Assembly: GCF_000018365.1 (NCBI RefSeq)
Contig: NC_011529.1
Span: forward strand, 744,001 to 808,000
Direction of reading: 5' to 3'
From: Thermococcus onnurineus NA1
GTDB taxonomy: Archaea > Methanobacteriota_B > Thermococci > Thermococcales > Thermococcaceae
Length of the DNA stretch: 64,000 nt
In this document: in pieces, positions 1 through 64,000 of the stretch
How positions within the stretch are numbered: position 1 is the first letter of the stretch
How the letters are laid out: each line of letters opens with the position of its first letter
Notes under the pieces: generated by a model
Databases searched by the model: none
What the model was told of the DNA's origin: nothing
The model's input: only the letters and a program-made list of their open reading frames with translations
Translations under genes and position numbers: made by a program

Positions 1-1
1 T

Positions 2-277
2 CTCCAGGACTGGGTGGGGTCGATAGTGGGAAAGTTCCTCCACTTGGGGCATCCAAACCTTTGGGTCGTGCTTAACAAACCACTCATTCCGAAGAAGGCC
101 CTCCTCTCCCTCGAGAGGTTTATAGCTAATGAGCTTGAAGTGCCTCTGCTGGGAACAATACCCTATGATCCATTCATACTGGAAAGCACTTACGCTGGCA
201 CTCCTGTATGTGAGTGGGGCGATGATCTTGGAGTGATAACAGAGATAGCTTACACAATTGAAGAACTTTTCGTTTAA
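2..277 (+). CDS. MinD/ParA-like P-loop ATPase, C-terminal fragment (5' end outside window)
   Basis: Open frame already running at the window edge and ending in TAA at 275-277, so about 91 C-terminal residues are visible. The end carries LLGTIPYDPFI, followed by a Thr-Tyr-Ala-Gly-Thr-Pro stretch, which resembles the region after the last beta strand of MinD/ParA/Mrp-type ATPases, where a mature 'I-P-x-D' loop contacts nucleotide. The Walker A motif would lie upstream, out of view, so the assignment rests on the C-terminal pattern only. The next gene starts 52 nt downstream on the same strand. Function (septum placement, cargo positioning or Fe-S carrier) cannot be decided here. Confidence 0.55.
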   Translation, partial: LQDWVGSIVGKFLHLGHPNLWVVLNKPLIPKKALLSLERFIANELEVPLLGTIPYDPFILESTYAGTPVCEWGDDLGVITEIAYTIEELFV

Positions 278-329
278 TGCCCCGAAACCCTCATAAAGTT
301 TGTTTTCCTCCCAGTTCTTGGTGATTCTG

Positions 330-1010
330 ATGAAAAGGATAGGCATAATCGGCGGAATGACCCCAGAATCAACCTGCTACTACTACCGCAGATACATCGA
401 GATAAGTCGCGAGAAGTTTGGGAAGCACTTCTATCCAGAACTCATAATCTACTCCATAAACTTCAAGGAGTTCTTCGAGAACCCCGAAGGCTGGGAGGGG
501 AGGAAGAAGATCCTAATCAACGCTGCCAAGGCCCTCAAGAGGGCAGGAGCAGAAATAATAGCGATGTCCGCAAACACTCCTCACAAAGTCTTCCCCGATG
601 TTCAGAAAGAAGTAAACGTTCCGATGGTGAGCATAATAGAGGCAGTTGCTGAAGAAATCAAGAGGAGAGGGATAAAGCGCGTTCTCCTCCTCGGAACTAA
701 AACAACCATGAGCTCCGATTTCTACGTCAACGCGCTCCGCGAGGAGGGCTTTGAAGTCGTGGTTCCAAGCGAGGAGGAGCAGGAGAGGCTCAACTCGATA
801 ATTTTCAACGAGCTGGCCTTCGAAAACTTCAGAAACAAGGCCTGGATAGTCGAACTAATCGAGAGGTATGCGAGGAAAGAGAAAGTCAAAGGAGTAATCC
901 TTGGCTGCACGGAGCTTCCCCTGGCCATAAAGGCTGGAGACGTTAGCATTGAGGTCTTCGATACGGCGGAAATCCACATGAGGAAGCTCATAGAGCTGGC
1001 GAGCGAGTGA
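330..1010 (+). CDS. Aspartate/glutamate racemase family protein with Ser in place of the first catalytic Cys
   Basis: A 226-residue protein of the cofactor-independent Asp/Glu/hydantoin racemase family. The N-terminus MKRIGIIGGMTPEST is the family signature. Normal members use two cysteines, one in a C-N-T-x-H motif and one in G-C-T-E. Here the second motif is intact (LGCTELPL, Cys193), but the first reads SANTPH, with Ser at about residue 80. Some family members specific for L-amino acids have Thr in that place, so activity may be retained with altered stereospecificity. I chose ATG 330 rather than an upstream GTG/ATG-like start because GGTGATT lies at 319-325. It sits alone between the ATPase tail and mazG. 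Confidence 0.85.
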   Translation: MKRIGIIGGMTPESTCYYYRRYIEISREKFGKHFYPELIIYSINFKEFFENPEGWEGRKKILINAAKALKRAGAEIIAMSANTPHKVFPDVQKEVNVPMVSIIEAVAEEIKRRGIKRVLLLGTKTTMSSDFYVNALREEGFEVVVPSEEEQERLNSIIFNELAFENFRNKAWIVELIERYARKEKVKGVILGCTELPLAIKAGDVSIEVFDTAEIHMRKLIELASE

Positions 1011-1051
1011 TTTTTATACCCTTTTCTTTCCCCTTCGTTGGGTGAAAAGAT

Positions 1052-1345
1052 ATGGAGATTCGCGAGTTCCAGGAAATGATAAGGGAGATTTACTTTCATA
1101 AGGACTCAAAACGCGGCATAGACAAGACCTTCCTTTGGTTTGTGGAAGAGATTGGGGAGTTAGCGGAGGCGATACGGAAGAATGACATGGAGGCGATGGA
1201 GGAGGAGTTCGCTGACGTTCTAGCGTGGCTCTCAAGTTTAGCAAACCTCGTTGGCGTTGATTTGGAGGAAGCGGCAAAGAAGAAATACCCGGGCGTCTGC
1301 CCCTACTGCGGAAAGAACCCGTGTGAATGCGAAGAGAAGTTTTAG
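1052..1345 (+). CDS. MazG-like nucleotide pyrophosphohydrolase with C-terminal Cys cluster
   Basis: A 97-residue single-domain protein of the all-alpha MazG/NTP-PPase superfamily, which hydrolyses (d)NTPs to monophosphates and pyrophosphate. The Mg-binding acidic motifs are visible: Glu32, Glu33 and Glu36 in the first helix and Glu52/Asp55 in EEFADV. The tail carries CPYCGKNPCEC (Cys83, 86, 91, 93), probably a structural zinc site, as in other short archaeal members. A pyrimidine-rich/TATA-like stretch TTTTTATACC precedes it at about 1012. Its stop codon overlaps the stop of the convergent MFS gene (1342-1345). The house-cleaning role is inferred from the family; the substrate is unknown. Confidence 0.82.
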   Translation: MEIREFQEMIREIYFHKDSKRGIDKTFLWFVEEIGELAEAIRKNDMEAMEEEFADVLAWLSSLANLVGVDLEEAAKKKYPGVCPYCGKNPCECEEKF

Positions 1346-2478
1346 AGATTTCTCATCTTTTTAGTGAATGCCAGAGAACTCAACCCCAAAAAGAACACCG
1401 ATGCGAGGACTATCCCACGCATTATGCCCACATAATCAAAGAGCCACCCAAGGACAGCGTTGAGGGCCCCATTAGTGGTAGCCGCTATGAGGGAGTAAAG
1501 GGAACCAACAGTGGCCCTTTTCTCATCGGGGATCGCCTTCTGAAACCTTCCCTGCCACTCCTTGAAAGCCTGGGCGAATATAAACGTTTCAAGAACCAGC
1601 GTGATGAGCCCGAACCAGCCGCTCAGTCCCGCGAGAAGTGAGAGGAACGGAAGAAGAATCCCCGCATAGAGGTAAAGCCTCTCCCTCACTTTATCCCCTA
1701 CGTCAATGTACCATGAAATGCTGTTGATGGTCATGTGAAGTGCCACAACACCCGAAACAGCGAGAACGGACGCGAGGAATCCATAGAAGTAGAGCTGCAT
1801 GAAAGCCGTGAAGAGGGTCACGGGAAGGCCAATGATGTTTGCATAGATGAAAAGCCAGAGAACTTCGCGGGAGTTCCAGACGAACCTGATGCTCTCAAGA
1901 AGGTGGTGACCGTATGGAAGCCCGCTTCTCACGGTGTCCTTTGGAATCGTGACGAGTATTAAGAGCGAAGTCAGAACGAAGGGAAGGCTCAGGATTATTG
2001 GAAGCCTCATACTGCCAGCAAAGTCCGCAAGGATGCCCCCTGTAAGAGTTCCAACGAAACCGCCGGCCATTTCAAAGGATCTTAGTCTTCCGTAAACTCT
2101 CGGATATTCATCTGCTCGTCCGTCTCTCTTTAAAAGCTCATAGAGCCAGCCTGTTTCTGCACCAGTGGTAAAAGCCGTTGAGAGGGCACCTATGATAGTA
2201 GCAAGGAATACGTCAGCAAAAGAATTAGCAAAATAGAGCAGGGGAAGAGAGGCAAGAAAAAGAGCCCTCGCCACCAGAACACTTGTCTTCTTTGAAATCT
2301 TGTCCGCCACCACTCCAGTTGGAACTTCAAGGAAGGCCACAAGGAGTAGAGAAACCGCCGCCAGCAGGCCAATCTGCCCCTTAGATAGGCCTAAGCTCTG
2401 GAGGTAGACCTGATAGAAGCCTGCATAAAGGGCAATGTAGAGGAATCCCGCGAGGTAGAAGCGTTTAATGCAGTCCAT
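1342..2478 (-). CDS. MFS transporter
   Basis: About 378 residues with roughly twelve hydrophobic segments and the MFS loop 2-3 signature in the form GVVADKISKKTSVL. This suggests a drug- or small-molecule antiporter-like major facilitator rather than a sugar porter. The frame extends 13 codons upstream to 2517, but the ATG at 2476-2478 is preceded by CGGAGGGTGG, a much stronger ribosome-binding site, so I start there. It is convergent with the MazG-like gene, with overlapping stop codons, and divergent from tldD across about 140 nt. No substrate can be inferred from context. Confidence 0.8.
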   Translation of the reverse strand: MDCIKRFYLAGFLYIALYAGFYQVYLQSLGLSKGQIGLLAAVSLLLVAFLEVPTGVVADKISKKTSVLVARALFLASLPLLYFANSFADVFLATIIGALSTAFTTGAETGWLYELLKRDGRADEYPRVYGRLRSFEMAGGFVGTLTGGILADFAGSMRLPIILSLPFVLTSLLILVTIPKDTVRSGLPYGHHLLESIRFVWNSREVLWLFIYANIIGLPVTLFTAFMQLYFYGFLASVLAVSGVVALHMTINSISWYIDVGDKVRERLYLYAGILLPFLSLLAGLSGWFGLITLVLETFIFAQAFKEWQGRFQKAIPDEKRATVGSLYSLIAATTNGALNAVLGWLFDYVGIMRGIVLASVFFLGLSSLAFTKKMRNL

Positions 2479-2618
2479 CGCCACCCTCCGTGATTTCATA
2501 CTCCTAAAAGTACGCATAACAGACCGAAGATTAAAGCCTTTTTTCGACCGTCATCGAAGCGGAAAGACTTTTATACCTCCGAGCGCACTTCCCTATGCAG
2601 TAAGCTGAGGTGATGTGC

Positions 2619-4040
2619 ATGCATGAACTCGTTGAGTTCGCCGTTGAAAAGGCTTTAGAGCTCGGGGCGAGTTATGCCGAGGCTCGCTTCGAGGAGAAGA
2701 ACGGCACTTCTCTGGCAATGAAGAACGGCAATCCTGAAGGCCTTGAAGTCATCTCAGACAGGGGAATTGGCGTGAGGATTCTGGTCGATGGAGGCATGGG
2801 ATTTGCCTCAACGAACGTCCTCACCAAAGAAAGCGTTGCCGAAGCGGTTAAAAAAGCTGTCAAGCTCGCTAAAGCAGCTTCGAAGGTAAGGAATGAGCCT
2901 ATTCGCTTTAGCAATGAAGACTTTCACGAGGTTTACTACGAAGTCAAGATGAGGAAGGACTTCCGCGACGTTTCGGTGGAGGAAAAACTTGAGCTCCTGA
3001 AAAAAGTTGAGGAGGATGTTTTGGAGGCTGGTGCACAGACACCGATGCGCTTCCTCAGGTACTCTGACCAGATCTGGCACAAGATATTCATGAACAGCGA
3101 AGGTGCACTCGTTGAGAGCGTCATCCCGCGCGTCTCCATGATGTACAACCTCGTTGTCTCCGAGAACGGCCAGATGGAGCAGGCACCTTTCGTGCAGAGG
3201 GCCTTCTCAGGTGGACTGGAGCTCATTGAAAAGGACGAGCCTTGGAAGTGGGCGGTTAAAGACGTTTTGGCTCTTCAAAGACTCATACGCGAGGGTAGGA
3301 AACCGCCCGAAGGAAAAGTAGATGTAGTCATAAGCCCAGAGGTCGCTGGCATAGCCGTCCACGAGAGCGTCGGGCATCCCTATGAGGCAGATAGAATATT
3401 CGGTAGGGAGGCGGCGCAGGCCGGTGAAAGCTTCGTAAAGCCAGAGATGCTGGGTGAGAGGATTGGAAGCGAAGTTGTCACAGTCATAGAGGATCCAACG
3501 ATACCCAACAGCTGGGGCTTCTACCTCTACGACGACGAGGGTGTTAAGGCAAGGCCACGCTACCTAATTAAAGATGGGATTATAACCGAGTTCCTCACAA
3601 ACAGGGAGTACGCAGCCAAACTCGGCCAGCGCTCCAACGCTTCAGCCAGAGCGATAAACTACAACCGCGAGCCGATAGTGAGAATGGCCAACACCTACCT
3701 AGCCCCCGGAGATTACAGCTTTGATGAGCTGATAGAGGACATAAAGCTCGGCATTTACATGGTCTCCTTCAACGAGTGGAACATAGACGACAGACGCTAT
3801 CAGCAGCGCTACATCGGCAGAGAGGCTTATCTCATCGAGAACGGCGAGATTAAGCACCCCGTGAGGAGACCGATTCTGGAGATAACCACCAAGGCACTGT
3901 GGAGCAGCGTCGATGCCGTTGGCAAAGAGGTTGAGTACTTCCCAGGAACCTGCGGTAAGGGCGAGCCTGGCCAGGGCGTTCCTGTCTGGATGGGAGGTGC
4001 CCCTGCGAGGCTCAGGGGGATACCGCTGAGGAGGCCATGA
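2619..4040 (+). CDS. tldD: TldD, metalloprotease subunit of TldD/TldE
   Basis: About 473 residues. TldD is the zinc-dependent catalytic subunit of the heterodimeric TldD/TldE protease, known for cleaving unfolded peptides and, in bacteria, for processing microcin and CcdA. The metal site H-E-x-x-x-H is visible as HESVGH at about residues 248-253, and the Cys-Gly-Lys-Gly ligand region lies near the C-terminus. Three in-frame starts exist (GTG 2610, ATG 2613, ATG 2619); GAGGTGA at 2607-2613 gives normal spacing only to ATG 2619. The partner tldE follows after 10 nt in the same operon. Role in archaea is peptide turnover by family inference. Confidence 0.93.
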   Translation: MHELVEFAVEKALELGASYAEARFEEKNGTSLAMKNGNPEGLEVISDRGIGVRILVDGGMGFASTNVLTKESVAEAVKKAVKLAKAASKVRNEPIRFSNEDFHEVYYEVKMRKDFRDVSVEEKLELLKKVEEDVLEAGAQTPMRFLRYSDQIWHKIFMNSEGALVESVIPRVSMMYNLVVSENGQMEQAPFVQRAFSGGLELIEKDEPWKWAVKDVLALQRLIREGRKPPEGKVDVVISPEVAGIAVHESVGHPYEADRIFGREAAQAGESFVKPEMLGERIGSEVVTVIEDPTIPNSWGFYLYDDEGVKARPRYLIKDGIITEFLTNREYAAKLGQRSNASARAINYNREPIVRMANTYLAPGDYSFDELIEDIKLGIYMVSFNEWNIDDRRYQQRYIGREAYLIENGEIKHPVRRPILEITTKALWSSVDAVGKEVEYFPGTCGKGEPGQGVPVWMGGAPARLRGIPLRRP

Positions 4041-4050
4041 GGTGGTGGAG

Positions 4051-5373
4051 ATGTTTGACGTTAACGAATTCATCCTTAAGAAGGCCAAAGAGCTTGGCTT
4101 CGGCGATGTTGTCGTCCTCGGCTACGAGATGGACAGGCGCCAGGTGCGCTTCGCCAACAACGAGATAACTGTCGCCAAGAACTGGCACGAGAGGAAGGTG
4201 GAGCTCTTCGTCGAGCTTGATAAGAGGATCGCGGGAACAAGCATCACTGAGCTGAGCGAGGAGAACATCGAGAGGACGCTCAAGGCCCTGCTCTCGACTT
4301 TAAAGAACATGGCCCCGAAGGAGGACTACTACGGCATAGCAGAGGGGCCCTTCGAGTACAGAGATATACCCGAGACCTTCGATAAAGCCATAGTCGAGCT
4401 CGATGAGCCGAACGAGTACGTTGAGAGGGCCATAAACGCGGCCCTCGAGGAGAGGGCTAAGCGTGTCGCCGGTGTTTTATACACTGACCACAACAGGATC
4501 TATCTCACCACGAGCAACGGCGTCGAGGCTTTTGACGAAGGAACAGGAATAGAGATAAGCGTTAGAGCCTTCATCGGCGACCTTGAGAGCGGCCACGGCA
4601 CTAACTCGGTGAGGATTCTCAAGAAGTTCGATCCCGAAAGTGCGGGAAGAAAGGCCGGTGAGATAGCCAAGATGGCACAGAACCCGGAGCAGGGACCGGA
4701 AGGAAAGTTCGATGTGATATTTGACCCGCTGGCCTTCGCCAATCTTCTCAGTTATATGAGCTTCATGACGTCGGCCTATGCCGCCGAGGCAGGCTTCTCC
4801 TTCCTCGCTGGCAAGCTCGGGCAGAAAGTAGCAAACGAGGACGTTACCATCAAAGACGTCGGAAACATGCCCAACGCCTACGGAACCAGAAAGTTCGACG
4901 ATGAAGGCGTTCCGACGAGAGAAACAACGATAATCGAGAACGGAACCTTCAAAACATTCCTACTCAACACGAGCCTAGCCAAGAAGTACGGAACCGAAAC
5001 AACGGCCAACGCAGGACTCGCCATGCCGCATGCCTGGAACATCCTGCTTGAACCAGGTGACTACACCAAGGAGGATCTCTTCAGTGAGGTCAAGAAGGGC
5101 ATATACATCACCAATGTCTGGTACACCCGCTTCCAGAACTACGTTACCGGCGACTTCTCGACCATCCCGAGGGACGGCATCTTCCTTGTCGAAAACGGCG
5201 AGCTGAAGCCCATAAGGAACATCCGCGTGAGCGACAACTTCCAGAGAATTCTAGAAAACATCTCTGCCCTCGGGAAGGACATCCACCACATCCACTGGTG
5301 GGAGGTCAGAACTCCTGTCTTCACACCATACGTGGTCGTGAAGGACGTGGGAATAACGAGAGCAACAAAGTGA
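4051..5373 (+). CDS. tldE: TldE/PmbA, non-catalytic partner of TldD
   Basis: About 440 residues, homologous to TldD in fold but lacking the H-E-x-x-x-H zinc motif, as expected of the PmbA/TldE subunit that completes the heterodimer's closed cavity. I place the start at ATG 4051, with GAGGTGG at 4039-4045, instead of the upstream GTG 4042. It follows tldD by 10 nt, so the two are surely cotranscribed. A T-rich tract after the stop (5378-5398) probably ends the transcript. Codon use is GC3-rich, like the housekeeping genes of this window. Confidence 0.92.
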   Translation: MFDVNEFILKKAKELGFGDVVVLGYEMDRRQVRFANNEITVAKNWHERKVELFVELDKRIAGTSITELSEENIERTLKALLSTLKNMAPKEDYYGIAEGPFEYRDIPETFDKAIVELDEPNEYVERAINAALEERAKRVAGVLYTDHNRIYLTTSNGVEAFDEGTGIEISVRAFIGDLESGHGTNSVRILKKFDPESAGRKAGEIAKMAQNPEQGPEGKFDVIFDPLAFANLLSYMSFMTSAYAAEAGFSFLAGKLGQKVANEDVTIKDVGNMPNAYGTRKFDDEGVPTRETTIIENGTFKTFLLNTSLAKKYGTETTANAGLAMPHAWNILLEPGDYTKEDLFSEVKKGIYITNVWYTRFQNYVTGDFSTIPRDGIFLVENGELKPIRNIRVSDNFQRILENISALGKDIHHIHWWEVRTPVFTPYVVVKDVGITRATK

Positions 5374-5375
5374 CA

Positions 5376-5400
5376 TCGTTATTATTTTATTTTTATCCTT
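5376..5400 (+). terminator. T-rich termination tract after tldE
   Basis: Immediately after the tldE stop the coding strand runs CGTTATTATTTTATTTTTAT, a series of T clusters typical of intrinsic termination by archaeal RNA polymerase. No hairpin is needed or seen. The rest of the 250-nt gap to the next gene is AT-rich and holds the promoter of the secreted protein at 5627. Confidence 0.6.
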
Positions 5401-5626
5401 CAAGTTGCCGTTCTCTGTTATTATAACCATGGAAGTGTTGTGTATAGGATTAAATCCCGACTTAGTCGTTTGGACTCGTTTTGAAAATTGAAACGTTTAT
5501 CTTCTTCTACCACCCCAAGTGTTCCTCAATGCAAAGAAATGTACACTAACAATTTATAATGGTAAAGGAAAACCTTTATTAGACCATAGTGCACTTCTAT
5601 GATAGTTTAAATTGGGGGTGGGTTAA

Positions 5627-6235
5627 ATGAAAAGGGTTGCCGGAATCCTGAGCGTGATTCTTGTACTAGCTGCGTTTGTTAGTTCCGTAGCTGCGGCCAG
5701 CATCAGTGGAGATAGTGGTGCCTATGTGCATCCCTATCCTTCGGGTATAGTGCAGGGCGACCTTGTTTTCGGCCACTCAGAAGGTGTGACCGATTGGGTT
5801 ATACCCGGGTTCTGGACACACGTGGGTATAATTGGGTGGTACGACAGTAGCATAGGAGACTGGATAGTCATTGAAGCAACTACAAGTAACGGCGTGACAT
5901 TTACCCCCCTCAGCAAGTTCCTGAGCAGGTACGATACTGTTGCCATTGGCAGGGTTATAACCGCTGATGCTACCATACGCTATTATGCTGCATATTTCGC
6001 CTATCTCCAGTATGGCAAGCCGTACAACTGGAACTACCTCAGCAAGCCCGACATCTACAGTGACAGTTACTACTGTTCCCAGCTCGTCTGGGCAGCATAC
6101 ATGTGGGCATCTGGATACAGCATAAACATTGACGAAAACGATGGTGCTTGGAGCTGGACCTATGGGTATGCAGTTGCTCCACAGGAAGTCTACGACGACC
6201 CGGAGGTCTCGATAATCTACTACCACTCTGTCTGA
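5627..6235 (+). CDS. Secreted YiiX-like permuted-papain (C92-type) protein
   Basis: 202 residues with a clear signal peptide (residues 1 to about 24, ending VAAAS). The mature part begins with a 'GDLVFG' strand, then WTHVGIIG (His65), an acidic strand with Glu83, and YYCSQLVW (Cys150). This order, His before Cys, is the circularly permuted NlpC/P60 arrangement of the YiiX/YaeF (peptidase C92) family. In bacteria these act on the cell envelope or lipids; an archaeon has no murein, so the substrate here is open. GGGGGTGGG lies seven bases before the ATG, and a TATA-like CTTTATTA lies near 5573-5580. It is an isolated gene with its own promoter. Confidence 0.78.
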   Translation: MKRVAGILSVILVLAAFVSSVAAASISGDSGAYVHPYPSGIVQGDLVFGHSEGVTDWVIPGFWTHVGIIGWYDSSIGDWIVIEATTSNGVTFTPLSKFLSRYDTVAIGRVITADATIRYYAAYFAYLQYGKPYNWNYLSKPDIYSDSYYCSQLVWAAYMWASGYSINIDENDGAWSWTYGYAVAPQEVYDDPEVSIIYYHSV

Positions 6236-6428
6236 ATCCTTTTAAAATTTCTCAATGATATCTCTGAGGCCAAAGTGCCCGTTTTTATCCCCCGTTTTTA
6301 TCCAGGGAATACCTTTCAAAGGGATGTCTGATGCAGACATTGTTCAACCCTTAAACAATCTAAAAACTCTTAAAGCCCCCCATTCTACCTTCTTAATAGC
6401 CGAAAAGCTGGTCTTTGAGGTGATCAGG

Positions 6429-7712
6429 ATGGAAGTCATCGAGAACTCCAAATTAGAGAGCTTTCACTACAGGCTTCTGGCAGTCCTCGGAGCGATATGG
6501 GCGTTCATTGCTGTGAACACTATAGCCGCGAGCTTGATTATACCCTTGCTGAAGGAGGAACCTGCTTTCCAGGGTAGCCTCGCCAAACTCGGTTCTCTTG
6601 GCTCGGCGGCCCTCTTCGGAATGCTTTTTGGGGCGTGGCTCTTCGGAATCCTCGCGGATCGCATAGGAAGGAAAAAAGCTCTGACCCTGGCCGTCGTCAC
6701 ATTCTCGCTCGGCTCCATAGTCAGCTCCTTTGCGGGAAGTCTTGATGAGCTCATAGCCCTCAGGTTCATCGTGGGGCTTGGACTCGGAGGTTCTCTGCCA
6801 GTTGCCAGCTCCTACTTCGCCGAATTCATGCCGAAGTCCGTGAGAGGAGCAATGATCTCAATCCTTGAGAGCTTCTGGGCAATAGGAACCATAATCATCG
6901 GAGTGGTGGCCCTTCTTGTGAGGGCAGACTGGAGGAATATCCTGCTCTTCGGTGGAGCGATCCTCCTTATTCTGCCTCTCCTGCTGACTCTGCCTGAATC
7001 TCCCAGGTTCCTCCTCGTGAAGGGAAGAATCTCGGAGGCCGAGGAAATACTGAGGAGGATCTTCGGCGTTGATGTAAAGCTTCAGAAACCCGGCGAGGAG
7101 CAGAAGAGGACCTCTATAGCCGATCTCTGGAGGAAATACTCAAGGAGAACCCTCATGCTGACCGTTGCGTGGTTCAGCATAGCCTTCGCCTACTACGGCT
7201 TCTTCATCTGGCTTCCCAAGTTCCTCTCCGCTACGCTTGGAATAACCGTCTTTAAGAGCTTCCAGTACTTCATCATAACCGCCATAGCCCAGCTGCCGGG
7301 ATACTGGAGCGCCGCATATCTTATCGAGCGCATCGGGAGGAAGAAGACTCTCTCTTCGTACCTGTTTCTATCAGGAATTGCAGGGGTAGCATTCTACCTG
7401 GCCGCAAGCTCCGCCAACGAGGCTATGATACTCTCGAGCGCCATACTCTTCAGCTTCTTCAACCTCGGCGCCTGGGGCGCCATCTACGCCTACACGCCGG
7501 AGCTCTACCCCACAAGCGTGCGCGGAACCGGCACCGGCTGGGCTGGGGCGATGGCCAGGATAGGCGGCGGGATAGCGCCGATACTGGCCGGGAGGATCAT
7601 GGAGGTTAGCGGAGCTGCCCTGGCAGTTCTGGTCATAGCGGTGGTCTCAATAATAGGCGCTCTGGACGTTCTGATCCTTGGCGAGGAGACTATGGGGAAG
7701 GAGCTGGCTTAA
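6429..7712 (+). CDS. MFS transporter, sugar-porter-like
   Basis: About 427 residues, twelve predicted membrane segments. Both halves carry the MFS signature (ADRIGRKKAL and IERIGRKKTL), and the sugar/organic-acid porter motif PELYPTSVRGTG precedes TM11. The central cytosolic loop contains PESPRFLL, also typical of SP-family carriers. The open frame begins at 6255, but GAGGTGATC at 6418-6426 sets the start at ATG 6429; the 58 upstream codons have no transporter character. It is a monocistronic gene convergent with the 7740-9662 operon. The actual substrate is not identifiable. Confidence 0.83.
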   Translation: MEVIENSKLESFHYRLLAVLGAIWAFIAVNTIAASLIIPLLKEEPAFQGSLAKLGSLGSAALFGMLFGAWLFGILADRIGRKKALTLAVVTFSLGSIVSSFAGSLDELIALRFIVGLGLGGSLPVASSYFAEFMPKSVRGAMISILESFWAIGTIIIGVVALLVRADWRNILLFGGAILLILPLLLTLPESPRFLLVKGRISEAEEILRRIFGVDVKLQKPGEEQKRTSIADLWRKYSRRTLMLTVAWFSIAFAYYGFFIWLPKFLSATLGITVFKSFQYFIITAIAQLPGYWSAAYLIERIGRKKTLSSYLFLSGIAGVAFYLAASSANEAMILSSAILFSFFNLGAWGAIYAYTPELYPTSVRGTGTGWAGAMARIGGGIAPILAGRIMEVSGAALAVLVIAVVSIIGALDVLILGEETMGKELA

Positions 7713-7739
7713 ATCTCTGTTTCATTTTTTCAGCTCCCA

Positions 7740-8213
7740 TCACGAAACCCCGAAGATCCCGAGACTGGGCACAAGCGTTATCGCCATACTTAGGAGTCCT
7801 CCGAGGATCAAGGCGGGAACGGTCATTCTCTTCTCGATGCCAAGCAGGTAAGCGGCCAGAGCCCCCGTCCATACGCCAGTTCCGGGAAAGGGTATGGCGA
7901 CAAAGATTGTTAATCCGAGGAATCCCCACTTCTCAACGTATGGGTGGGCTTTTCTCCTCACTCGCTCGATGTAGTACAGATAGAGCCTCGCAACATTCTC
8001 CAGCGGCGTTTTCCCCAGCCAGAGCATAAGTCTGTCTATGTAGGGCAGGATCGCCGGAAGGACAAGCGAGAGAAGCAGAACGCCAAGAGAAGCCGCCAGA
8101 AGGGTCTTCCACAGGGGATAGCCTTTACCTATGCCGTAAACGATAGCATATCTTCCCTCGAATGTGGGAACCAGAGATAGTATGAAAACCTCAAGGAGGT
8201 TATTCAACGTCAA
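7740..8213 (-). CDS. Putative small multidrug-export family membrane protein (COG2426)
   Basis: 157 residues with four to five hydrophobic segments. It matches the COG2426 family in its opening (a PTFEGRYAIVYGI segment) and in the conserved FVAIPFPGTGVWTG loop. The family name implies export, but the function is unproven and it resembles DedA-like proteins in its polar intramembrane loop. The start is a TTG at 8211-8213 preceded by GGAGGTG that lies inside the end of the PAP2 gene, so the two overlap by 14 nt and are translationally coupled. It is the last gene of the minus-strand operon led by the tandem-HTH regulator. Confidence 0.75.
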   Translation of the reverse strand: MTLNNLLEVFILSLVPTFEGRYAIVYGIGKGYPLWKTLLAASLGVLLLSLVLPAILPYIDRLMLWLGKTPLENVARLYLYYIERVRRKAHPYVEKWGFLGLTIFVAIPFPGTGVWTGALAAYLLGIEKRMTVPALILGGLLSMAITLVPSLGIFGVS

Positions 8214-8850
8214 ACACCTCCAGTTTGAGCTTTTTGACTATTGCCCTGTAGTGGGAAAGCCACCAGTTTTCGGCGAGCTCTACAACCATGCCCACCCAAG
8301 GGCCAAGTATGAAAGCGAAGAGAACATCGCTGAACCAGTGAACGTGAAGTAGCAGTCTTGAAAGGGCTATCCCAATTGCCCAACCCCACCAGAGCGGCCA
8401 GAACTTTTTCCAGCGCCTGCTCAGAAAGTACGCGAGCACTGCGGCCCTGGTGGTGTGGCCCGAAGGAAACGCGAAATAGTCGGCGTTCTTTAGTGATTCG
8501 ATCAAATTCCAGTGAACTTGGGCCTCCCCCGGGCGCGGAATACCCATTAAGACTTTCAACAAGCCCACTATGAACATCGAGATGACAACACCAATGATTA
8601 TCTCAATGGTAAACTTGCTCAACTTTTTTTGCTTCAAAATATCCCACAGGAGGAATATGAGAATATAAACGGCAACTGCAACAAAGCTCGCTGTATCGGT
8701 GAGCAGGCTTACAGAAGAACCTCCTTGGGGGAGAGTTGAGTCTATCCAGGTATTAATGCCATCGAAAAGCCTAACCCATTCAGCAAGAAGCAAGAAAATT
8801 ATAAGAGCCGTGAATGCCAGTGTAGCTCGATATTTAGTACTTTCACCCAT
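8200..8850 (-). CDS. PAP2-family membrane phosphatase
   Basis: About 216 residues with six hydrophobic segments and all three phosphatidic-acid-phosphatase motifs in order: KVLMGIPRP, PSGHTTR, and SRLLLHVHWFSD. The catalytic His residues and the Arg/Lys phosphate-binding residues are all present. Such enzymes dephosphorylate lipid phosphates, for example polyprenyl-PP carriers recycled after glycosylation. I prefer ATG 8848-8850, preceded by AAGGAGGG, over a TTG at 8883. It overlaps the upstream small membrane-protein gene by 8 nt and the downstream COG2426 gene by 14 nt. Confidence 0.85.
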   Translation of the reverse strand: MGESTKYRATLAFTALIIFLLLAEWVRLFDGINTWIDSTLPQGGSSVSLLTDTASFVAVAVYILIFLLWDILKQKKLSKFTIEIIIGVVISMFIVGLLKVLMGIPRPGEAQVHWNLIESLKNADYFAFPSGHTTRAAVLAYFLSRRWKKFWPLWWGWAIGIALSRLLLHVHWFSDVLFAFILGPWVGMVVELAENWWLSHYRAIVKKLKLEVFDVE

Positions 8851-9127
8851 TCCTCCTGCCCTCCTTAATGGCCACGGCAGCAAAAAATAGGGCTATCACT
8901 AAGAACTCCACGAGATTCGTCATGAGCTCCAGGGTACTGTTCTCTATATCGGGAAAGACTATGTCCACATGCTCCACAAGCTCTTTCACAGCATAGAGCA
9001 GAAACGCAAGAGATACTATAAAGAACTTTCTAAGCCCTGTCCGGTGGTATGCGATTAGTGAAGCGCCGGTAAGAAGAAGTGAAAAGGTAACAATGCCAAG
9101 GCTCAGAAGTTGATCCACGTCCAGCAT
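8843..9127 (-). CDS. Small three-helix membrane protein of unknown function
   Basis: 94 residues with three hydrophobic stretches (about residues 4-24, 32-50 and 70-88) and short charged loops; one loop carries an acidic ELVEHVDIVFPDIE segment. I do not recognise a named family with confidence, although archaeal genomes often pair such three-helix proteins with winged-helix regulators. GGAGGTGA supports ATG 9125-9127. It begins one base after the stop of the regulator gene and overlaps the PAP2 gene, so it belongs to the same operon. It could sense or anchor something for the regulator, which is speculation. Confidence 0.7.
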   Translation of the reverse strand: MLDVDQLLSLGIVTFSLLLTGASLIAYHRTGLRKFFIVSLAFLLYAVKELVEHVDIVFPDIENSTLELMTNLVEFLVIALFFAAVAIKEGRRNG

Positions 9128-9128
9128 T

Positions 9129-9662
9129 TCAGTCACCTCCTTCAAAGTCCATAAATATGTCTACAATCCTGTCCGCCCATCTCTCGAGCAGGCTTGGGTG
9201 ATAATTCCGGATCATTTTGATAAAGAGTTCAACATCCCCCGCAAAGTAATATTTCACGAACTTTCCATCCTTCACACTTCGAACGAGACCTAGCTCCTCC
9301 AGTTTACCAATGTAGTAATTGACCGTGGGTGGGGACAGACCCAGTTCCTTGCACAGCTCCTTCTGGGTGACTCCTGGATTTGCGATCATGTACATTATTA
9401 TCCCCCTCACGTTCTCGCTGGAAAGCAGGGCTAAGATATCCTTTTCCTTTTCATTGAAGATGCCCGCTGGAAAGTAGTGCCGTTTCAGTCCACTTCTTTT
9501 TGATGTGATCAATCCGAGCTTCTCGAGCTTATGAATGTGATACTGAAGGTCTCCTTTGGCCAGACCAAGTCTTCGAGATAGCTCGTTGAAGTTTAGACCG
9601 GGGTTTTCTTTGATGAATTCGAGCACGAGCTTGGTACGTTCATTGAGCCCTCCACTACTCAT
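9129..9662 (-). CDS. Transcriptional regulator with two winged-helix domains
   Basis: 177 residues with two ArsR/MarR-like winged helix-turn-helix domains in tandem. The first (about residues 8-65) has NFNELSRRLGLAKGDLQYHI and the second (about 72-140) has TQKELCKELGLSPPTVNYYI, each followed by a KLEKLGL/KLEELGL wing. This is the archaeal two-HTH architecture (COG3398-like). No ligand domain is evident apart from a 35-residue helical tail. It heads a four-gene operon and is divergent from the PepSY gene; the intergenic region has paired quasi-palindromes that could be its operators. Confidence 0.85.
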   Translation of the reverse strand: MSSGGLNERTKLVLEFIKENPGLNFNELSRRLGLAKGDLQYHIHKLEKLGLITSKRSGLKRHYFPAGIFNEKEKDILALLSSENVRGIIMYMIANPGVTQKELCKELGLSPPTVNYYIGKLEELGLVRSVKDGKFVKYYFAGDVELFIKMIRNYHPSLLERWADRIVDIFMDFEGGD

Positions 9663-9771
9663 AGTTATCCTTGGATACGTATGCTCTGGCTCTTAATTAA
9701 GGTTTTGTGGTTCAGTTTTAGAAGTGTTCTTATGGTAGTATTGGCTTTATACGTAGGTCAGGATCCCAACA

Positions 9772-9828
9772 TTTCGAAAAGTGAACTAATACTTCGAGAA
9801 TTGAGCCAGAAGAGCTATATAATAGCTC
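9772..9828 (+). promoter_or_regulatory. Promoter of the PepSY gene with repeated TTCGA elements and a palindromic TATA
   Basis: TTTCGAAAA at 9772-9780 and CTTCGAGAA at 9792-9800 are two quasi-palindromes exactly 20 bp apart, i.e. on one DNA face. Just downstream, GAGCTATATAATAGCTC (9812-9828) is a perfect 17-bp palindrome that contains the TATA box. TSS expected near 9845; the ribosome-binding site AGGGGGTGAT and ATG 9871 follow. The position suits an operator pair plus TATA-overlapping site for the divergent regulator at 9662, but that link is inferred. Confidence 0.55.
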
Positions 9829-9870
9829 GTTACATACATTAAACTGAGAACCCGAAGGGGGTGATAAACC

Positions 9871-10386
9871 ATGAGGATATGGAAATTCAGCATTGGTCTA
9901 AAAACTGCCGCAGTAATAGCGGCACTGATAATGGCAGTGAGCATTGGAGCCTTTGCAGTGGCAACCTCAAACACAACTACCAGCAGTGTGGGAAGCGACC
10001 TCCAGTCACCCGGCTACGTTGGGAGCATAAAAGTTGACCAATACGACAACCTGGGTGAAGGGCAAGAAGCAAAAGCCCTCCAAAGTCTGGCAAAGATAAC
10101 CCCCGAACAGGCCAAGAGTGCCGCGCTCTCAAAGGTAAACGGAAGTGTAGTCAAAGTTGAGTTGGACAACGAAAATGGATACCTCGTTTACTCCGTGGAG
10201 GTCAAAACAGGCAATGGGATCATCAAGGATGTAAAGGTCGATGCAGGTGACGGGAAGGTTCTTTACGTTGACGGGGAAAGCGGCGTGGAAGAGGAAAGCA
10301 ACAAAGAACTGGAAAAAGAGACCTCCAAAGATTCATCCGACTCGGACAGCATAAACGAGGAAGTGGAGCAGGAGGATGAAAACTAA
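9871..10386 (+). CDS. Secreted or membrane-anchored PepSY-domain protein
   Basis: 171 residues: an N-terminal membrane/signal segment (about 10-32), a low-complexity Thr/Ser linker, then one PepSY-type module (about 75-135) beginning ITPEQAKSAALSK and ending in the VDAGDGKVLYV strand. The C-terminal 35 residues are highly acidic and Ser-rich. PepSY domains are thought to inhibit or modulate peptidases near the cell surface. It follows a strong promoter with palindromic elements and a GGGGGTGAT ribosome-binding site. A T-rich tract at about 10387-10409 follows the stop. Confidence 0.78.
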   Translation: MRIWKFSIGLKTAAVIAALIMAVSIGAFAVATSNTTTSSVGSDLQSPGYVGSIKVDQYDNLGEGQEAKALQSLAKITPEQAKSAALSKVNGSVVKVELDNENGYLVYSVEVKTGNGIIKDVKVDAGDGKVLYVDGESGVEEESNKELEKETSKDSSDSDSINEEVEQEDEN

Positions 10387-10451
10387 ATCTTTTCCTTTTA
10401 TTTTTTTCAATACCCCATTTAGCTTTTAGAAGCAGACGTGTGGGAGAGACC

Positions 10452-11324
10452 ATGATGGGCGTCAACACATACACTACACTCATCAAATCATTGGACAGCA
10501 GGGCCTTCGAGCTTTTAGGGATAGCGATAGCTACATATTACCTAAGCGTGTTTATCTATGCCCTTCGATGGAAGATAGTACTTGGGGGAATGGGAAAAAC
10601 CGTTCCGCTAACCGACCTCCTAAAGATAAACCTCTCTTCTATTTTTGTTAACAATATAACCCCTATGAGTCGCGGGGGCGGTGAAATTTTAAGGATTACG
10701 TGGATTTCAAAGAAGCACAGGGTACCTGTGGCCGTTTCAACTGCCAGCATACTGTACGAAAGGATCTCAGAGATAGTACCCATACTTATCCTGGTGGTGC
10801 TGGGTGTCTCGTACTTTGCAACCCACCTCATCCTCTTCGTTATGCTTCTGTCAGTGATCGTGGTCGTGATATGGTTCAAATGGGACAAGATAATCAGACT
10901 ATCAATTAGAATCTTTAAAGTCAATTTAACGCAAGAGGATCTAGTCAGGATGCTTGAGCTCAGAAAGAAGCCGGCAGTAAACATACTCGCAATCGCCCTG
11001 AGCTCGATGGTGTGGTTTTTGGATGTTATGAGACTCAAGCTTATAGCAATGGCATTTGGGTGGAGTCCCCCGCTCACATTCCTCTCAGTTGTCTCATTGG
11101 CCAACCTGCTGTTTGGCCTGCTGGCCTTCACACCGGGAGGGATTGGTATAGTAGAGAGTGGGTTAATGGGGACTCTTACATACTTTGGGATTCCATCAAC
11201 ACTTGCCATCTCCGTAACCCTGCTCGAGAGATTCATTTCCTACGTATCAAGCACGGTGATAGGTTTTATTGCTCTGATGACATCTGGGGGTGTCGAAATA
11301 TGGAAAGCCTTAAGATTGCATTAG
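10452..11324 (+). CDS. Flippase-like/UPF0104 membrane protein (LPG-synthase TM family)
   Basis: About 290 residues with seven to eight hydrophobic segments. The motif NNITPMSRGGGEILR and the later FTPGGIGIVESG segment are the hallmarks of the UPF0104 / lysylphosphatidylglycerol synthase transmembrane family, members of which are often paired with glycosyltransferases and thought to handle lipid-linked sugars. Start is ambiguous between ATG 10452 and ATG 10455, both after GGGAGAG; the GTG at 10440 is less likely. Its end overlaps the start of the GT4 gene by 25 nt, indicating coupled expression. Confidence 0.8.
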   Translation: MMGVNTYTTLIKSLDSRAFELLGIAIATYYLSVFIYALRWKIVLGGMGKTVPLTDLLKINLSSIFVNNITPMSRGGGEILRITWISKKHRVPVAVSTASILYERISEIVPILILVVLGVSYFATHLILFVMLLSVIVVVIWFKWDKIIRLSIRIFKVNLTQEDLVRMLELRKKPAVNILAIALSSMVWFLDVMRLKLIAMAFGWSPPLTFLSVVSLANLLFGLLAFTPGGIGIVESGLMGTLTYFGIPSTLAISVTLLERFISYVSSTVIGFIALMTSGGVEIWKALRLH

Positions 11325-12523
11325 TCTCTGACTGGTTCTTTCCAAGCGTTGGTGGAATAGAATATCACATCCACGACCTTGCCACACAGCTCACACACCT
11401 TGGACATGACGTCCATGTGATTACACGTTCTGGAACCTATCCCGATGAGAACCTCCCCTATGAAGTCCACCGATTTAAGGGCAGGATAACAATGAACAGC
11501 TTTCATGTAAGCATTGGAACGGAGATGATGAAACAGATAAACGAGCTATATAAAAAGGAGCACTTTGATATAACCCATGGACACAGCATATACTCCCCAA
11601 TGGCCGTTGGAGTTGCTAATCTCTCTGCTGGGATACGAGGTGTTCCAAGCATAGTGACCGGCCACTCCCTTCTCGGTGACTCTATCTTGAACCCAGTATA
11701 TATTGTGCTCCTGAGGTTCTCACTCCGCAAGGTTAGTTCATTCATAGCCGTTAGCAATGTAGTTGAAAAGGATATGCGTTCAATCCTCGGTAAAAGCCTG
11801 GGAAACAGGGAGATATACCTTATTCCAAATGGGATAGACATCGATTTCTGGAAGCCCTCAGAGGATAGGGAAGAGCAGAAGGAAACCCTTGGCTTGAGTG
11901 GGGTTGTAGTAATTACCACCTCACGCCTAACGAAGAGGAAAAGAATTCACGTGATCCCGGAAATTGCAAGGAGGATAAAAGAGGAGCATGGAAGGGGCGT
12001 AACGTTCCTGATAATTGGGGATGGGCCTGAAAAGAGCAATATCGAACGGCTCATCAGGGAATATGGTGTTGGAGACATTGTTAAACTTCTCGGAAGACAG
12101 CCAAGGGTAAAGGTGAGAGAATACCTGCAGGTAAGTGATGTATACCTCTCACCCACGGTATATGAGGCGTTTGGAATAGCCGCACTGGAAGCGTTGGCAT
12201 GCGGCGTTCCGGTAGTTGCTAACAACCACGGGGGAATAAGCGAGATTGTAGAGCACGGGAGAACTGGTCTGGTTTCCAATAATGATCATGAACTGGTGCA
12301 GAATTTGATGTCGCTAATTACCAATGAAGAGAGGAGACAAGAAATGGGCAAAAATGCTCGAAAAAGTGTGGAAAACCACTTTAGCTGGGAAGCAGTAGTT
12401 CCCCAGATACTGAACGCCTATGAGAAGACTATGGATCAGGCAGATGAAGAGCCCTTCGCCCTTTACAAGCTCCACCAAATGCTCAAGAGAGGAATTACAA
12501 ATGCTAGTGTCTTCAACCTTTGA
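11300..12523 (+). CDS. GT4-family glycosyltransferase (PIG-A-like)
   Basis: About 407 residues with the GT-B fold. The N-terminal domain starts with the glycine-rich SDWFFPSVGGIEYHI loop, and the C-terminal domain has IGDGPEKSNIERL, YLSPTVYEAFGIAALEA (E-x7-E motif) and GVPVVANNHGGISEIV, the nucleotide-sugar site of retaining GT4 enzymes. It most resembles archaeal phosphatidylinositol N-acetylglucosaminyltransferase-like proteins. The long open frame starts at 11012, but ATG 11300 follows GGGGGTG and begins the fold. The deacetylase relic that follows suggests an N-acetylhexosaminyl-lipid pathway; that is inference. Confidence 0.85.
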   Translation: MESLKIALVSDWFFPSVGGIEYHIHDLATQLTHLGHDVHVITRSGTYPDENLPYEVHRFKGRITMNSFHVSIGTEMMKQINELYKKEHFDITHGHSIYSPMAVGVANLSAGIRGVPSIVTGHSLLGDSILNPVYIVLLRFSLRKVSSFIAVSNVVEKDMRSILGKSLGNREIYLIPNGIDIDFWKPSEDREEQKETLGLSGVVVITTSRLTKRKRIHVIPEIARRIKEEHGRGVTFLIIGDGPEKSNIERLIREYGVGDIVKLLGRQPRVKVREYLQVSDVYLSPTVYEAFGIAALEALACGVPVVANNHGGISEIVEHGRTGLVSNNDHELVQNLMSLITNEERRQEMGKNARKSVENHFSWEAVVPQILNAYEKTMDQADEEPFALYKLHQMLKRGITNASVFNL

Positions 12524-12987
12524 TGTGGAACAGAACTGTCCCCTTACTTGAGCACAACCCGGGGAATGGAGGAAGAACTTCCAAAGATTCTGGATTTGCT
12601 AGAGGAAATAAGGAGTTAGAGGAACTTCTTCTTTACCGCACAAATGGCAAAGGAATACCCCCACCTCGTGAAGCACGTGATTGATGAGGGTCATAAGCTA
12701 GGATGTCACAGCATATAATTATGAGCGCTTGGATGAGCTCCCAAAAGATAAAGCAAATAAGGTCATAAGAAAGTCCCTCATAGTGTTGAAGAATTTTGGG
12801 GAGGTGGTCTCGTTCAGAGCTCCAAATTTGCAGCTTTATGTTCCAATGAAAAAAGTATGTTTTGACTACTGCTTTAACACAGGGAAGAAAACCTAGATTC
12901 TTAAAAGGTTTACAGAACACTACAAAAAGGAAAATGCAGAATTTTATTAATGAGAGACTATCTGAGCTTTCGCAATCTCACATCTGA
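12500..12987 (+). pseudogene. Decayed polysaccharide-deacetylase (NodB-fold) gene
   Basis: Conceptual translation across three frames recovers a deacetylase: start ATG 12500 after GAGAGGAA, then SSTFDVEQNCPP, a one-base shift near 12540, MEEELPKILDLLEEIRS, an in-frame TAG at 12617-12619, FFFTAQMAKEYPHLVKHVID, a second shift near 12713, then YNYERLDELPKDKA and GEVVSFRAPNLQL. The metal-site H-x3-H would be spoiled (CHSYNYE, the second His is Tyr). About 250-300 nt are missing before a C-terminal remnant near 12870-12987 (FNTGKKT, FTEHYKKENAEF). It overlaps the GT4 stop, so it was once the third gene of that operon. Confidence 0.8.
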
Positions 12988-13003
12988 TAGCGACGAAGGA
13001 AGT

Positions 13004-13767
13004 TCATATCACCTTCGGTAGATTGGTCCACATTAGGTATAGGGCCACAAGAATCACTACGGCTGCAAAAACCTGTCCCAGCTCCCTGCAGGAAAGCGAT
13101 TTTGCTGTACGCACGCCGATGGCGTCTCCAATAAGCCCGCCCAGAACAAAGAGTACCACCACCACAAGGTCTATCGCCCTGCCCTGGAGCTCATAGCTCA
13201 CAAAGCCCGCAAGTCCATTGAGAACGATTACAAAGAGAGACGTCCCAACGGCTCTGTGCATTTTAAGGCCTGCACCCATCGTCAGGGCAGGGACAAGCAG
13301 AAAGCCACCTCCGACCCCAAAGAATCCAGAGGCAAGCCCAACGAGAAAGCCAAGGCCAGCAACATTAATACGGCTAATTCTTTCCCATCTTTAACTTGTT
13401 GAACCTGGTTACTATTGTTTCTCACCATTTTAATCGCTATAGCTATCATCAAAACCGCGAACAGCGTCATCAAAAGGGGCCCTTCTACAGATTTGTTCAT
13501 GTAGCTGCCAATATAAACTCCGGGAATGCTTGTGAGGGCCATTAGCGTTCCGGTTTTAAAGTCTACGTTTCCCTTTCTCCAGTGCATTAAGAATCCTATG
13601 ATTGCGGTTATCCCTACGGCAACCAAGGAGGTGCCAACTGCAGTATGGGGATCAAGACCAACGAAATATACTAACAGGGGAACTGCAAGGACTGATCCAC
13701 CGCTTCCTGTAAGGCCAAGCGACAGTCCAGAGAGGAACCCAGAGATTACAGAATCCACTAGATTCAT
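13004..13767 (-). pseudogene. TauE/SafE-family permease interrupted by a single frameshift
   Basis: Two consecutive minus-strand frames together make one sulfite-exporter-type permease of about 254 residues. The first (13767 to about 13390) begins with the family's SGLSLGLTGSGGSVLAVPLL repeat; the second repeats the pattern, GLASGFFGVGGGFLLVPAL, before GAGLKMHRAVGTS. The reading must slip by -1 between about 13365 and 13392. In the first frame the protein ends early after FCLSLP. The break may be a recent mutation or a sequencing error. No canonical slippery heptamer is present. Family members export sulfite or organosulfonates; the substrate is unknown. Confidence 0.8.
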
Positions 13768-13827
13768 ACGATTTCCCCGAGTGATAAATTAAAGTGTGCC
13801 CTTTTAAAATTTCCCGCCGATCCCCAA

Positions 13828-14409
13828 TTAAATGATGCCAGCCCCGTAGAGCACATGATATGCCTTGAGCAGCGCCTGCTGAACTTTTTTCGGCCCGAAG
13901 GTTCTAACGGCCCTTCCAAGGCCCTCGTTGTATATTCTGCGCAGTATGAAGTCAGTTTCGCGGCTTAGGTTGACCTTCTCCTTATTTTCAAGGTAGAGTC
14001 TCGCTATCTCCCCCGGTTCACGGTAATTGAGGCCCTTGAGCCACTTGAGAGGTATTCCGTCCTCGAAGCGCTTGATGACTTCAAAGCCTATTATCGTAAC
14101 CTCGTCGTCACCGTAGAGCTCCCCGTAGATTTTGCTCAGCTCTCTGACGAGTTCCCTGACGTCGGAAAAGCCGTCAAGCCTAGCATCTTCGTTGGTGAGC
14201 TCCTTAACTTTCTTTTTCTCGACGCGGGTTATCCTGACCTTGGCTATGGCAGTATCGCTAGGCGTGATGACTAGGTAAATCTCGCTTCCAGGCTTGGCCT
14301 CGTAGTCCCCATACCTTATCGTTGTGACCTTGTCTCCCCTGAGAATCCTTGATTTGTAGGCGCTGTCAATCAGCATGAACTTCCTTATCTGCACGCTCTT
14401 TCTCTTCAA
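13828..14409 (-). CDS. ASCH-domain (PUA-like) protein, COG2411-like
   Basis: 193 residues. The N-terminal half (about residues 10-110) has the ASCH beta-barrel pattern: [22 protein letters not shown], then [20 protein letters not shown], the layout used by RNA-binding or nucleotide-modification-reading PUA-like folds. The C-terminal part is helical with no recognised motif. The start is uncertain: TTG 14409 follows AGGGGGCTG; GTG 14394 and ATG 14376 are alternatives. The TTG start overlaps the end of the HAD gene by 44 nt, so the pair is cotranscribed. RNA-related function is inference from the fold. Confidence 0.75.
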
Positions 14410-15094
14410 GGTTCAGCCCCCTGACGATCTCTAGAACTTCTCCCAATGACTTGATCGCGAAGTCCGCATACTCCAGATAGTCCAGCTCGCGGTTGGCGTA
14501 CTTCCCATATTTAAACCATACTGTCCTCATGCCAACCTGCTTCGCCCCGTAGATGTCCGAGTACAGCCTGTCACCGACCATCAGCGCCTCGTGGGGCTCG
14601 ACGTTGAACTTCCGCAGGGCCTTCTCAAATATCTTTCTGTGAGGCTTCTTAACGCCGAGATCGTTGGATATAAAGACCTCATCAAAATATTCATCGAGCT
14701 CGAGGCGGAGTATCTTTTCCCACTGTTTTATGGGGTCGCCGTCGGTAATCACCCCGAGGCCAAAGCCATCTTTCTTGAGCTCGAGGAGGACTTTTCTAGC
14801 GCCCTTGACGCTTTTGAGGTAGGCGAACTTGGTGTTGTGATACGCTATAACTCCTGCGGCTATCCACTTGGGGTTGTTCGGTAGGTCAAGCCTCCTCAGG
14901 AGGTAGTCGAAGTGCCTCCCAAAGTTGCTTCCGTACTCGTTTATGAGCTCGAGGAGCTCATGGTAAGCGGTTTCAAAATCAACGGGAAGCCCGTGGCGTA
15001 CCATGTTCTCTATAGCGTTTTTCCTGGCCATCTCGGCGAGTTTGCTCGTGTCAACGAGCGTGTCGTCGAGGTCAAAGAACACGACTCTTATCAT
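14366..15094 (-). CDS. HAD-superfamily phosphatase (TIGR02253-like)
   Basis: 242 residues with all HAD motifs: [10 protein letters not shown] (nucleophile Asp8), VITDGDP (motif II), Lys in VKKPH (motif III) and [13 protein letters not shown] (motif IV). The helical cap lies at about residues 18-85. The closest described group is the Thermococcales subclass I HAD hydrolases, some of which dephosphorylate glyceraldehyde 3-phosphate or similar small phosphates; specificity is not shown by sequence. ATG at 15092-15094 is the only sensible start. It overlaps the downstream ASCH gene. Confidence 0.88.
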
Positions 15095-15127
15095 CTAGTC
15101 ACCACCATCCCTACGCTTTTCTCCTAT

Positions 15128-15541
15128 TTAATCCTTCCCAAGGCCGAGGAACGGGCCTTTCCTCTCACTCACCTGCCTCCTCGCCCACCTCATGGCCTGA
15201 AAGTACTCGTCCTCCTCCATAAGCTCGTTGAGCAAATCTTCGAGCTTCCAGGTAAGGGACGTTTCCGTCGTGGTGGCAAATATTACCCTCCCAAGGTCGA
15301 GGGAGCGGACTGCTTTTATTACCCCCTTCAGCGTCTCGTTGTCAACGTCATGCATTATCACGAACTTTCTGAGATGCCAGTAGCTCGAACCTCTCAGCTT
15401 TTCGGCTTTAGTAACTATCTCTCCAACGATCCAGCCCCGGCAATACTCGGGAACCTCAAGGACATCCAGGCCGTTTAGGACATCCATTATCTTTTCGACC
15501 TCATCCTCATTAAAGCCAATGAGGAGAACCTTTCCACCCAT
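15128..15541 (-). CDS. DUF3783-like protein
   Basis: 137 residues of unknown function. A short alpha/beta first half (KVLLIGFNEDEVEKIMDVLN) is followed by a conserved strand VIFATTTETSLTWKLEDLL, which is the DUF3783 hallmark, and a charged helical tail. The ATG at 15539-15541 shares bases with the stop codon of the sirtuin gene, so translation is probably coupled. No catalytic residues are apparent. Context (sirtuin upstream, HAD downstream) gives no firm clue. Confidence 0.65.
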   Translation of the reverse strand: MGGKVLLIGFNEDEVEKIMDVLNGLDVLEVPEYCRGWIVGEIVTKAEKLRGSSYWHLRKFVIMHDVDNETLKGVIKAVRSLDLGRVIFATTTETSLTWKLEDLLNELMEEDEYFQAMRWARRQVSERKGPFLGLGKD

Positions 15542-16293
15542 CATATCAGCCCCTTAATCCTCTTCATCAACTTTTCCATAGCCTCACCAGCCGGACAGCG
15601 CAGGAAGACGTCGGCTATGGGCGTGATCCCGCTTTCCTCAGGATTTACCTCAATGACTTTGCCCCCAGTTTCCCTGACGATCTGGGGGATGTAAGCTGCG
15701 GGATAGACAACACCGCTGGTACCAATCACTAGAACCAGGTCTGCCTTCTCCGCGAGCTTAAAGGCCTCGTCCAGGGCTTTCCTCGGCAGCGGCTCGCCAA
15801 ACCACACCACGTCAGGCCTCAGAAGCGAATCGCAGTTTGGGCACTTTGGCAGGTCTTTTTGGACCAGGAACTCTTCCAAGCGACCATTCTCCTTGAGGTT
15901 TTCCTCATAGCCACAGGAAGTACACCTAACGCGAAAGATGTTGCCGTGGAGCTCGATGAGGTTTTTTGTGCCGGCCTCACGATGGAGGTCGTCAACATTC
16001 TGGGTTATCACAGCCTTCAAAATGCCCATCTCCTCGAGCTCAGCTAAAGCGTAATGAGCCCTGTTGGGTCTGGCTTTCATTATGAGCCCCATTCTCCACT
16101 TGTAGAAGCTCCAGACGAGGTGAGGGTCCTTCCTGAAGGCTTCTGGCGTTGCCAGCTCCTCCGGCCTGTGCTTCTTCCAGAGGCCGTTAAAGCCCCTGAA
16201 GGTTGGAACACCGCTCTCTGCGCTTATTCCAGCCCCGGTAAAGGCTATGGCAAACCTCGAGCGGGCGAGCAGTTTTGAGGCTTCCTCTATCAT
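15541..16293 (-). CDS. cobB: Sir2-family NAD-dependent protein deacylase
   Basis: 250 residues. Visible motifs: [15 protein letters not shown] (NAD binding, about 20-34), TQNVDDLH (98-104), catalytic His116 in ELHGNIF, and two zinc pairs, Cys124/Cys127 and Cys151/Cys154. It removes acetyl or other acyl groups from lysines, such as those on chromatin protein Alba in archaea. The frame is open up to 16422, but ATG 16293 begins the fold. It has no ribosome-binding site; instead a TATA-like TTTTTAAAG lies about 24 bp upstream, so the mRNA may be leaderless. Confidence 0.92.
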
Positions 16294-16440
16294 GATTATA
16301 CTTACTCGGCTATCTTTAAAAATCATGCCTGACCTTGAGCCCTTTTCCCATCTACGCCGAATAATCTTTGAAGCAGGTTTCACATTTTCGTGCGAGCCTT
16401 TAAATTGTATCCATGAGTACATTTTACAGAGGTGAGAGAG

Positions 16441-17625
16441 ATGCCCGTTACTGATGGAACCCCCCGGAGAAAAGTCACCACCTCACACGGGAGGTATTAT
16501 GTGGGGAGACTAGCTGCAGGGAGACGTAAAAAGGTCACCCTCATCCAGAACCTAAGGAGAAGAAAAGCTACGGTAGCTTTGAGAACCTCCACGATAAAGG
16601 TCGAAAAGGCACGCATCACAAAGAACGAGGCCCTGGCAATACTCGTGGGAACACAGATAGGGGCAGGGGTGCTTGGACTTCCCTATGCAGCCTCAAAGGT
16701 TGGCCTGATCCCAGCACTGGGCGTTCTCTTAGGAGTGATGCTTCTGATGCTGGCGACGGCATTCATAGTGCTGAAGTTCTCCGCCGAGATGGGCGGAGCA
16801 CAGATGAGCACCATAGCCAACAGAACCCTCGGAAAGGCAGGAGGCTGGCTCATGTACATCAGCATATTCATAATGAGCTTCGGCGCGCTCCTCGCTTACA
16901 TAGCGGGAATGGGCAGCGTCTTCTCCAGCCTCTTCGGTATAAGCGACACGCTTGGAGCGCTCATATTCTGGGTTCTGGCATCGCTCGTAGTTTACCACGG
17001 ACTCGAAGCCAGCGGAAAGACCGAGCTCATAATGAGTTACATAATGCTCGCCCTCTTCATCGGCGTTACCCTGATGCTCACCCCCCACGCAGAGCTCGAA
17101 AACGGCCTCTACACCGACCTCTCGGGAATACTCAGCATAACCGGCGTTGCCATCTTCGCCCTCGGCTGCCACACCATAATCCCCGACGTCTACAAGGGAC
17201 TCGGAAGCTACGAAGAGACCAAGAAGGTCATTATCCTGGCGTTCCTCATTCCAACGGCCATTTACGCTGTCTTTATGGCAGCATTCCTTCTCGCCTTTGG
17301 AAAGAACACCCCGCAAATCGCCACTCAGGGGCTCGAGCTGCTCTATGGCCACGTTGGCAAGCTCGTAGGCAACCTAATTCCGTTGCTGGCCATAACCACG
17401 AGCTATATAGGCATCGCCCTAGCTCAGCAGAGCAACAACGCTGAGTTCATGAGACTCAAGAAGCCGATAGCATGGGGACTGACGGTTATACCGCCGGCTA
17501 CACTCTACTTTGCAGGGGTCAAGAACTTCGCCGATGTGCTGGCCTTCGCCGGCGACACCGGTGATTTCCTGGCGTTCATAGTGCTGCCGATTCTTATTTA
17601 CCTTGCCAGCAAGCTCAGGAAGTAA
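16441..17625 (+). CDS. Amino-acid permease (aromatic/hydroxy amino-acid type) with basic N-terminal extension
   Basis: 394 residues. From about residue 60 it is a typical eleven-helix APC-superfamily carrier of the HAAAP/SLC38 type ([15 protein letters not shown] in TM1, [15 protein letters not shown] in the TM5-6 region), expected to import aromatic or neutral amino acids by cation symport. The first 55 residues are unusual: polar, rich in Arg/Lys/Thr, with no hydrophobicity. ATG 16441 follows GAGGTGA (16429-16435), and a TATA-like TTTAAATT lies near 16400, so the extension appears genuinely encoded. It is monocistronic, divergent from the sirtuin. Confidence 0.83.
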
Positions 17626-17652
17626 TCCTTTGCTTTTTTCTATCCTTTTTCG
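17626..17652 (+). terminator. T-rich termination tract after the permease
   Basis: Poly-T runs (GCTTTTTTCTATCCTTTTTC) start 5-8 nt after the permease stop codon on the coding strand, as expected of intrinsic termination by archaeal polymerase. Confidence 0.5.
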
Positions 17653-17722
17653 AAAGGATTCCCGGCTACCAGCCGGAATGGAAAAGAAAGCACATGAATA
17701 AGCCTTCAATTCTGCGGTAAGA

Positions 17723-17730
17723 TTTATATT
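17723..17730 (+). promoter_or_regulatory. TATA box of glyA
   Basis: TTTATATT at 17723-17730, preceded by purine-rich AAGA as a plausible BRE, lies 34-41 bp before the glyA ATG. It leaves a short leader holding GAGGTG. Strong match to the archaeal consensus, consistent with the biased codon use of glyA. Confidence 0.65.
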
Positions 17731-17763
17731 CCCCCCGTTCAAATCCTCATCGAGGTGTTTCCC

Positions 17764-19047
17764 ATGGAGAACGGCTACAAAACCTACAGAGACAAGGTTA
17801 TTGAGTATCTGGAGGCCCACGAGAAGTGGAGGAGCTCAACCATAAACCTGATTGCGAGTGAGAACGTAACCTCCCCAAGCGTCAACCGCGCCGTTTCTAG
17901 CGGCTTCATGCACAAGTACGCCGAGGGCTGGCCCAGACAGAGGTATTATCAGGGCTGTAAGTACGTTGATGAGGTCGAGCTCATCGGTGTTGACCTCTTC
18001 TGCAAGCTCTTTGGAAGCGACTTTGCTGACCTCAGACCTATATCCGGAACCAACGCCAACCAGGCAGTTTTCTTCGGTCTCACCCAGCCGGGAGACAAGG
18101 CTATCGTTCTGCACACCTCCCATGGTGGCCACATAAGCCACATGCCCTTCGGAGCCGCTGGAATGAGGGGCCTTGAAGTCCACACCTGGCCCTTTGACAA
18201 CGAGGAGTTCAACATCGACGTTGACAAGGCCGCTCAGCTCATTCGTGAGCTCGAGCCAAGAATAGTCGTCTTCGGTGGTTCGCTCTTCCCGTTCCCACAC
18301 CCGGTCAAGGAACTTGCTCCGGTGGCTAAGGAAGTCGGTGCTTACGTCATGTACGACGCAGCCCACGTGCTCGGTCTCATTGCCGGAAAGCAGTTCCAGA
18401 ACCCACTCAGGGAGGGCGTTGACATCATGACCGCCTCGACCCACAAGACCTTCCCAGGACCGCAGGGCGGTATAATCCTCTACAAGAACTTCGGTGATGA
18501 CGTCGCCAAGCTCCAGTGGGCCATCTTCCCGGGTGTCCTCAGCAACCACCACCTCCATCACATGGCCGGAAAGGTCATCACCGCTGCGGAGATGCTCGAG
18601 TTTGGTGAGAGGTACGCGGCCCAGATTGTCAAGAACGCCAAGGCCCTCGCCGAGGCCCTCGCCGAGGAGGGCTTCAAGGTCATCGGCGAGGACAAGGACT
18701 ACACCGAGAGCCACCAGGTCATTGTCGATGTTAGCGATCTCCACGAGGCCGCCGGCGGATGGGCCGCTCCGCTGCTCGAGGAGGCAGGAATTATCCTCAA
18801 CAAGAACCTCCTGCCGTGGGACCCGCTCGAGAAAGTTAACACCCCGAGCGGACTCAGGATAGGCGTTCAGGAGATGACCCGCGTTGGAATGCTCGAGGAC
18901 AATATGAAGGACATCGCCGTCTTTATGAGGCGGGTCCTAATCGACAAGGAGGATCCGAAGAAGGTCGAGAAGGAAGTTGCCGAGTACAGGAAGGAGTACC
19001 AGAAGGTCTACTACTCCTTTGACCACGGCCTCCCAATGAAGGAATAA
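17764..19047 (+). CDS. glyA: Serine hydroxymethyltransferase
   Basis: 427 residues, a PLP enzyme that interconverts serine and glycine with transfer of a one-carbon unit to (methano)pterin-type or folate carriers. The PLP lysine lies in TASTHKTFPGPQGG; LIASENVTSPS near the N-terminus and the YDAAHVLGLI strand (Asp contacting the PLP nitrogen) are family signatures. GAGGTG at 17752-17757 supports ATG 17764 over GTG 17755. Codon use is strongly biased to GC-ending codons, implying high expression; this also produces a long meaningless antisense frame. It is a single gene with its own TATA box, followed by T-rich sequence. Confidence 0.95.
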   Translation: MENGYKTYRDKVIEYLEAHEKWRSSTINLIASENVTSPSVNRAVSSGFMHKYAEGWPRQRYYQGCKYVDEVELIGVDLFCKLFGSDFADLRPISGTNANQAVFFGLTQPGDKAIVLHTSHGGHISHMPFGAAGMRGLEVHTWPFDNEEFNIDVDKAAQLIRELEPRIVVFGGSLFPFPHPVKELAPVAKEVGAYVMYDAAHVLGLIAGKQFQNPLREGVDIMTASTHKTFPGPQGGIILYKNFGDDVAKLQWAIFPGVLSNHHLHHMAGKVITAAEMLEFGERYAAQIVKNAKALAEALAEEGFKVIGEDKDYTESHQVIVDVSDLHEAAGGWAAPLLEEAGIILNKNLLPWDPLEKVNTPSGLRIGVQEMTRVGMLEDNMKDIAVFMRRVLIDKEDPKKVEKEVAEYRKEYQKVYYSFDHGLPMKE

Positions 19048-19496
19048 TTTTCCTTATTTTTTCAATTTCGCAAGTTAGTAATCAAGATTTCTCCAGGGCG
19101 GTTTTGGGGCCTATCCACCAAATCTACCGTAATGCTAGATTATATCCAAACTTAACGTTTTTTCATCATATTTTATCGCAGAAAAAGTTATAAACTCGCT
19201 TTTCCAGTAAATTAAAGTGATGTCTGGCCTTTGTGTTTAATTCATTCGTAGAATATGGCTGGACATCGTGAACATTACGTAATCCACTTTAAATAAGTGG
19301 CTCAAATAAGGGGCTAAAATTAGACGAATAAAGCCACAGAGTTCAAACTGGACATTGACTTTGAATAAGTCCTGCTTCCCTTCCATCTCTGCTAAAATAA
19401 AGAAGCTCAAATAACCTCCAACTGATCACTTCAATCTCTTTTGAAGCTTTGGCAACCGTTAAAAACCTGAAAGTTGACACTTCTCCGGTGGTTCAC
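19048..19496 (+). other. 449-nt AT-rich intergenic region without a gene
   Basis: It opens with T-rich sequence that probably terminates glyA (19047-19067). The remainder is AT-rich with stops in all frames. I found no ORF above about 25 codons with a ribosome-binding site, no tRNA and no clear hairpin. GATGTCTGGCC (19219) and GGCTGGACATCG (19256) make an imperfect inverted repeat around an AT-rich loop, of unclear meaning. The last 50 nt contain the promoter and GGTGG ribosome-binding site of the next gene. Confidence 0.55.
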
Positions 19497-19949
19497 ATGA
19501 AAAAGGCAGTCCCTGTGCTACTGATACTATTAATAATTCCCATAGCCTATTTCATGGCTTCATCCCCCGCAGAAGGGGACAACGGCGGAACGGACGGTAC
19601 TCCAGACGTCCCAGATGTCGTTCTGAAACTTGACAAGACGAGCTATGCTCCGGATGAGACTATGGTTCTGACAGTAATTAACAACGCTGACTCGGAAGCA
19701 ACTACCGGCTATGCATTCCAGCTTTACAGACTTGAGAACGGCAACTGGAAAGAGGTAAAGCTGGACATAGCCTTTATTGAGATAGCAATCATCATTGAGC
19801 CCGGCAAGAGCTGGGAGCAAAGTATAGATCTGTCTAAGCTCAACCTCGAGCCTGGACATTACAAAATAGTCAAGAGCGTCTTCGTGGGCAACGTGACGGT
19901 AAAGCCCGAGGCCGAGTTCGACATCACCGGCTGGGGGTGGCAGAGTTGA
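19497..19949 (+). CDS. Secreted or membrane-anchored Ig-like domain protein, paralogue 1
   Basis: 150 residues: an N-terminal hydrophobic anchor (about 4-20), a Gly/Asp/Thr-rich linker, then one beta-sandwich domain of about 110 residues with regular strand pattern (DKTSYAPDETMVLTVINN, YAFQLYRLENGNWKEV, ending EFDITGW). This resembles the bacterial Ig-like domains that pair 'L-x-Y-x-x-G/D-E' with a final antiparallel strand. GGTGG precedes ATG 19497; earlier frame codons lack signal-peptide character. The next gene is a paralogue whose start overlaps its stop. Cell-surface adhesion or inhibition is possible; no function is established. Confidence 0.7.
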   Translation: MKKAVPVLLILLIIPIAYFMASSPAEGDNGGTDGTPDVPDVVLKLDKTSYAPDETMVLTVINNADSEATTGYAFQLYRLENGNWKEVKLDIAFIEIAIIIEPGKSWEQSIDLSKLNLEPGHYKIVKSVFVGNVTVKPEAEFDITGWGWQS

Positions 19950-20368
19950 GAAAGGGTCCCCTTGTCTCTCTCCTTATCCTTCTTCTCTGGGGTGCTACCG
20001 GTCCACACTTCATGATCAGCCTCGATAAGGAAGCTTACGCTCAGGAAGAACGGCCCGAGCTGACTGTAAGGAACATCGGACTTATGCCAATTGAACTTGG
20101 CCGGGGATACCTCCTCTACCGCTGGGATAACGGTAGCTGGGTTCGAGTTAGGACTGGACTGATTTTTACAGATGACCTCATAGTCCTCACACCTTTCCGC
20201 TCATGGAAGCAGCGGATAACCCTGAAATACCTGCCTGAAAACGAATCCATAGGAGACCCTCGTTTCTATCCTGACCTCCCTCCCGGGAGATACAAGGTCG
20301 TCAAGGAAATTTGCGGCTGGCCGCGGGGATGCGTGAACGCTAGCATGGAGTTTGAGATAGCGGACTAA
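19946..20368 (+). CDS. Secreted or membrane-anchored Ig-like domain protein, paralogue 2
   Basis: 140 residues. An N-terminal hydrophobic stretch (LVSLLILLLWGA) is followed by an Ig-like domain that aligns with the preceding protein: DKEAYAQEERPELTVRNIG matches its DKTSYAPDETMVLTVINN, GYLLYRWDNGSWVRV matches GYAFQLYRLENGNWKEV, and PPGRYKVVKEI matches EPGHYKIVKSV. The pair therefore arose by tandem duplication. Start is most likely TTG 19946, six bases after GGGGGTGG; it overlaps the upstream TGA. Two cysteines near the C-terminus (EICGWPRGC) could form a disulfide, absent from paralogue 1. Confidence 0.68.
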   Translation: MRKGPLVSLLILLLWGATGPHFMISLDKEAYAQEERPELTVRNIGLMPIELGRGYLLYRWDNGSWVRVRTGLIFTDDLIVLTPFRSWKQRITLKYLPENESIGDPRFYPDLPPGRYKVVKEICGWPRGCVNASMEFEIAD

Positions 20369-20433
20369 ATTCTTGGCAAAACTTTTTATCCCCCAACCAC
20401 ATACCTCACCCCCGGCTGTAGGGGTGAGAGAAA

Positions 20434-20766
20434 ATGAAGTTCTGTCCAGAGTGCGGTAACCTTATGCTCCCGGATAGGAAGAGAAAGGTCTGGGTCTGCA
20501 GAAAGTGTGGTTATGAAGAGCCCTTCGACGAGGAGAAGGACAGGGAGAAGACAAGAATAACCCAGAAGGTCGAACATAAGCCCGACGAGGGAATAATAGT
20601 CGTTGAGCAGGATCTGGCAACCCTTCCAAAGGTCAAAATAACCTGTCCGAAGTGCGGCAACGACGAGGCCTACTGGTGGGAACTCCAGACGAGGGCCGGC
20701 GACGAGCCAAGCACGATATTCTACAAGTGCACCAAGTGTGGCCACGTATGGAGGTCCTACGAGTGA
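20434..20766 (+). CDS. tfs: Transcription factor S (TFIIS-like transcript-cleavage factor)
   Basis: 110 residues with two zinc ribbons: Cys4/Cys7/Cys22/Cys25 at the N-terminus (similar to RPB9) and CPKCGN...CTKCGH at the C-terminus. The catalytic acidic hairpin RAGDEPSTIF is intact, so it should insert into backtracked RNA polymerase and stimulate transcript cleavage. GGGGTGAG precedes ATG 20434. It starts a compact run of information-processing genes (tfs, tiny ORF, PCNA, Gins51), a typical Thermococcales order. Confidence 0.95.
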   Translation: MKFCPECGNLMLPDRKRKVWVCRKCGYEEPFDEEKDREKTRITQKVEHKPDEGIIVVEQDLATLPKVKITCPKCGNDEAYWWELQTRAGDEPSTIFYKCTKCGHVWRSYE

Positions 20767-20930
20767 ACGAGGAGGAGAAGCTTGAAGTTTTAAAGCGCCT
20801 CGCCGAAAAGGCTCTTAAGGAGCTTGAGGAGGCCTATAAAAGACTGCCCGATACAGATAACGGAAAAGCTTATTTATTCCGGGGGAAAGAAAGAGTTAGG
20901 CTGATGCTCAATATACTGAAGGAGGGATAA
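20763..20930 (+). CDS. Small charged helical protein between tfs and pcn
   Basis: About 55 residues, Glu/Lys/Leu-rich and almost wholly alpha-helical (VNEEEKLEVLKRLAEKALK, then a second helix ending RLMLNILKEG). Start GTG 20763 overlaps the tfs stop and follows GGAGGTCC; ATG 20748 is an alternative. It ends 2 nt before the PCNA start, so it lies inside the same transcript. I do not recognise the family. The composition suits a small coiled-coil or a partner of a replication or transcription protein, which is only suggested by position. Confidence 0.7.
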   Translation: MNEEEKLEVLKRLAEKALKELEEAYKRLPDTDNGKAYLFRGKERVRLMLNILKEG

Positions 20931-20932
20931 AA

Positions 20933-21682
20933 ATGCCGTTCGAGATAGTTTTTGATGGTGCCAAAGATTTCGCCGATCTTATAGCCACCGCAAGCAACCT
21001 GATTGACGAGGCGGCTTTCAAGATAACCGAGGAAGGAATAAGCATGCGCGCCATGGACCCGAGCAGGGTCGTTCTCATCGATCTTAACCTCCCGGAGAGC
21101 ATATTCTCCAAGTATGAGGTCGAGGAAGAGGAGACAGTTGGAATCAACATGGACCACTTCAAGAAGATACTCAAGCGCGGCAAGAACAAGGACACCCTCA
21201 TCCTCAGGAAAGGCGACGAGAACTTCCTCGAGATCACCTTCGAGGGAACCGCCAAGAGAACTTTTAGGTTGCCACTTATCGAGGTTGAGGAACTCGAGCT
21301 CGACCTTCCGGAGCTTCCGTTCACAGCAAAGGTCGTTGTTCTCGGAGAGGTTCTCAAGGAGGCCGTTAAGGACGCCTCCCTCGTCAGCGACGCCCTCAAG
21401 TTCATAGCAAGGGAGAACGAGTTCATCATGAAGGCAGAGGGCGAGACCAACGAGGTTGAGATAAAGCTCACCCTTGAGGACGAGGGCCTGCTCGACCTCG
21501 AGGTTGAGGAGGAGACCAAGAGTGCATACGGAATCAGCTACCTCGCCGATATGATAAAAGGTATCGGAAAGGCCGACGAGGTCATCATAAGGTTCGGCAA
21601 CGAGATGCCCCTCCAGATGGAGTACCCGATAAGGGACGAGGGTAAGTTGATATTCCTCCTCGCTCCGCGCGTCGAGGACTGA
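20933..21682 (+). CDS. pcn: PCNA sliding clamp
   Basis: 249 residues, the normal archaeal PCNA length. It carries the two-domain processivity fold: FDGAKDFADLIATASNLIDE at the start, the interdomain connector around residues 115-130 (PLIEVEELELDLPELPF) and the C-terminal PLQMEYPI...LIFLLAPR segment that binds PIP-box proteins. Forms a trimeric ring tethering polymerase, ligase, FEN1 and RFC-loaded partners. GGAGGG precedes ATG 20933. Codon use is strongly biased toward GC-ending codons. It is followed by Gins51. Confidence 0.96.
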   Translation: MPFEIVFDGAKDFADLIATASNLIDEAAFKITEEGISMRAMDPSRVVLIDLNLPESIFSKYEVEEEETVGINMDHFKKILKRGKNKDTLILRKGDENFLEITFEGTAKRTFRLPLIEVEELELDLPELPFTAKVVVLGEVLKEAVKDASLVSDALKFIARENEFIMKAEGETNEVEIKLTLEDEGLLDLEVEEETKSAYGISYLADMIKGIGKADEVIIRFGNEMPLQMEYPIRDEGKLIFLLAPRVED

Positions 21683-21716
21683 TTTCTTTTCCTTCTCCAT
21701 TTAGGCTGGTGAGAGC

Positions 21717-22286
21717 GTGGACATCGTTAAGCTCAGGGAACTGCTGGAGGGGGAGCTTTCATCTCCGGACCTCACAGAGCTCGACGAAGAGTTCTACAGG
21801 GAATTTGACAGTCTGATAAAAGCCCTTAAGCTCAGCGCTGAGAGCTCCCGCGAGAGGGGTGAGGACATCGAGGAGCGCCTTTACCTCGCCCAGCTCAATA
21901 TCGCCGAGAAGTTAATGCGCGAAATAATCAAAATCAGGCTCCATAAAATCGTAGATCTGGCCGTTGAAGGAATACCTCAAGAGATGACAGCCGAGGAGAA
22001 GAGGATTTTCACCATTCTGAGGGCATTCATAGAGCGTGAGGAGATTCCGGTCGAGGTTCCAGCCGAAGCCGTTGAGGTTCCCGAGAGCATCCCCGCTGCA
22101 GAACCACTAGGGAAAACCATTTCCAGAGAGGCGTACATAATCAAGATCGACCTCCCCAAAATCCTCGACGCCGAGCTGAAAGAATACGGGCCGTTTAAAG
22201 CGGGCGATCTGGTGACGCTACCCCGGGAGATAGCCAAGGTTCTCATCGAGAGGGAAGCGGCAGAAAAAATCAAGATATCCCCGTGA
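21717..22286 (+). CDS. gins51: GINS complex subunit Gins51 (Gins15)
   Basis: 189 residues. The N-terminal helical A domain (about 1-105; REIIKIRLHKIVDLAVEG) is followed by a Pro/Glu/Val-rich linker and a C-terminal beta B domain (about 133-187; YIIKIDLPKILDAEL, GDLVTLPREIAKVLIE). The A-then-B order identifies Gins51 rather than Gins23. With Gins23 it forms the archaeal GINS tetramer, part of the CMG-like replicative helicase with MCM and GAN/RecJ. Start GTG 21717 follows GGTGAG. Its location after PCNA agrees with the known Thermococcales arrangement. Confidence 0.88.
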   Translation: MDIVKLRELLEGELSSPDLTELDEEFYREFDSLIKALKLSAESSRERGEDIEERLYLAQLNIAEKLMREIIKIRLHKIVDLAVEGIPQEMTAEEKRIFTILRAFIEREEIPVEVPAEAVEVPESIPAAEPLGKTISREAYIIKIDLPKILDAELKEYGPFKAGDLVTLPREIAKVLIEREAAEKIKISP

Positions 22287-22291
22287 TGGTT

Positions 22292-24202
22292 ATGCCGTTC
22301 TCCGCCTGCATGCGGGACTGCTACGACACCTGCTCGATGATAAGTGAGGTTAAGAACGGGCGCCTAGTTGTCAAAGGAAACCCCAGGCATCCAATAACGG
22401 AGGGGTTCCTTTGTCCAAAGGGCGCGCTTCTGCCCAAGTGGTTCCACGCGGAGGACAGGCTTAAGGTTCCGCTCATTAGAGCGGGCGAGAGAGGAAGTGG
22501 AAAATTCCGAGAGGCCAGCTGGGCGGAGGCCATCAACCTCGTCGCCCAAAAACTGAGGGAGACGATAGATGAGTACGGAAGCGAGAGCGTCCTCGTCTAC
22601 CAGTACGCGGGGGATAGGGGCATCGTGAACTATGCCTTCCCGCTCAGGCTCTTCCACTACCTGAACACTGCGATGCTTGATTACGGAATTTGCGACCGGG
22701 CTGGCCAGGAGGCTTTGAGGGACGTCTATGGAACGGCAGTTGGGATGGATCCCGAGGAGCTAAAAAGGCAGAAGCTCATCGTGTACTGGGGAATCAACGC
22801 CTTCTGGACTAACCTTCACGGCTTTATGCTGGCCAAAAAGCATAGCCTTGAAATCTGGACCGTCGACGTCGTCAGAACCGAGACAGCAAAGAGAAGCGAC
22901 AAGTTCTTCCAGATAATGCCCGATACCGATGTCCTCTTCGCTCTAGCCGTTGCGAAGCTCATCATAGAGAATGAGCTCTATGATAAGGACTTCGTCCGCG
23001 AGAATGTTTATGGTTTTAAGGAATTCAAGAATTATGTAATTAAATTGGACCTTGACTTCGTGAAGCGCGAAACGGGTTTGAGCTGCGAAGAAATTGAGGA
23101 GTTTGCCTTCGACTTCGCTGAGAAAAAAGGTGTTATACACATCGGATACGGCTTCCAGAGGTCCTTGGGTGGTGGAGAGGCAGTGAGGGCCATCTCAATT
23201 CTCCCGGCCCTAGTCGGTCATCGCTTCGGCTTCATCTACGACATGAAAACGATAGACAAGAGCTATGCCGAAGGGGCTTTCCTGCGCACGAAGCCTGCAA
23301 AGAGAATCCCGCAGATGAAGCTTGCCGAATACATCGAGAAGGGCGAGATAAAGTTCCTCTACGTTTACAACTCCAATCCGCTGGCAAGTTTGCCGAATCA
23401 GAACAGGCTCAGGAGAGCCCTGATAGAAAACGATGTCTTTATTGTTACTCATGATATCTTCCTGACTGACACAGCCCTATTCTCTGACGTCGTCCTGCCG
23501 GCGAACACCTTCTTTGAGAGGCTCGACATAGTTGACTCCTACTATCACCGCCACGTCGCTCTAAACGAGCCAGTTGCAGAGCTTTACGGGAAATCCAACA
23601 GCGAGGTAACGAGGCTTTTGGCCAAAGCCCTTGGCATCGAGAACCCTCACCTCTACGAGAGCGACGAGGAGGTAATACAGAAGGTTCTGGAGATCAACAA
23701 CCTAAGCTGGAAGGAGCTGAAAGCTAAGGGCTTCGTAAAGGTTCCAGAAAAGCCAAGGAAGTGGGAAACACCGAGTGGCAAAATCGAATTCTACTCTCGG
23801 AGGGCCACTGAGCGCGGTCTATCACCGTTTCCGGAATACAAGTCCCCACAGGGCAACTACCCACTCCGCCTGCTCAGTCCAACGCACAGGATGACGATAA
23901 CGAGCCAGTACCACAACACCTACGGGATAATAGACCCAAGCCTCTATATGAACCCAGATGATGCTGAGGAGAGGGAAATCTGCGACGGAGACACCGTAGA
24001 GGTTTTCAACGACAATGGGAGGATCAAAACGACCGTGAAACTTAGTGATGACGTTCCTAAAGGCGTCGTCCTGCTCTATAAGGCCTTCTGGCCTTCTTTG
24101 CTCGGCTGGAACGTGAACTTTTTGACAAGCGATGAAACCGTCGAAAAATATGGCAACGGGTCTGCCTATCATTCAACCTGGGTTGATGTGAGAAAAGTCT
24201 GA
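22292..24202 (+). CDS. Molybdopterin (Mo/W-bis-pterin) oxidoreductase, DMSO-reductase superfamily
   Basis: About 636 residues. The N-terminus carries a [4Fe-4S] site (CMRDCYDTC then CPKG about 27 residues on). The pterin-binding core and C-terminal dinucleotide-binding beta-barrel (PLRLLSPTHRMTITSQYHN) follow. At the position that supplies Sec or Cys to the metal in formate dehydrogenases, the local sequence GICDRAGQEAL has no obvious equivalent, so formate dehydrogenase activity is doubtful. There is no electron-transfer or membrane subunit beside it. Start overlaps the Gins51 stop region (GTG 22283, ATG 22286 or ATG 22292). Substrate unknown. Confidence 0.8.
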   Translation: MPFSACMRDCYDTCSMISEVKNGRLVVKGNPRHPITEGFLCPKGALLPKWFHAEDRLKVPLIRAGERGSGKFREASWAEAINLVAQKLRETIDEYGSESVLVYQYAGDRGIVNYAFPLRLFHYLNTAMLDYGICDRAGQEALRDVYGTAVGMDPEELKRQKLIVYWGINAFWTNLHGFMLAKKHSLEIWTVDVVRTETAKRSDKFFQIMPDTDVLFALAVAKLIIENELYDKDFVRENVYGFKEFKNYVIKLDLDFVKRETGLSCEEIEEFAFDFAEKKGVIHIGYGFQRSLGGGEAVRAISILPALVGHRFGFIYDMKTIDKSYAEGAFLRTKPAKRIPQMKLAEYIEKGEIKFLYVYNSNPLASLPNQNRLRRALIENDVFIVTHDIFLTDTALFSDVVLPANTFFERLDIVDSYYHRHVALNEPVAELYGKSNSEVTRLLAKALGIENPHLYESDEEVIQKVLEINNLSWKELKAKGFVKVPEKPRKWETPSGKIEFYSRRATERGLSPFPEYKSPQGNYPLRLLSPTHRMTITSQYHNTYGIIDPSLYMNPDDAEEREICDGDTVEVFNDNGRIKTTVKLSDDVPKGVVLLYKAFWPSLLGWNVNFLTSDETVEKYGNGSAYHSTWVDVRKV

Positions 24203-24352
24203 GGTAAGATTATGCCTAGAATTTCCCCTTTCTGACAAGTTTCCTCAGCACTTTAATCACAAAATGGCAGTAAAATGAGTGTATTTTTTGCACGAACAAC
24301 CCCGAGCTTATTAAGTTGATTGGATATTAGTCAAATTTGGTGCCGTTAGCAG

Positions 24353-24387
24353 AACCAAAAGGTTTATATATTCGAACCCAACAGGTT
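24353..24387 (+). promoter_or_regulatory. Peroxiredoxin promoter with two AACC/GGTT inverted repeats flanking the TATA box
   Basis: AACCAAAAGGTT (24353-24364) and AACCCAACAGGTT (24375-24387) are inverted repeats whose starts are 22 bp apart; the TATA box TTTATATA (24363-24370) lies at their junction. Occupancy would block TBP/TFB on one side and polymerase on the other. The peroxiredoxin ATG follows at 24428 after GGAGGTG. Similar elements occur at other oxidative-stress promoters in this window. Confidence 0.55.
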
Positions 24388-24427
24388 TATAGTGAAGACG
24401 ACACACAAAAATTGGAGGTGAAGAAAG

Positions 24428-25078
24428 ATGGTCGTCATAGGAGAAAAGTTCCCAGAGGTTGAGGTTAAGACCACCCACGGAGTGATAAAGCTTCCGGAAT
24501 ACTTTGCTGAGAAGGGTAAGTGGTTCATACTCTTCAGTCATCCGGCTGACTTCACCCCGGTCTGTACCACCGAGTTCTACGCCATGCAGAAGAGGGCCGA
24601 GGAGTTCAGGAAGCTTGGCGTCGAGCCCATCGGACTGAGCGTTGACCAGGTCTTCAGCCACATCAAGTGGATGGAGTGGATTAAGGATAACCTCGGCGTC
24701 GAGATCGACTTCCCCATCATAGCCGATGACCGCGGTGAGCTCGCCGACAAGCTCGGCATGATCCCGAGCGGCTCCACTATTACTGCTAGGGCAGTCTTCG
24801 TCGTCGACGACAAGGGCGTTATCAGGGCGATAGTTTACTACCCGGCCGAGGTCGGCAGGGACTGGGATGAGATACTCAGGCTCGTAAAGGCCCTCAAGAC
24901 CAGCGACGAGCACGGTGTTGCTCTGCCGCACAAGTGGCCGAACAACGAGCTCATCGGTGACAAGGTCATCATCCCGCCGGCTGCCACCATCGAAGAGAAG
25001 AAGAAGCGCGAAGAAGCCAAGGCCAAGGGCGAGATCGAGTGCTACGACTGGTGGTTCTGTTACAAGAAGCTTGAGTGA
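24428..25078 (+). CDS. Peroxiredoxin, archaeal Prx6-type
   Basis: 216 residues. The peroxidatic site is [10 protein letters not shown] (Cys46), with the conserved Arg in the distal thioredoxin-fold strand; the long C-terminal extension with Cys205 and Cys211 (CYDWWFC) is the mark of the archaeal decameric Prx6-like group, which resolves through these cysteines. Reduces H2O2 and alkyl peroxides using thioredoxin-type donors. Strong TATA box, GGAGGTG ribosome-binding site and highly biased codon use indicate high expression. It is monocistronic. Confidence 0.93.
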
Positions 25079-25157
25079 AAATGGACTTTTGCCCTTCTTT
25101 TCTGATTTCTCTTCTGTTGGGCTGTAAAGCCCAAAATAAAAGCTAAAGCAAGGATTT

Positions 25158-25862
25158 TCAAAGCACCCTCTTCTTGAACAGCACTACAAGTGGGACAAGC
25201 CACGCTAGGTGAACCGCCAGCCCCGGCCAGAAATCGCCGTAGTCGTTGAAAGGAATCCCCTCGAAGAGCCTGTGGATCCAGTAGGTCGGAAGAAAGGCCG
25301 TGAACTTGCTCCAATCAGTTGATATGTTCCTGGCGATCACGATGAACTTTATGGCCGGCGGAAGGATTAGCAGCCAGCCGGCGACTTTTGAAACTGTCAA
25401 AGCCTGCATCCTAGTCTCCGAGAAGTCAGTTATCAACAGCGCATAGGTCCACACTTCAATGATGAAAAGTGCCATGAGCGCCAGGAGGCCTTTCCACGGA
25501 ACAGTTATGTCAAGAATTTTCGGCGCTAGGCCCGTGAGGATACCCGTTACAGCAGACGCCCAGAGGAGCCGGTATGTCAAGAAGGCCTCGCTCGATATCG
25601 GAATCACCTGAAGGGCCTCTATAGTTTTCTCTTCCTTTTCGTTGGCCATCATGAAGCCAGGAATCATGCCGAAGATGAGGGGAATGAAGATGATGGAAAA
25701 GATTGCTGCAGGCGGATAGAGAACCCCCAGCCGGTCCTTGAAGTAGCGGACGACGAAAAGAAGGATTATGGTAATGATGATGCTGTAAACGAGCATCGGG
25801 TCCCTTTTCAGCATCTTCCAGTCAATCCTGTAAATGGCGAGGAACTTCTTCACAAAACTCAT
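25158..25862 (-). CDS. ABC-2 type exporter permease, subunit 2
   Basis: 234 residues with six hydrophobic segments and the ABC-2 pattern of a cytosolic start, a long first loop, and the conserved EEKTIEALQVIPISS coupling segment, comparable to the 'EK..GT.E.L...P.S' signature. It is the third gene of an ATPase-permease-permease operon; its ATG overlaps the stop of the preceding permease by 4 nt. Together they form an exporter of unknown cargo, perhaps a drug or lipid. About 80 nt separate its end from the convergent peroxiredoxin gene. Confidence 0.8.
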   Translation of the reverse strand: MSFVKKFLAIYRIDWKMLKRDPMLVYSIIITIILLFVVRYFKDRLGVLYPPAAIFSIIFIPLIFGMIPGFMMANEKEEKTIEALQVIPISSEAFLTYRLLWASAVTGILTGLAPKILDITVPWKGLLALMALFIIEVWTYALLITDFSETRMQALTVSKVAGWLLILPPAIKFIVIARNISTDWSKFTAFLPTYWIHRLFEGIPFNDYGDFWPGLAVHLAWLVPLVVLFKKRVL

Positions 25863-26563
25863 CTCAATCCCTCCACGGCGTATTTGTAAAAGCGGATTTT
25901 AGCGAGGTTGTATGCTACGATGCCCCAGATTACAAGGGCAATGCCCGACCACATCAGCGTTTCCCTCGCTATCTCCTCGAAGCCCGCGTGGAAGAAATAG
26001 AGTCCCGGATAGCTCGGTATAATGTAGAGCACCTTCCCCCATGGACCGCTTATGAGCCCGTGGTATGCCGCAAAGGGCAGGAAGGAAAGCACCATGACGG
26101 CCAGCAGGGGCACGAAGTAGTCGTCCAGATCCCTGTATTTTGCAGCTATCGCTATGCCGAGGAGGGTGTAGACCACCGAGACCAGCAGGGTTCCTATGAG
26201 CACGTAGGCGATTTGGACGTTGAAGCCAGCGCCGACAACCACTATCACTAGCGCCCCGATAAGAGCCAGTAAAGCCATGATGATCGTTTTGGAGAGGTAA
26301 TAGTCGCGCCACTCCATCGGTGTCACGGAGAGCGCTCCAATAGTGCCGTCCTTCTTGTCGGAGAATATCGAGGTTCCAATGAACATAAAGCCGAGCAGAC
26401 CTGGGTCGATAAATATGAAAAGCGGTGCCATCGTCGAGACGTACTCCTCCGGGAAGGCTCCCAGCACAACGCCGTAAGCCAGAGCCGCGAGGAAGTATAT
26501 GGGGTAGGTGTAGTTCCTCATGCCCACCTTGAACTCGACCCTCATCAGCTGGGCAAAGCTCAT
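25859..26563 (-). CDS. ABC-2 type exporter permease, subunit 1
   Basis: 234 residues, six hydrophobic segments, and the coupling signature DKKDGTIGALSVTPMEWRDY after TM2, equivalent to that of the partner permease. Equal length and similar topology suggest that the two permeases form a heterodimer. Start ATG overlaps the ATPase stop codon by 4 nt and its own stop overlaps the next ATG by 4 nt, so stoichiometric expression is likely. Cargo cannot be told from sequence. Confidence 0.8.
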   Translation of the reverse strand: MSFAQLMRVEFKVGMRNYTYPIYFLAALAYGVVLGAFPEEYVSTMAPLFIFIDPGLLGFMFIGTSIFSDKKDGTIGALSVTPMEWRDYYLSKTIIMALLALIGALVIVVVGAGFNVQIAYVLIGTLLVSVVYTLLGIAIAAKYRDLDDYFVPLLAVMVLSFLPFAAYHGLISGPWGKVLYIIPSYPGLYFFHAGFEEIARETLMWSGIALVIWGIVAYNLAKIRFYKYAVEGLR

Positions 26564-27411
26564 ACGAGCCTCCTCCCCGTCACCTTTAGGAATATCTCCT
26601 CTAGCGTAGGCTCCTCCGTGTTTATCCTTCGTACCTCATGGTTCCGGAGGATTTCGAGGAACTCCTCGTTCTGACCCAAACCTTCTAGCGGGAATTCCCT
26701 AACCTCAACGTTGCCACTGGCGGCATATTCAACCTTCACAACCCTCTTACCCATCTTGACCTTGAGCTTCTTCGGGCTGTCCACGAGCCTCACAGCACCG
26801 TCCACTATGAAGGCCACCCTGTCACAGAGCTCGTCCGCCACGTACATGTTGTGTGTCGTTAGAAAAATCGTCTTTCCGTTCTCTCGCATCTCCAGGAGCA
26901 TGTCCTTAATCTTCCTTGCGCTTCCAGGGTCGAGACCCTCTAAAGGCTCATCGAGGAAGAGTATCTCCGGATCAGGGAGGAAGGCCCTCGCTAGGTCAAG
27001 CTTCTTCTTCATACCCTTGGAAAGGTTTCCAACCAACTGGTCTGCTTCCTTGTCAAGGCCCACCATTTTGAGCACATCCATGGGGTCGAGGTGCTTCTTG
27101 TAGAAGGAGGCAAAGAACTCAAGGTTTTCAAGGGCCGTGAGCTTCGAGTAAATTGCGGGAAACTCAAAGGAGACGCCTATTTTCTGGTAATAGTCCTTGC
27201 CCCACTTTCTCAAGTCTTTTCCAAAGACTCTAACCTCGCCTTCGTAGTCCTTGATTATCTTGACTAAGATTTTAACTGTTGTCGTTTTTCCTGCCCCGTT
27301 GGGACCCAAAAAGCCGTAGATTTCCCCTTCCTCAACGGAGAAGCTAAGGTTTTCAACGGCCCTTACTTTGCCGTAGTATTTCCTAATGTTTTCGACCTCG
27401 ATAACAGGCAT
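26560..27411 (-). CDS. ABC exporter ATP-binding protein
   Basis: 283 residues. Walker A GPNGAGKTTT (about 35-44), signature LSKGMKKKLDLA, Walker B EILFLDEPLEGLDPGS and the H-loop TTHNMY are all intact. The C-terminal 65 residues form the usual DrrA/CcmA-type extension. It powers the two overlapping ABC-2 permeases downstream. The ATG at 27409-27411 follows a GGTGAGAGC ribosome-binding site. It is probably the first gene of the operon, with the promoter in 27412-27500. Confidence 0.9.
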   Translation of the reverse strand: MPVIEVENIRKYYGKVRAVENLSFSVEEGEIYGFLGPNGAGKTTTVKILVKIIKDYEGEVRVFGKDLRKWGKDYYQKIGVSFEFPAIYSKLTALENLEFFASFYKKHLDPMDVLKMVGLDKEADQLVGNLSKGMKKKLDLARAFLPDPEILFLDEPLEGLDPGSARKIKDMLLEMRENGKTIFLTTHNMYVADELCDRVAFIVDGAVRLVDSPKKLKVKMGKRVVKVEYAASGNVEVREFPLEGLGQNEEFLEILRNHEVRRINTEEPTLEEIFLKVTGRRLV

Positions 27412-27541
27412 GCTCTCACCGGAGTGATTACGGTGGAAAACTACTTAACCTTGACCCCCGCTCTATACACGGACGTGATACACTCTTTCATTTTAAAAAG
27501 AAAATGTGAGCCTCGAATTTTACCCCTCCCTTCTGGGCTTT

Positions 27542-28243
27542 TCACCTAATAACCATCATCTCAATGTCGTCGAAATCCACCTTCCCCTTTCCCCATCTTC
27601 CAGCAGTGCCTCCCCAGATGGCTTTTACTTCAAACCAACCCTTTTGGACATAAACGCGTTCGCTAATCGGGGAATTTTGTGCCATCGGGTGCCTCGATTT
27701 CTTCAAAGAACGTCATAGCGTTTGGGTCGAAAGTTCCTTTGACTATGTCCTCGTTTGATGCCCCTTTAACTCTTGAAAGGGCACTCAGGACAGTCAAAAT
27801 AAACTTCCCGCCGGGCTTTGGGGATTCATAAATGTTCTTGAGTATCGCCAAGTTGTGCTCTATTGGGTCGTCACTTGAACCGATTAGTGAAAAGGCATCT
27901 TCGCAGAGGCATATGGCAGCGTCAAATTCCTCCTCACGCTTAAACTTCGTGGCGTCTACTTTTATGAACTCCACTTCAACACCTTCTTTTTGAGCTCGTT
28001 TTCTTGCTTCTTCAAGCATTCCCTGGGATATCTCAATTCCTGTAACCTTGCAGCCCCTTTTTGCGAGCTCTATTGAGTGCCTTCCGACACCGCAGCCAAC
28101 GTCCAGTATCTTGGCTCATTCTGGCAGCTGAAACGCTTGAAGGAACTTAAACCTGATGTCCGCTAACTTGTTCTGGTGGCTCTGACATTTCAATCCACCA
28201 GGCCTGCTAACTCCAGAATGAAACCCCGGAAACGTTCGTTCAT
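27542..28243 (-). pseudogene. Decayed class I SAM-dependent methyltransferase
   Basis: Near full length (about 234 codons) but broken in at least three places. ATG 28243 begins MNERFRGFILELAGLVD and then hits TGA with a shift near 28195. The next piece, NKLADIRFKFLQAFQLPE, ends at an in-frame TGA at 28116-28118. Immediately after comes the SAM motif AKILDVGCGVGRHS and the main frame to FFEEIEAPDGTKFPD, where a TAG at 27663 breaks it; one frame over, ERVYVQKGWFEVKAIWGG continues to a stop at 27542. The 118-codon piece at 27663-28019 should not be annotated as an intact gene. Confidence 0.8.
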
Positions 28244-28399
28244 CGGGTTTCTAAAATAGAGCTTATCCAAATCTAAGTCGATGGTGGTCGTGAAGAATTT
28301 CGACCTTTATTCGTTTCATACGCACTCAAAGGGAATTAGAAGGGGAAGTTATTGTCTTTCCATCAAAGAGAACAAGATAAAAAGCAGAGCCCAGAAACT

Positions 28400-28717
28400 T
28401 CAGGAGTCAGAACCCAGGAGCATCATTAGCTTCTCCTCGACCTCTTCCTTCTTCCTCACCAGATTCTGCCTTGCGATTTCATTTCCTTCTTTGAGATAAA
28501 TCAGTGTGGGCACATTCATGACGTCGAACTTTTCCGCAAGCGGAAGATGCTTCTCCACGTCAACCTCCCAGAACTCCACCTCCTTATACTCCTCGCTCAG
28601 CTCGTGCATAAACGGTTCAATCATCCTGCACGGCGGACAGCCAGGAGAAGAAAACCAAAGGAGGGCATATTTTGCCCTCTCAACTTTTCCAAAGTCTCCA
28701 TCAAACTCCCTGATCAT
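28400..28717 (-). CDS. Thioredoxin-like protein (CPPC) linked to CopA
   Basis: 105 residues, thioredoxin fold with active site FSSPGCPPCRMIEPF and the cis-Pro loop VMNVPTLIYL. CPPC is a more reducing or isomerase-like variant of CGPC. There is no signal peptide, so it is cytosolic. ATG 28717 follows GAGGTGG; it begins 10 nt after the copA stop and is surely cotranscribed with it. Co-expression with a Cu+ exporter suggests that it repairs thiols or relieves copper-thiolate damage. This is inferred from context. Confidence 0.85.
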   Translation of the reverse strand: MIREFDGDFGKVERAKYALLWFSSPGCPPCRMIEPFMHELSEEYKEVEFWEVDVEKHLPLAEKFDVMNVPTLIYLKEGNEIARQNLVRKKEEVEEKLMMLLGSDS

Positions 28718-28727
28718 CTTAACCACC

Positions 28728-31130
28728 TCAAATTTTAGCTTTTTTCAAAAGCAAGGAGTTTGTGACGACACTCACGCTGCTCAATGACATAGCTCCAGCA
28801 GCCCATTCTGGTCTGAAGGTGATTCCAAAGAGAACATAGGCCAGTCCAGCGGCGAAGGGTATTAGGATGGTGTTGTAGAACATTGCCCAGAAGATGTTCT
28901 GCTTAATCTTTGAGAGCGTCTTTTGGCTGAGCTTTATTGCCCTAACTACATCTCTTAAGTCGTTTTTAATCAAGACGATGTCTCCGCTCTCCATTGCTAT
29001 GTCGGTTCCGGAGCTTACCGCTATGCCTATGTCAGCTTGAGCCAAAGCGGGAGCGTCGTTTATCCCATCCCCGACAAAAATGACCACTTCTCCCTTCTCC
29101 TGAAGCTTCTTTACTTCATTTGCTTTATCCTGGGGCAAAACTTCCGCTAAAACGTAATCTATGTTAAGCTGTCTAGCTATCGCTTCTGCGGTTCTTCTAT
29201 TGTCGCCGGTAATCATCCCAACTTTCTTGCCCATTTTGTGAAGCTCTTCTATCGCTTCTATCGCGCCTTCTTTGATTGTGTCCGCTATTCCAATAACTCC
29301 CGCTATTTTTCTGTCAACTGCCACTATTATGGCCGTTTTAGCTTCATCTTCAAGCTTAAGGAGAGCTTTTTCAACCTCTCTGTCTATTGGATAACCATTC
29401 TCTTTGAACAGCTTTCTATTTCCGGCCAAGATTTCCTTCCCATCCACTACGGCTTTTATTCCCTTGCCGGTTATTGCCTCAAAGCTTTGGGGCTCTTTAA
29501 CCTCTAATCCGAGCTCTTGAGCTTTCCTAACTATGGCCTCTCCTAGTGGGTGCTCTGAGCGCTTTTCAGCTGAAGCTACTAAGCCCAAAAGCTCTTTCTC
29601 ATCCATGCCAAAAGTCACTACATCTGTAACTTCAGGCGTCCCCTTTGTTAGCGTCCCCGTCTTATCGAAGAGAACTATTGTGGCTTTCCTCGCTATTTCC
29701 AGTACTTCACCATTCTTGATTAAAATCCCCATTTCGGCACCTTTGCCCATTCCAACTGTTAAAGCCGTTGGAGTTGCCAAGCCAAAGGCACATGGGCAGG
29801 CAATCACCAAAACGCTGAGCAGTGTCGTGAAGGCGAAGAGCAGGGGCTGGTCAGCTATGAAGTACCAGTATCCAAAGGAGATTAGTGCTATTGTTAAAAC
29901 GGCTGGAATGAAGTATGTAACGACTTTATCCGCTAATCTCTGAATCGGTGGTCTTGTATTTTGTGCCTCCTCAACGAGCCTAATTATTTGTGCCAGAGCT
30001 GTGTCTCTTCCGACCCTCTTTGCCTCGATTTTAAGCACGGAGTTCTTGTTAATCGTTCCACCAATAACCTCGTCACCCTTATTCTTTAAATTTGGAATTG
30101 GTTCTCCGGTGATCATCGATTCGTCAACGTAGCTTTCTCCTTCAATTACAATTCCATCAACCGGAATCCTCTCTCCAGGTTTGACTATGACAATATCGCC
30201 AACTTTAACTTCGCTTATTGGAACTTCAATCTCTTTTCCATCCCTAATTACGGTTGCCTTTTTAGCTTGAAGCCCCATGAGCTTTTTAATTGCCTCACTC
30301 GTTCTTCCTTTGGCCAAAGTCTCTAAGTAGCGTCCAAGCAAGAGGAAGGCCATTAGCAAAACGCTTGCCTCATAAAAGTTGAACTCCCTTGGAATAATTC
30401 CTATTGTGGCCAAAACGCTTGCAAAATAAGCAGAACCGATTCCCATGGAGTACATGACTTCCATGTTTAAGCTTTTGTGCTTTAATGAATTGAGAGCCTT
30501 TCCAAAGATATCCCTTCCAGCGTAGATTATTGCCAGAGTTGCCAGCAGGAATTGAACGTAAATTAAGTTGGGAATTTCAATCCCGAATCTGTGAAGCTGC
30601 ATTGAGGCGAAGAGAGTTAACCCTACTCCCCAAGCAACGGCAAGTTTTTTCTTCATTTCCATCATGTGCTTCTCTCGAATCTCTTTTTCTACATCATGGC
30701 TTTCCTCACCTTCAACTCCCAAGAATTGGTAGCCAACCTCTTCAATTGCTCTCTTAATATCTTCTATGCTTACTAAACTTGGGTCATAGCTTACCTTAGC
30801 CTTCTCAGTTGCCAAATTGACCTGAGCATCTAAAACTCCAGGGAGCTCTTTAAGAGCTACTTCAATGGTTTTGACACACATTGCACAGGTCATTCCACCG
30901 ATCTTTATTATCGCGTCTCTCTTTTCTCGAACCACCTGATAGCCAAGCTCTTCAATTGTCTTTATAATCTGATTCAGGCTGACCCTTGACTCATCGAAGT
31001 CCACGTAAACATTCTCAGAGTTTAAATTGGCTCTGGCGTCTTTAACCCCATCAAGCTCTTTCAGAGCTGTTTCTATGGTTTTTACGCACATGGCACACGT
31101 CATCCCATTAACCTTAAGCGTAAGCTTCAT
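28728..31130 (-). CDS. copA: Cu+-exporting P1B-type ATPase CopA
   Basis: About 800 residues. Two N-terminal heavy-metal domains, each with GMTCAMC (about residues 9-15 and 80-86), are followed by the membrane helices, TGE actuator loop (MITGEPIP), the intramembrane CPC site (IACPCAFGLATPTAL), the phosphorylation motif DKTGTLTKG, an HP dipeptide (SEHPLGE) and GDGINDAPAL. All point to Cu+/Ag+ efflux. GGTGAT precedes ATG 31130. It is divergent from the CopR-like regulator and followed by a thioredoxin gene. Its codon and base composition is AT-richer than the flanking housekeeping genes, fitting an accessory island. Confidence 0.95.
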   Translation of the reverse strand: MKLTLKVNGMTCAMCVKTIETALKELDGVKDARANLNSENVYVDFDESRVSLNQIIKTIEELGYQVVREKRDAIIKIGGMTCAMCVKTIEVALKELPGVLDAQVNLATEKAKVSYDPSLVSIEDIKRAIEEVGYQFLGVEGEESHDVEKEIREKHMMEMKKKLAVAWGVGLTLFASMQLHRFGIEIPNLIYVQFLLATLAIIYAGRDIFGKALNSLKHKSLNMEVMYSMGIGSAYFASVLATIGIIPREFNFYEASVLLMAFLLLGRYLETLAKGRTSEAIKKLMGLQAKKATVIRDGKEIEVPISEVKVGDIVIVKPGERIPVDGIVIEGESYVDESMITGEPIPNLKNKGDEVIGGTINKNSVLKIEAKRVGRDTALAQIIRLVEEAQNTRPPIQRLADKVVTYFIPAVLTIALISFGYWYFIADQPLLFAFTTLLSVLVIACPCAFGLATPTALTVGMGKGAEMGILIKNGEVLEIARKATIVLFDKTGTLTKGTPEVTDVVTFGMDEKELLGLVASAEKRSEHPLGEAIVRKAQELGLEVKEPQSFEAITGKGIKAVVDGKEILAGNRKLFKENGYPIDREVEKALLKLEDEAKTAIIVAVDRKIAGVIGIADTIKEGAIEAIEELHKMGKKVGMITGDNRRTAEAIARQLNIDYVLAEVLPQDKANEVKKLQEKGEVVIFVGDGINDAPALAQADIGIAVSSGTDIAMESGDIVLIKNDLRDVVRAIKLSQKTLSKIKQNIFWAMFYNTILIPFAAGLAYVLFGITFRPEWAAGAMSLSSVSVVTNSLLLKKAKI

Positions 31131-31157
31131 AACTATCACCGATGTTTACTTAACAGC

Positions 31158-31189
31158 ACACTTTAAGGGCATTATTTCTACCAAAGTGT
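31158..31189 (+). promoter_or_regulatory. Inverted repeat in the copA/copR divergent promoter
   Basis: ACACTTT (31158-31164) and AAAGTGT (31183-31189) form a perfect inverted repeat with an 18-bp spacer. The left arm overlaps the probable copA TATA element (CCTTAAAG, minus strand); the right arm lies just upstream of the copR TATA box (TTTTTATATTTT, about 31206-31217). This is where a TRASH-domain regulator would control both genes. Confidence 0.6.
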
Positions 31190-31246
31190 AAACGCTAACC
31201 GAAGAATTTTTATATTTTGAAAACAAACGACTCGTAGGTGTTTATC

Positions 31247-31855
31247 ATGACAAAGCTAGATGAACTGGATTTGAAGCTGATATATCTTCTCATGGACAAC
31301 TCAAGATTAAGCATCTCCGAACTCGCGGAAAGACTCAGCGTCAGCAGGCCAACTGTTAAGACGAGGCTAGAAAAACTTGAGAAAGAAGGAATTATTCAGC
31401 GTTACACGATTAAACTCCACCCAGAACTCCAGAAGGCCCACAACGTCGTTGCCCTGATAATCAAAACTGACAAGCCAGAGAAGCTTCGAGAGTTCGAGGA
31501 AATCATCGAGATCAACCGCTTCACGAGTAAGAAGTATCTCATAAAAGTGGCTGTCGAAGATATGGAGGGACTGAGAAACGTAATAGAAGGTGCCGGTTTT
31601 GAGGTACTTGAGATAATGCCTATCCTAGAGAGCATTGAGAAAGAACATCCTCCCAAGGTCAAGGTTCCATTCAAATGCGACTACTGCGGCAAGGAGATAG
31701 TCGATGAGCCGATAGTTTACAAATATCGCAACAGGGTTTACTTCTTCTGCTGCCCTACCTGTTTGAGAGAATTCAAGAGGACAAGGGAGAACATAGAAAA
31801 GCTCAAGCTAAAAGAACACGAAATAGAACATAGTCATGAACACCATAAGCATTAA
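31247..31855 (+). CDS. copR: Copper-responsive Lrp/AsnC-type regulator with TRASH domain (CopR-like)
   Basis: 202 residues. The N-terminal AsnC-type winged HTH (about 5-60; SISELAERLSVSRPTVKTRL) is followed by a middle ligand-like region and a C-terminal TRASH metal-binding domain (about 144-180; CDYCGKE...FFCCPTCLREF). The tail is His-rich (HSHEHHKH), likely an extra metal site. Equivalent Thermococcales proteins repress the adjacent copA and release it on Cu binding. ATG 31247 with GGTG upstream. It is divergent from copA across a 116-nt region carrying an inverted repeat. Confidence 0.9.
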   Translation: MTKLDELDLKLIYLLMDNSRLSISELAERLSVSRPTVKTRLEKLEKEGIIQRYTIKLHPELQKAHNVVALIIKTDKPEKLREFEEIIEINRFTSKKYLIKVAVEDMEGLRNVIEGAGFEVLEIMPILESIEKEHPPKVKVPFKCDYCGKEIVDEPIVYKYRNRVYFFCCPTCLREFKRTRENIEKLKLKEHEIEHSHEHHKH

Positions 31856-31887
31856 ATAAAAAAGAAATGATTTAGAGCGAAGTTCAC

Positions 31888-32223
31888 TCACTCTTCCCAA
31901 TCTTCAATACCCATTACTCTTTCGCAGTACTCGTGCCTCTCCCTCCACCAGCTTCCCATGTACTTCTCCATTATTGACTCCATTTCCTCCTCCATCTCCT
32001 CATGAATCTCGGCGAAGTCCCCACTCTCCATGTACTGCACCATTTCCACATAGATGTCTTCGTCCATCATGCCCGGTCCATGAGCAATGCCCATCATTGG
32101 ACCAAAGCCTCCTGGGAAGCCCCTGTATCCATCCCAGCTGAACGGCCCTGAATGCGCTAGACCGTATGGGACCGCAATGAGAGCCCCAATTATGAATCCG
32201 ATCAACAGTGACTTCCACTCCAT
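31888..32223 (-). CDS. Membrane-anchored Met/Glu-rich protein, putative extracytoplasmic metal binder
   Basis: 111 residues. A single hydrophobic segment (about 5-24) is followed by an aromatic/Gly-rich stretch (FSWDGYRGFPGGFGPMMG) and an acidic Met-rich region (about 50-95) with PGMMDE and several M-x-x-M spacings. Sequence is non-globular at first, then helical. Met and His clusters outside the membrane are typical of Cu+ binding proteins, and the position between copR and copB agrees. AAAGGTGATG precedes the ATG. No family assigned; function is inferred. Confidence 0.68.
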   Translation of the reverse strand: MEWKSLLIGFIIGALIAVPYGLAHSGPFSWDGYRGFPGGFGPMMGIAHGPGMMDEDIYVEMVQYMESGDFAEIHEEMEEEMESIMEKYMGSWWRERHEYCERVMGIEDWEE

Positions 32224-32365
32224 TTTGCATCACCTTTCTGTTGTTTTCATAGTACCCTATGAGGGAAAGGCTAATAGGCTTATTATTTGCAATGTGAGAA
32301 ATGATTTTGAGAGAATTTGCTGAAGTGTAAGAATAAACCAAATCAAAAGTTTTCACAACTACAAC

Positions 32366-32980
32366 ATGATGAAAATGGAGAAGACTGCCAAAAAATATGA
32401 TAGGTTTTCAAAAATTTACGACCTTTTCGAGAGCCCAATGGAAGTGATGGCTTTCTCAAAGTACAGAAAGAAAGCCCTAAGTATTGCTAAAGGAAAAGTC
32501 CTCGAGATAGGAGTTGGGACTGGAAAGAATCTTCCATATTACCCTAAAGATGTCGAAGTAATTGGCATAGACTTCAGCAGAGGGATGCTCGAAAAAGCGG
32601 AAAGAAGGAGAAAAGAGCTCGGTTTAAAAAATGTCAAGCTCCTCCTAATGGACGCCCAAAAGTTAGAGTTTGAAGACAACACTTTTGACACGGTTGTGAG
32701 CACTTTCGTGTTTTGTACAGTTCCAGACCCCGTCAAAGGGCTGAAAGAAGCCTATAGAGTCTTAAAACCTGGAGGGAAGACAATATTTCTGGAACACATG
32801 AAAAGTGAGTCAAAGCTTTTGAACATTCCACTCTACTTGATGGATCCGATAATGAAAGCCCTAGTGGGCACTTCGATGGTGAGAGAAACGCAAAAGAATA
32901 TTGAAAAGGTTGGCTTCAAGATAGAAAAGGTTGAAAATCTCTTCTTCGACATCGTGAGGTTAATTGTTGCCACAAAATAG
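32366..32980 (+). CDS. SAM-dependent methyltransferase (UbiE/phospholipid N-methyltransferase-like)
   Basis: 204 residues, class I Rossmann methyltransferase. Motif I is VLEIGVGTGKNLPYY (about 45-60), acidic loop GIDFSRGMLEKA, post-I MDAQKLEFED and motif III LKPGGKTIFLEHM. The helix YDRFSKIYDLFESPME at the N-terminus matches UbiE-like enzymes acting on hydrophobic substrates. In this metal island an intact methyltransferase could act in metal(loid) methylation, but there is no Cys triad typical of arsenite methyltransferases. The ribosome-binding site is weak; the alternative ATG 32369 cannot be excluded. Confidence 0.82.
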   Translation: MMKMEKTAKKYDRFSKIYDLFESPMEVMAFSKYRKKALSIAKGKVLEIGVGTGKNLPYYPKDVEVIGIDFSRGMLEKAERRRKELGLKNVKLLLMDAQKLEFEDNTFDTVVSTFVFCTVPDPVKGLKEAYRVLKPGGKTIFLEHMKSESKLLNIPLYLMDPIMKALVGTSMVRETQKNIEKVGFKIEKVENLFFDIVRLIVATK

Positions 32981-32995
32981 TTTAAAAGAGAGCCT

Positions 32996-33229
32996 TCAGC
33001 CCCCTAAGAGCTTTCTCTTCCTTCTTTCATACTCCTCGTCGTCTATCTCTCCCCTTGCGTATTTTTCATCGAGTATTTCAAGGGCGCTCTTTTTTGACGT
33101 TTTTGTGATTCCGCCTGAGCTCTGCTCCACGAGCCACTTAATGAGCCACACTATCCCAACTATTATCAGTATCCAGAACAGGAGCATGAATATTGCCCCA
33201 AACCAGCCGAAGTAGCCAAATCCAATCAT
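32996..33229 (-). CDS. Small SHOCT-domain membrane protein
   Basis: 77 residues: one N-terminal transmembrane helix rich in Trp/Ile (about 5-33) and a C-terminal SHOCT motif (about 47-74; [20 protein letters not shown]). SHOCT is a short oligomerisation/interaction module common in membrane proteins. A GGGGGTGGC ribosome-binding site precedes the ATG. It lies downstream of copB on the same strand with about 175 nt between, which contain one copy of a repeated 14-mer. Role unknown. Confidence 0.8.
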
Positions 33230-33341
33230 GTCGTGCCACCCCCATTCACTTTCTCCAAACGTAGGTTAAAAAACCCGAGTTAACGCTTTCAAACATCATT
33301 TTGATCGCCTCAGTTACTACTCATTGACAAAGGATATAGCT

Positions 33342-33355
33342 CTTATTCTTTACAG
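33342..33355 (-). promoter_or_regulatory. 14-mer CTGTAAAGAATAAG, copy upstream of the SHOCT gene
   Basis: Read on the minus strand, CTGTAAAGAATAAG is identical to the copy at 38304-38317 before copZ. A TATA-like GCTATATCC follows immediately. A related GTGTAAGAATAAA lies on the plus strand at 32325-32337 before the methyltransferase. Likely an activator or repressor site or BRE extension shared by metal-island promoters. Confidence 0.5.
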
Positions 33356-33405
33356 AAGTGAAATATAGCATCCAAAAATTTCAAAAAAAGAAAAAGAAGA
33401 CTGCC

Positions 33406-35547
33406 TCAGACTTTCAAAAACTTCGCGTTTATAGCGACTATCACCGTGCTCAAGCTCATCAGCAAAGCACCTACTGCTGGACTTAACAGTATTCCATAGT
33501 TGTAAAGCGCCCCTGCTGCCAAAGGAATTGCGAATGTGTTGTAGCCAGTTGCCCATGCCAAATTCTGCACCATCTTCCTATAGGTTGCCCTTGCAAGGTG
33601 TATCGCTGTTATGACGTCTCTCGGATCGTTTTTAACCAAGATTATATCGGCACTCTCTATTGCCACATCGGTTCCTGCTCCGATTGCTATACCCACATCA
33701 GCCTGGATTAGTGCTGGAGCATCATTTATTCCATCCCCAACCATTGCCACGACGAAGCCTTTTTCTTGAAGCTCCTTAACTTTCTCGGACTTCTGATGGG
33801 GCAGAACTTCAGCAAAGTAGCCATCCAGACCAAGATCCTCTGCAACCCACTTTGCAACTTTAGCGTTGTCTCCTGTGAGCATGTAAGCTTTAATCCCAAT
33901 CTCGTGGAGTTTCTTTATCGCCTCTCTCGACTCAGGCCTTATCTTATCGGCTAAAGCCAAGGCACCAATCAGCTTTCCACTGATGATTAAGAACACCACA
34001 GTCTTACCCTGATCTAGCACCTTGTTGACGCGCTCGTCCTCCCTCCACAGGTTGTTCTCTTTGAGGAATCCTGGACTGACCACGAAAACTTCTTTTCCGT
34101 TGATGACGCCTTGGACACCTTTGCCCGGTAGAACCTTTGATTCTCTAACCTCGTAAACCTCAAGGCCGAGCTCTTTCGCCCTCTCAACTATCCCCTGCGC
34201 TATCGGGTGTGATGAGTGGCTCTCCAGCGCTGCCGCGTACCGCAGGATTTCTTCCTCCTCCAGCTCATCCAGTGGAATTACATCTGTTACCTCGAATTTT
34301 CCTTCGGTCAAGGTTCCCGTCTTGTCAAAGACAACTACCTGAACATCCTTTGCCCTCTCAAAGGCTTCTCTATTCCTAATGAGTATTCCCTTCCTCGCTG
34401 ATATTGACGTTGACACTGAGACTACTAAAGGAACAGCCAATCCCAAAGCGTGGGGGCATGTAATTACCATCACGGTGACCATTCTCTCCAAAGCGAACAC
34501 AAACGGCTTCCCTAAGTAGAGCCAAGTTCCTAAAGTTACGCTTCCAGCGGTTATTGCAATGAGTGTAAGCCAAAAAGCTGCCCGGTTAGCTAAATTTTGA
34601 GTCCTCGACCTCGTTTCTTGGGCCTGCTTTACAAGCTCAACCACCTGCATCAAGTAGGTCTCTTTTCCAGTCTTCTCGATCCTGACTTTAATCGAGCCCT
34701 CTAGGTTTATTGAACCACCTATAACAATGTCGCCGGGTTTCTTATAGACAGGTTTTGACTCACCGGTGAGCATTGCCTCGTTTACACTCGTCTCACCCTC
34801 AATTATGATGCCATCAGAGGGTATCTTTTCCCCAGGTTTAACTAGGACTATATCTCCTTTCTTAAGCTGGCTCACTGGGACGTCTTTTATTCCCTCAGGA
34901 GTTATTAAGTGGGCATCAGTTGGCATGAGCTTTATTAGCTCCTCTAAAGCCCTCGAAGCGCCGAGAACAGAACGCATCTCTATGTAGTGCCCCAAAAGCA
35001 TAATGTCAATAAGCGTCGCAAGCTCCCAGTAGAAGGTCTTTCCGGGCAATCCAAAGGTCACAGCAGAGCTGTAAAAGAAGGCAACTGTGATTGCCAGAGC
35101 AATTAGCGTCATCATTCCTGGGGTTTTCTTCTTAAGTTCATCTCTCATTCCCGTTAGGAATGGCTTCCCACCGTAGAAGTAGACCACTGTCGATAGCGCA
35201 AAGAGAACATATCTATCGCCCGTGAACGTGAATGTAAAACCAAGGAACTTTTGAATCAGCGGAGATAGGAGCAGTATTGGAATCGTAAGTATGGCAGAAA
35301 CTATAAATCTCTTCTTAAAATCCTCCATCATCATTCTATGGTGATCCGCATGCGAATGCTTGTGTTCTCCATGCTCAGGTTCATGAGCAGCGTGTTCATG
35401 CTTTTCTTCCTCCATCTTGTGTCTATGCATTTCATGCTCTCCATGTTCTATATGTTCATGCTTTTCGCTTTCCTCATGTTGGTGCATCATCATTTCTTTG
35501 TGCTCTTCATGGGTGTGCTCATTGTGAGCCTTTTTTTCATCTTCCAT
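33406..35547 (-). CDS. copB: CopB-type P1B ATPase with His-rich N-terminus
   Basis: About 713 residues. The first 75 residues form a His/Glu/Met-rich tail with many H-x-H pairs (HNEHTHEEH, HEHIEHGEHEMH). The membrane core carries CPH in VITCPHALGLAVPL in place of CPC, the defining feature of the P1B-3 (CopB) group, which moves Cu2+ or Cu+. TGE (LTGESKP), DKTGTLTEG, HP (SSHPIAQ) and GDGINDAPAL are intact. ATG 35547 follows GGTGATT. It complements CopA in the island, so the organism carries two copper pumps of different types. Confidence 0.93.
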   Translation of the reverse strand: MEDEKKAHNEHTHEEHKEMMMHQHEESEKHEHIEHGEHEMHRHKMEEEKHEHAAHEPEHGEHKHSHADHHRMMMEDFKKRFIVSAILTIPILLLSPLIQKFLGFTFTFTGDRYVLFALSTVVYFYGGKPFLTGMRDELKKKTPGMMTLIALAITVAFFYSSAVTFGLPGKTFYWELATLIDIMLLGHYIEMRSVLGASRALEELIKLMPTDAHLITPEGIKDVPVSQLKKGDIVLVKPGEKIPSDGIIIEGETSVNEAMLTGESKPVYKKPGDIVIGGSINLEGSIKVRIEKTGKETYLMQVVELVKQAQETRSRTQNLANRAAFWLTLIAITAGSVTLGTWLYLGKPFVFALERMVTVMVITCPHALGLAVPLVVSVSTSISARKGILIRNREAFERAKDVQVVVFDKTGTLTEGKFEVTDVIPLDELEEEEILRYAAALESHSSHPIAQGIVERAKELGLEVYEVRESKVLPGKGVQGVINGKEVFVVSPGFLKENNLWREDERVNKVLDQGKTVVFLIISGKLIGALALADKIRPESREAIKKLHEIGIKAYMLTGDNAKVAKWVAEDLGLDGYFAEVLPHQKSEKVKELQEKGFVVAMVGDGINDAPALIQADVGIAIGAGTDVAIESADIILVKNDPRDVITAIHLARATYRKMVQNLAWATGYNTFAIPLAAGALYNYGILLSPAVGALLMSLSTVIVAINAKFLKV

Positions 35548-35590
35548 ATTAATCACCATCATTAATTTCTAACTAACAAAAAATATTTAA

Positions 35591-35610
35591 CCATTTTTCA
35601 TACAAAATGG
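35591..35610 (-). promoter_or_regulatory. Perfect inverted repeat upstream of the copB TATA box
   Basis: CCATTTT (35591-35597) and AAAATGG (35604-35610) are perfect 7-bp arms around a 6-bp spacer. On the minus strand the repeat directly precedes the TATA-like TTAAATATT (about 35582-35590), i.e. in the BRE/activator position for copB. Candidate operator, regulator unknown. Confidence 0.5.
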
Positions 35611-35723
35611 AAAATCCAAGCCGGACCGGCGCACAAGAAATAAAGAGAAAAGTTTCCAAAGTGAGCACCTACCGATAAAAGCATTTTTGAATTTGGCATA
35701 ACATTCCGGTTTGTCACATATAC

Positions 35724-36387
35724 CTACTGTATATCACGCTTTATTCCAATAACAATCTCTCCGAGCAACCCAAATAATTTCACCTCTTCTTTGTACTTTA
35801 TCTCAAATCCAGCCTCTCTTATTGATAGATATGCCTACAGTCAATATATTGGGGAAATTTTTCGTGAAGCCACTCATAAAGCCTCAGCAAAACATTCCCA
35901 CCTTCTTTTGACATGCTGACAACTCCAAGCCTCCCACCAGGTTTTAGAACCTTTTAATCTCGTTAAGAACTTTTGGAATTTCGGGTGTGTCAAAAAGTTC
36001 AAGGGTGAAGCTCATGAAAACAGCATCGAATTTATTGTCTTCATAGGGCAATTTTGATGCGTTTCACAATACAACTCGACTCTATCTAAAAGTCCAGCTT
36101 TTTCAAGTCTCCGTTTACTAACTTCCAGTATCCCAGAAGAAATGTCAATACCGTAAACCTTTCCTTCCTCACCCACTAACTCAGCCATTTTCTTCAAGCA
36201 GTGCCCAGTTCCAAAGCCAATCTCCAGAACGATTTCCCTTTTTAATGTCCAACAGCTCCAATGCCCTGTCCCTATATTTTTCTCAAATAATGCAAAACAA
36301 TCGTAAAATCGGATGATCTTATCGTAAGCCTTTTTGCATGAGCCTTGTTCTATATACCCGTAATACCTTGCGATTTTTTGAATTCAT
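35724..36387 (-). pseudogene. Decayed SAM-dependent methyltransferase in the metal island
   Basis: Readable across three frames from ATG 36387 (AAAGGTGA upstream): KIARYYGYIEQGSCKKAYDK, IVLEIGFGTGHC (SAM motif I), KMAELVGEEGKVYGIDISSG, then after another shift [37 protein letters not shown] and a C-terminal GLLGEIVIGIKRDI ending at TAG 35724. At least three indels are needed to join them. The intact length would be about 221 residues. The 61-codon piece at 36012-36197 is only a fragment of it. Confidence 0.78.
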
Positions 36388-36423
36388 TCTGTTCACCTTT
36401 TGTAGTTTTGTATTCCAGATTAT

Positions 36424-36675
36424 TTACTCCTCCATGTGCTTAAGCGCAACCTTCAAAATCTCCCTTATATGCTCGTCATCCAGGCGATAGAAGACGTTTT
36501 TTCCGTCCTTCCTGTATGTAACGATTTTTCTATCCTTCAAGATTCTAGGCTGGTGAGATATAGCTGAAACTGACAGGCCGGTAATGTTCGATAAATCGCA
36601 CGTGCAGAGTTCATCCTCCAGCAGTGCGAAAAGTATCTTAAGCCTTGTGGGGTTGCCTAAAGCGTCAAAGAAATA
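36424..36675 (-). pseudogene. ArsR-family metalloregulator lacking a start codon
   Basis: Minus-strand frame of 83 codons: FFDALGNPTRLKILFALLED, then the ArsR/SmtB metal motif ELCTCDLS, the recognition helix SVSAISHQPRILKDRKIV and the wing, ending in TAA at 36424. The frame is closed by TAA TAA directly before TAT TTC TTT GAC, and there is no ATG, GTG or TTG before the DNA-binding domain, so the first 8-12 residues and the start are missing. It may be a relic or start at an unusual codon. It follows the EamA gene on the same strand. Confidence 0.7.
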
Positions 36676-36710
36676 TTATTATAAAGATTTCTGAACAGAA
36701 GTAAGTAAAG

Positions 36711-37613
36711 TCACTCTAAAGAGAGCAGATATACTCCAAAGAGCATTAAAACGCCAAAAAATGCTTTAATTGCTGTAAAGCTCTCCCCAAGGACTAAAAA
36801 AGCAAAGAGAGCACCAATTAGTGAGGAAGTTGAAAAAATTGCCCCTGTTTTCATAGCCCCAATTTCTCTTAGAGCAAATAGAAATAGCACGATGGAGAAG
36901 CCTAAGCTAAACGCACCGACAGTTAAAATGTATGGAAAGCTTTGAAGCGGGATATAGAAGGGAATTCCAATTAGAGAAGCCAAAATTAATAGCGCACTCC
37001 CTCCAAACAGCCCCTTTAGTGAAGTTACCAAGAGCAAATCCCTCTTAACGCTTAGCAACTTGCTCAAATTATTGTCTATCGCCCATGAAAGACCTGCCAA
37101 GATTATTAAAATGTTCCCAAGGATGCCCTTGCTCAGCTCCACTTCCCTAAAGTTTCCCGTCGAGATTACAGCAGCTCCAATTAAGATTAAGAGAATTCCA
37201 AGAATGCTTCTTCTTGAAGCTTTCTCTTTAAAGATTAAGAGAGCGATTAAAACTGTGAACAATGTTTCAGTATTGAGTAGAAGGGATGCATTGACCGCTG
37301 TTGTTTTATCAAGTCCAAACATAAAGGAGAGTGGTGCCAAAAAAGAGCCAAAGAGCACTATAAAAGCTAATAGCAGGAGGTCTCGCCTTGAGAAGTGTTC
37401 TTGGGTTTTAACTTTAAATTCAAGCCTTTCAAGGATTTTATCCTTAAGTGGTGTGAAACGGAGAAGCATTAGAACTATTCCAGCCGTTAGATAAATGCTC
37501 CCTGCTACAATCATTGGATGGACATCTCTAAGGGAGATCTTGTTCAGCGTTGAGCTTATTCCAAAGAGCAGTGCTGCTAAGAGAGCGCTCACATAGCCAT
37601 AATGGTGGGTCAT
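36711..37613 (-). CDS. EamA/DMT-superfamily permease
   Basis: 300 residues with ten hydrophobic segments in two EamA repeats (about 5-135 and 155-298). The N-terminal LLFGISSTLNKISL and the second-repeat GLSWAIDNNLSKL are typical drug/metabolite transporter motifs. The ATG has no ribosome-binding site, and the TATA-like CTTATAAG about 25-30 bp upstream (37636-37643) suggests a leaderless mRNA. It is the only intact gene between copB and the YHS/copZ pair; its cargo (metabolite or metal complex) is unknown. Confidence 0.8.
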   Translation of the reverse strand: MTHHYGYVSALLAALLFGISSTLNKISLRDVHPMIVAGSIYLTAGIVLMLLRFTPLKDKILERLEFKVKTQEHFSRRDLLLLAFIVLFGSFLAPLSFMFGLDKTTAVNASLLLNTETLFTVLIALLIFKEKASRRSILGILLILIGAAVISTGNFREVELSKGILGNILIILAGLSWAIDNNLSKLLSVKRDLLLVTSLKGLFGGSALLILASLIGIPFYIPLQSFPYILTVGAFSLGFSIVLFLFALREIGAMKTGAIFSTSSLIGALFAFLVLGESFTAIKAFFGVLMLFGVYLLSLE

Positions 37614-37836
37614 GTAGTAAATCTAAAATAAAGCCCTTATAAGTTTAGTTCACACGAAAAAGAGAAAGGTAATACAAAATTGCACTCTTTCAGCTAAAGT
37701 GTCACGCTAGTCAACAAAGAATTCCACGCCAAACCAGAGTCGGCAGAAAGAGCATTACCGCCAATTGATAATAATATATTATAATATTAATAATGCATGT
37801 CCATTCATCAACAGTACCTCATAAAAGAAAAGAAGA

Positions 37837-38055
37837 TTAATGGCAGCAACAGCCGTGCCCTCTGCCATGTTTATGACTATGAGAATGCATAACGTACTCG
37901 TGCTTCATTCCCTCTTCCTTGACGTATTTCTCAGGATTTGCTTCAAATTGAGCTTTGCAGTGTGAAGAGCAGAAGTAGTAAGTCTTTCCACCATACTCTA
38001 CTTTGAACTCGGTCTCTTCACTAACTTCCATTCCGCAGACTGGGTCTGTGGGCAT
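37837..38055 (-). CDS. YHS-domain protein with His/Cys-rich tail
   Basis: 72 residues. The YHS (TRASH-like) metal-binding domain occupies about residues 1-45: DPVCGMEV, then YYFCSSHCKAQFEANPEKY. The tail MHSHSHKHGRGHGCCCH is a dense His/Cys cluster likely to bind Cu or Zn. GGAGGTGG precedes ATG 38055, and the start is one base after the copZ stop, so the two are an operon. It probably buffers copper together with CopZ or hands it to the P-type ATPases. Confidence 0.85.
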   Translation of the reverse strand: MPTDPVCGMEVSEETEFKVEYGGKTYYFCSSHCKAQFEANPEKYVKEEGMKHEYVMHSHSHKHGRGHGCCCH

Positions 38056-38056
38056 C

Positions 38057-38263
38057 TTAAGCCACCTCCACCTCATAGCCGAACTTCGCTACGGCGTTGA
38101 TTAGATCCTCGATCTTGAGCTTCGACTCATCGTACTCGACGACCGCGGTCTTGTTCTCGAGGCTAACTTCTGCTTTGGCGCCAATCTTCTCCAGGGCCCT
38201 CCTGATGGTCATCACACAGTGCCCGCAGCTCATATTGTTAATCTTCAAAACAACTTTCGCCAT
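38057..38263 (-). CDS. copZ: Heavy-metal-associated domain copper chaperone (CopZ-like)
   Basis: 68 residues, a single HMA domain. The metal site is NNMSCGHCVMTI (Cys13 and Cys16 region) and the fold is beta-alpha-beta-beta-alpha-beta, ending GYEVEV. It carries Cu+ between proteins in the cytosol, probably to CopA. ATG 38263 follows AGGTGATTG, preferred over an upstream in-frame start at 38272. It is cotranscribed with the YHS-domain gene. A repeated 14-mer lies 41-54 nt upstream of the ATG. Confidence 0.9.
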   Translation of the reverse strand: MAKVVLKINNMSCGHCVMTIRRALEKIGAKAEVSLENKTAVVEYDESKLKIEDLINAVAKFGYEVEVA

Positions 38264-38303
38264 TTCAATCACCTGTACTAACTAAGCGCGAAAGCTTATT
38301 GTC

Positions 38304-38317
38304 CTTATTCTTTACAG
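38304..38317 (-). promoter_or_regulatory. 14-mer CTGTAAAGAATAAG, copy upstream of copZ
   Basis: On the minus strand CTGTAAAGAATAAG precedes a weak TATA-like ACAATAAGC and the copZ ATG by 41 nt. It is identical to the copy at 33342-33355, 5 kb away. Exact repetition of a 14-mer in two metal-island upstream regions suggests a shared regulator binding site. Confidence 0.5.
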
Positions 38318-38357
38318 GGTGAAAAGAGGATGGAGAGAAAACTTCAAAAACTGAAAA

Positions 38358-38735
38358 TCACAGGGAGTCAATGATTTTCTTGAGCTTTTCCTCTATTGGC
38401 TCCATAAGCTCCACGACTTTCTCCCCGGCTACCTTCCAAGCGATGCTTGGCAGGGCGACTCCAAGATAGTTTCCGTCCTCCTTCCGGTAGCCAAAGCCAG
38501 TACAGGGTAGGAGGGCGCCGATGTTTGGGTCAATCTTCACGAGCTCCTCCACCAGCTCACTGTGGCAGATGAATAGCAGGTGATAGTCCGCTATTATGCC
38601 GTTTTCACCTTCGGTTATTGCAACCGGAATCCTCTCGCCTATCAGAAGGAACCCCCCCTCCTCGAGCTTCTCCTTAAAGCGCTCCCATACGAAATCTAGA
38701 TCCTCCTCAAACCTCCTGACGTAGTAGAACTCCAT
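38358..38735 (-). CDS. DUF302-like protein
   Basis: 125 residues, cytosolic alpha/beta protein. The start EFYYVRRFEEDLDFVWERFK and the later GALLPCTGFGYRKEDG with 'Y-L-G-V-A-L-P' fit the DUF302 pattern of a swapped beta domain with one conserved Cys. ATG 38735 follows GGTGATAG. It overlaps no gene but starts 5 nt after the stop of the CoA-binding protein, so both probably share a transcript. DUF302 proteins are linked to sulfur and metal stress by context only. Confidence 0.65.
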   Translation of the reverse strand: MEFYYVRRFEEDLDFVWERFKEKLEEGGFLLIGERIPVAITEGENGIIADYHLLFICHSELVEELVKIDPNIGALLPCTGFGYRKEDGNYLGVALPSIAWKVAGEKVVELMEPIEEKLKKIIDSL

Positions 38736-38740
38736 CACTA

Positions 38741-39109
38741 TCACCCTGTCTCCACCATTATGCACTTTATAAAACTGTACTCCACGCCTTGGCTCTCCAA
38801 AAACTCCCTAATCTCTTCGCTCTCAGCTCCTGGCTGGAACCACAGCCTTCTGAAACCGGCTTCAACGGCTTCCTTTGCCACCTGAATGCCAACTTTGGGA
38901 GGGACGACAAAGACTATCACATCCACATCTTTCGGGAGCTCCCTAACGCTTCTGTAGCACTTTAATCCTTCAATCTCGTCGTAGTTGGGATTAACGGGCA
39001 GAACCTCAAAGCCCTTTCTCATTAAATCTCTTAGGATTATGTTGCCGTATTTGGCTGGATTCGGGCTTGCCCCCACCAGGGCGATCCGCTTAAAACTCCG
39101 CACGCCCAT
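38741..39109 (-). CDS. CoA-binding domain protein (COG1832)
   Basis: 122 residues, Rossmann-type CoA_binding_2 domain: ALVGASPNPAKYGNIILRDL, then VLPVNPNYDEIEGLKCYRSV and a final GVEYSFIKCIMVE with the conserved Cys. ATG 39109 after CAGGTGAAG is preferred to the upstream ATG 39139, which lacks a ribosome-binding site. These small proteins bind CoA through the P-loop-like N-terminus; they may regulate or protect thiol status. It is followed within 5 nt by the DUF302 gene. Confidence 0.85.
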   Translation of the reverse strand: MGVRSFKRIALVGASPNPAKYGNIILRDLMRKGFEVLPVNPNYDEIEGLKCYRSVRELPKDVDVIVFVVPPKVGIQVAKEAVEAGFRRLWFQPGAESEEIREFLESQGVEYSFIKCIMVETG

Positions 39110-39177
39110 TTTCTTCACCTGACTTGAACTCAGATTCATGCTTTTTATGCATTGCTGGACAAAAATGGGTAAAAAAG

Positions 39178-40035
39178 CTAAACGCTACTTTTGAGTCCTG
39201 CATCTTCAGGATTCAACAAAGGCTCCTTCCTGTAGGCCCTGAGCACAAGGTACAGGGCTAGGAGGAGGTAACCAAACTGCACTATTATCCTTCCCCACTC
39301 CATGCTCGTCGAGTATCCAAAGAGCACTGCAAAGAGGGAACCTATTGCTCCCTTGTGGTGCCACACGCTGTCGCTTGGAATGCCGAGGTCGTACGCGGTT
39401 TCACCTATAAATCCCAAATCCATTCCTTCCTCCTCAGCCCACTCTATGAGCTCATGGGTCCCGTAACCTGCCATGCCAGCAGCGACGAAGACAAGGAGTA
39501 TCGAGCTGTAGTAGAAAAATGTCCTCAGGTTTATCTTCATGCCCACTCCGTAGATGAGGTATGCAAGTATAAATGCACTGACTAAGCCAGTTATAAGGCC
39601 AAGGAGCGTGCCGCCGAAGTCTTGAGTCATGAAGGGCGTGAGGAACAGGACAGTCTCAAGTCCCTCCCTGAAGACAACTATGAACGTAAAGCCGATTAAT
39701 GCCAAGGGAGATATCGCGGTGCTCACCTTGCTCTCTATCTCGGTCCGGATGTTCTTCCCCTTGGTAGCCATCCAGTATATCATGCTCGTGAGGACTATCA
39801 CAGCCAGGTAGGAAGCCAGGCCCTCAAAAAGCTCCTTCTCTTCTAGGCCCCCATAGAGCCCCAGTATCGCGGCTCCGAGGATAATACTAGCCAGCAGGGA
39901 AAGTCCCACGCCGATCCAGACGTTTTTTATCTGTTCAGTCCGGTTGGTTCTCCTTAAATAGGCAACTATTATTGCGACTATTATGGCGGCCTCGAGGGCC
40001 TCTCTGAAGGTTATGAGGAAAGCGCCAGCGTTCAT
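39178..40035 (-). CDS. FTR1-family iron permease
   Basis: 285 residues with seven hydrophobic segments. Two R-E-x-L-E iron-binding motifs are present, REALEAA (about residue 11) in TM1 and REGLETV (about residue 122) in TM4, exactly as in FTR1/EfeU. Members usually require ferrous oxidation at the surface or import Fe2+ directly. No multicopper oxidase is encoded in the window. ATG 40035 lies after GGGGGTGGAG. It is divergent from a 45-codon Cys/Met-rich ORF. Confidence 0.88.
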   Translation of the reverse strand: MNAGAFLITFREALEAAIIVAIIVAYLRRTNRTEQIKNVWIGVGLSLLASIILGAAILGLYGGLEEKELFEGLASYLAVIVLTSMIYWMATKGKNIRTEIESKVSTAISPLALIGFTFIVVFREGLETVLFLTPFMTQDFGGTLLGLITGLVSAFILAYLIYGVGMKINLRTFFYYSSILLVFVAAGMAGYGTHELIEWAEEEGMDLGFIGETAYDLGIPSDSVWHHKGAIGSLFAVLFGYSTSMEWGRIIVQFGYLLLALYLVLRAYRKEPLLNPEDAGLKSSV

Positions 40036-40126
40036 TACTCCACCCCCAAAATTTTTAGGCCAGTCTAAAATCTCTCGGATAACTTATGAAGTTTATCTTT
40101 GCCAAATTGAAGTTTCGGACGTAGGG

Positions 40127-40264
40127 ATGAAAACGCCTGCGTTCAGGAAGGGAGACACTTCAAAAGCAAAACCCAGTGGTTTGGATATCGAACTTGAGTT
40201 TCAGACAATTCGCAATAACTGCCCAGGTATGGGCATGCCCATGTCTGTCACCTGCTTAATGTGA
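40127..40264 (+). CDS. 45-residue Cys/Met-rich small protein beside the iron permease
   Basis: Short ORF in the 270-nt gap between the FTR1 gene and ahpC. The first half is basic and polar (MKTPAFRKGDTSKAK), the middle amphipathic, and the end is CPGMGMPMSVTC followed by Leu-Met. Two cysteines ten residues apart enclosing three methionines could bind a soft metal or form a disulfide. A TATA-like GTTTATCTTT lies about 35 bp upstream and GTAGG just before ATG 40127, a modest ribosome-binding site. No family recognised. It is a plausible but unproven gene. Confidence 0.5.
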   Translation: MKTPAFRKGDTSKAKPSGLDIELEFQTIRNNCPGMGMPMSVTCLM

Positions 40265-40304
40265 GAAAGAAACGGCTCAAAATTTACAAAATGGAAAAAG
40301 GGGG

Positions 40305-40874
40305 TTAAATCTTTCCAACTAAATCGAGGCTAACCTCGAGGGTCTCCTTACCGGGCTCCCAGCTAGCCGGGCACACCTGTCCAGGGTGCTCCCTCACATA
40401 CTTAGAGGCCCTGAGCCTTCTCAGTATCTCCTTCGCGCTCCTGCCTATGCTCAAATCGTGCATCTCCATGTGGACGACTTTTCCGTCAGGGTCTATGATA
40501 AAGGTCGCCCTCCAGGAGACGCCCTCGTCCTCGATGTAAGTGCCGAAGAGGCGGCATATCTTTCCCGCTGGGTCGGCGAGCATTGGGTACTTTATCTTCT
40601 TGATCGCGGGAGAAGTGTCGTGCCAGGCCTTGTGGACGTAGGCAGTGTCCGTTGAAACGCTCAGGATCTCGGCGCCTTCCTTCTTGAACTCTTCGTAGTA
40701 TTCAGCAAGCTCTTCAAGCTCCGTCGGGCAGACGAAGGTGAAGTCAGCCGGATAAAACGCCAAAACAACCCACTTGCCCCTGTAGTCCGAAAGCTTAACC
40801 TTCTCTATTGCGTCCTTTTCCGGAAGGTAAGCATCTGTCTCAAAGTCCGGGACGATTTCTCCAACTTTCACCAT
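40305..40874 (-). CDS. AhpC-type 2-Cys peroxiredoxin
   Basis: 189 residues. The peroxidatic site is FYPADFTFVCPTELEEL (Cys49), the resolving Cys is in VCPASW near the C-terminus, and there is a second Cys in the GKICRLFG segment. Short after the resolving Cys, as in bacterial AhpC. Reduces peroxides with thioredoxin/glutaredoxin-like electron donors. GAGGTG precedes ATG 40874. The promoter has an AAACCT/AGGTTT inverted repeat across its TATA box. It is the second of three peroxiredoxins in this window. Confidence 0.93.
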   Translation of the reverse strand: MVKVGEIVPDFETDAYLPEKDAIEKVKLSDYRGKWVVLAFYPADFTFVCPTELEELAEYYEEFKKEGAEILSVSTDTAYVHKAWHDTSPAIKKIKYPMLADPAGKICRLFGTYIEDEGVSWRATFIIDPDGKVVHMEMHDLSIGRSAKEILRRLRASKYVREHPGQVCPASWEPGKETLEVSLDLVGKI

Positions 40875-40902
40875 CTTTCAAACACCTCGGGACTATGTTG
40901 GG

Positions 40903-40923
40903 AAACCTAACTTATATAGGTTT
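40903..40923 (-). promoter_or_regulatory. ahpC promoter: TATA box enclosed by AAACCT/AGGTTT inverted repeat
   Basis: AAACCT (40903-40908) and AGGTTT (40918-40923) are 6-bp inverted arms with a 9-bp spacer, which contains the TATA element (TATATAAG on the minus strand). A bound dimer would occlude TBP. Comparable AGGTTT arms occur at the 24.4-kb peroxiredoxin promoter. Confidence 0.55.
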
Positions 40924-41015
40924 GCCTAACAAAGTGAAAAGTTCCAAAATCGAAAGTATTGCATTTTGGAGGACAAATTTAAATATCCCAAAAGCGAACT
41001 TCGTCCGGGGATAAG

Positions 41016-41591
41016 ATGAAGGTTAAGATAGTTCTCGGAACGGCAAGGGAAGGTAGGAAAAGCGAGAAAGTTGCGAGGTACCTCGTGAAGAAGGCCCAAG
41101 AATTCGGCTGGGACGCTGAGCTGATAGACGTCCGCGATTACCTCCTCGCCTATACCCACCGCTGGAGGATCACACCGAAGATGAAAAAATACCGGGAGAA
41201 GATTCTTGAAGCGGATGCGCTTATCATAGTCGCACCCGAGTACAACGGGAGCTATCCCGGCGAGCTCAAGATACTCCTGGACACAATTTACGACGAGTAC
41301 GAGGCTTTACCGGTTGGAATATGTACCGTCTCAAGCGTTACCGGCGGCGTTAGGCTGCTGATGGAGCTGAGAACCGCGTCGCTTAACTACCGCATGCTCC
41401 CAGTTGCACAGGTTCTGTTCTACAACGTGGACGACATATTCGAGGGCGAAGAGCTAAAGGGCGAGAAGTATGAGGAGAGGGTTGGAAGGCTCTTCGGGAC
41501 TCTCGAAAAGTACGCAAAGGCCCTGAAGCCGATAAGGGACGAAGTAAGAGAAAAACCCAGAGAAAAGGAGCGGGGAACTATGGGGTCGTAG
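41016..41591 (+). CDS. NADPH-dependent FMN reductase/flavodoxin-like protein
   Basis: 191 residues, flavodoxin-like fold. The N-terminal phosphate loop GTAREGRKSEKVARYL, the PEYNGSYPGELKILLD motif (FMN isoalloxazine contacts) and the SVTGGVRLLMELR strand are those of the NADPH-dependent FMN reductase family. Likely a quinone/azo or flavin reductase. A TATA-like TTTAAATAT at 40978-40986 and GGGGATAAG before ATG 41016 mark its own promoter. Its 16-residue charged tail runs into a gene relic. Confidence 0.85.
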   Translation: MKVKIVLGTAREGRKSEKVARYLVKKAQEFGWDAELIDVRDYLLAYTHRWRITPKMKKYREKILEADALIIVAPEYNGSYPGELKILLDTIYDEYEALPVGICTVSSVTGGVRLLMELRTASLNYRMLPVAQVLFYNVDDIFEGEELKGEKYEERVGRLFGTLEKYAKALKPIRDEVREKPREKERGTMGS

Positions 41592-41805
41592 TTGTATATC
41601 CCCGGAGAGACCGCCTTGGATGGGTCGCCCAAGTCGCTGAGTGGGTTATGGAAGAAGGAAAACCACTGATTCCTGCTTATTCTCTAGGCTACGAAGAGCC
41701 GTAGGTTATCAGACCGGCGATTCCGGAGTACTTAAGCGTCTTCACCCCAAAACCCCAGGGTAGGTTTGCCGTCACCTGGTATAAGCGCGTTCCGTGTGAA
41801 TACGG
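41588..41805 (+). pseudogene. Unrecognised gene remnant with an in-frame stop
   Basis: After the FMN-reductase stop, the +1 frame continues protein-like for about 70 codons: VVYPRRDRLGWVAQVAEWVM, EEGKPLIPAYSLGYEEP, a TAG at 41702-41704, then AIPEYLSVFTPKPQGRF and TWYKRVPCEYG. Both pieces are in the same frame with realistic composition, so a degraded coding sequence is likely. I do not recognise the family. The far end runs into the SufD stop. Confidence 0.5.
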
Positions 41806-41822
41806 AACAAAAGAAGAAAAAG

Positions 41823-42938
41823 TCAAAGCAGGCCCTCGATGAGCTCCAATATGTTGCCCCTGGCCTTGCCCCTGAGGCGCTCCAGGTGGTCGCTCAAGGC
41901 CTCACCGATGCCGTGAATGAATAGGTTCAATGCCTCCTCACTCTCAAGTCCGCGCGAGCGGAGGTAAAAGAGGGCATCCTCATCGAACTGCCTCACCGCG
42001 GATGAGTGGGCGGCGGCTTCGATTTCTCCGGTATCGACCTCAAGCATCGGCACGCTCACACCGAGGGAGCCCTCGTCCATGATGGTTATCTGCGAAATTA
42101 CCTCGCTCACCGAGTTCTTCGCACTCTCGAAGACCTTCGCGACGCCCCTGTGGACGGCCCAGCCGTTCTGGTAAGAGAACCCGTGAACCCTGGTCTCGCT
42201 GATGGTTCTCTCGCCGTACTGTAGGACGTTAGTGAGGTAGTCAACGGAAGAGCCCACCGCTATAGGCATGCCCCTCAGGATAAGCTCGCTCTTTGCTCCT
42301 TCTAGAGAGTAGTCCTCGCGGTGGTGGCTCATCTTGCCGCCGCTGATAACGGTGAAGGCTTTGACTCTGGTTCCTTCGCTGAGGCTCGCCCTCAGGAGGT
42401 AGTGCGACAAGCTTTTGTGCTTCCCGACAGTGAGTATCTCAAGCTCGGCGTTTTTGGCTTTAAGCTCGACCACTAGGGATTTTGTTCCTTCTTTGCTCAA
42501 ATCGTGGATGATTATCGGCGCCTTCACGTCCTCGGCCTCTATGCTGATGTGGTGGCTAATGAAGGCCTTCTCCGATAGGTGCGATACTACCACAAGCGGC
42601 TCGAGGAGGTCTTCGGTTATCCTCAGCCTGTAGGACTTCTTGAGTGCATAAAAGTGGAAGCCAAGGATTCTTGACTCCTCCGGACTTGAGAGGCCAAGCG
42701 TCCCCTCAGTTAGCTCAACGCCGGCTGGAAGGTTAAAGCTCGCTACACTTCCTGAGAGGAGGACGTGCGCCTTAATTTTCACTTCTCCGGCCTTTGCCTC
42801 CGTCGGGAGCCCAAGTGGTGAGTTCTCCTCGAAGAGCTTCCACTTGGTGTAGCTCTTTATGGTCGGGCTGTCACCGTACTTCTGGTACTCAAGGGCTTCA
42901 AGCTTCTCAAGAGTTATTTTTGGAAGCATGGAATGCAT
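41823..42938 (-). CDS. sufD: SufD, Fe-S assembly scaffold subunit
   Basis: 371 residues, SufB/SufD beta-helix family: the C-terminal part (HHREDYSLEGAKSEL, HSSAVRQFDEDALFYLRSRG, then GIGEAL) matches the SufD pattern with a His in the conserved 'A-A-H-x-S' position. Smaller and more divergent at the N-terminus than SufB. Acts with SufB and SufC in assembly of Fe-S clusters. The ATG at 42936-42938 shares its A with the SufB stop codon, so translation is coupled. Last gene of the sufCBD operon. Confidence 0.9.
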   Translation of the reverse strand: MHSMLPKITLEKLEALEYQKYGDSPTIKSYTKWKLFEENSPLGLPTEAKAGEVKIKAHVLLSGSVASFNLPAGVELTEGTLGLSSPEESRILGFHFYALKKSYRLRITEDLLEPLVVVSHLSEKAFISHHISIEAEDVKAPIIIHDLSKEGTKSLVVELKAKNAELEILTVGKHKSLSHYLLRASLSEGTRVKAFTVISGGKMSHHREDYSLEGAKSELILRGMPIAVGSSVDYLTNVLQYGERTISETRVHGFSYQNGWAVHRGVAKVFESAKNSVSEVISQITIMDEGSLGVSVPMLEVDTGEIEAAAHSSAVRQFDEDALFYLRSRGLESEEALNLFIHGIGEALSDHLERLRGKARGNILELIEGLL

Positions 42939-44365
42939 CAGCCAACACCCCCAACCTCACTGAACTCCAGCTCTATGACCTTCTTGAGCACCTCAACGTA
43001 CTCGAAAGGCAACCCCTCAAGGATTTCGCTAATGAAGCCAAGCACTATAAGGCTCTTCGCTTCCTCCTCACCTATTCCGCGCGAGTTCATGTAGAAGAGC
43101 TTGTCCTCGCCGAGCTTTCCAGTGGTGGCTTCGTGGATTATGCTCGCGCTTGGCTCGTCGTTCTGGTTGTGTGGATAGGTGTAGGCCTTGCTCTCCTCGT
43201 CGAGTATGAGTGAGTCACAAGATACCGTCGCCGTCGAATTTTTAGCTCCCTTCAAGATCCTCACCAGTCCGCGATAGATGTTGATTCCGCCGTTGGCGCT
43301 TATGCTCTTCGAGACTATCTTGGAGCTAGTGTTGGGTGCGAGGTGCCAGGTTTTGGCCCCGGTGTCCTTCATGAAGGGCCCGTTGCTGAGCGAAACGACA
43401 TATTGAGCCGTCCTCGCCCCTTCTCCCTTCAGGACGCTCGACGGGTATGTGTAGGTTATCTTACTTCCTATACTCCCCTCAATCCACTCGACGTAGGCGT
43501 TCTCCTCGATTATCGCGCGCTTGTTGTTGAAGTTGATGACGTTCCTGCTCCAGTTCTGTATCGTGGTGAACTTGACGGTCGCTCCCTTGTGGGCGTATAT
43601 CTCGACCATTCCGTCGTGGAAGGAGAAGCCCTTGTACATCGGCGCAGAACAGCCTTCTATGAAGTGGATGTAGCTCCCCTCGTCAGCAACTAGGAGAGTG
43701 TGCTCGAACTGTCCTTCCAAAGCCGAGCCTATGACGAAGAATGCCTCAACCGGAAAAGGTATCCTAACGCCCTTCGGGACGTAGATGAAAACTCCACCGC
43801 TCCAGAGAGCGTGATGCAGTGCCGAAAACTTGTGCTCTCCGGCCGGAAAGACTCTACCAAAGTACCTCTTTACGAGATCAGGGTATTTCTGGACGGCTTC
43901 CTCCATCGGGAGCATGATTATGCCCATCTTCTCGAACTCGGCCTTGAGGTTAGAGTAGACGCTTTCGCTGTCGAAGACAGCCGTTAAGCCAGAGAGGAAC
44001 TTTTTCTCTATCTCAGGAATGTTCAGGCGCTCGAAGGTTCTCCTTATGTTCTCGGGCAGGTCCTCCCAGTCCCTGACCTCGTTGCCGATCTCGGGCTTGG
44101 AGTATAGGGTGAGGCTTTCAAGGTCGAGCTCCTCAACGCCGACTACCCATTTAGGCATGGGGAGCTTGTGGAACAGCTCAAGAGCTTTGAGCCTGTGCCT
44201 GAGCATCCATTCTGGCTCGTTCTTTATGCGCGAAAGCTCCTCTATCATGTCCCTGGTCAGCTCGCCTTTCAGCTCGATTTCCTTAGGATATGGCACTGCC
44301 GTACCAAGGATTTCCTCCAGCGAGCCGGCCTTGAGGATCTCCTCAAGCCTTGTCTGCCCTGTCAT
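42938..44365 (-). CDS. sufB: SufB, Fe-S assembly scaffold subunit
   Basis: 475 residues. Typical SufB features: YFGRVFPAGEHKFSALHHAL, the FIEGCSAPMY motif with conserved Cys, beta-helix repeats and a C-terminal 'HEATTGKLGEDKLFYMNSRG'-type segment that faces SufD. Forms the SufBC2D complex that assembles Fe-S clusters. GGTGA precedes ATG 44365. It overlaps sufC by 23 nt and sufD by 1 nt. No SufS or SufE is encoded nearby, as is usual in Thermococcales. Confidence 0.93.
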   Translation of the reverse strand: MTGQTRLEEILKAGSLEEILGTAVPYPKEIELKGELTRDMIEELSRIKNEPEWMLRHRLKALELFHKLPMPKWVVGVEELDLESLTLYSKPEIGNEVRDWEDLPENIRRTFERLNIPEIEKKFLSGLTAVFDSESVYSNLKAEFEKMGIIMLPMEEAVQKYPDLVKRYFGRVFPAGEHKFSALHHALWSGGVFIYVPKGVRIPFPVEAFFVIGSALEGQFEHTLLVADEGSYIHFIEGCSAPMYKGFSFHDGMVEIYAHKGATVKFTTIQNWSRNVINFNNKRAIIEENAYVEWIEGSIGSKITYTYPSSVLKGEGARTAQYVVSLSNGPFMKDTGAKTWHLAPNTSSKIVSKSISANGGINIYRGLVRILKGAKNSTATVSCDSLILDEESKAYTYPHNQNDEPSASIIHEATTGKLGEDKLFYMNSRGIGEEEAKSLIVLGFISEILEGLPFEYVEVLKKVIELEFSEVGGVG

Positions 44366-45086
44366 TGTCTTTCACCGCCGCGAAGCCTTTCTCTTCAATG
44401 AGTTTTACAAGCTCCATTCCGCCAGAAACGACAAGCCGCCCATCCTTGATGATGTGAACTCTCTGGGGATTGAGGTACTCTAGTATCCTGCCGTAGTGCG
44501 TGATTAGGAGTATGCTCGTCCCCTCGCGGTGGAGTTTGGCTATTATTCCCGCTATGACTTTGAGAGAATCGACGTCAACACCGCTGTCGGGTTCGTCGAG
44601 GATAAGAAGCTTCGGCTTCACAAGGTACGCCTGGAGCATCTCAAGCTTCTTCCTCTCACCGCCGGAGAAGCCGACGTTGAGCTCCCTTGAGAGCATCGAG
44701 CTGTCGAAGCCAAGCTCCTCAACGGCCCTAAATATCATGTCGTAGGCCTCAACCTCGTCAATGCCCCTGAGGTTCTTGAGCATCCTCTGGAAGAACTGTA
44801 TGACCTTAACCCCCTCGACTTCAACGGGGTGCTGGAAGCTGAGGAATATGCCCTTCTTAGCCCTATCTTCCGGCTTTGTGTGGGTTATGTCCGCTCCTTC
44901 GAAGAGTATCCTTCCCTTGACAACCTCGTACTTCGGATGTCCGGCAATCGTGAGGGCTAAAGTAGATTTTCCGCTTCCGTTGGGTCCCATGACCACGTGA
45001 AGCTCTCCTCCACCCAGTTCAAAGCTTACTCCCCGGAGTATTCCCTTGTCCGCAACCTTAACATGGAGATTTTCCACCTTTAGCAT
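44343..45086 (-). CDS. sufC: SufC, ATPase of the Suf complex
   Basis: About 247 residues, ABC-type ATPase. Walker A GPNGSGKSTLAL, signature FSGGERKKLEML, Walker B LLILDEPDSGVDVDSL and the H-loop ITHYGRI are intact. SufC dimerises to drive opening of the SufB-SufD scaffold. I choose ATG 45086, right after the GGTGATGG ribosome-binding site; ATG 45092 is an alternative, and the 22-codon extension to 45152 has no SufC character. First gene of the sufCBD operon, with a TATA box upstream. Confidence 0.93.
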   Translation of the reverse strand: MLKVENLHVKVADKGILRGVSFELGGGELHVVMGPNGSGKSTLALTIAGHPKYEVVKGRILFEGADITHTKPEDRAKKGIFLSFQHPVEVEGVKVIQFFQRMLKNLRGIDEVEAYDMIFRAVEELGFDSSMLSRELNVGFSGGERKKLEMLQAYLVKPKLLILDEPDSGVDVDSLKVIAGIIAKLHREGTSILLITHYGRILEYLNPQRVHIIKDGRLVVSGGMELVKLIEEKGFAAVKDNDRADKA

Positions 45087-45132
45087 AACCATCACCGTCC
45101 TTTCTTTACCCGAGTTTGTGTAGAAACGCACA

Positions 45133-45142
45133 CTTTTAAAAC
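45133..45142 (-). promoter_or_regulatory. TATA box of the suf operon
   Basis: On the minus strand GGTTTTAAAAG lies about 45-55 bp before the sufC ATG, a clear BRE/TATA-type element with a short leader and AAGGACGGTGATGG ribosome-binding site. Expected to drive sufC-sufB-sufD. Confidence 0.55.
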
Positions 45143-45236
45143 CTTTCTTCACAAATTTGTATACTTAAGAAATCCAGAAAAGGTAGAACCAATGCAAAAT
45201 GCAAAAGAGAGGCAGTGGAAAAGACAGGCAGAGGAT

Positions 45237-45761
45237 TTAGCCCTCTGACTGGAGGAGCAGGCCCGGAAGCTGCGGCTGCCTCTGGCCGAGCTCTTGGTCG
45301 AGCATGAAGAGAACCTGCGGACTGTCCTTTGCAAACTTGAGCTTATCAACGATCTTCTTGACGCTTGCCTCCTCCTCGACCTGCTCGTTGATGAACCACT
45401 CCAAAAATGCCCTCGTTGAGTAGTCCTTCTCCTCCTCGGCCAGAGCAGCGAGCTCGTTTATGCACTTGCTTATGAACTGCTCGTGCTCGTATGCCGCCTC
45501 AAATGCTGCCAGCGGAGACTCCCACTCTTTCGGTGGCTCCTTTACGGCCTTCAACTCGACCCTCCCATTTCTGTCGTAAATGTAGTTGTAGAATCTTAGG
45601 GCGTGGCCAAGTTCCTCCTCGGCCTGGGCCTTCATCCAGTTGGCAAACCCTTCCAAGTTGAGGTCCTCGAAATAGGCTGCCATTGCAAAGTACAAGTATG
45701 CAGAATAAAGTTCTCTGTTAAGTTGTTCATTTAGAGCTTTCAACATTCTTTCACTCAGCAT
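45237..45761 (-). CDS. Ferritin
   Basis: 174 residues, four-helix ferritin. The ferroxidase residues lie in [34 protein letters not shown] and a C-terminal [14 protein letters not shown] helix, giving the E-x6-Y, E-x2-H and E-x-x-E patterns of bacterial-type ferritin. It stores iron as a mineral in a 24-mer. GGAGGGTGATG precedes ATG 45761 (GTG 45770 is the alternative). A single gene between sufCBD and thiI; its neighbours suit iron handling. Confidence 0.94.
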
Positions 45762-45828
45762 GGCCATCACCCTCCTATAGTTACACCCGGTTACTTTAAA
45801 AGATTTCTCCTCAGATTTTTGAAAAACT

Positions 45829-46920
45829 TTAAATTATTCCTTCCTTTTCCAAAATATCCAAGATCTTCAAGAATTCCCCATACTTCCCCTGAGTTACAAC
45901 TCTCTCTGGTCTGAAGGGACAATCACAGTAAGGGTACTCTAAAAAGGCTTGATATGTGCCAATTTCCCTCGCTATCTTAACTATCTCTTCCTTGTCCATA
46001 CCTAAAAGCGGCCTGTGTACTGGAAAGCGGACGCTCATGGTCTCAAAGTAAAGGTTAGCCAGTGTCTGAGAAGCCACTTGGCCAAGGGAATCCCCAGTAA
46101 CAATGCCCAGCGCACCTTCTTCCCTTGCTATCTCCGCGGCTCTCCTCAGCATAGCGACCTTGCACAGGACGCATGTCCATTCCAGCATGTTTATCCTGCT
46201 GAGGACGGCCACGTAGGGTCTCAGAACTTCAAAGTGGTTCTCCACAATGAGCTCAATGTCTTTTGGGGAGTAATCATTGAGTATCTCAACGGTTTTCTCA
46301 ACAACATTCTTTGCGTTCTTTCCCTGGTCAAAATGGACCGCTATTATTTCTGCACCCCTCTTCATCATGAGGAATGCGGCAACGGGTGAATCTATGCCTC
46401 CGCTGAGCAGAACCACAACCTTCCCCTGCGTGCCAACTGGAAGCCCACCGACTCCTTTAATCTTCTCAAAGAAGACGTAGGCCTTTCCCTTTATAATTTC
46501 AATTCCTATCGTGAGCTCGGGGTTTTCCAGATCTACTTTCCAGCCGAATTCTCTCACAATGAACGCCCCTATTTCCCTGTTAACCTCAACAGAAGTCTTG
46601 AGGAACGCCTTATCCAGCCGCTGGGTTTCCACCTTAAAGCTTCTCGGATTCAGGCCTTTCAGGGCTTCTTTCAGATAGTCCGGCACTTCCTCGTAGTTCA
46701 TCTCCCTCGCAGGCGAAACCGAAACAACGCCCGGGACTTTTGCAATAATCTCAGCCGCTTCATCGGGGGCCTCAATGAGGATTCGTCCTCTAATCAACCT
46801 CGCCTTTGCTTTAATCCCTTTCCTCTCTAAGGCAGCGAGGATGTTCTCTACGAGCCTCCTTTCAAACTCTCTTCTTTTGCCCCCCTTTACTGCTATCTCG
46901 CCATAGCGTACCAGTATCAT
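45829..46920 (-). CDS. thiI: ThiI, tRNA 4-thiouridine sulfurtransferase
   Basis: 363 residues. NFLD plus THUMP domain (about 1-165; [18 protein letters not shown]) followed by the PP-loop adenylation domain with [24 protein letters not shown] (Cys-x2-Cys) and a later [11 protein letters not shown] segment provide further cysteines. There is no C-terminal rhodanese domain, as in other archaeal ThiI. It adenylates U8 of tRNA for thiolation. ATG 46920 follows GGGTGGTTG; it starts immediately after the stop of the E1-like gene, so the two are coupled. Confidence 0.93.
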
Positions 46921-46921
46921 C

Positions 46922-47896
46922 TCAACCACCCAAATAGCGTGCAAAGAAGTTTTTGGCTTCCTTTTCGTCCTCAGCACCGCGGATTATCATCCTGCCGCTC
47001 GTAAATATCAGGATCTCAGCGTAGTCGTCCTCGAACTGGATGAACTGCGACGTCTTGATATACTCAATGCCGAGGGCATCGAGCCTCTTGGCGAGCTCAT
47101 CAAGGTCTATGCTCATCCGTTCGGGGGGAGTTATTTGAATCGAACCGTCACACATGTGCTCTATCTTCATCTGCTTCTCCAGGAACGTGAAGTTGTGCCT
47201 GACACAGACCTCACAGTCCTCCCTCCTCGGGATCTCCACCTTCTCAAAGTCGAGTGTCTTGGTGTCGAAGAAAATCAGCTCACTCTTCACTTCCCCACCT
47301 AAGAGAATCTTAGCCGCTAGAGTGACGGCCAGCGAAGCAGCCAGGGGAGGAACGTAGCTCATAATCCCTGCGACGGCGCACGTTGGCATGGGTCTTGAGG
47401 GCAGCTTCGGCATCAAACAGCGGAAACAGGCAGTCTTTCCTGGAATTATGGGCATCAAGTTACCGTAAGTCGCCAAGATACCGACGTAAATCCACGGTTT
47501 GTTGCTCTTCACCGCATAGTCGTTTATTACCTGTCTCGTGTAAATGTTGTCCGTTCCGTCTATAATGAGGTCAGCTTCGTCCAGAAGGTGCACCGTTGAC
47601 GGGTTTAAGTCCTCAAAGTAGCCAATAACGTTCTCAAAGCGCTCCTTCAGGACTTCCACTTTGGGCTTTCCTACATCATCACTCGTATATATAGTCCTCG
47701 GAAGGTCGCTCTCGTCTACGAAGTCTCTGTCTACCACTATTATTCTTCCAACGCCCAGTTTGTGGAGGAAGTAGACCTCCCAGCTCCCCAGTGCTCCGGC
47801 ACCTACAACTGCAACCGTGCTCTCGCCGAGCTTTCTTTGGCCATCCATACCGATTATCGGGAAGTGCCTCGAAAAGTCCATCTTTACATCCACCAT
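46922..47896 (-). CDS. E1-like ubiquitin-type activating enzyme (ThiF/MoeB/UbaA family)
   Basis: About 324 residues. Adenylation domain: VVGAGALGSWEVYFLHKLG (ATP binding), VVDRDFVDESDLPR, and the conserved DGTDNIYTRQVIND. Zinc pairs CFRC and CEVC are present, and a candidate catalytic Cys is in PMPTCAVAGIMSYVPP. A 75-residue C-terminal extension (after CVRHNFTFLEK) is a Thermococcales trait. It activates SAMP/MoaD/ThiS-type proteins for sulfur transfer. Start ATG 47896 after GGTGGGAGC. Cotranscribed with thiI, suggesting joint tRNA or cofactor sulfuration. Confidence 0.88.
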   Translation of the reverse strand: MVDVKMDFSRHFPIIGMDGQRKLGESTVAVVGAGALGSWEVYFLHKLGVGRIIVVDRDFVDESDLPRTIYTSDDVGKPKVEVLKERFENVIGYFEDLNPSTVHLLDEADLIIDGTDNIYTRQVINDYAVKSNKPWIYVGILATYGNLMPIIPGKTACFRCLMPKLPSRPMPTCAVAGIMSYVPPLAASLAVTLAAKILLGGEVKSELIFFDTKTLDFEKVEIPRREDCEVCVRHNFTFLEKQMKIEHMCDGSIQITPPERMSIDLDELAKRLDALGIEYIKTSQFIQFEDDYAEILIFTSGRMIIRGAEDEKEAKNFFARYLGG

Positions 47897-48028
47897 GCTC
47901 CCACCATTGGAGGCTTCTACGAGGCTCAAAAAAGGCTTTTGAAAACCAAAAGTTCTGGACAGTTCTGGGAAATACCAACTTCGGAAAAGGATATTAATGG
48001 ATTCCAGGAAATTCTTGTCGGTGGTGGC

Positions 48029-48568
48029 ATGGAGTTCTTCGAAGTGTTGAGAAAAAGGAGGAGTATAAGGCGCTTTCAGGATAAGAAAGTCCCGGGGGAG
48101 CTGGTAGAAAAGCTTCTTAAGGCTGCTTTCCTTTCACCGAGTTCATACAACAAAAGGCCCTGGCACTTCATAGTCGTTGATGATAAGGAAAAGCTTTGGA
48201 GGCTCTCAAAGGCAAAGTTAGGCGCCTCTGGGCTGGCGACGGCACCTTTAGCCATCGTCGTGACGGCGGATGGTGAGAAGAGCGACGTATGGATCGAGGA
48301 CGCTTCCATAGCGGCCGAGCATATACATCTCGCGGCCGTTGCCCTGGGTCTGGGATCCTTCTGGGTGCAGATTAGGAACAGGATGCACAACGAGGAGAAG
48401 AGCGCCGAGGAATACGTGAGGGAGCTCTTGGACATTCCAGAAAACTACCGCGTTCTCTGCATTATTGGCGTTGGCTATCCAGCGGAGAATAAGCCGCCCC
48501 ACGGCGAAGAGATCTTCGAGTGGGGGAAGGTCAGCTATAACAGGTTTGGCATGCCATTTGAAAAATGA
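48029..48568 (+). CDS. Nitroreductase-family flavoprotein
   Basis: 179 residues. FMN-dependent nitroreductase fold: EVLRKRRSIRRFQDKKV at the N-terminus, SPSSYNKRPWHFIVV, IAAEHIHLAAVALGLGSFW and the final GVGYPAENKPPH. All are family signatures. Reduces flavins, quinones or nitro compounds with NAD(P)H. The open frame extends upstream to 47762 but is antisense to the E1 gene; GGTGGTGG sets the start at ATG 48029. Own promoter in the 130-nt gap; monocistronic. Confidence 0.88.
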   Translation: MEFFEVLRKRRSIRRFQDKKVPGELVEKLLKAAFLSPSSYNKRPWHFIVVDDKEKLWRLSKAKLGASGLATAPLAIVVTADGEKSDVWIEDASIAAEHIHLAAVALGLGSFWVQIRNRMHNEEKSAEEYVRELLDIPENYRVLCIIGVGYPAENKPPHGEEIFEWGKVSYNRFGMPFEK

Positions 48569-48677
48569 AAGCATCCGATTTCCTTTACATTTTGAAAACT
48601 GAAAAACTTGGAGACTTTTCACATTAGAAATAGTGAGACCAAAAAGATGTACTTCCGAAACACTTTTGGGTGATAAG

Positions 48678-48884
48678 ATGAAAGCCAAGGTTTGCAAGTT
48701 CTGTGCTGGTGATTACCTGGAGGAAGTGGTCAAGCTCCTCCAAGAGAAGGGCTATGAAGTCAGCGTTGAGGAATGCATCGGTTTGTGCGCCAAATATGAA
48801 TGCGGCAACATAAACGTCATAGTTATGGAAAGGGAGATTTCAACAAGGAGTTTTGAAGAATTCATAAAGGCCCTGGAGGGGTAG
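48678..48884 (+). CDS. Small five-cysteine protein (DUF1450/thioredoxin-fold ferredoxin-like)
   Basis: 68 residues with Cys6/Cys9 (VCKFCAG), Cys33 and Cys37 (ECIGLC) and Cys42 (YECG). The beta-alpha-alpha-beta order with a middle Cys cluster resembles DUF1450 or thioredoxin-like [2Fe-2S] ferredoxins, though I cannot assign it firmly. GGGTGATAAG precedes ATG 48678. It ends 2 nt before a DsrE-like gene and, 390 nt later, a thioredoxin-CcdA protein, all on the same strand: a possible thiol or sulfur relay. Confidence 0.7.
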   Translation: MKAKVCKFCAGDYLEEVVKLLQEKGYEVSVEECIGLCAKYECGNINVIVMEREISTRSFEEFIKALEG

Positions 48885-48886
48885 AG

Positions 48887-49216
48887 ATGGTAAAAGCGCT
48901 TGTTATAATCTCCAGTGAGGACGAAAAAGCTCTGGTAGGATTCATGTGGGCTACCAATGCTTTGAAATACAAGTGGGTGGAAGACGTTGAGGTGATACTT
49001 TTCGGACCAATCGAAAGGAATATCGCAGAGGGGGATAGGAAATTTCTTCAGTGGATTGAGAAGCTGAGGGAGCTAGGCAAGCTTCCCCTTTCGTGCAAAA
49101 GGATAGCCGAGGATGGAGGTTTTGCAGTAAAGCTGGAAAAGTACACCAGAGTGGAATACGTGGGGAAGATAATAGCGGACTACCTCGAAAAAGGTTACGT
49201 CCCGATGACTTTTTGA
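48887..49216 (+). CDS. DsrE-like sulfur-carrier family protein
   Basis: 109 residues with the DsrE/TusD-like alternating fold: ALVIISSEDEKALVGFMWATNA, then VEVILFGPIERNI and a C-terminal LEKGYVPMTF. Cys in LPLSCKRIAEDGG is a candidate persulfide carrier. It follows the five-Cys protein by 2 nt with GGGGTAGAG as ribosome-binding site, so both belong to one operon. The family passes sulfur between proteins; partner and end product are not evident. Confidence 0.75.
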   Translation: MVKALVIISSEDEKALVGFMWATNALKYKWVEDVEVILFGPIERNIAEGDRKFLQWIEKLRELGKLPLSCKRIAEDGGFAVKLEKYTRVEYVGKIIADYLEKGYVPMTF

Positions 49217-49275
49217 TGAAAAAAGCTTCAAGAAAAGATTTTTATCCCGTAAATTTATTATTTTGGGTGATATTT

Positions 49276-50571
49276 ATGAGGAAGTTGCTCCCAATCATAT
49301 TCATTTTCATGCTCTCGATTGGATTTGCTAAGGCCGGTGAGGTAAAATACGGCGAGCTAACCTTTCACGATGTCTCAACCGTGGAAGAGCTGGATAGCCT
49401 AATCAGGGCCCACGAGGGTGAGTACTTTTTCATCTTCTACCACTCGGAGAGCTGTCCAGCGTGCAACTACATGAAGACAAGCGTTTTCCCGACTGAGAAA
49501 TCTAAGGAGACCCTTTTGGGATTAAACCTTGTCTCCATCGACGTTTACAAAGCGCGCTCCCTTACAACGCTCAGATACAGGGTTTACGATGACGTTGTGG
49601 TCATCCAGCCCGACAACGCCGGTTACTACAGGCCAAAAACTCTGGGAGAAGAGATAAGTGTCGGCGTTCCGGGAACACCAACAATGGTGATATTCAAGGT
49701 CGAGAATGGCACCAAAATCCTGAAGGGAGTAGCGATCGGTGCGCTCAATCCTAATGGTTTGGAGTTCTTCGTGAAGACCGCGGTGGGAAACGATGAAAAA
49801 CCCCAAGGAGGGGAACAAACTCAAACCACGGAAACTGCAACGCACCGTGCCCAGGAAGATAACACAAACCTAACTCTCGCGGTTCTCCTGCCGATATTCT
49901 CGGCTGGAATACTGAGTGTCTTCTCACCCTGCGTTCTGCCCCTCATAGTTGGCACTTTCTCCCTCACTTTCGCGAGGAGGAGCGTGGAGCTGATAATAGC
50001 TGGCATGGTGTTATCTTTCGCCCTCCTGGGCGCTCTGGCGGGTAGTTTTGGTTCCTACGCGGCCCAGATAAAGGGAGCCCTGTACCTCATAGGCGGTCTC
50101 GGCTTCATAGTGATTGGCCTGGGCTTCCTGAGCGAGAGCGTAAGCGCCAAGCTTGAGAGGTTCCTGAGCTTTTCGGCATCGGATAAGGTGGCGTCGAAGA
50201 GAGGAAAGCTGTATGACTTCGCCCTCGGCTCGGCCTTGGGGGCCACATGGCTCGGCTGCATAGCCCCTTACGTCGGCTTCGCCGTCATTACTGCCGCACT
50301 AAGCGGGGACACACTCAAAGGAATAATCGTGATGGGAACCTACGGCCTTGGCATGGGGCTGACGGTTTACCTGATTGTCTCCTCGAAGGACTTGGGGGAC
50401 TGGATAAACAGGAAGTTCCTCTCCGGGAGGATAAGCCTAGGCAAGTCTGGCAAAGCAAAGTGGGAGCGGGCCTTGGGCGTAATCCTCGTGCTCCTCGGCC
50501 TGCTTATGCTCACAGAACTCACGCCGTTAAAGCTCTGGAGCGCCCTCTTTGAGGGCCTTTCAAAACTCTGA
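49276..50571 (+). CDS. Exported thioredoxin domain fused to CcdA/DsbD-type membrane transporter
   Basis: About 431 residues in three parts: signal segment (1-20), an extracytoplasmic thioredoxin-like domain (about 25-185) with active site HSESCPACNYM (Cys60/Cys63) and cis-Pro loop GVPGTPTMVIF, then a six-helix CcdA domain with FSPCVLPLIVG in TM1 and LGCIAPYVGF in TM4, the cysteine pair that moves electrons across the membrane. It resembles a compact archaeal DsbD delivering reducing power outward. GGGTGAT precedes ATG 49276, with TTTTTATC as TATA 30 bp earlier. Confidence 0.88.
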   Translation: MRKLLPIIFIFMLSIGFAKAGEVKYGELTFHDVSTVEELDSLIRAHEGEYFFIFYHSESCPACNYMKTSVFPTEKSKETLLGLNLVSIDVYKARSLTTLRYRVYDDVVVIQPDNAGYYRPKTLGEEISVGVPGTPTMVIFKVENGTKILKGVAIGALNPNGLEFFVKTAVGNDEKPQGGEQTQTTETATHRAQEDNTNLTLAVLLPIFSAGILSVFSPCVLPLIVGTFSLTFARRSVELIIAGMVLSFALLGALAGSFGSYAAQIKGALYLIGGLGFIVIGLGFLSESVSAKLERFLSFSASDKVASKRGKLYDFALGSALGATWLGCIAPYVGFAVITAALSGDTLKGIIVMGTYGLGMGLTVYLIVSSKDLGDWINRKFLSGRISLGKSGKAKWERALGVILVLLGLLMLTELTPLKLWSALFEGLSKL

Positions 50572-50588
50572 GGAGGTGGAAGTGTCCG

Positions 50589-50705
50589 GTGCTCTTCTAC
50601 GAGAAGGACGACGAAACCTACGTGGCCATCAACACCGTCAACGACGTGCTCGACATAATTAAAGAGCCCCTTGAGGTCGTTAAAAGCGTTATTGAGGATC
50701 TTTAA
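50589..50705 (+). CDS. 38-residue small protein downstream of the CcdA fusion
   Basis: Short ORF MLFYEKDDETYVAINTVNDV plus an amphipathic helix ending EVVKSVIEDL. GTG 50589 lies 8 nt after GGAGGTGG, and the frame before it (WKCPV) is open without a start, so an older, longer version beginning Met-Lys-Cys-Pro is conceivable. It begins 18 nt after the CcdA stop, thus in the same transcript. Beta-hairpin plus helix is likely. Too short for family assignment. Confidence 0.5.
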   Translation: MLFYEKDDETYVAINTVNDVLDIIKEPLEVVKSVIEDL

Positions 50706-50851
50706 CGAAGTTGTCTCACCTTTTCTTTTCCATTATTACAGAAAATCAACGTCAGCGAGCAGGATTTTTAGGCTTGCAAAAGAAAATTATGTAAATCTAA
50801 TCCGCAAACCTTATGATGTTGAAAGTCGAACTTAATCCGAAGTGATGTGTT

Positions 50852-52564
50852 ATGGTGGAGTTTCAAGAAGACCTTTCTGTGGTTCTAGGTGGAGCTGCGG
50901 GGCAGGGCATCCAGACCGTTGAGGAGATTCTGACCAGAACGCTGAAGTTCTCAGGTTACAACGTCTATGCAAACAAGGAGTATATGTCGCGCGTTCGTGG
51001 AGGCATAAATACCACGGAGATAAGGGTTTCGTCCAAGAGAGTAAGGGCTTTCGTGAAGAAGATAGACATTCTAATTCCTTTCAAGCGCGGTGTTCTCCCG
51101 TGGGTCAAGGACAGGATATCGGAGAGTACAGTCGTCATCGGCGAGAAGGAAAACGTCGAGGAGGAGTTTCTCGAGAAGATTCACTTCATCGAGGTTCCCC
51201 TCACCAAGATGGCGCTCGATGTTGGCAGTCAGCTCTACCTCAACACCATAGCGGCGGGAATTGTTGTTGGCATCTTCCGCGGCGAACTCTCAGCGGTTGA
51301 GGAATATCTGAAGGAGCGCTTCGGGAGCAAGGGCAAGAACGTTGTTCAGAAGAACATCGAGGCGGCAAAAAAGGGCTACGAACTCGGCCTCAAGCTCCTC
51401 AAGGAAGGTGCCGTAAAGGTGGAAGTTCAACGGAAAGAAAAGGCCAGGAACGAGATACTCCTCAGCGGGGCCGAGGCTGTGGCTCTGGGTGCCCTCGCCG
51501 GGGGTATGAACTTCCTCAGCTTCTATCCGATGAGCCCCTCAACAGGGGTGGCAGTTTTCGCAGCACAGCATGCGGAGGACTTCGGGATAGTGGTGGAGCA
51601 GGCCGAGGACGAGATTTCCGCAATCAACATGGCCTTAGGAGCCTGGTACGCCGGAGTGAGGGCTATGGTGACCACCTCCGGCGGCGGCTTTGCCCTCATG
51701 ACCGAGGCGCTTAGCTTGGCCGGGATGGCCGAGAACCCGATAGTCATACACCTCGCCCAGAGGCCTGGACCTGCAACCGGCTTGCCCACGAGAACCATGC
51801 AGGGCGACCTAAATCTCGCTCTCCACGCCGGCCACGGGGACTTCCCGAGGATTATCCTCGCTCCGGGCAACATAGAGGAGGCATTCTACCTGAGCGCCAA
51901 GGCATTCAACCTGGCGGACAGGTACCAGGTACCCGTAATAATACTCACCGACCAGTACCTTGTGGATACCTACTACAACCTCCCTGAGCTCGAGCTGGAT
52001 AAGGTCAAGGTCGAAAAACACATAGTCGAAGCGAAGCCCGGCTATAGGAGGTATGAGCTCACCGGGGATGGAATATCGCCGAGGGCGATCCCGGGTTACG
52101 GTGAGGATGTGGTTGTAGCCAATGGAAACGAGCACGATGAGTGGGGGGACATAACAGAGGATGCAGAACTCACAGTCAGAATGCAGGAGAAGAGGGCAAT
52201 CAGAAAACTCAAGACCATCAAGAAAAACGCACCGCTACCAAGACTCATCGGAGGGGAGGATGCCAAGTACATCATCGTCGCCTGGGGCTCGACGCTCCAC
52301 ATCGTTGAGGAGGCCATAGAGAAGCTCGGCAGGGACGATGTAGCGCTGCTCCACTTCAGCTGGCTCTACCCGCTCAACCCGGAGGCAAAAAAGTTCTTCG
52401 AAGGCAAGACCATCATAGCCGTTGAGCTCAACATTACGGGCCAGTTCGCGGAGCTTCTAAGGAGGGAGTTTGGAATTGAGGCTCATCACAGAGTTCTCAA
52501 GTACGATGGGAGGCCGTTTTCCGTGGAAGAGATTCTTGGGGCCCTAAAGGGGGTGATAGAATGA
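50852..52564 (+). CDS. 2-oxoacid:ferredoxin oxidoreductase, fused gamma-alpha subunit
   Basis: 570 residues. The N-terminal gamma-type domain (about 1-190; VVLGGAAGQGIQTVEEIL, YMSRVRGGINTTEIRVS) is fused to the alpha domain (about 205-560; SGAEAVALGALAGGMNFLSF, YPMSPSTGVAV). This is the fused subunit of KOR-like enzymes (TIGR03710-like), which oxidise 2-oxoacids to acyl-CoA with ferredoxin. The beta subunit overlaps its stop by 4 nt. With no delta ferredoxin domain gene nearby, a two-subunit enzyme such as 2-oxoglutarate or 2-oxoacid oxidoreductase is expected. GAAGTGATG precedes ATG 50852. Confidence 0.88.
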   Translation: MVEFQEDLSVVLGGAAGQGIQTVEEILTRTLKFSGYNVYANKEYMSRVRGGINTTEIRVSSKRVRAFVKKIDILIPFKRGVLPWVKDRISESTVVIGEKENVEEEFLEKIHFIEVPLTKMALDVGSQLYLNTIAAGIVVGIFRGELSAVEEYLKERFGSKGKNVVQKNIEAAKKGYELGLKLLKEGAVKVEVQRKEKARNEILLSGAEAVALGALAGGMNFLSFYPMSPSTGVAVFAAQHAEDFGIVVEQAEDEISAINMALGAWYAGVRAMVTTSGGGFALMTEALSLAGMAENPIVIHLAQRPGPATGLPTRTMQGDLNLALHAGHGDFPRIILAPGNIEEAFYLSAKAFNLADRYQVPVIILTDQYLVDTYYNLPELELDKVKVEKHIVEAKPGYRRYELTGDGISPRAIPGYGEDVVVANGNEHDEWGDITEDAELTVRMQEKRAIRKLKTIKKNAPLPRLIGGEDAKYIIVAWGSTLHIVEEAIEKLGRDDVALLHFSWLYPLNPEAKKFFEGKTIIAVELNITGQFAELLRREFGIEAHHRVLKYDGRPFSVEEILGALKGVIE

Positions 52565-53442
52565 ATCTCCCAAAGGGCAGAGAAGCCTTTGAGCCCAAGA
52601 GACCCGGTAGCAAGGACGTCGCCTGGTGCCCTGGCTGTGGAAACTTCGGTATAAGGAATATCCTCATCTCCGCTCTGACAGAGCTTGGTCTGAGGCCGAG
52701 CCAGGTCGCGATAATCAGCGGAATAGGACAAGCGGCAAAGATGCCCCACTACATAAACGCCAACGGCTACCACACGCTCCACGGAAGGGCGATACCGATA
52801 GCGACAGGTGTTAAAGTGGCGAATCCAGAGCTGACTGTCATAGCAGAGGGTGGAGACGGCGACATGTACGCCGAAGGCGGCAACCATCTCCTTCATGCGA
52901 TAAGAAGGAACCCCGGCATAACCGTTCTCATTCACGACAACCAGATATACGGTCTCACGAAGGGTCAGGCTTCTCCCACTACAATGAAGGGGATGAAGAC
53001 GCCCACTCAGCCGTGGGGCGTCTTTGAAGAGCCGTTCAACGTCATTGCCCTTGCCATAGCCCTCGATGCGTCCTTCGTTGCGAGAACCTTCATGGGGTAT
53101 TTCAGGGAGAGCGTCGAGATAATAAAGAAGGCGATAGAGCACAAAGGTTTGGCCATAGTCGATATCTTCCACCCCTGCGTCAGTTTCAACAAGGTGAACA
53201 CCTACGCTTGGTACAGAGAGCACACCTACTGGATGGACGACCATGACCCCTACGACAGGGAAGCGGCCTTTAAGCGCGCGATTGAAACCGATCCGCTCCC
53301 GCTCGGCGTGTTCTATATCAACGAAAAGCCCACATTTGAAGAGCTCGTCCCTGCTTACAAGAGGGACAAAACGCCGCTGTGGAAGAGGGAGCCGAAGGTT
53401 GAGGAGATAAAAAAGATTCTGGATATCAAAAGGAGGCTCTGA
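52561..53442 (+). CDS. 2-oxoacid:ferredoxin oxidoreductase, beta subunit
   Basis: 293 residues. TPP-binding motif [21 protein letters not shown], Fe-S or active-site residues in [13 protein letters not shown] and [12 protein letters not shown], and the [16 protein letters not shown] loop that contacts substrate. These define the beta subunit of OFOR/KOR enzymes. ATG overlaps the alpha stop (ATGA), ensuring equal synthesis. It is followed 1 nt later by a peroxiredoxin, so the oxidoreductase operon continues into oxygen-defence genes. Confidence 0.9.
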
Positions 53443-53443
53443 A

Positions 53444-53896
53444 ATGGTAAAAGTTGGTGATGTTGCACCGGATTTTGTTTTGAAAGACCAGAATGGGGAG
53501 GAGTTCAGGCTGAGTGACTTCAGGGGGAGGAAGGTTCTTCTGTCTTTCCATCCTCTAGCATGGACTAGCATCTGCGAAAGGCAAATGAAGGCTCTAGAGG
53601 AACATTACGATGAGCTTGAGGAGCTCAACGTCGTTCCTGTGGGAATAAGCGTTGATCCAGTCCCAACAAAAAAGGCATGGGCGGATCACATGGGCCTTAA
53701 AAAGCTTAGAATGCTGGCGGACTTCTGGCCCCATGGGGAAGTTGCACGTAAGTATGGCCTCTTCAGAGAGAAGGATGGCATCTCTGAAAGGGCGAACGTG
53801 ATAATAGACGAAAACGGCAGGGTGGCTTTTGTGAAGATCTATCCCCTCGGAGAGCTTCCGAACTTAAACGAGATACTGGCAGTCCTGAAGGGATGA
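53444..53896 (+). CDS. Single-cysteine peroxiredoxin
   Basis: 150 residues, AhpC/TSA family. The peroxidatic motif is [14 protein letters not shown] with Cys44, the only Cys in the protein, so it must use a 1-Cys mechanism or an external resolving thiol. SLEEL-type helices after the active site and the [20 protein letters not shown] segment are normal. ATG lies 1 nt after the KOR beta-subunit stop; cotranscription suggests protection of the oxygen-sensitive oxidoreductase. Third peroxiredoxin of the window. Confidence 0.87.
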
Positions 53897-53936
53897 GTTA
53901 ATAACCCCCGAAAGAGAACTCAATGTGGTGATCGCA

Positions 53937-55166
53937 ATGCCCAAGGTCTGGACTGAAAAAATACTGGATGACCCCGAGCTTTACCTTATAAGGATTGATG
54001 ACGACGGGATCAAGTACTTCGAGGCTACCTGGGACATCCCGGAGGGCATAACCTACAACGCTTACCTCATGAAGCTCGAAGATGCCGTTGTTCTCTTTGA
54101 CATGACCAAAAAAGAGTATACGGAGGAATTCATGGAGGCCCTCAAGAGCATCGTTAACCCCAAAGAGATAACACACATCATCATCCATCACACCGAGCCG
54201 GATCACAGCGGAGCCCTTCCGGCAGTTCTTGAGGCCAACGGGTATAGGGCCCAGCTCATAGGTACGAGCTTTGCGAAGCGCTTCCTTGAGGGGTTTTACG
54301 GAGAAAAGGTCGTCGAGAACTTCTACACAATCAAGGACGGCGAGGAGATGAACATCAGCGGAAAAACCTTTCGCTTCATAACCGTCCCGTGGCTTCACTG
54401 GCCGGACACGATGATAACCTATGTCGTTGAGGATAAGCTCATCTTCAGCTGCGACGCCGGCGGAGGCTACTCCATTCCCCCAGTCATTGACGACAGCGAC
54501 GAAAAGGTTATCGAGGAATATCTCCCCCATGTCACCAAGTACATAGTCACCGTCATAGGCCACTACCACAAGTACATAGTCCAGAACATAAAGAAGCTCA
54601 AGGAGCTCGGCATAGTGCAGGAGGCAAGGATGATACTCCCAGGACACGGACTGATATGGCGCAAGAATCCCATGAGGATATTTGAGCACTACGAGGCTGT
54701 CGGTGCTGGAAAAGTAAAGAAGGGCAAGGTTCTCGTCATCTACGACTCGATGTACGGCTTCGTCGAGAGAAGGATGGAGATTGTTTTGGACGAGCTCAGG
54801 AAGCACGGCCTCAACCCGGTTGTCTACAAGTTCACGGACAAAGAAGCACCTGCAGTTAGCGATATACTCGGCGATGTCCCAGACAGCGAGGCGCTCATAA
54901 TAGGAGCATCCACCTATGAGGCCGAGATACACCCACGCATACGCTACGCTCTCTACGAGATACTCGACAAGGCCAACTATGAGAAGCCCGTTTTAATAGT
55001 CGGCGCCTTCGGCTGGGCGGGCGTTGCTGGAAAGAAGATAGAGACCATGATAACCCGCAGCAAGTTCGATCACGTGGACACGGTTGAATCGCGCGGATGG
55101 CCAACTCCAGAGGATGAGGAGAGGCTTAGAGAAGGCGTCAGAAAGCTTGTCAGGTGGATTTCCTGA
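53937..55166 (+). CDS. Flavodiiron protein (rubredoxin-dependent oxygen/NO reductase)
   Basis: 409 residues. The N-terminal beta-lactamase-like diiron domain (about 1-250) carries H-x-E-x-D-H in IHHTEPDHSGALP (His85, Glu87, Asp89, His90), later WPDTM, CDAGG and VIGHYHKY iron ligands. The C-terminal flavodoxin domain (about 265-409; YDSMYGFVERRMEIV, GASTYEAEIHPR, FGWAGVAGKK) binds FMN. It reduces O2 to water with electrons from rubredoxin. GGTGATC precedes ATG 53937. Neighbours supply rubredoxin reductase and rubredoxin. Confidence 0.94.
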   Translation: MPKVWTEKILDDPELYLIRIDDDGIKYFEATWDIPEGITYNAYLMKLEDAVVLFDMTKKEYTEEFMEALKSIVNPKEITHIIIHHTEPDHSGALPAVLEANGYRAQLIGTSFAKRFLEGFYGEKVVENFYTIKDGEEMNISGKTFRFITVPWLHWPDTMITYVVEDKLIFSCDAGGGYSIPPVIDDSDEKVIEEYLPHVTKYIVTVIGHYHKYIVQNIKKLKELGIVQEARMILPGHGLIWRKNPMRIFEHYEAVGAGKVKKGKVLVIYDSMYGFVERRMEIVLDELRKHGLNPVVYKFTDKEAPAVSDILGDVPDSEALIIGASTYEAEIHPRIRYALYEILDKANYEKPVLIVGAFGWAGVAGKKIETMITRSKFDHVDTVESRGWPTPEDEERLREGVRKLVRWIS

Positions 55167-55238
55167 CCTTTTTATTATTTAGTCTCATTGCGTAGGTTTA
55201 AATACTTCAAACACAAATGTTACACACAGGTGATGTTA

Positions 55239-55778
55239 ATGGATGAGATTCTTGACAAACTTGTTAAGCTCCCGCTGAGGGAGATAATTGGCTACGCTAT
55301 AGCCTCAGAAGACGATACCAAGGCTTTTTATGAGGGCCTGGCCTTCAAAACAGGGGGGCTGCTCAGAGACTTCTTTCAGACCCTCGCTAAATTAGAGGAC
55401 TCCCACAAGAAGACCCTCCTAAGACTGCACGAAACGCTCTTTGGGGATACTGATTACACCGTTCCCGAAGGGATACCCTTTGCCGAAACCTCGATCAGAG
55501 TCGACACTGTTGTCAACCTCGTGGAGGCTATGAGAATTGCCCTAATCAATGAAAAAACCGCAGAGAGGCTATACACCCACCTGGAAAAACGCCTTCCGGA
55601 GCACGGGATCATATTCGGATTCTTGGCGGCGCAGGAGAGATCCCACTACGCGTCCATAAAGTCCCACGTCGAATATCTCGAGGACGTCACGGAGGGCAAG
55701 CCAGAATACATCAACGTTCCCATCGAGCACCTTAACACCCAGCTCGAACTTTATCTAGCGCCCCATACGCGGCTGTGA
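55239..55778 (+). CDS. Rubrerythrin-like ferritin-fold protein without rubredoxin domain
   Basis: 179 residues, two helix pairs: AIASEDDTKAFYEGLA then LEDSHKKTLLRLHETLF, and ALINEKTAERLYTHLE then QERSHYASIKSHVEYL. The E-x2-H-type ligands are kept in the second pair (ERSH), while the first reads EDSH. This is a diiron 'erythrin' fold. Likely a peroxidase or iron-binding protein using an external electron donor. GGTGAT at 55229-55234 sets ATG 55239; a TATA-like TTTAAATAC lies at 55197-55205. Followed 9 nt later by the rubredoxin reductase gene. Confidence 0.82.
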   Translation: MDEILDKLVKLPLREIIGYAIASEDDTKAFYEGLAFKTGGLLRDFFQTLAKLEDSHKKTLLRLHETLFGDTDYTVPEGIPFAETSIRVDTVVNLVEAMRIALINEKTAERLYTHLEKRLPEHGIIFGFLAAQERSHYASIKSHVEYLEDVTEGKPEYINVPIEHLNTQLELYLAPHTRL

Positions 55779-55787
55779 GGTGACAGC

Positions 55788-56873
55788 GTGAGGGTTGTAA
55801 TAGTCGGCGATGGGCCTGGAGGAGTTGAACTTGCTAAGAGACTCTCTGGGGACTTTGAAGTAACAATAGTGGACAAAGAAGGTCTCCCTTACTACTCAAA
55901 GCCGATGCTGAGCCACTACATAGCAGGATTTGTGGATGAAAAGGCTCTTTTTCCGTATTCAGCCGAATGGTACGAGCGGAAGGGGATAGACCTCAGATTA
56001 GGCGTTGAAGCCAAGATCATAGACAGAGCGAGGAATGTTCTCGTGACGAGCAAGGGGAATATTCCCTATGATGTCCTCGTTCTTGCGACTGGCGCAAGGG
56101 CAAGAGAGCCTTCCATACCCGGGAGGGAGCACATCCTGACCCTAAGAACCTTTGACGACGCCAAGATGATAAAGGAAAGGCTTGAAGGAGAGGGAGAGAT
56201 CACGGTCCTTGGCGGCGGCTTCATAGGGCTTGAGCTGGCCGGGAATGTGGCCAAGGCAGGCTATTCTGTCAAGCTTATCCACAGGAGCAAGAATCTCCTC
56301 AGACTGGACGAGGAGCTGAGCGAAAAGCTCCAGGAAAAGCTGGAGGAGGTCGGAGTTGGGTTCCACCTCGAGGCCAACCTCCTGAAGGCCGATAAGAACG
56401 GTGTGGAGACCGATAAGGGGTACATCCCCGGGAGGCTTAAGGTCTGCGCCTTCGGGGTAGTTCCCAACAAGGAGCTAGCTTTGAGGAGCGGAATCCACGC
56501 TGGGCGTGGAATATTTATAGATGCAGGGTTAAGAACCTCTGCGAAGGACATCTACGCAATAGGTGACTGCGCCGAGTACAGCGGGACGATATGCGGGACT
56601 GCCAAAACTGCTGTAGAGCACGCAAAGATCCTCGCAAACCTGCTCAGGGAGCAGGATAACCACTACGACTTCTCCTTCTGCTCGGCGCTCTTTAAGTTCG
56701 CCGACTTAAACGTTGCATTGATTGGAAGAACAAAGGGAGAAGGCAGGTGGCTTGATGAAAAAACGAAAGTTTTCTACAAAGATGAAAAGCCCATTGGGGC
56801 AGTTGTGCTCGGAGACGTAAGGAGAGCCATGGAGGTCGAGAAAGCAATCAGAGAAGGACTGCTTATTGACTGA
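55788..56873 (+). CDS. NAD(P)H:rubredoxin oxidoreductase
   Basis: 361 residues. FAD motif [16 protein letters not shown] at the N-terminus, central NAD(P)-binding [15 protein letters not shown], and [10 protein letters not shown] for FAD. Size and motifs match the Thermococcales NROR, which passes electrons from NADPH/NADH to rubredoxin for superoxide reductase, rubrerythrin and the flavodiiron protein. GTG start at 55788 after GAGGTGAC. It is flanked by its electron acceptors, which supports the assignment. A new promoter for rubrerythrin follows. Confidence 0.92.
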
Positions 56874-56888
56874 AGTGATAAAGCGTAC

Positions 56889-56917
56889 AAACTCAAGGTT
56901 TAGAAAATCGTTATATA
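56889..56917 (+). promoter_or_regulatory. Rubrerythrin promoter with AAAC/GTTT inverted repeat
   Basis: AAAC-TCAAG-GTTT at 56889-56901 is an inverted repeat just upstream of the TATA element TTATATA (56911-56917). The ATG of rubrerythrin follows at 56962. The arm AGGTTT matches arms at the two peroxiredoxin promoters. Confidence 0.5.
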
Positions 56918-56961
56918 CCCCACCACCCAACTATTAATGCAGAACCTCTGTTGGTGATAGT

Positions 56962-57477
56962 ATGGTTGCGGAAAGGAAAATGACTCGGAAGTTTCTGGAG
57001 GAGGCCTTCGCTGGCGAAAGCATGGCCCACATGAAGTACCTTATCTTCGCCGAGCAGGCGGAGAAGGAGGGCTATCCTAACATAGCCAAGCTCTTCAGGG
57101 CAATAGCCTATGCCGAGTTTGTCCATGCCAAGAACCACTTCATAGCCCTCGGAAAGCTGGGCAAGACCCCCGAGAACCTGCAAGAGGCTATAAATGGGGA
57201 GACCCACGAGGTTGAGGAGATGTACCCTGTCTTTAAGAACGCGGCCGAGTTCCAAGGCGAAAGGGATGCCGTCAGAACAACTCACTACGCCCTCGAGGCA
57301 GAAAAGATACATGCTGATTTCTACGCAAAGGCAAAAGAGAGGGTCGAGAAAGGAGAGGACTTCGAGATAAAAAAGGTCTACATCTGTCCCGTTTGCGGCT
57401 ACACCGCCGTCGATGAAATCCCCGAGAAGTGCCCAGTGTGCGGTGTTCCAGGAGATAAGTTTGTGGTCTTCGAGTGA
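56962..57477 (+). CDS. Rubrerythrin
   Basis: 171 residues. The diiron four-helix domain (about 1-130; AFAGESMAHMKYLIFAEQAE, AIAYAEFVHAKNH, ETHEVEEMYPVF, HYALEAEKIHADFY) is followed by a C-terminal rubredoxin-like iron site, CPVCGY and CPVCGVPG. All ligands of a peroxidase rubrerythrin are seen. It reduces H2O2 using electrons from rubredoxin. GGTGATAGT precedes ATG 56962. It lies between the rubredoxin reductase and rubredoxin genes. Confidence 0.95.
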   Translation: MVAERKMTRKFLEEAFAGESMAHMKYLIFAEQAEKEGYPNIAKLFRAIAYAEFVHAKNHFIALGKLGKTPENLQEAINGETHEVEEMYPVFKNAAEFQGERDAVRTTHYALEAEKIHADFYAKAKERVEKGEDFEIKKVYICPVCGYTAVDEIPEKCPVCGVPGDKFVVFE

Positions 57478-57502
57478 TTTCTTTGTTTTTCTTAATGGAC
57501 AA

Positions 57503-57527
57503 GTTTGAAACACAAACCTTATAAGGC
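57503..57527 (+). promoter_or_regulatory. Promoter of the rubredoxin-SOR operon, with a SurR-like GTTnnnAAC site
   Basis: GTTTGAAAC (57503-57511) fits the GTTn3AAC half of the site known for the redox regulator SurR of Thermococcales, though the second GTT expected five bases later is missing. The TATA element CCTTATAAGG (57518-57527) is itself palindromic and preceded by AAA, so AAACCTTATAAGG also includes the AAACCT arm. Confidence 0.45.
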
Positions 57528-57559
57528 CTGACTAACAACATTAGAGTGAGGTAATGGAA

Positions 57560-57721
57560 ATGGCAAAGTGGAAATGTATAGTTTGTGGATACATCTATGA
57601 TGAGGATGAAGGCGACCCGGACACCGGAATCGAGCCGGGAACCAAGTTTGAAGACCTTCCCGAAGACTGGGTCTGCCCGCTCTGCGGCGCCCCCAAGGAT
57701 ATGTTTGAAAAGATAGAGTGA
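57560..57721 (+). CDS. Rubredoxin
   Basis: 53 residues, too short for most ORF filters. The iron site is formed by CIVCG (Cys6/Cys9) and CPLCGAP (Cys39/Cys42), with the usual [10 protein letters not shown] loop, [11 protein letters not shown] and length of archaeal rubredoxins. It carries single electrons from the rubredoxin reductase to SOR, rubrerythrin and the flavodiiron protein. GTGAGGT is spaced correctly for ATG 57560; ATG 57554 is too close. The SOR gene begins 10 nt after its stop. Confidence 0.97.
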
Positions 57722-57731
57722 GGTGGTGAAA

Positions 57732-58079
57732 GTGCTTAGCGGAACCATAAAGAGTGGTGACTGGAAGGGAGAGAAGCACGTGCCCGTTATAGAGTACGAG
57801 AAGGAGGGTGACCTCATCAAAGTTGAGGTCAGCGTCGGAAAGGAGATACCACATCCGAACACCCCAGAGCACCACATCGCCTGGATCGAGCTTTACTTCC
57901 ACCCTGAGGACGGCAACTTCCCGATTCTTGTCGGCAGGGTTGCCTTCACCAACCACAGCGACCCGCTCACTGAGCCGAAGGCCATCTTCTTCTTCAGGAC
58001 CCAGAAGAAGGGCAAACTCTACGCCCTGAGCTACTGCAACATCCATGGCCTCTGGGAGAACGAGGTCGAGCTTGAGTGA
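57732..58079 (+). CDS. sor: Superoxide reductase (neelaredoxin type)
   Basis: 115 residues, Fe-only (1Fe) SOR. Visible ligands: Glu14 and His16 in GDWKGEKHVP, His41 and His47 in PHPNTPEHHI, and Cys102/His105 in SYCNIHGLW, i.e. the complete Glu/4His/Cys set. It reduces superoxide to H2O2 without making O2. It is shorter than the P. furiosus enzyme by about nine residues in the loop after GRVAFT. Start GTG 57732 after GAGGTGG gives the standard N-terminus; it is cotranscribed with rubredoxin, its electron donor. Confidence 0.95.
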   Translation: MLSGTIKSGDWKGEKHVPVIEYEKEGDLIKVEVSVGKEIPHPNTPEHHIAWIELYFHPEDGNFPILVGRVAFTNHSDPLTEPKAIFFFRTQKKGKLYALSYCNIHGLWENEVELE

Positions 58080-58110
58080 AAGCTCAGGCCCCAACCCCCT
58101 CTTCTTTTTA
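58080..58110 (+). terminator. T-rich termination region after SOR
   Basis: Downstream of the SOR stop the coding strand reads CCCTCTTCTTTTTAATC, a pyrimidine-rich tract ending in T5, suitable for intrinsic termination. The following gap up to 58296 shows no ORF with a ribosome-binding site; a TATA-like CTTTTAACA lies near 58257. Confidence 0.5.
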
Positions 58111-58296
58111 ATCGTAGGAATGGCTTCAGAGAAAACCCTCATCTTGGTGTCTTGTTGATAGTGCTCTTTTTGTGGACAAAGTATCGGCTGGATGATACGG
58201 TAGCACTCCCTCAATATCGGCAGAGTATTCTACTATGGGCAGAACTGGTCAGGAAGGCTTTTAACACGACATGAGGAATGCCTATCGGTGAGAAAA

Positions 58297-58656
58297 ATGA
58301 AGGTCTACATGCCCAACCGCGAATGGCCAGAACACTATAAGAGTGTTCTCAATGAGCTCAGAAAGATAACTGACCCAGTTACTGGAGGGGACATCCTTGA
58401 CTCGGGAGTAATAGCTGGCCTAGAGGTCAAGGATGATACTCTGAAAATCTGGCTCAACTTCGAGAGCCACGCCGAGTACAATATAACCGGGGCAAGTGCG
58501 ATAGCCTACTCCAAGATAATCGGTGACATCATCGAACGCTTTGCCCTCGTCAAGTTTGACAACGTCTACGTCTACGACCTCAAGAACAACCCCGTCGGTG
58601 TTTTTGAGAACAAGAAAGGCTATACGATCGAAGATTTGAGCTCGGAGAAGGTCTGA
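58297..58656 (+). CDS. MIP18/DUF59-like protein, paralogue 1
   Basis: 119 residues. The DUF59/MIP18 fold is suggested by LRKITDPVTGGDILDSGVIA (compare 'DPE-G-DIV-LGLV') followed by the strand VKDDTLKIWLNF. The active-site Cys of true family members, expected in a later 'T-x-x-x-C' loop, is absent. Paralogue 2, 3 nt downstream, has the same start but keeps cysteines. Related proteins insert or carry Fe-S clusters, so the pair may maintain the Fe enzymes nearby. ATG 58297 after CGGTGAG. Confidence 0.7.
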   Translation: MKVYMPNREWPEHYKSVLNELRKITDPVTGGDILDSGVIAGLEVKDDTLKIWLNFESHAEYNITGASAIAYSKIIGDIIERFALVKFDNVYVYDLKNNPVGVFENKKGYTIEDLSSEKV

Positions 58657-58659
58657 GCT

Positions 58660-59010
58660 ATGGGGCTCTTTGATCTCCTAAGGTCAGGGAAAAGACCAAA
58701 ATCAGGGCCGCGTAAGGATCTGCCCCCAGAGGTTCAGAGGGTGGTCGAGATTCTGAAGAAAGTTCAGGACCCAGAAACCGGAGTTAACATCGTGGACGAA
58801 GGGCTGGTTTATGGCCTGACGGTTGAAGGAGATAGGATTGATGTTTTCCTCCTCATGGCCCGCTCCACCCCAGAATGTCACGCCTGCCAGATGCTGGCGA
58901 TAAACGTCCAGAACAGGATTCTCAGAGACATCGTTACAGTTTTGAAAGAGGAAGGCTTTAATAAAATAAGAGTCTATAATGAACTTGGACTGTTGCTTGC
59001 GGAGGGATGA
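58660..59010 (+). CDS. MIP18/DUF59-like Fe-S maturation protein, paralogue 2
   Basis: 116 residues. KKVQDPETGVNIVDEGLVYG and VEGDRIDVFLLMARSTPECHACQML match the MIP18 family, including the Cys loop (Cys in ECHAC), thought to bind or transfer Fe-S. The N-terminal 20 residues are basic and polar. It starts 3 nt after paralogue 1 and ends 3 nt before a ferritin-like gene, so three genes form an operon. The related Cys-free neighbour may be its partner. Confidence 0.78.
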   Translation: MGLFDLLRSGKRPKSGPRKDLPPEVQRVVEILKKVQDPETGVNIVDEGLVYGLTVEGDRIDVFLLMARSTPECHACQMLAINVQNRILRDIVTVLKEEGFNKIRVYNELGLLLAEG

Positions 59011-59013
59011 TTT

Positions 59014-59538
59014 ATGATTCCATCTGAACTTGACGAGGGGCTTCCCCTCGAAAAGATTAGGGATTTCTCCCTTGAGGAGCTCCTTGGAATGGCCATAAAG
59101 GCCGAGATAGGTGCAAGGGAGTTCTACACAAGTCTTGCCGAAAGGATGGAGATACAGGCTTTGAAGGAGAAAATTGAGTGGCTCGCAGAAGAGGAAAAGA
59201 AGCATGAGGAACTCCTGAGGAGGATTTACGCTAATATGTTCCCTGGAGAAGATGTCATCTTCCCGGAGGAACACATAGGGCCAGAGCTCCAGCCAGTCGC
59301 GAGAAAGCTTCACAGCGTTGAGGACATAATAGACCTTATCCGTTGGGCCATGAAAGCCGAAGAGATAGCAGCCAACTTCTACGCTGAGCTCGAGAACATA
59401 ATGGGAACGGAAGACAAGAGGAGACTCATGCGCTACCTCAGCGACATGGAGAGGGGGCACTACTACACGCTCAAGGCCGAGTACGAGCTCCTCCTTGACT
59501 GGGCAATGTACAGCCAGATGATGAACCTCGGACCGTAA
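59014..59538 (+). CDS. Rubrerythrin-like ferritin-fold protein
   Basis: 174 residues with two E-x2-H helices: AIKAEIGAREFYTSLAERM, EEEKKHEELLRRIY, then AMKAEEIAANFYAELENIM and DMERGHYYTLKAEYELL. The four carboxylates and two His for a diiron site are present, but there is no rubredoxin domain. GGAGGGATGA precedes the ATG. It closes the MIP18 operon. Related to the proteins at 55239, 60415 and 62697, indicating family expansion. Expected to act in peroxide or iron handling. Confidence 0.85.
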   Translation: MIPSELDEGLPLEKIRDFSLEELLGMAIKAEIGAREFYTSLAERMEIQALKEKIEWLAEEEKKHEELLRRIYANMFPGEDVIFPEEHIGPELQPVARKLHSVEDIIDLIRWAMKAEEIAANFYAELENIMGTEDKRRLMRYLSDMERGHYYTLKAEYELLLDWAMYSQMMNLGP

Positions 59539-59591
59539 GTCCCTCTACCATTTTCTTTCCAGGATGTTGGTTCCTCAAAGAGAGAAAAAGT

Positions 59592-59891
59592 TCAAAGCTC
59601 TACTTTTATCCCGGTCTCTCCCTCAACCTCCTCAAATCCCCTTTTCATCCACTCCTTCAGCTCAGGGTCGAGCTTGAGGAGCAGAGCCAAGAACTCGCCT
59701 ACATGCTCCTTCTCCTCGTTTGCAACATCGAGGAAGGTGTGTTTTACCGCCTCATCATCAATCAGCTCGGCAAACTGCTCGTAGAAGTTTATAGCGTCGA
59801 GCTCAGCTATGACCGCCCAGCGGAGGGCCTGGACGATTTCCTTCTTTGACAGCTTTTCTTTGTCTATGGAAATGGGGTTCAAACCCAGCAT
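59592..59891 (-). CDS. EncFtn-like (encapsulin-cargo-type) ferritin
   Basis: 99 residues, two-helix ferritin-like subunit. The ferroxidase residues appear as AVIAELDAINFYEQFAEL and VANEEKEHVGEFLALLLK, followed by DPELKEWMKRGFEEV. This E...E-x2-H half-ferritin closely follows the pattern of encapsulated ferritins and of the N-terminal domain fused to Pyrococcus encapsulin. Two subunits would make one diiron site. No encapsulin shell gene is present in the window. GGTGATTCC sets ATG 59891 rather than ATG 59906. Confidence 0.82.
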   Translation of the reverse strand: MLGLNPISIDKEKLSKKEIVQALRWAVIAELDAINFYEQFAELIDDEAVKHTFLDVANEEKEHVGEFLALLLKLDPELKEWMKRGFEEVEGETGIKVEL

Positions 59892-59935
59892 GGAATCACC
59901 GTCCATATATCGTCCCTGAAAGTTATAACGCTTCC

Positions 59936-60415
59936 TCAGTCAACCTCGAGGCTGAAATCCATGTAGTCCATCCATATGCCCGTCTTCATGACGGAGTCGT
60001 ACTGTGCTTTAAGCAGCTCATAGTGGGACTTCTCGACCTTTGCGAGCTCTTCAAAAATACGCCTGACACCCTCATGCTCGGCCTCCTTTGCCGCCCGCTC
60101 GTAGAACTCCCATGTCAGCTTTTCCTGCTCCATTCCAATCCTTACCGCATCGACTTCACTGAGGTTTTTTTCGTCCACTTTAACCAAAAGCTTTTCGAGA
60201 GTTTTCCTATCCACCGAGGGCAGCTCGCACTTCTCTATCAAGGCCTCGACGAACTTTTCCTCAAACAGGCTCCAGTGTCCAGCCTCCTCGTGGGCCAAAA
60301 ATAAGAACATCCTTCTTGCCCTATCATCCTTGGCCTTTTTGGCCAGCTCTAGGTAGAACTTCAGCTCGGTCTTCTCGACTTCCAAAGCCAAAGCTAAAGT
60401 CTCAATCTCCTTCAT
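59936..60415 (-). CDS. Rubrerythrin-like ferritin-fold protein
   Basis: 159 residues, two helical pairs with diiron ligands: ALEVEKTELKFYLELAKKA, HEEAGHWSLFEEKFVEAL, GMEQEKLTWEFYERAAKEA and KVEKSHYELLKAQYDSV. It lacks a rubredoxin domain. GGTGGTATC precedes ATG 60415; the longer frame to 60502 overlaps the divergent promoter and is not used. It is divergent from a GNAT gene over only 67 nt, and convergent in spirit with the MIP18 operon. Third of four related proteins. Confidence 0.85.
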   Translation of the reverse strand: MKEIETLALALEVEKTELKFYLELAKKAKDDRARRMFLFLAHEEAGHWSLFEEKFVEALIEKCELPSVDRKTLEKLLVKVDEKNLSEVDAVRIGMEQEKLTWEFYERAAKEAEHEGVRRIFEELAKVEKSHYELLKAQYDSVMKTGIWMDYMDFSLEVD

Positions 60416-60482
60416 GATACCACCAAAGAGTTTTATTGAGCTTCTGACTAATAACCTTTGGTGATCGAAAGTGGGGATTGAA

Positions 60483-61007
60483 ATGATCGAAATTCCCATC
60501 AAGCTAAAAGATGAGCTGGTAAAGTTCGTCTTCAGGGTTTACAGGGGCACGAATGGGACGTATCCAGCGCTCGAATGGGTAGAAAACAAGCCGAATATTG
60601 ACGATTTTGAGGGCTTCAGGAAGGTTTACGAGCCTTTCCTTGAGTTCCGTCTTGGGAAAGAGTTCGACGAGCTATACGTTCTGAAGGAAGGTGGAAAGAT
60701 AATAGGCACCCTCGCCCTCGTCTACAACCTGGATGGAAAGGACGTCTGGTGGGTGCCAAAGGAGATTAAGAGCGAGAGAACAGGCCTCATAGAGTTCTTC
60801 ATGGTTGATCCTGCCTACAAAGGTAAAGGCTACGGCTCAGAGCTCCTAGAGTTCGCCATAACTCGCCTGGCCGAGCTCAGAAAAGATGCCTACGTGATAA
60901 CCTTCCCGAACCTTGAGGCCTACGGCTACTATCTCAGGAAGGGCTTCGAGAAGGTGATGGACTACAAGGAGTTCGTGGTGCTGAAATATAAAGGTCAGAG
61001 AACATAG
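60483..61007 (+). CDS. GNAT-family N-acetyltransferase
   Basis: 174 residues. The acetyl-CoA binding motif A is FFMVDPAYKGKGYGSELLEFA (a Q/R-x-x-G-x-G/A variant), followed by motif B, NLEAYGYYLRKGFEKV. The N-terminal half has a charged substrate domain. The acceptor is not recognisable. Start ATG 60483 with GTGGGGATT upstream. The gene is divergent from the ferritin-like gene and its end overlaps the convergent b561-like gene by 13 nt. Confidence 0.83.
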   Translation: MIEIPIKLKDELVKFVFRVYRGTNGTYPALEWVENKPNIDDFEGFRKVYEPFLEFRLGKEFDELYVLKEGGKIIGTLALVYNLDGKDVWWVPKEIKSERTGLIEFFMVDPAYKGKGYGSELLEFAITRLAELRKDAYVITFPNLEAYGYYLRKGFEKVMDYKEFVVLKYKGQRT

Positions 61008-61348
61008 TTGTAGAGCCCGAAGAGTATCTGGAGCATAAGCAGGAGTACCGCTATCATCGCCAAGAACTTGTGCTGTTCCCTCGTTATTTTTCTCCCCAGG
61101 AAAGCCCTTCCGCTTAGAACTGTGAGGAGAACATAGACGTAGACAAAAAGTCCTAACCTGCTGTGTGTTGATGGAACCCAACCGATTGTGTAGAACATAT
61201 ATGATATCCCGACCGTCAGGAGTCCCACTGCAGTGTAAACGAACGAGTGGTGCATCTTCAGATTGTGGCTCTTTGCGTAGTAAATTCCTATCAGAAAGCT
61301 TAGAAGGGCAAGAGTCTGGATGATAGCATGTACTCGGAAGTGCTCCAT
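60995..61348 (-). CDS. Four-helix cytochrome b561-like membrane protein
   Basis: 117 residues with four transmembrane helices. One His lies at the start of each helix: His7 (TM1), His33/His34 (TM2), His62 (TM3) and His93 (TM4). Because the topology alternates, His7 and His62 face one side and His34 and His93 the other, which is the two-heme pattern of cytochrome b561/ferric-reductase cores. The preceding gene encodes a DOMON lipoprotein, the usual fusion partner of b561 in eukaryotes. GGGGTGAG sets ATG 61348. Heme content is inferred, not shown. Confidence 0.7.
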   Translation of the reverse strand: MEHFRVHAIIQTLALLSFLIGIYYAKSHNLKMHHSFVYTAVGLLTVGISYMFYTIGWVPSTHSRLGLFVYVYVLLTVLSGRAFLGRKITREQHKFLAMIAVLLLMLQILFGLYNYVL

Positions 61349-61370
61349 CTTCTCACCCCAAAAAGGAAAA

Positions 61371-61979
61371 TCAGCCGTCAAGGGTCAGCTCGCCGCTGCC
61401 TCGAGCTATATTGTGTTTTGTTGTAAAGTCGTCGACGTCGGCCATCGCGAAGATGAATTTAATTTTCTGCCCTGGCTTGAAGACCTTATCGTACTTGTCT
61501 CCGGTGTCAAGCTTCCTCTTGAACTCTATGACGGTGTAGCCGTTCTCCTCTTTTCCAGCGAAGGCCAGAATATCGTTCGTTCCGCCCAGCTCTCCATCAG
61601 GAGGATGAGGCCCATAGGTCCCCGTCGAGTACGCGTCTATGACCACGATCTGACCATCCTGCACCCAGCCGAAGATCATGTCGGCATCCTTCATTGCAAC
61701 GCTCGGCTCAAATCCTATTGCCACCCAGCCCGTTGTCTGCCCCTTGAGGGCCACGTAGAGATACTCCTCATCGTTCCTCCAGTATACAACAAACTTGTCA
61801 TTGGCAAGTGAGAGCTTATGGGAGTATTCGTTTTCTCCGATAACACCGTCTGCTTTCCACTCACTTAGAGTCGTCGCCGTAGAAACTGAGGAAGATGTTG
61901 TTGAAATACTTTCACCGCCTATGCATCCGCTCAGAAAAACCACAAAAACAAAAACCAAACCCAACAAAGCTCTTTTCAT
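61371..61979 (-). CDS. DOMON-domain lipoprotein (heme-binding type)
   Basis: 202 residues. A lipoprotein signal with lipobox LSGC (Cys19) and a Ser/Thr linker precede a DOMON beta-sandwich (about 40-200). The region TTGWVAIGFEPSVAMKDADM supplies Met96 and HNIARG gives His189, the positions of the Met/His heme ligands in cellobiose-dehydrogenase-type DOMON domains. It would face the outside, tethered by lipid. AGGTGAATC precedes ATG 61979. Its stop is 22 nt before the b561-like gene, so both form an operon. Confidence 0.78.
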   Translation of the reverse strand: MKRALLGLVFVFVVFLSGCIGGESISTTSSSVSTATTLSEWKADGVIGENEYSHKLSLANDKFVVYWRNDEEYLYVALKGQTTGWVAIGFEPSVAMKDADMIFGWVQDGQIVVIDAYSTGTYGPHPPDGELGGTNDILAFAGKEENGYTVIEFKRKLDTGDKYDKVFKPGQKIKFIFAMADVDDFTTKHNIARGSGELTLDG

Positions 61980-62172
61980 TAGATTCACCTAAAATAATCA
62001 GTTTTTCTACATATATAAACTTTTTCCCGGTATAAAATCCGACCTTGTCTACTTTTGCTTTTCAGTCTCATGCTGGGATGGAGCATTTTTTAATAAGATC
62101 AAAAAATTTAGGTAAAGTATAGCATCCCCAGCATTCCGGGCTTATGTTGTATGAGTGACGTGAACGGGGAGC

Positions 62173-62697
62173 TCAGAAGTTGAAGTTTATATCTTTCATG
62201 AGCTGGTCGTAAAACTCCTCCTTGTAGACGTCAGGATAGCGCATTATGTAGTCGTACTGCTTCCTCAGCATATTGTAGTGGTTCCTCTCCATGTCAGCGA
62301 GCATCTCAAGGAGAAGTTTGGTCTTTTCGGTGGCTGCATAGCCAGCCAGTTCCTTGTAGAGCTTCTCGCTGATGAGTTCAGCCTGCATGGAAATCTCATA
62401 AATCTCGTCAATGTTTATATCGGGCTTGCTTATAGCTTCAGCCATCTTCTCGGCTACGACCTTGAACTCCCCCATTATGTCTATCTCTATCTTCTTGGGC
62501 TCAACGTTTTCGCCCGTGAACTTTTCGGCCATTCTCTCTATGATTTCCCTGTGTTTGTCCTCCTCCTTGGCCAAGAAAAGGAGTTCGTCCCCTATTATGT
62601 CGCTCTTGACGAGAGAAGCAAGCTTCTCATAGGCCTCCTTGGCCCTAATCTCAGAGTTTATGGCAATCTCAAAAACTTCCTTGTCTGTTATCTCCAC
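62173..62697 (-). CDS. Rubrerythrin-like ferritin-fold protein
   Basis: 174 residues with four helices carrying ligand patterns: AINSEIRAKEAYEKLA, KEEDKHREIIERMAEKF, QAELISEKLYKELAGYA and DMERNHYNMLRKQYDYI. No rubredoxin domain. The best start is GTG 62697 after GGTGATTT; ATG 62709 (no ribosome-binding site) would add four residues. It lies alone between the DOMON/b561 pair and the his operon, divergent from the latter. Fourth related rubrerythrin-like protein in 8 kb. Confidence 0.83.
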   Translation of the reverse strand: MEITDKEVFEIAINSEIRAKEAYEKLASLVKSDIIGDELLFLAKEEDKHREIIERMAEKFTGENVEPKKIEIDIMGEFKVVAEKMAEAISKPDINIDEIYEISMQAELISEKLYKELAGYAATEKTKLLLEMLADMERNHYNMLRKQYDYIMRYPDVYKEEFYDQLMKDINFNF

Positions 62698-62872
62698 GCA
62701 AATCACCATATCTATCTCGCTTTCAAGTCTATTAACATTTTCGATTACATTTTTCGGAAGACCCATAGGCGGTCATTTTGGATATATCTACTAAGTTCCT
62801 CGCGCAGTTTTTAGATATTATGACAAGATTTTCACGCATTGCAGACATCTTGACAGAAAATCATTGGATAGG

Positions 62873-62880
62873 CTTAAATA
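62873..62880 (+). promoter_or_regulatory. TATA box upstream of the CHHH ORF and hisZ
   Basis: CTTAAATA at 62873-62880, preceded by a purine-rich GGATAGG BRE-like region. A TSS near 62903 would leave a leader of about 20 nt with the GGGGTGATC ribosome-binding site before ATG 62922. I see no equally good promoter between this ORF and hisZ. Confidence 0.6.
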
Positions 62881-62921
62881 CTGTAACAAACACTCCTCAA
62901 TCTCAGACTGGGGTGATCAAC

Positions 62922-63023
62922 ATGAAAGACAGGAAAGTGCCCAAAAACTCGAAAATTATATCCACCAAGTTGAACTACTGTAACATATCCGCTTTTCTGG
63001 TGAGCTACTGCCATCATCATTGA
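62922..63023 (+). CDS. 33-residue ORF ending Cys-His-His-His, candidate leader of the his operon
   Basis: Small ORF with TATA box and a strong GGGGTGATC ribosome-binding site seven bases before ATG 62922. The peptide starts MKDRKVPKNSKIISTK, has Cys20 and Cys30, and ends with CAT CAT CAT TGA. It lies 78 nt before the hisZ start with no clear separate promoter. Consecutive His codons upstream of histidine-biosynthesis genes recall bacterial his leader peptides; three is few, and no attenuator hairpin is obvious. It could equally be a small metal-binding peptide. Confidence 0.6.
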   Translation: MKDRKVPKNSKIISTKLNYCNISAFLVSYCHHH

Positions 63024-63101
63024 CTGTTCTGGGACATTTAACCAAGTTATGATCTATTTAGCAGGGGATGTTCTCATTCAAAAGTTCTCGGAGGGGTTAT
63101 T

Positions 63102-63989
63102 GTGAAGAAGGATTTGCTTTCCGAATCAGAGAGGTTAGCGGATATTACAAAATATCTAAGGCGAACATTTGAGCTGTGGGGCTACAGGGAAGTGTTCCTG
63201 CCAACGATAGAGGAATTCAGCGAGGAGCTGAGGAAAGGGACAAAGTTCGTCTACGACAATGAGTTCTACGTAATAAAACCCGATTTAACCTCCCAGATAC
63301 TTGCAAACCTCAAGGAGCCAAGGAGGCTCAAGCTATACTACATCAGCGAAGTGTTGGACGGAGGGATTAGAGGGAAGTGGCAGGCTGGAGTTGAGTTCAT
63401 TGGCGGAGAAGACATCAAAATGCAGGTTGAGGTTCTTTTAACTGTTATAACTTCCCTCGAGGCGCTCGGCATTGAGGACTTTTACATCGACGTCGGCAGC
63501 CTGAAAATCTGGGAGAGCGCCATTAAAGGAATTGAAGAATTTAGGGCAGAGATCTTCAGAGCCCTGACGAGGAGGAACTTCGAAATTATTGAGAGGCTAC
63601 CCATAAGTGAAGAAAAAAAGGAGGAGCTCTGGCAGCTGTTCAACTTCAGAGGAAAGAGCTGCGGATATAAAAAGCTCAACAAAATCATCGATGCCCTTGA
63701 CGACAGGAGGGTCTTCATAGATTTCGGCACGATAAGGCCCCTGCCCTATTACAGTGACGTGATCTTTGAGGTCTATTCTCCAGAGATTGGCAAGCCCTTG
63801 GGTGGCGGAGGCGAGTATATATTCAAGGGTAAAAAAGCCTTTGGATTCGCCTTTGACTTAAATGCACTCTCAAAGCTCTTTAACGGCAAAATAGAGAAGA
63901 ACAGGAAGAGAATTCAGGGGGAGCTAAAGGAAACGTACAAGCTTGCAAAGGAGCTTGTTAAGCTCGGCATTCCAGTGGAGGTGGAATAA
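63102..63989 (+). CDS. hisZ: HisZ, regulatory subunit of ATP phosphoribosyltransferase
   Basis: 295 residues, a catalytically inactive HisRS paralogue. FELWGYREVFLPTIEEFSEE corresponds to class II motif 1 surroundings, KPDLTSQILANL to the motif 2 region, and GGGGEYIFKGKKAFGFAFDL to the end of the core; there is no C-terminal anticodon-binding domain. With short-form HisG it makes the first enzyme of histidine synthesis, sensing histidine. GTG 63102 follows GGAGGGG. The stop TAA overlaps the ATG of hisG (TAATG). First full gene of the his operon. Confidence 0.92.
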   Translation: MKKDLLSESERLADITKYLRRTFELWGYREVFLPTIEEFSEELRKGTKFVYDNEFYVIKPDLTSQILANLKEPRRLKLYYISEVLDGGIRGKWQAGVEFIGGEDIKMQVEVLLTVITSLEALGIEDFYIDVGSLKIWESAIKGIEEFRAEIFRALTRRNFEIIERLPISEEKKEELWQLFNFRGKSCGYKKLNKIIDALDDRRVFIDFGTIRPLPYYSDVIFEVYSPEIGKPLGGGGEYIFKGKKAFGFAFDLNALSKLFNGKIEKNRKRIQGELKETYKLAKELVKLGIPVEVE

Positions 63990-64000
63990 TGAGGTTTGTT
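63989..64000 (+). CDS. hisG: HisG, ATP phosphoribosyltransferase (first four codons only)
   Basis: ATG AGG TTT GTT at 63989-64000, beginning within the hisZ stop codon (TAATG). MRFV is the expected start of short-form archaeal HisG, and the preceding GTGGAGGTGG provides the ribosome-binding site. Identification relies on position after hisZ; the rest lies outside the window. Confidence 0.65.

Follow-up and report, generated by a model that had tools for sequence, protein, structure and literature searches.

Two neighbouring genes of Thermococcus onnurineus NA1 (genome size 1.85 Mb) code for a DOMON lipoprotein and a small b561-like membrane protein with four helices. With moderate confidence we interpret this pair as a split version of the CYBDOM-type DOMON-cytochrome b561 proteins which operates as an outward electron relay. 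Adjacency, orthology, ligand positions, fold similarity, charge topology and redox context of the pair were computed here. The window, i.e., the whole stretch of DNA analysed, comprises 64,000 nucleotides of contig NC_011529.1 and all coordinates refer to it unless a locus is named; G and L numbers are our labels for genomes and loci. The pair and its convergent neighbour are arranged as follows:

61371-61979, minus strand: DOMON lipoprotein gene (202 aa, ATG at 61979, Pfam DOMON)
60995-61348, minus strand: gene of the b561-like four-helix membrane protein (117 aa, ATG at 61348)
60471-61007, plus strand: GNAT acetyltransferase gene (Pfam Acetyltransf_1)

The DOMON gene comes first and is separated from the b561-like gene by a gap of 22 nt between its stop codon and the next ATG. 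Both ATG codons are preceded by GGTGA located 4-5 nt upstream, and an in-frame GTG at 61988 is an alternative start of the DOMON gene. The acetyltransferase gene shares 13 nt with the end of the b561-like gene; it is not thought to be part of the DOMON/b561 system and is considered as context. Both genes of the pair look to be under purifying selection, the highest dN/dS being 0.49 for DOMON (30 pairs) and 0.51 for the b561-like gene (27 pairs; dS 0.05-1.5, pairs not independent in either set). Orthology and selection together rule out a chance pair of ORFs.

The lipoprotein belongs to the Pfam DOMON family (PF03351; 103.4 bits with a cut-off of 32.7, E 1.2e-29), and its N-terminus is a signal peptide with the lipobox LSGC. 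The original prediction of a DOMON lipoprotein with Met96 and His189 as candidate heme ligands agrees with the reading frame, the residue numbering, the lipobox and the Pfam score. Both residues, as well as His125, are invariant in the 26 aligned Thermococcaceae DOMON sequences, paralogues included (26 of 30 loci, the damaged G015, G028, G069 and G084 being left out). Among 80 public DOMON loci, overlapping in part with the genomes of our 94-genome set, 76 have Met in the Met96 column and 72 have His in the His189 column.

The model of the lipoprotein (pLDDT 83.3) is closest in fold to DBH (Z 14.5), the gamma subunit of ethylbenzene dehydrogenase (13.8), NxrC (13.0) and the cytochrome domain of CDH (12.8), while CBM9 sugar binders score below these heme-binding DOMON-like domains (Z 9.3-10.0). 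NxrC was also the top match of the DOMON profile among PDB sequences, with an E value of only 0.034. The CDH cytochrome domain and ethylbenzene dehydrogenase gamma share the DOMON-like beta sandwich with our lipoprotein, and theirs holds a b heme; the title of PDB entry 1pl3 names Met65 as the residue mutated in CDH. To our knowledge, however, these two work in soluble or enzyme complexes and are not paired with b561. In the DOMON tree (104 rows, some genomes entered twice) sequences of the window type form a single Thermococcaceae clade (99/92) adjoining a Thermoproteota group (100/99), with methanogen sequences located farther out.

The b561-like protein has histidines at positions 3, 7, 28, 33, 34, 62, and 93. 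H7, H34, H62, and H93 are invariant in all 19 aligned Thermococcaceae proteins; the same is true of H28 and H33, which the original prediction passed over, so six of the seven histidines never vary. These rows exclude the G015 copy, which has an inner stop and retains all four His, the broken copy of G028, that of G055, whose N-terminus is lost together with His7, that of G081, cut by a contig end, and a second, partial copy in G068. Such invariance appears to be more than chance would give: the enrichment of His among the 16 invariant positions out of 117 has a hypergeometric p of 1.7e-5, a value which ignores relatedness. H7, H34, H62, and H93 are also present in 11 of 11 rows of an alignment including two Spirochaetota and two Thermoplasmatota sequences. 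Variation of the ligands in close homologues had been named beforehand as an observation that would overturn the idea, and neither protein has it (26/26 and 19/19).

In the AlphaFold2 model (pLDDT 91.8, pTM 0.83) the helices span residues 2-26, 30-55, 61-84, and 90-116. His7, His34, His62, and His93 are located near helix starts on alternating membrane faces, two per face, just as had been proposed. H7/H62 and H34/H93 are the candidate pairs for an outer and an inner heme, respectively, so the arrangement expected of the b561 family, i.e., four putative ligand histidines in two pairs on four core helices, seems to be in place. Loops 1-2 and 3-4 are richer in Lys/Arg in 19 of 19 proteins, which by the positive-inside rule corresponds to an outside N-terminus; both termini are thus predicted to be outside. 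This predicted topology puts H7 and H62 on the lipoprotein side of the membrane and H28, H33, H34, and H93 on the cytosolic side.

Assignment of the small protein to a family is less straightforward. Plant cytochrome b561 was the top Foldseek match of the model, but with an E value of 0.23. VIA-align superposed all 117 residues on plant b561 (4o6y; 2.0 A, 21% identity, Z 12.7) and on Dcytb (5zle; 2.2 A, 20% identity, Z 11.6). However, unrelated helical bundles reach Z 14.7, and 12.7 is inside the warning range of the tool for such bundles: scores equal to or above those of b561 were obtained for de novo bundles, oxidase subunit III, TRP channels, and FliS. The Foldseek E value and the scores of unrelated bundles are counted against the split CYBDOM reading. 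So is the Pfam result, where no family exceeded its cut-off for this protein. Cytochrom_B561 (PF03188) gave a partial match over residues 5-52 with 17.6 bits (cut-off 23) and was outscored by DUF420 (PF04238; 22.7 bits) and EamA (20.6 bits), themselves below their cut-offs of 30.5 and 28.2. The protein is therefore not a DUF420 member by score either. A PF03188 profile search of the whole NA1 genome found no match, but control genomes were equally silent, making this search uninformative.

Relatives of the protein score better. Cytochrom_B561 is recognised over the cut-off in the Spirochaetota protein of L097 (45.4 bits), in L172 of G114 (31.9 bits) and in L092, a Methanomassiliicoccales MAG, where a single ORF contains both DOMON (95.0 bits) and Cytochrom_B561 (38.8 bits) over their cut-offs. 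Profile A1 had no match among PDB sequences, but the wider joint profile A4, made of L097, L108, L092, L093 and seven Thermococcaceae rows (11 rows), matched Dcytb with E 0.0011 and plant b561 with E 0.062. When aligned with Dcytb, H7, H62, and H93 correspond to His 50, 120, and 159 of the chain, while H34 is unaligned, with His86 of the chain within an insertion next to it. His 50, 86, 120, and 159 are presumably the heme ligands of Dcytb. The putative b561 membership of the small protein rests on this chain, in which the protein itself is below the cut-off, its relatives pass and their joint profile reaches Dcytb. It shares with PF03188 proteins such as Dcytb and plant b561 the four-helix core and the four candidate ligand histidines, but differs from them in consisting of the four core helices only and in its sub-cut-off sequence.

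As the small protein has its best Pfam match in DUF420 and CBM9 sugar binders are found among the DOMON-like folds, the two genes could also be unrelated neighbours, one coding for a sugar-binding DOMON and the other for a DUF420-like helper of membrane enzymes. We regard this as improbable, given that heme-binding DOMON-like domains outscore CBM9, that L092 fuses DOMON to a b561 domain passing the Pfam cut-off, and that the two genes adjoin each other wherever a close DOMON orthologue is present.

The latter became clear from a survey of 94 Thermococcaceae genomes. The b561-like protein is encoded in 23 of them. DOMON matches at E 0.001 occur in 54 genomes, many being short matches to the signal peptide, and a close DOMON orthologue (best piece at least 69% identical) in 21. 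All 21 belong to the 23 b561 carriers and are adjacent to the b561-like gene on the same strand (Fisher p 5e-19, ignoring relatedness), so the co-occurrence for which a genome survey had been recommended is indeed observed. The two carriers without a close DOMON orthologue are G055, with its truncated b561 copy, and G089. Four of the 21 pairs are damaged: both genes are broken in G028 and G015, a stop interrupts DOMON in G069 and parts of DOMON are missing in G084, which suggests ongoing loss in some lineages. The b561-like gene of G081 runs off the contig end. This patchy presence (23/94) and the damage in 4/21 pairs are also counted against the split CYBDOM reading.

A second, paralogous DOMON type, about 36-45% identical, is encoded elsewhere in Thermococcaceae genomes. 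It does not seem to have a b561 of its own: neither a b561-like nor a rubrerythrin-like cluster was present in the four loci examined (L153-L156). By eye, genes near these paralogues were read as HAD hydrolase and glycine cleavage P proteins. In G002 (L150) the DOMON-b561 pair occupies the site of the paralogue.

The plant CYBDOM protein HYP1 likewise combines DOMON with a b561 core. According to the excerpted text of PMC10784544, its proposed ligand pairs are H211-H278, H245-H314, and Met90-His174, which match, in this order, H7-H62, H34-H93, and M96-H189 of the archaeal pair. In HYP1 the H211/H278 pair faces the DOMON side, the position predicted for H7/H62 here. The histidine spacing is 27/28/31 here, corresponding to a shorter b561 core, versus 34/33/36 in HYP1. 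Unlike CYBDOM proteins, the archaeal system has a lipoprotein anchor and is encoded by two genes instead of one polypeptide; heme synthesis, too, is not seen here, in contrast to HYP1 and its relatives. HYP1 uses ascorbate as its donor, which one would not expect to find in an archaeon. The pair most likely works like a CYBDOM protein, but we do not file it as one.

In the split CYBDOM reading, two b hemes would sit in the four-helix protein, one bound by H34/H93 near the cytosolic face and one by H7/H62 near the outer face, while the lipoprotein, anchored outside, would hold a third one via Met96/His189. A donor in the cytosol would supply electrons, which would pass through the membrane to the lipoprotein and on to an acceptor outside the cell, with Fe(III) or an oxidant as the most likely candidates. 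Such a relay would serve iron and oxygen defence and would use imported heme. Heme occupancy, physical pairing, direction, donor, and acceptor are those elements of the scheme that we infer.

Heme supply bears directly on this scheme. ALAD (PF00490) was found in none of the 94 family genomes, while 11 of 14 control genomes were positive, and it was not found in G113 and G114, two genomes of the same class but of another family. AhbD (TIGR04545) did not exceed its cut-off in any of the 94 genomes. At E 0.001 TIGR04545 matched 94/94 genomes and 14/14 controls (one of these over the cut-off); since controls match alike, the sub-cut-off matches are probably other radical SAM proteins. Hem genes are absent from a listing for three Pyrococcus and four Thermococcus species in the excerpted part of PMC3004389, which offers the lack of need for heme, or its uptake, as options and regards uptake as unlikely for many free-living microbes. 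This view of uptake, together with the lack of ALAD matches and of AhbD matches over the cut-off in 94 genomes, is counted against the split CYBDOM reading. Thermococcaceae appear unable to make tetrapyrroles, a point the original prediction overlooked. The absence of ALAD implies that hemes are obtained from outside or that the sites are empty, and heme loading of the pair, itself a hypothesis, is the main uncertainty.

Two further explanations start from this point. One is that the histidines and the Met/His pair no longer hold heme in vivo, being relics or serving another ligand. Heme synthesis not being seen (ALAD in 0/94 genomes and, within the excerpt, PMC3004389), the patchy presence and the damaged pairs would all fit such empty sites. 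We nevertheless find this unlikely, as both genes look to be under purifying selection and the ligand positions are kept across genera. The other explanation, to which we give similarly low credence, is heme capture: the DOMON lipoprotein would bind environmental heme, and the membrane protein would receive it or move it inward, as an iron source or to supply other hemoproteins, the organism being unable to make heme. A surface lipoprotein with heme-ligand positions, iron-related neighbours and the lack of ALAD are what one would expect in this case, but the partner families are electron carriers. Moreover, the two-heme b561 geometry is known from electron transfer and not from transport.

The original prediction had placed the pair, as separate genes, in an iron and oxygen-stress region, and the Pfam assignments of its neighbours bear this out:

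62173-62766, minus strand: rubrerythrin-family protein, directly upstream of the DOMON gene (Pfam Rubrerythrin 49.3 bits)
59936-60424, minus strand: rubrerythrin-family protein (Pfam Rubrerythrin 60.4 bits)
59592-59906, minus strand: small EncFtn/EncB-like ferritin (Pfam Rubrerythrin 34.8, EncFtn-like 31.3 bits)
53444-58079, plus strand: oxygen-defence gene block (Pfam)

The block includes genes for a peroxiredoxin, a flavodiiron-type protein, a rubrerythrin-like protein, NAD(P)H:rubredoxin oxidoreductase, a rubrerythrin, and superoxide reductase. Six of the 11 PF02915 matches over the cut-off in the genome fall in 7.4 kb around the pair. The small ferritin also matches NCBIfam EncB_fam (82.2 bits, below the cut-off of 90) and resembles encapsulin cargo. 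The product of the gene at 49093-50571 has a thioredoxin-like domain ahead of a DsbD-type membrane domain, possibly another trans-membrane reducing path near the island. As in the original prediction, we infer Fe(III) reduction or oxygen removal as a possible role of the pair.

We compared 17 neighbourhoods (the window and 16 fetched ones, of 23 carriers), taking as rubrerythrin-like the BLAST cluster which holds such proteins of the window and leaving out antisense ORFs (clusters 9, 12, 26 and probably part of 6). A rubrerythrin-like gene lies within 2.1 kb of the b561-like gene in 14 of the 17 and at 4 kb in one; it is missing from the fetched stretch in the other two (G069, G002), and it accompanies the paralogous DOMON in 0 of 4 loci. 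In G040, G084, G075, and G087 it is located upstream on the same strand, as in the window. This count is not independent, much of it being shared descent. More independent evidence comes from two other archaeal lineages. In G113 and G114 b561 is fused to another outer domain, its gene abuts an EncFtn-like gene, and an AhpC-type peroxiredoxin is encoded 2.5 kb away; in L092 the fused DOMON-b561 gene is followed, after 11 nt, by an AhpC-type gene.

Several other genes recur beside the pair. A divergent PF00174-type gene (typed by Pfam on L146 only) with a small membrane protein is found in L137 (G068), L138 (G001), L146 (G047), L151 (G015), and L148 (G069). The small protein has two histidines 16 residues apart and is encoded in 29/94 genomes without being tied to the pair; a protein weakly similar to it (E 5e-4) precedes the DOMON gene of L089. 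In L142 (G074), L146 and L151 the divergent neighbours code for a repeat protein of the Lipoprotein_15 type, a regulator of the ArsR type and a membrane protein of 93 aa. In L066 (5120-5692), relatives of the latter two (50-57% and 40-47% identical, respectively) are also located alongside a Thermoproteota DOMON gene.

A b561-like partner, split or fused, was recognised in eight of the 80 public DOMON loci, three of which belong to Thermococcaceae (L057, L058, L060). In Spirochaetota (L097, L108, L116) the two are separate ORFs, the b561 start and the DOMON His189 being missing from the frames seen in L116, while in Thermoplasmatota (L092, L093) DOMON is fused to b561. The scans recognised no b561 partner in the other 72 loci, including all six of Thermoproteota, and this, like the partnerless paralogue, is counted against the split CYBDOM reading. 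DOMON-b561 fusions had been regarded as eukaryotic. They do occur in plant and animal proteins, but an exclusively eukaryotic distribution is contradicted by L092, where both domains share one archaeal ORF. The L092 fusion has DOMON and b561 in the same order as the pair. Unlike the pair, it consists of a single ORF, and its N-terminus is extended by a stretch that has no Pfam match.

If heme-loaded, the pair would give archaea seemingly devoid of heme synthesis a trans-membrane conduit of b hemes, would make heme scavenging in Thermococcaceae testable and would add an outward electron path to the oxygen-defence set, which is usually described as cytosolic. Archaea and bacteria have versions that are split, fused or joined to a swapped partner, and these are prokaryotic relatives suitable for testing where the CYBDOM reductases of plants and animals came from. 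More tentatively, we speculate that heme scavenged by non-synthesising hyperthermophiles loads a three-heme surface conduit reducing oxidants or Fe(III), and that this conduit is part of a wider prokaryotic DOMON-cytochrome b toolkit for oxygen defence, a possible source of the eukaryotic fusions. Heme and sugar recognition by DOMON was treated by Iyer et al. in 2007, a work that may cover prokaryotic cases. Among the matches listed in our literature searches on DOMON, cytochrome b561 and Thermococcales heme, none describes this pair in its title or the opening of its abstract. The BcnA-LcoA system of Gram-negative bacteria also has a secreted beta protein encoded beside a cytochrome b561, a lipocalin where our pair has DOMON, and its role is lipid peroxidation defence, as stated in the excerpt of PMC9113575. 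DOMON modules are known from other electron-transfer settings as well, among them certain ferric reductases of eukaryotes (excerpt of PMC3591440) and a bacterial cytochrome of the MtrA family (excerpt of PMC8805035).

Further domain combinations were seen in the loci examined. Extracellular stretches starting with HPPSDI or HSPSNI precede the b561 part in L171 (G113; 7772-8602) and L172 (G114; 7996-8913), both on the minus strand, and the DOMON-b561 part in L092 (5281-6900). They have no Pfam match in the two scanned and are possibly a new outer partner of b561. Methanothrix-type DOMONs in 12/80 loci (L067, L068, L070, L071, L072, L074, L075, L077, L084, L085, L087, L100) carry a C-terminal stretch of 176-185 aa, identified as DUF2202, which we take to be a ferritin-like domain, in the scanned L067. 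In Chloroflexi (L083, L090, L094, L095, L099) the gene after DOMON codes for a two-helix protein (88-99 aa), which may be one more small partner of the cytochrome b kind; that of L090 has a His-x13-His pattern and no Pfam match. A ferric-reductase-type flavocytochrome, with Ferric_reduct and FAD-/NAD-binding domains, is encoded after DOMON in L136 (Fermentibacteraceae; 6431-7780).

Follow-up and report, generated by a model that had tools for sequence, protein, structure and literature searches.

The his operon of Thermococcus onnurineus NA1 is preceded by a short open reading frame (ORF) that ends in a run of histidine codons, and this arrangement raises the question of whether an archaeon controls histidine biosynthesis by translating a leader peptide. 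The ORF lies near the end of the window, by which we mean the whole 64,000-nucleotide stretch of DNA that was analyzed; the host genome is a single contig of 1,847,607 bases. Our sample for comparison comprised 94 Thermococcaceae genomes. We found hisZ in 47 of them, in one case cut by a contig end, and the upstream DNA of all 47 was read.

Anatomy of the leader and its operon

A preliminary description of this DNA had reported a TATA box, a Shine-Dalgarno sequence (SD), a 33-codon ORF in which CAT CAT CAT is followed by TGA, and a distance of 78 nt to hisZ. All of these are borne out by the sequence, and the features are placed as follows.

62873 to 62880, plus strand: CTTAAATA, TATA-like element of the promoter for the leader/his transcript; 39 of 47 loci have such a box 5' of the leader ATG
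62912 to 62918, plus strand: extended SD of the leader ORF, GGTGATC, complementary to the 16S 3' end GGAGGTGATC; most homologous leader ATGs are likewise preceded by an SD
62922 to 63023, plus strand: His leader ORF, with ATG at 62922, 33 codons MKDRKVPKNSKIISTKLNYCNISAFLVSYCHHH and TGA at 63021 to 63023, recognized from sequence, conservation and a frame open in 47 of 47 loci
62992 to 63000, plus strand: upstream copy of the CUNUUCUGG motif, here CTTTTCTGG, 5' of GTGAGCTACTGC; kept in most of the alignment and in some clades the alternative best anti-SD segment
63012 to 63020, plus strand: three tandem His codons, CAT CAT CAT, the proposed stall site
63024 to 63030, plus strand: CTGTTCT, a conserved motif just 3' of the leader stop (YUNUUCU), the proposed anti-SD strand
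63090 to 63094, plus strand: hisZ SD, GGAGG, recognized from sequence, the proposed target of sequestration
63102 to 63989, plus strand: hisZ, the ATP phosphoribosyltransferase regulatory subunit gene and first gene of the operon (best NCBIfam match TIGR00443 hisZ, E 2e-37, below the curated cut-off)

The leader peptide ends in VSYCHHH, encoded by a final TAC TGC CAT CAT CAT, and the 78-nt gap runs from the leader stop to the hisZ GTG at 63102. As a control for chance, we counted the SD-preceded ATG ORFs of 10 to 45 codons in the 64-kb window, of which 1 in 120 has HH within its last 7 residues. Past the window's end the his operon, which is complete, continues as hisZ-G-D-B-H-A-F-IE-C, followed by further genes on the same strand; this part was read in L078, and the genes were named from sequence and order. 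On the other side, a divergent gene for a ferritin/rubrerythrin-like protein (62173 to 62766, minus strand) adjoins the his promoter and weakly matches the model of the iron exporter MbfA, below cut-off.

The TATA-like box mostly sits 39 to 50 nt 5' of the leader ATG. No conserved TATA-like box was found between the leader and hisZ among the 47 loci, in keeping with the earlier statement that this interval holds no obvious second promoter. Because a TATA-like box precedes the leader ATG and none is conserved in the spacer, the start of the his transcript very probably lies 5' of the leader. In a published study, about 20% of T. kodakarensis mRNAs had long 5'-UTRs of 50 to 300 nt.

Conservation across the Thermococcaceae

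The preliminary description had staked its proposal on conservation of the His codons upstream of hisZ in relatives, and these codons are kept at all 47 loci. Searching the 94 genomes with the peptide gave matches immediately 5' of hisZ in close relatives; in others the matches at this position were faint. On reading the upstream DNA itself, we observe at every one of the hisZ loci, which span 6 genera, a short ORF with 2 to 4 consecutive His codons at or a few codons from its stop. The endings seen directly before the stop are CHHH, YHHH, YHHHH, CHH, RHH, LHH, CHHHLF, CHHLF, HHPF, HHRLF and FHHI, and a single leader ends in HHHCRLFYN. A His run at the very end, as first described, is found in T. 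onnurineus and many relatives but not in the CHHHLF, CHHLF, HHPF and HHRLF variants. The gap between leader stop and hisZ ranges from 24 to 80 nt, and in L046, L047 and L056 the start codon chosen automatically is not the one homologous to the ATG in their sisters.

The leader frame is open at all 47 loci; the two other frames are open at 2 and 11, and these and the codon counts below are not independent, as the 47 loci are related. Counted inside eight clades of close relatives, the variable sites of the N-terminal part are spread over codon positions 1, 2 and 3 as 42, 45 and 37 (p=0.67), and the amino acids of this part are therefore not under selection. The last eight codons hold 15 variable sites in 64 codons, versus 124 in 167 codons of the N-terminal part, and the third positions of the last leader codons are conserved as well. 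Judging from this variation, leader translation and the His codons are maintained and the product is not, which is the signature of an attenuator leader. The general arrangement of such leaders is present too, in the form of a translatable short ORF with tandem codons for the operon's own amino acid before a biosynthetic operon.

The leader His codons are CAT rather than CAC by 116 to 5; in the window's long ORFs (300 aa or more), a set that may contain some spurious ORFs, the same comparison gives 68 to 154. This CAT excess, at 63012 to 63020 and in relatives, might come from a slower reading of these codons at the proposed stall site or from a constraint on the RNA.

The sequence past the His codons is also conserved. 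Every one of the 47 loci has UUCU in the same frame as the His codons, and the changes in spacing between the His run and UUCU are all multiples of three. The leader stop stands in a UGA-C context in most leaders, and an in-frame CTN-TTC then follows in most. The leader-hisZ spacer is otherwise unconserved. We also observe that a Leu, Pro or Arg codon, TTC and T follow the His run in frame at 47 of 47 loci, even past the UGA (63024 to 63030; sites in L031-L077), such that the region past the stop looks as if it was once, or is sometimes, translated. We rejected readthrough from the leader UGA to hisZ, as further in-frame stops intervene in most loci. Near-copies of CTNTTCTG(G) lie on both sides of the His codons in most loci (62992 to 63000 and 63024 to 63031), and each could form pairs with the hisZ SD. 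TGACTNTTCTR was also considered as a genome-wide element and discarded; the organism's own genome has 7 sites, of which 1 follows His codons.

Such conservation might mean that the block is itself an RNA or DNA element, a protein binding site or anti-SD repeat, in which the ORF is incidental. Conserved third codon positions at the leader's end and the two copies of the CUNUUCUG motif that flank the His codons would fit an element of this kind. However, the leader has an ATG and usually an SD, its frame is open in 47 of 47 loci, the spacing between His run and UUCU changes by whole codons, and a second archaeal order, described below, has His codons before its his genes in different flanking sequence. 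We consider this explanation very improbable. The same holds for the idea that leader translation merely delivers ribosomes to hisZ by termination and reinitiation. The leader stop does lie 5' of hisZ on the same presumed mRNA, and bacterial leader genes are proposed to raise downstream translation (PMC4833913); yet gaps of 24 to 80 nt combined with strong hisZ SDs speak against it, and it leaves the retention of the His codons unexplained.

A candidate attenuation mechanism and its alternatives

We think it probable that a ribosome-dependent attenuator built on the leader's His codons controls the his operon by sensing charged tRNA-His. That these codons sense histidine we infer from the anatomy of the locus together with the mechanism established in bacteria (PMC9413887). 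The his mRNA would begin upstream of the leader, which a ribosome would translate. When charged tRNA-His is scarce, the ribosome would stall at the tandem CAU codons and mask the segment at and just past them (CAU-UGA-CUNUUCU). With ample histidine, the ribosome would finish and depart, and the freed segment could then pair with the hisZ SD and start region (GGAGGGGUUAKUGUG), holding down hisZ and the co-transcribed his genes. The output may well be this occlusion of the hisZ SD, prevented by a stalled ribosome, rather than transcription termination, and on this point we regard the evidence as evenly balanced.

The evidence on SD pairing points both ways. The motif after the His codons is complementary to the hisZ SD, and register 0 gives the best SD pairing among five registers. 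The helix formed by CAUUGACUCUUCU and GGAGGGGUUAGUG comprises 13 bp with no mismatch in a nine-member clade (L046-L049, L051-L054, L056), and the window's own clade has a long SD helix with one mismatch, the central base being a G.G or A.G mismatch in this clade and its sisters. Pairing is strong in the L046-type and window clades and weak elsewhere. Covariation of the SD helix was not significant in a fixed-register permutation over all species (p 0.08-0.8) or in a duplex energy-swap test (p 0.11), and UUCU is invariant though C/U wobble changes would be tolerated, which counts against the helix. In folding calculations that included a modelled stalled ribosome, the SD became free in only 16 of 47 loci at 37 C and 2 of 47 at 80 C. 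Ranked as an anti-SD within its own transcript, the segment falls in the top 10% in only 14 of 47 loci and is the best in a minority. The preliminary description had suggested another pairing near the hisZ SD, between GGTTA and a TAACC placed at 63038-63042. The latter lies one base further on, at 63039-63043, and the pairing is not conserved, close relatives having TTTAGCTTGG there.

The same His stall could instead act on transcription. A departed ribosome would then expose the RNA to termination by FttA/aCPSF1, and a stalled or coupled ribosome would prevent it. Factor-dependent termination in T. kodakarensis works through FttA, whose mutual exclusion with the ribosome has been hypothesized (PMC11616081); departure of the ribosome would expose the conserved pyrimidine-rich motif after the leader stop. 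A terminator hairpin with U-tract is absent, however, as the longest T run in the spacers is 2 to 5 nt and in the clade folds no consensus hairpin has a T run after it. The missing U-tract speaks against a terminator of the hisL type, not against FttA-dependent termination. There is also little room for such an event, some spacers being only 24 nt long, and the lack of other conserved sequence in the spacer further disfavors it. We hold transcription attenuation to be a possible but doubtful output.

It is also conceivable that a ribosome carrying VSYCHHH at a slow UGA-C stop senses histidine, or its absence, through nascent-peptide arrest in the manner of TnaC, and not the supply of tRNA-His. 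Conservation of the eight C-terminal codons extends beyond the His codons (the variable-site counts given above), and the UGA-C context and in-frame CTN-TTC recur in most leaders. On the other hand, the residues before the His run vary widely (VSYC, VSYY, VTYR, VDYC, VSPC, RVSL, RDSL, MIF), the stop shifts in position relative to the His codons, and the leaders of Methanofastidiosum end in SCTAHHH, SYIAHHH and TSYHHN. Arrest of this kind is unlikely in our estimation, and the attenuator that reads charged tRNA-His is the interpretation we carry forward.

Other archaea and relationship to known systems

Methanofastidiosum, which belongs to a second order of the same class, has His leaders before a long-form hisG in 7 of 7 genomes with a readable hisG-operon leader, for example MGIINVNVKFDSSIIISCTAHHH followed by a stop, with variants ending in AHHQ or YHHN. 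Past the leader stop, ACGCC and GGCGG make up an inverted repeat around a loop, and its 3' arm continues into the hisG SD, GGAGG; folding gives this hairpin as the minimum-energy structure for only some of the sequences. The second hisG paralogue has no such leader (0 of 8 loci). The long-form HisG (L167-L201) shares 38-41% identity with HisG of Bacteroidales, where a bacterial His leader, MK..SYHHHHTCRS, is present at most of the matching loci. Because of this resemblance and these leaders, a transfer of the operon together with its control region is possible. Ser-Tyr before the His run is common to the Bacteroidales leaders and many Thermococcales leaders. The Thermococcaceae leader may represent a conserved, terminator-free archaeal stalling attenuator at least as old as the family and possibly shared with Methanofastidiosales, in which a minimal anti-SD at the leader's end is masked by the stalled ribosome; for this broader proposal we see the case for and against as about equal.

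Of 60 hisG loci in other archaeal families none has a His leader, though hisG may lie further inside the operon there and a leader before another first gene is possible; a few frames with internal HH at these loci were discarded as not being leaders. No matching His leader precedes hisS in 16 cases, one of which has an unrelated HH-containing frame. A Trp-rich leader ORF was found before trpC at 0 of 15 loci; the small ATG ORFs at these loci run across the trpC start in another frame and were rejected. Among the Thermococcaceae loci compared, the leader stood only in front of the his operon. The Thermococcaceae trp operons (L087-L101, upstream of trpC) do carry a TGTCCAAA-like motif near the promoter, which is probably a regulator site.

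Papers on archaeal transcription describe attenuation as unknown in archaea, and we found no archaeal leader-peptide attenuator in the open-access literature searched; an earlier description in a subscription journal is possible. If the proposal is true, archaea, with a more eukaryote-like ribosome and no Rho, sense an amino acid by translating a leader peptide. The leader is present in every Thermococcaceae his operon found, apparently including that of the genetically tractable T. kodakarensis, which makes the proposal directly testable.

Among known systems, the enterobacterial transcription attenuator hisL (the Rfam his leader) has a similar layout: the his mRNA there also opens with a small ORF that contains consecutive His codons and precedes the first structural gene. 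Unlike hisL, the Thermococcaceae leader has its His codons at or adjoining the stop codon and belongs with an archaeal ribosome and a TATA promoter. No Rfam family, T-box included, matches 62700-63300 up to E=1. Since the terminator that was looked for is absent and no Rfam family matches, the leader is, by these sequence criteria, not a hisL-type attenuator. The histidine T-box riboswitch, which controls his genes in some bacteria (PMC9413887), differs in that it needs no ORF, and the leader has no T-box match. Attenuators that sequester a ribosome binding site are a described, translational variant of amino-acid-operon attenuation (PMC9413887), and they share with the Thermococcaceae locus a leader ORF and a segment that can base-pair with the first gene's SD; the sequestering structure proposed here is simple, clade-dependent, without demonstrated covariation, and archaeal. 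The Bacteroidales His leader before hisG is bacterial, its His codons are internal, with TCRS after them, and the sequences examined have a hairpin and T-tract downstream of it, but it resembles the archaeal leader in placing tandem His codons after Ser-Tyr.
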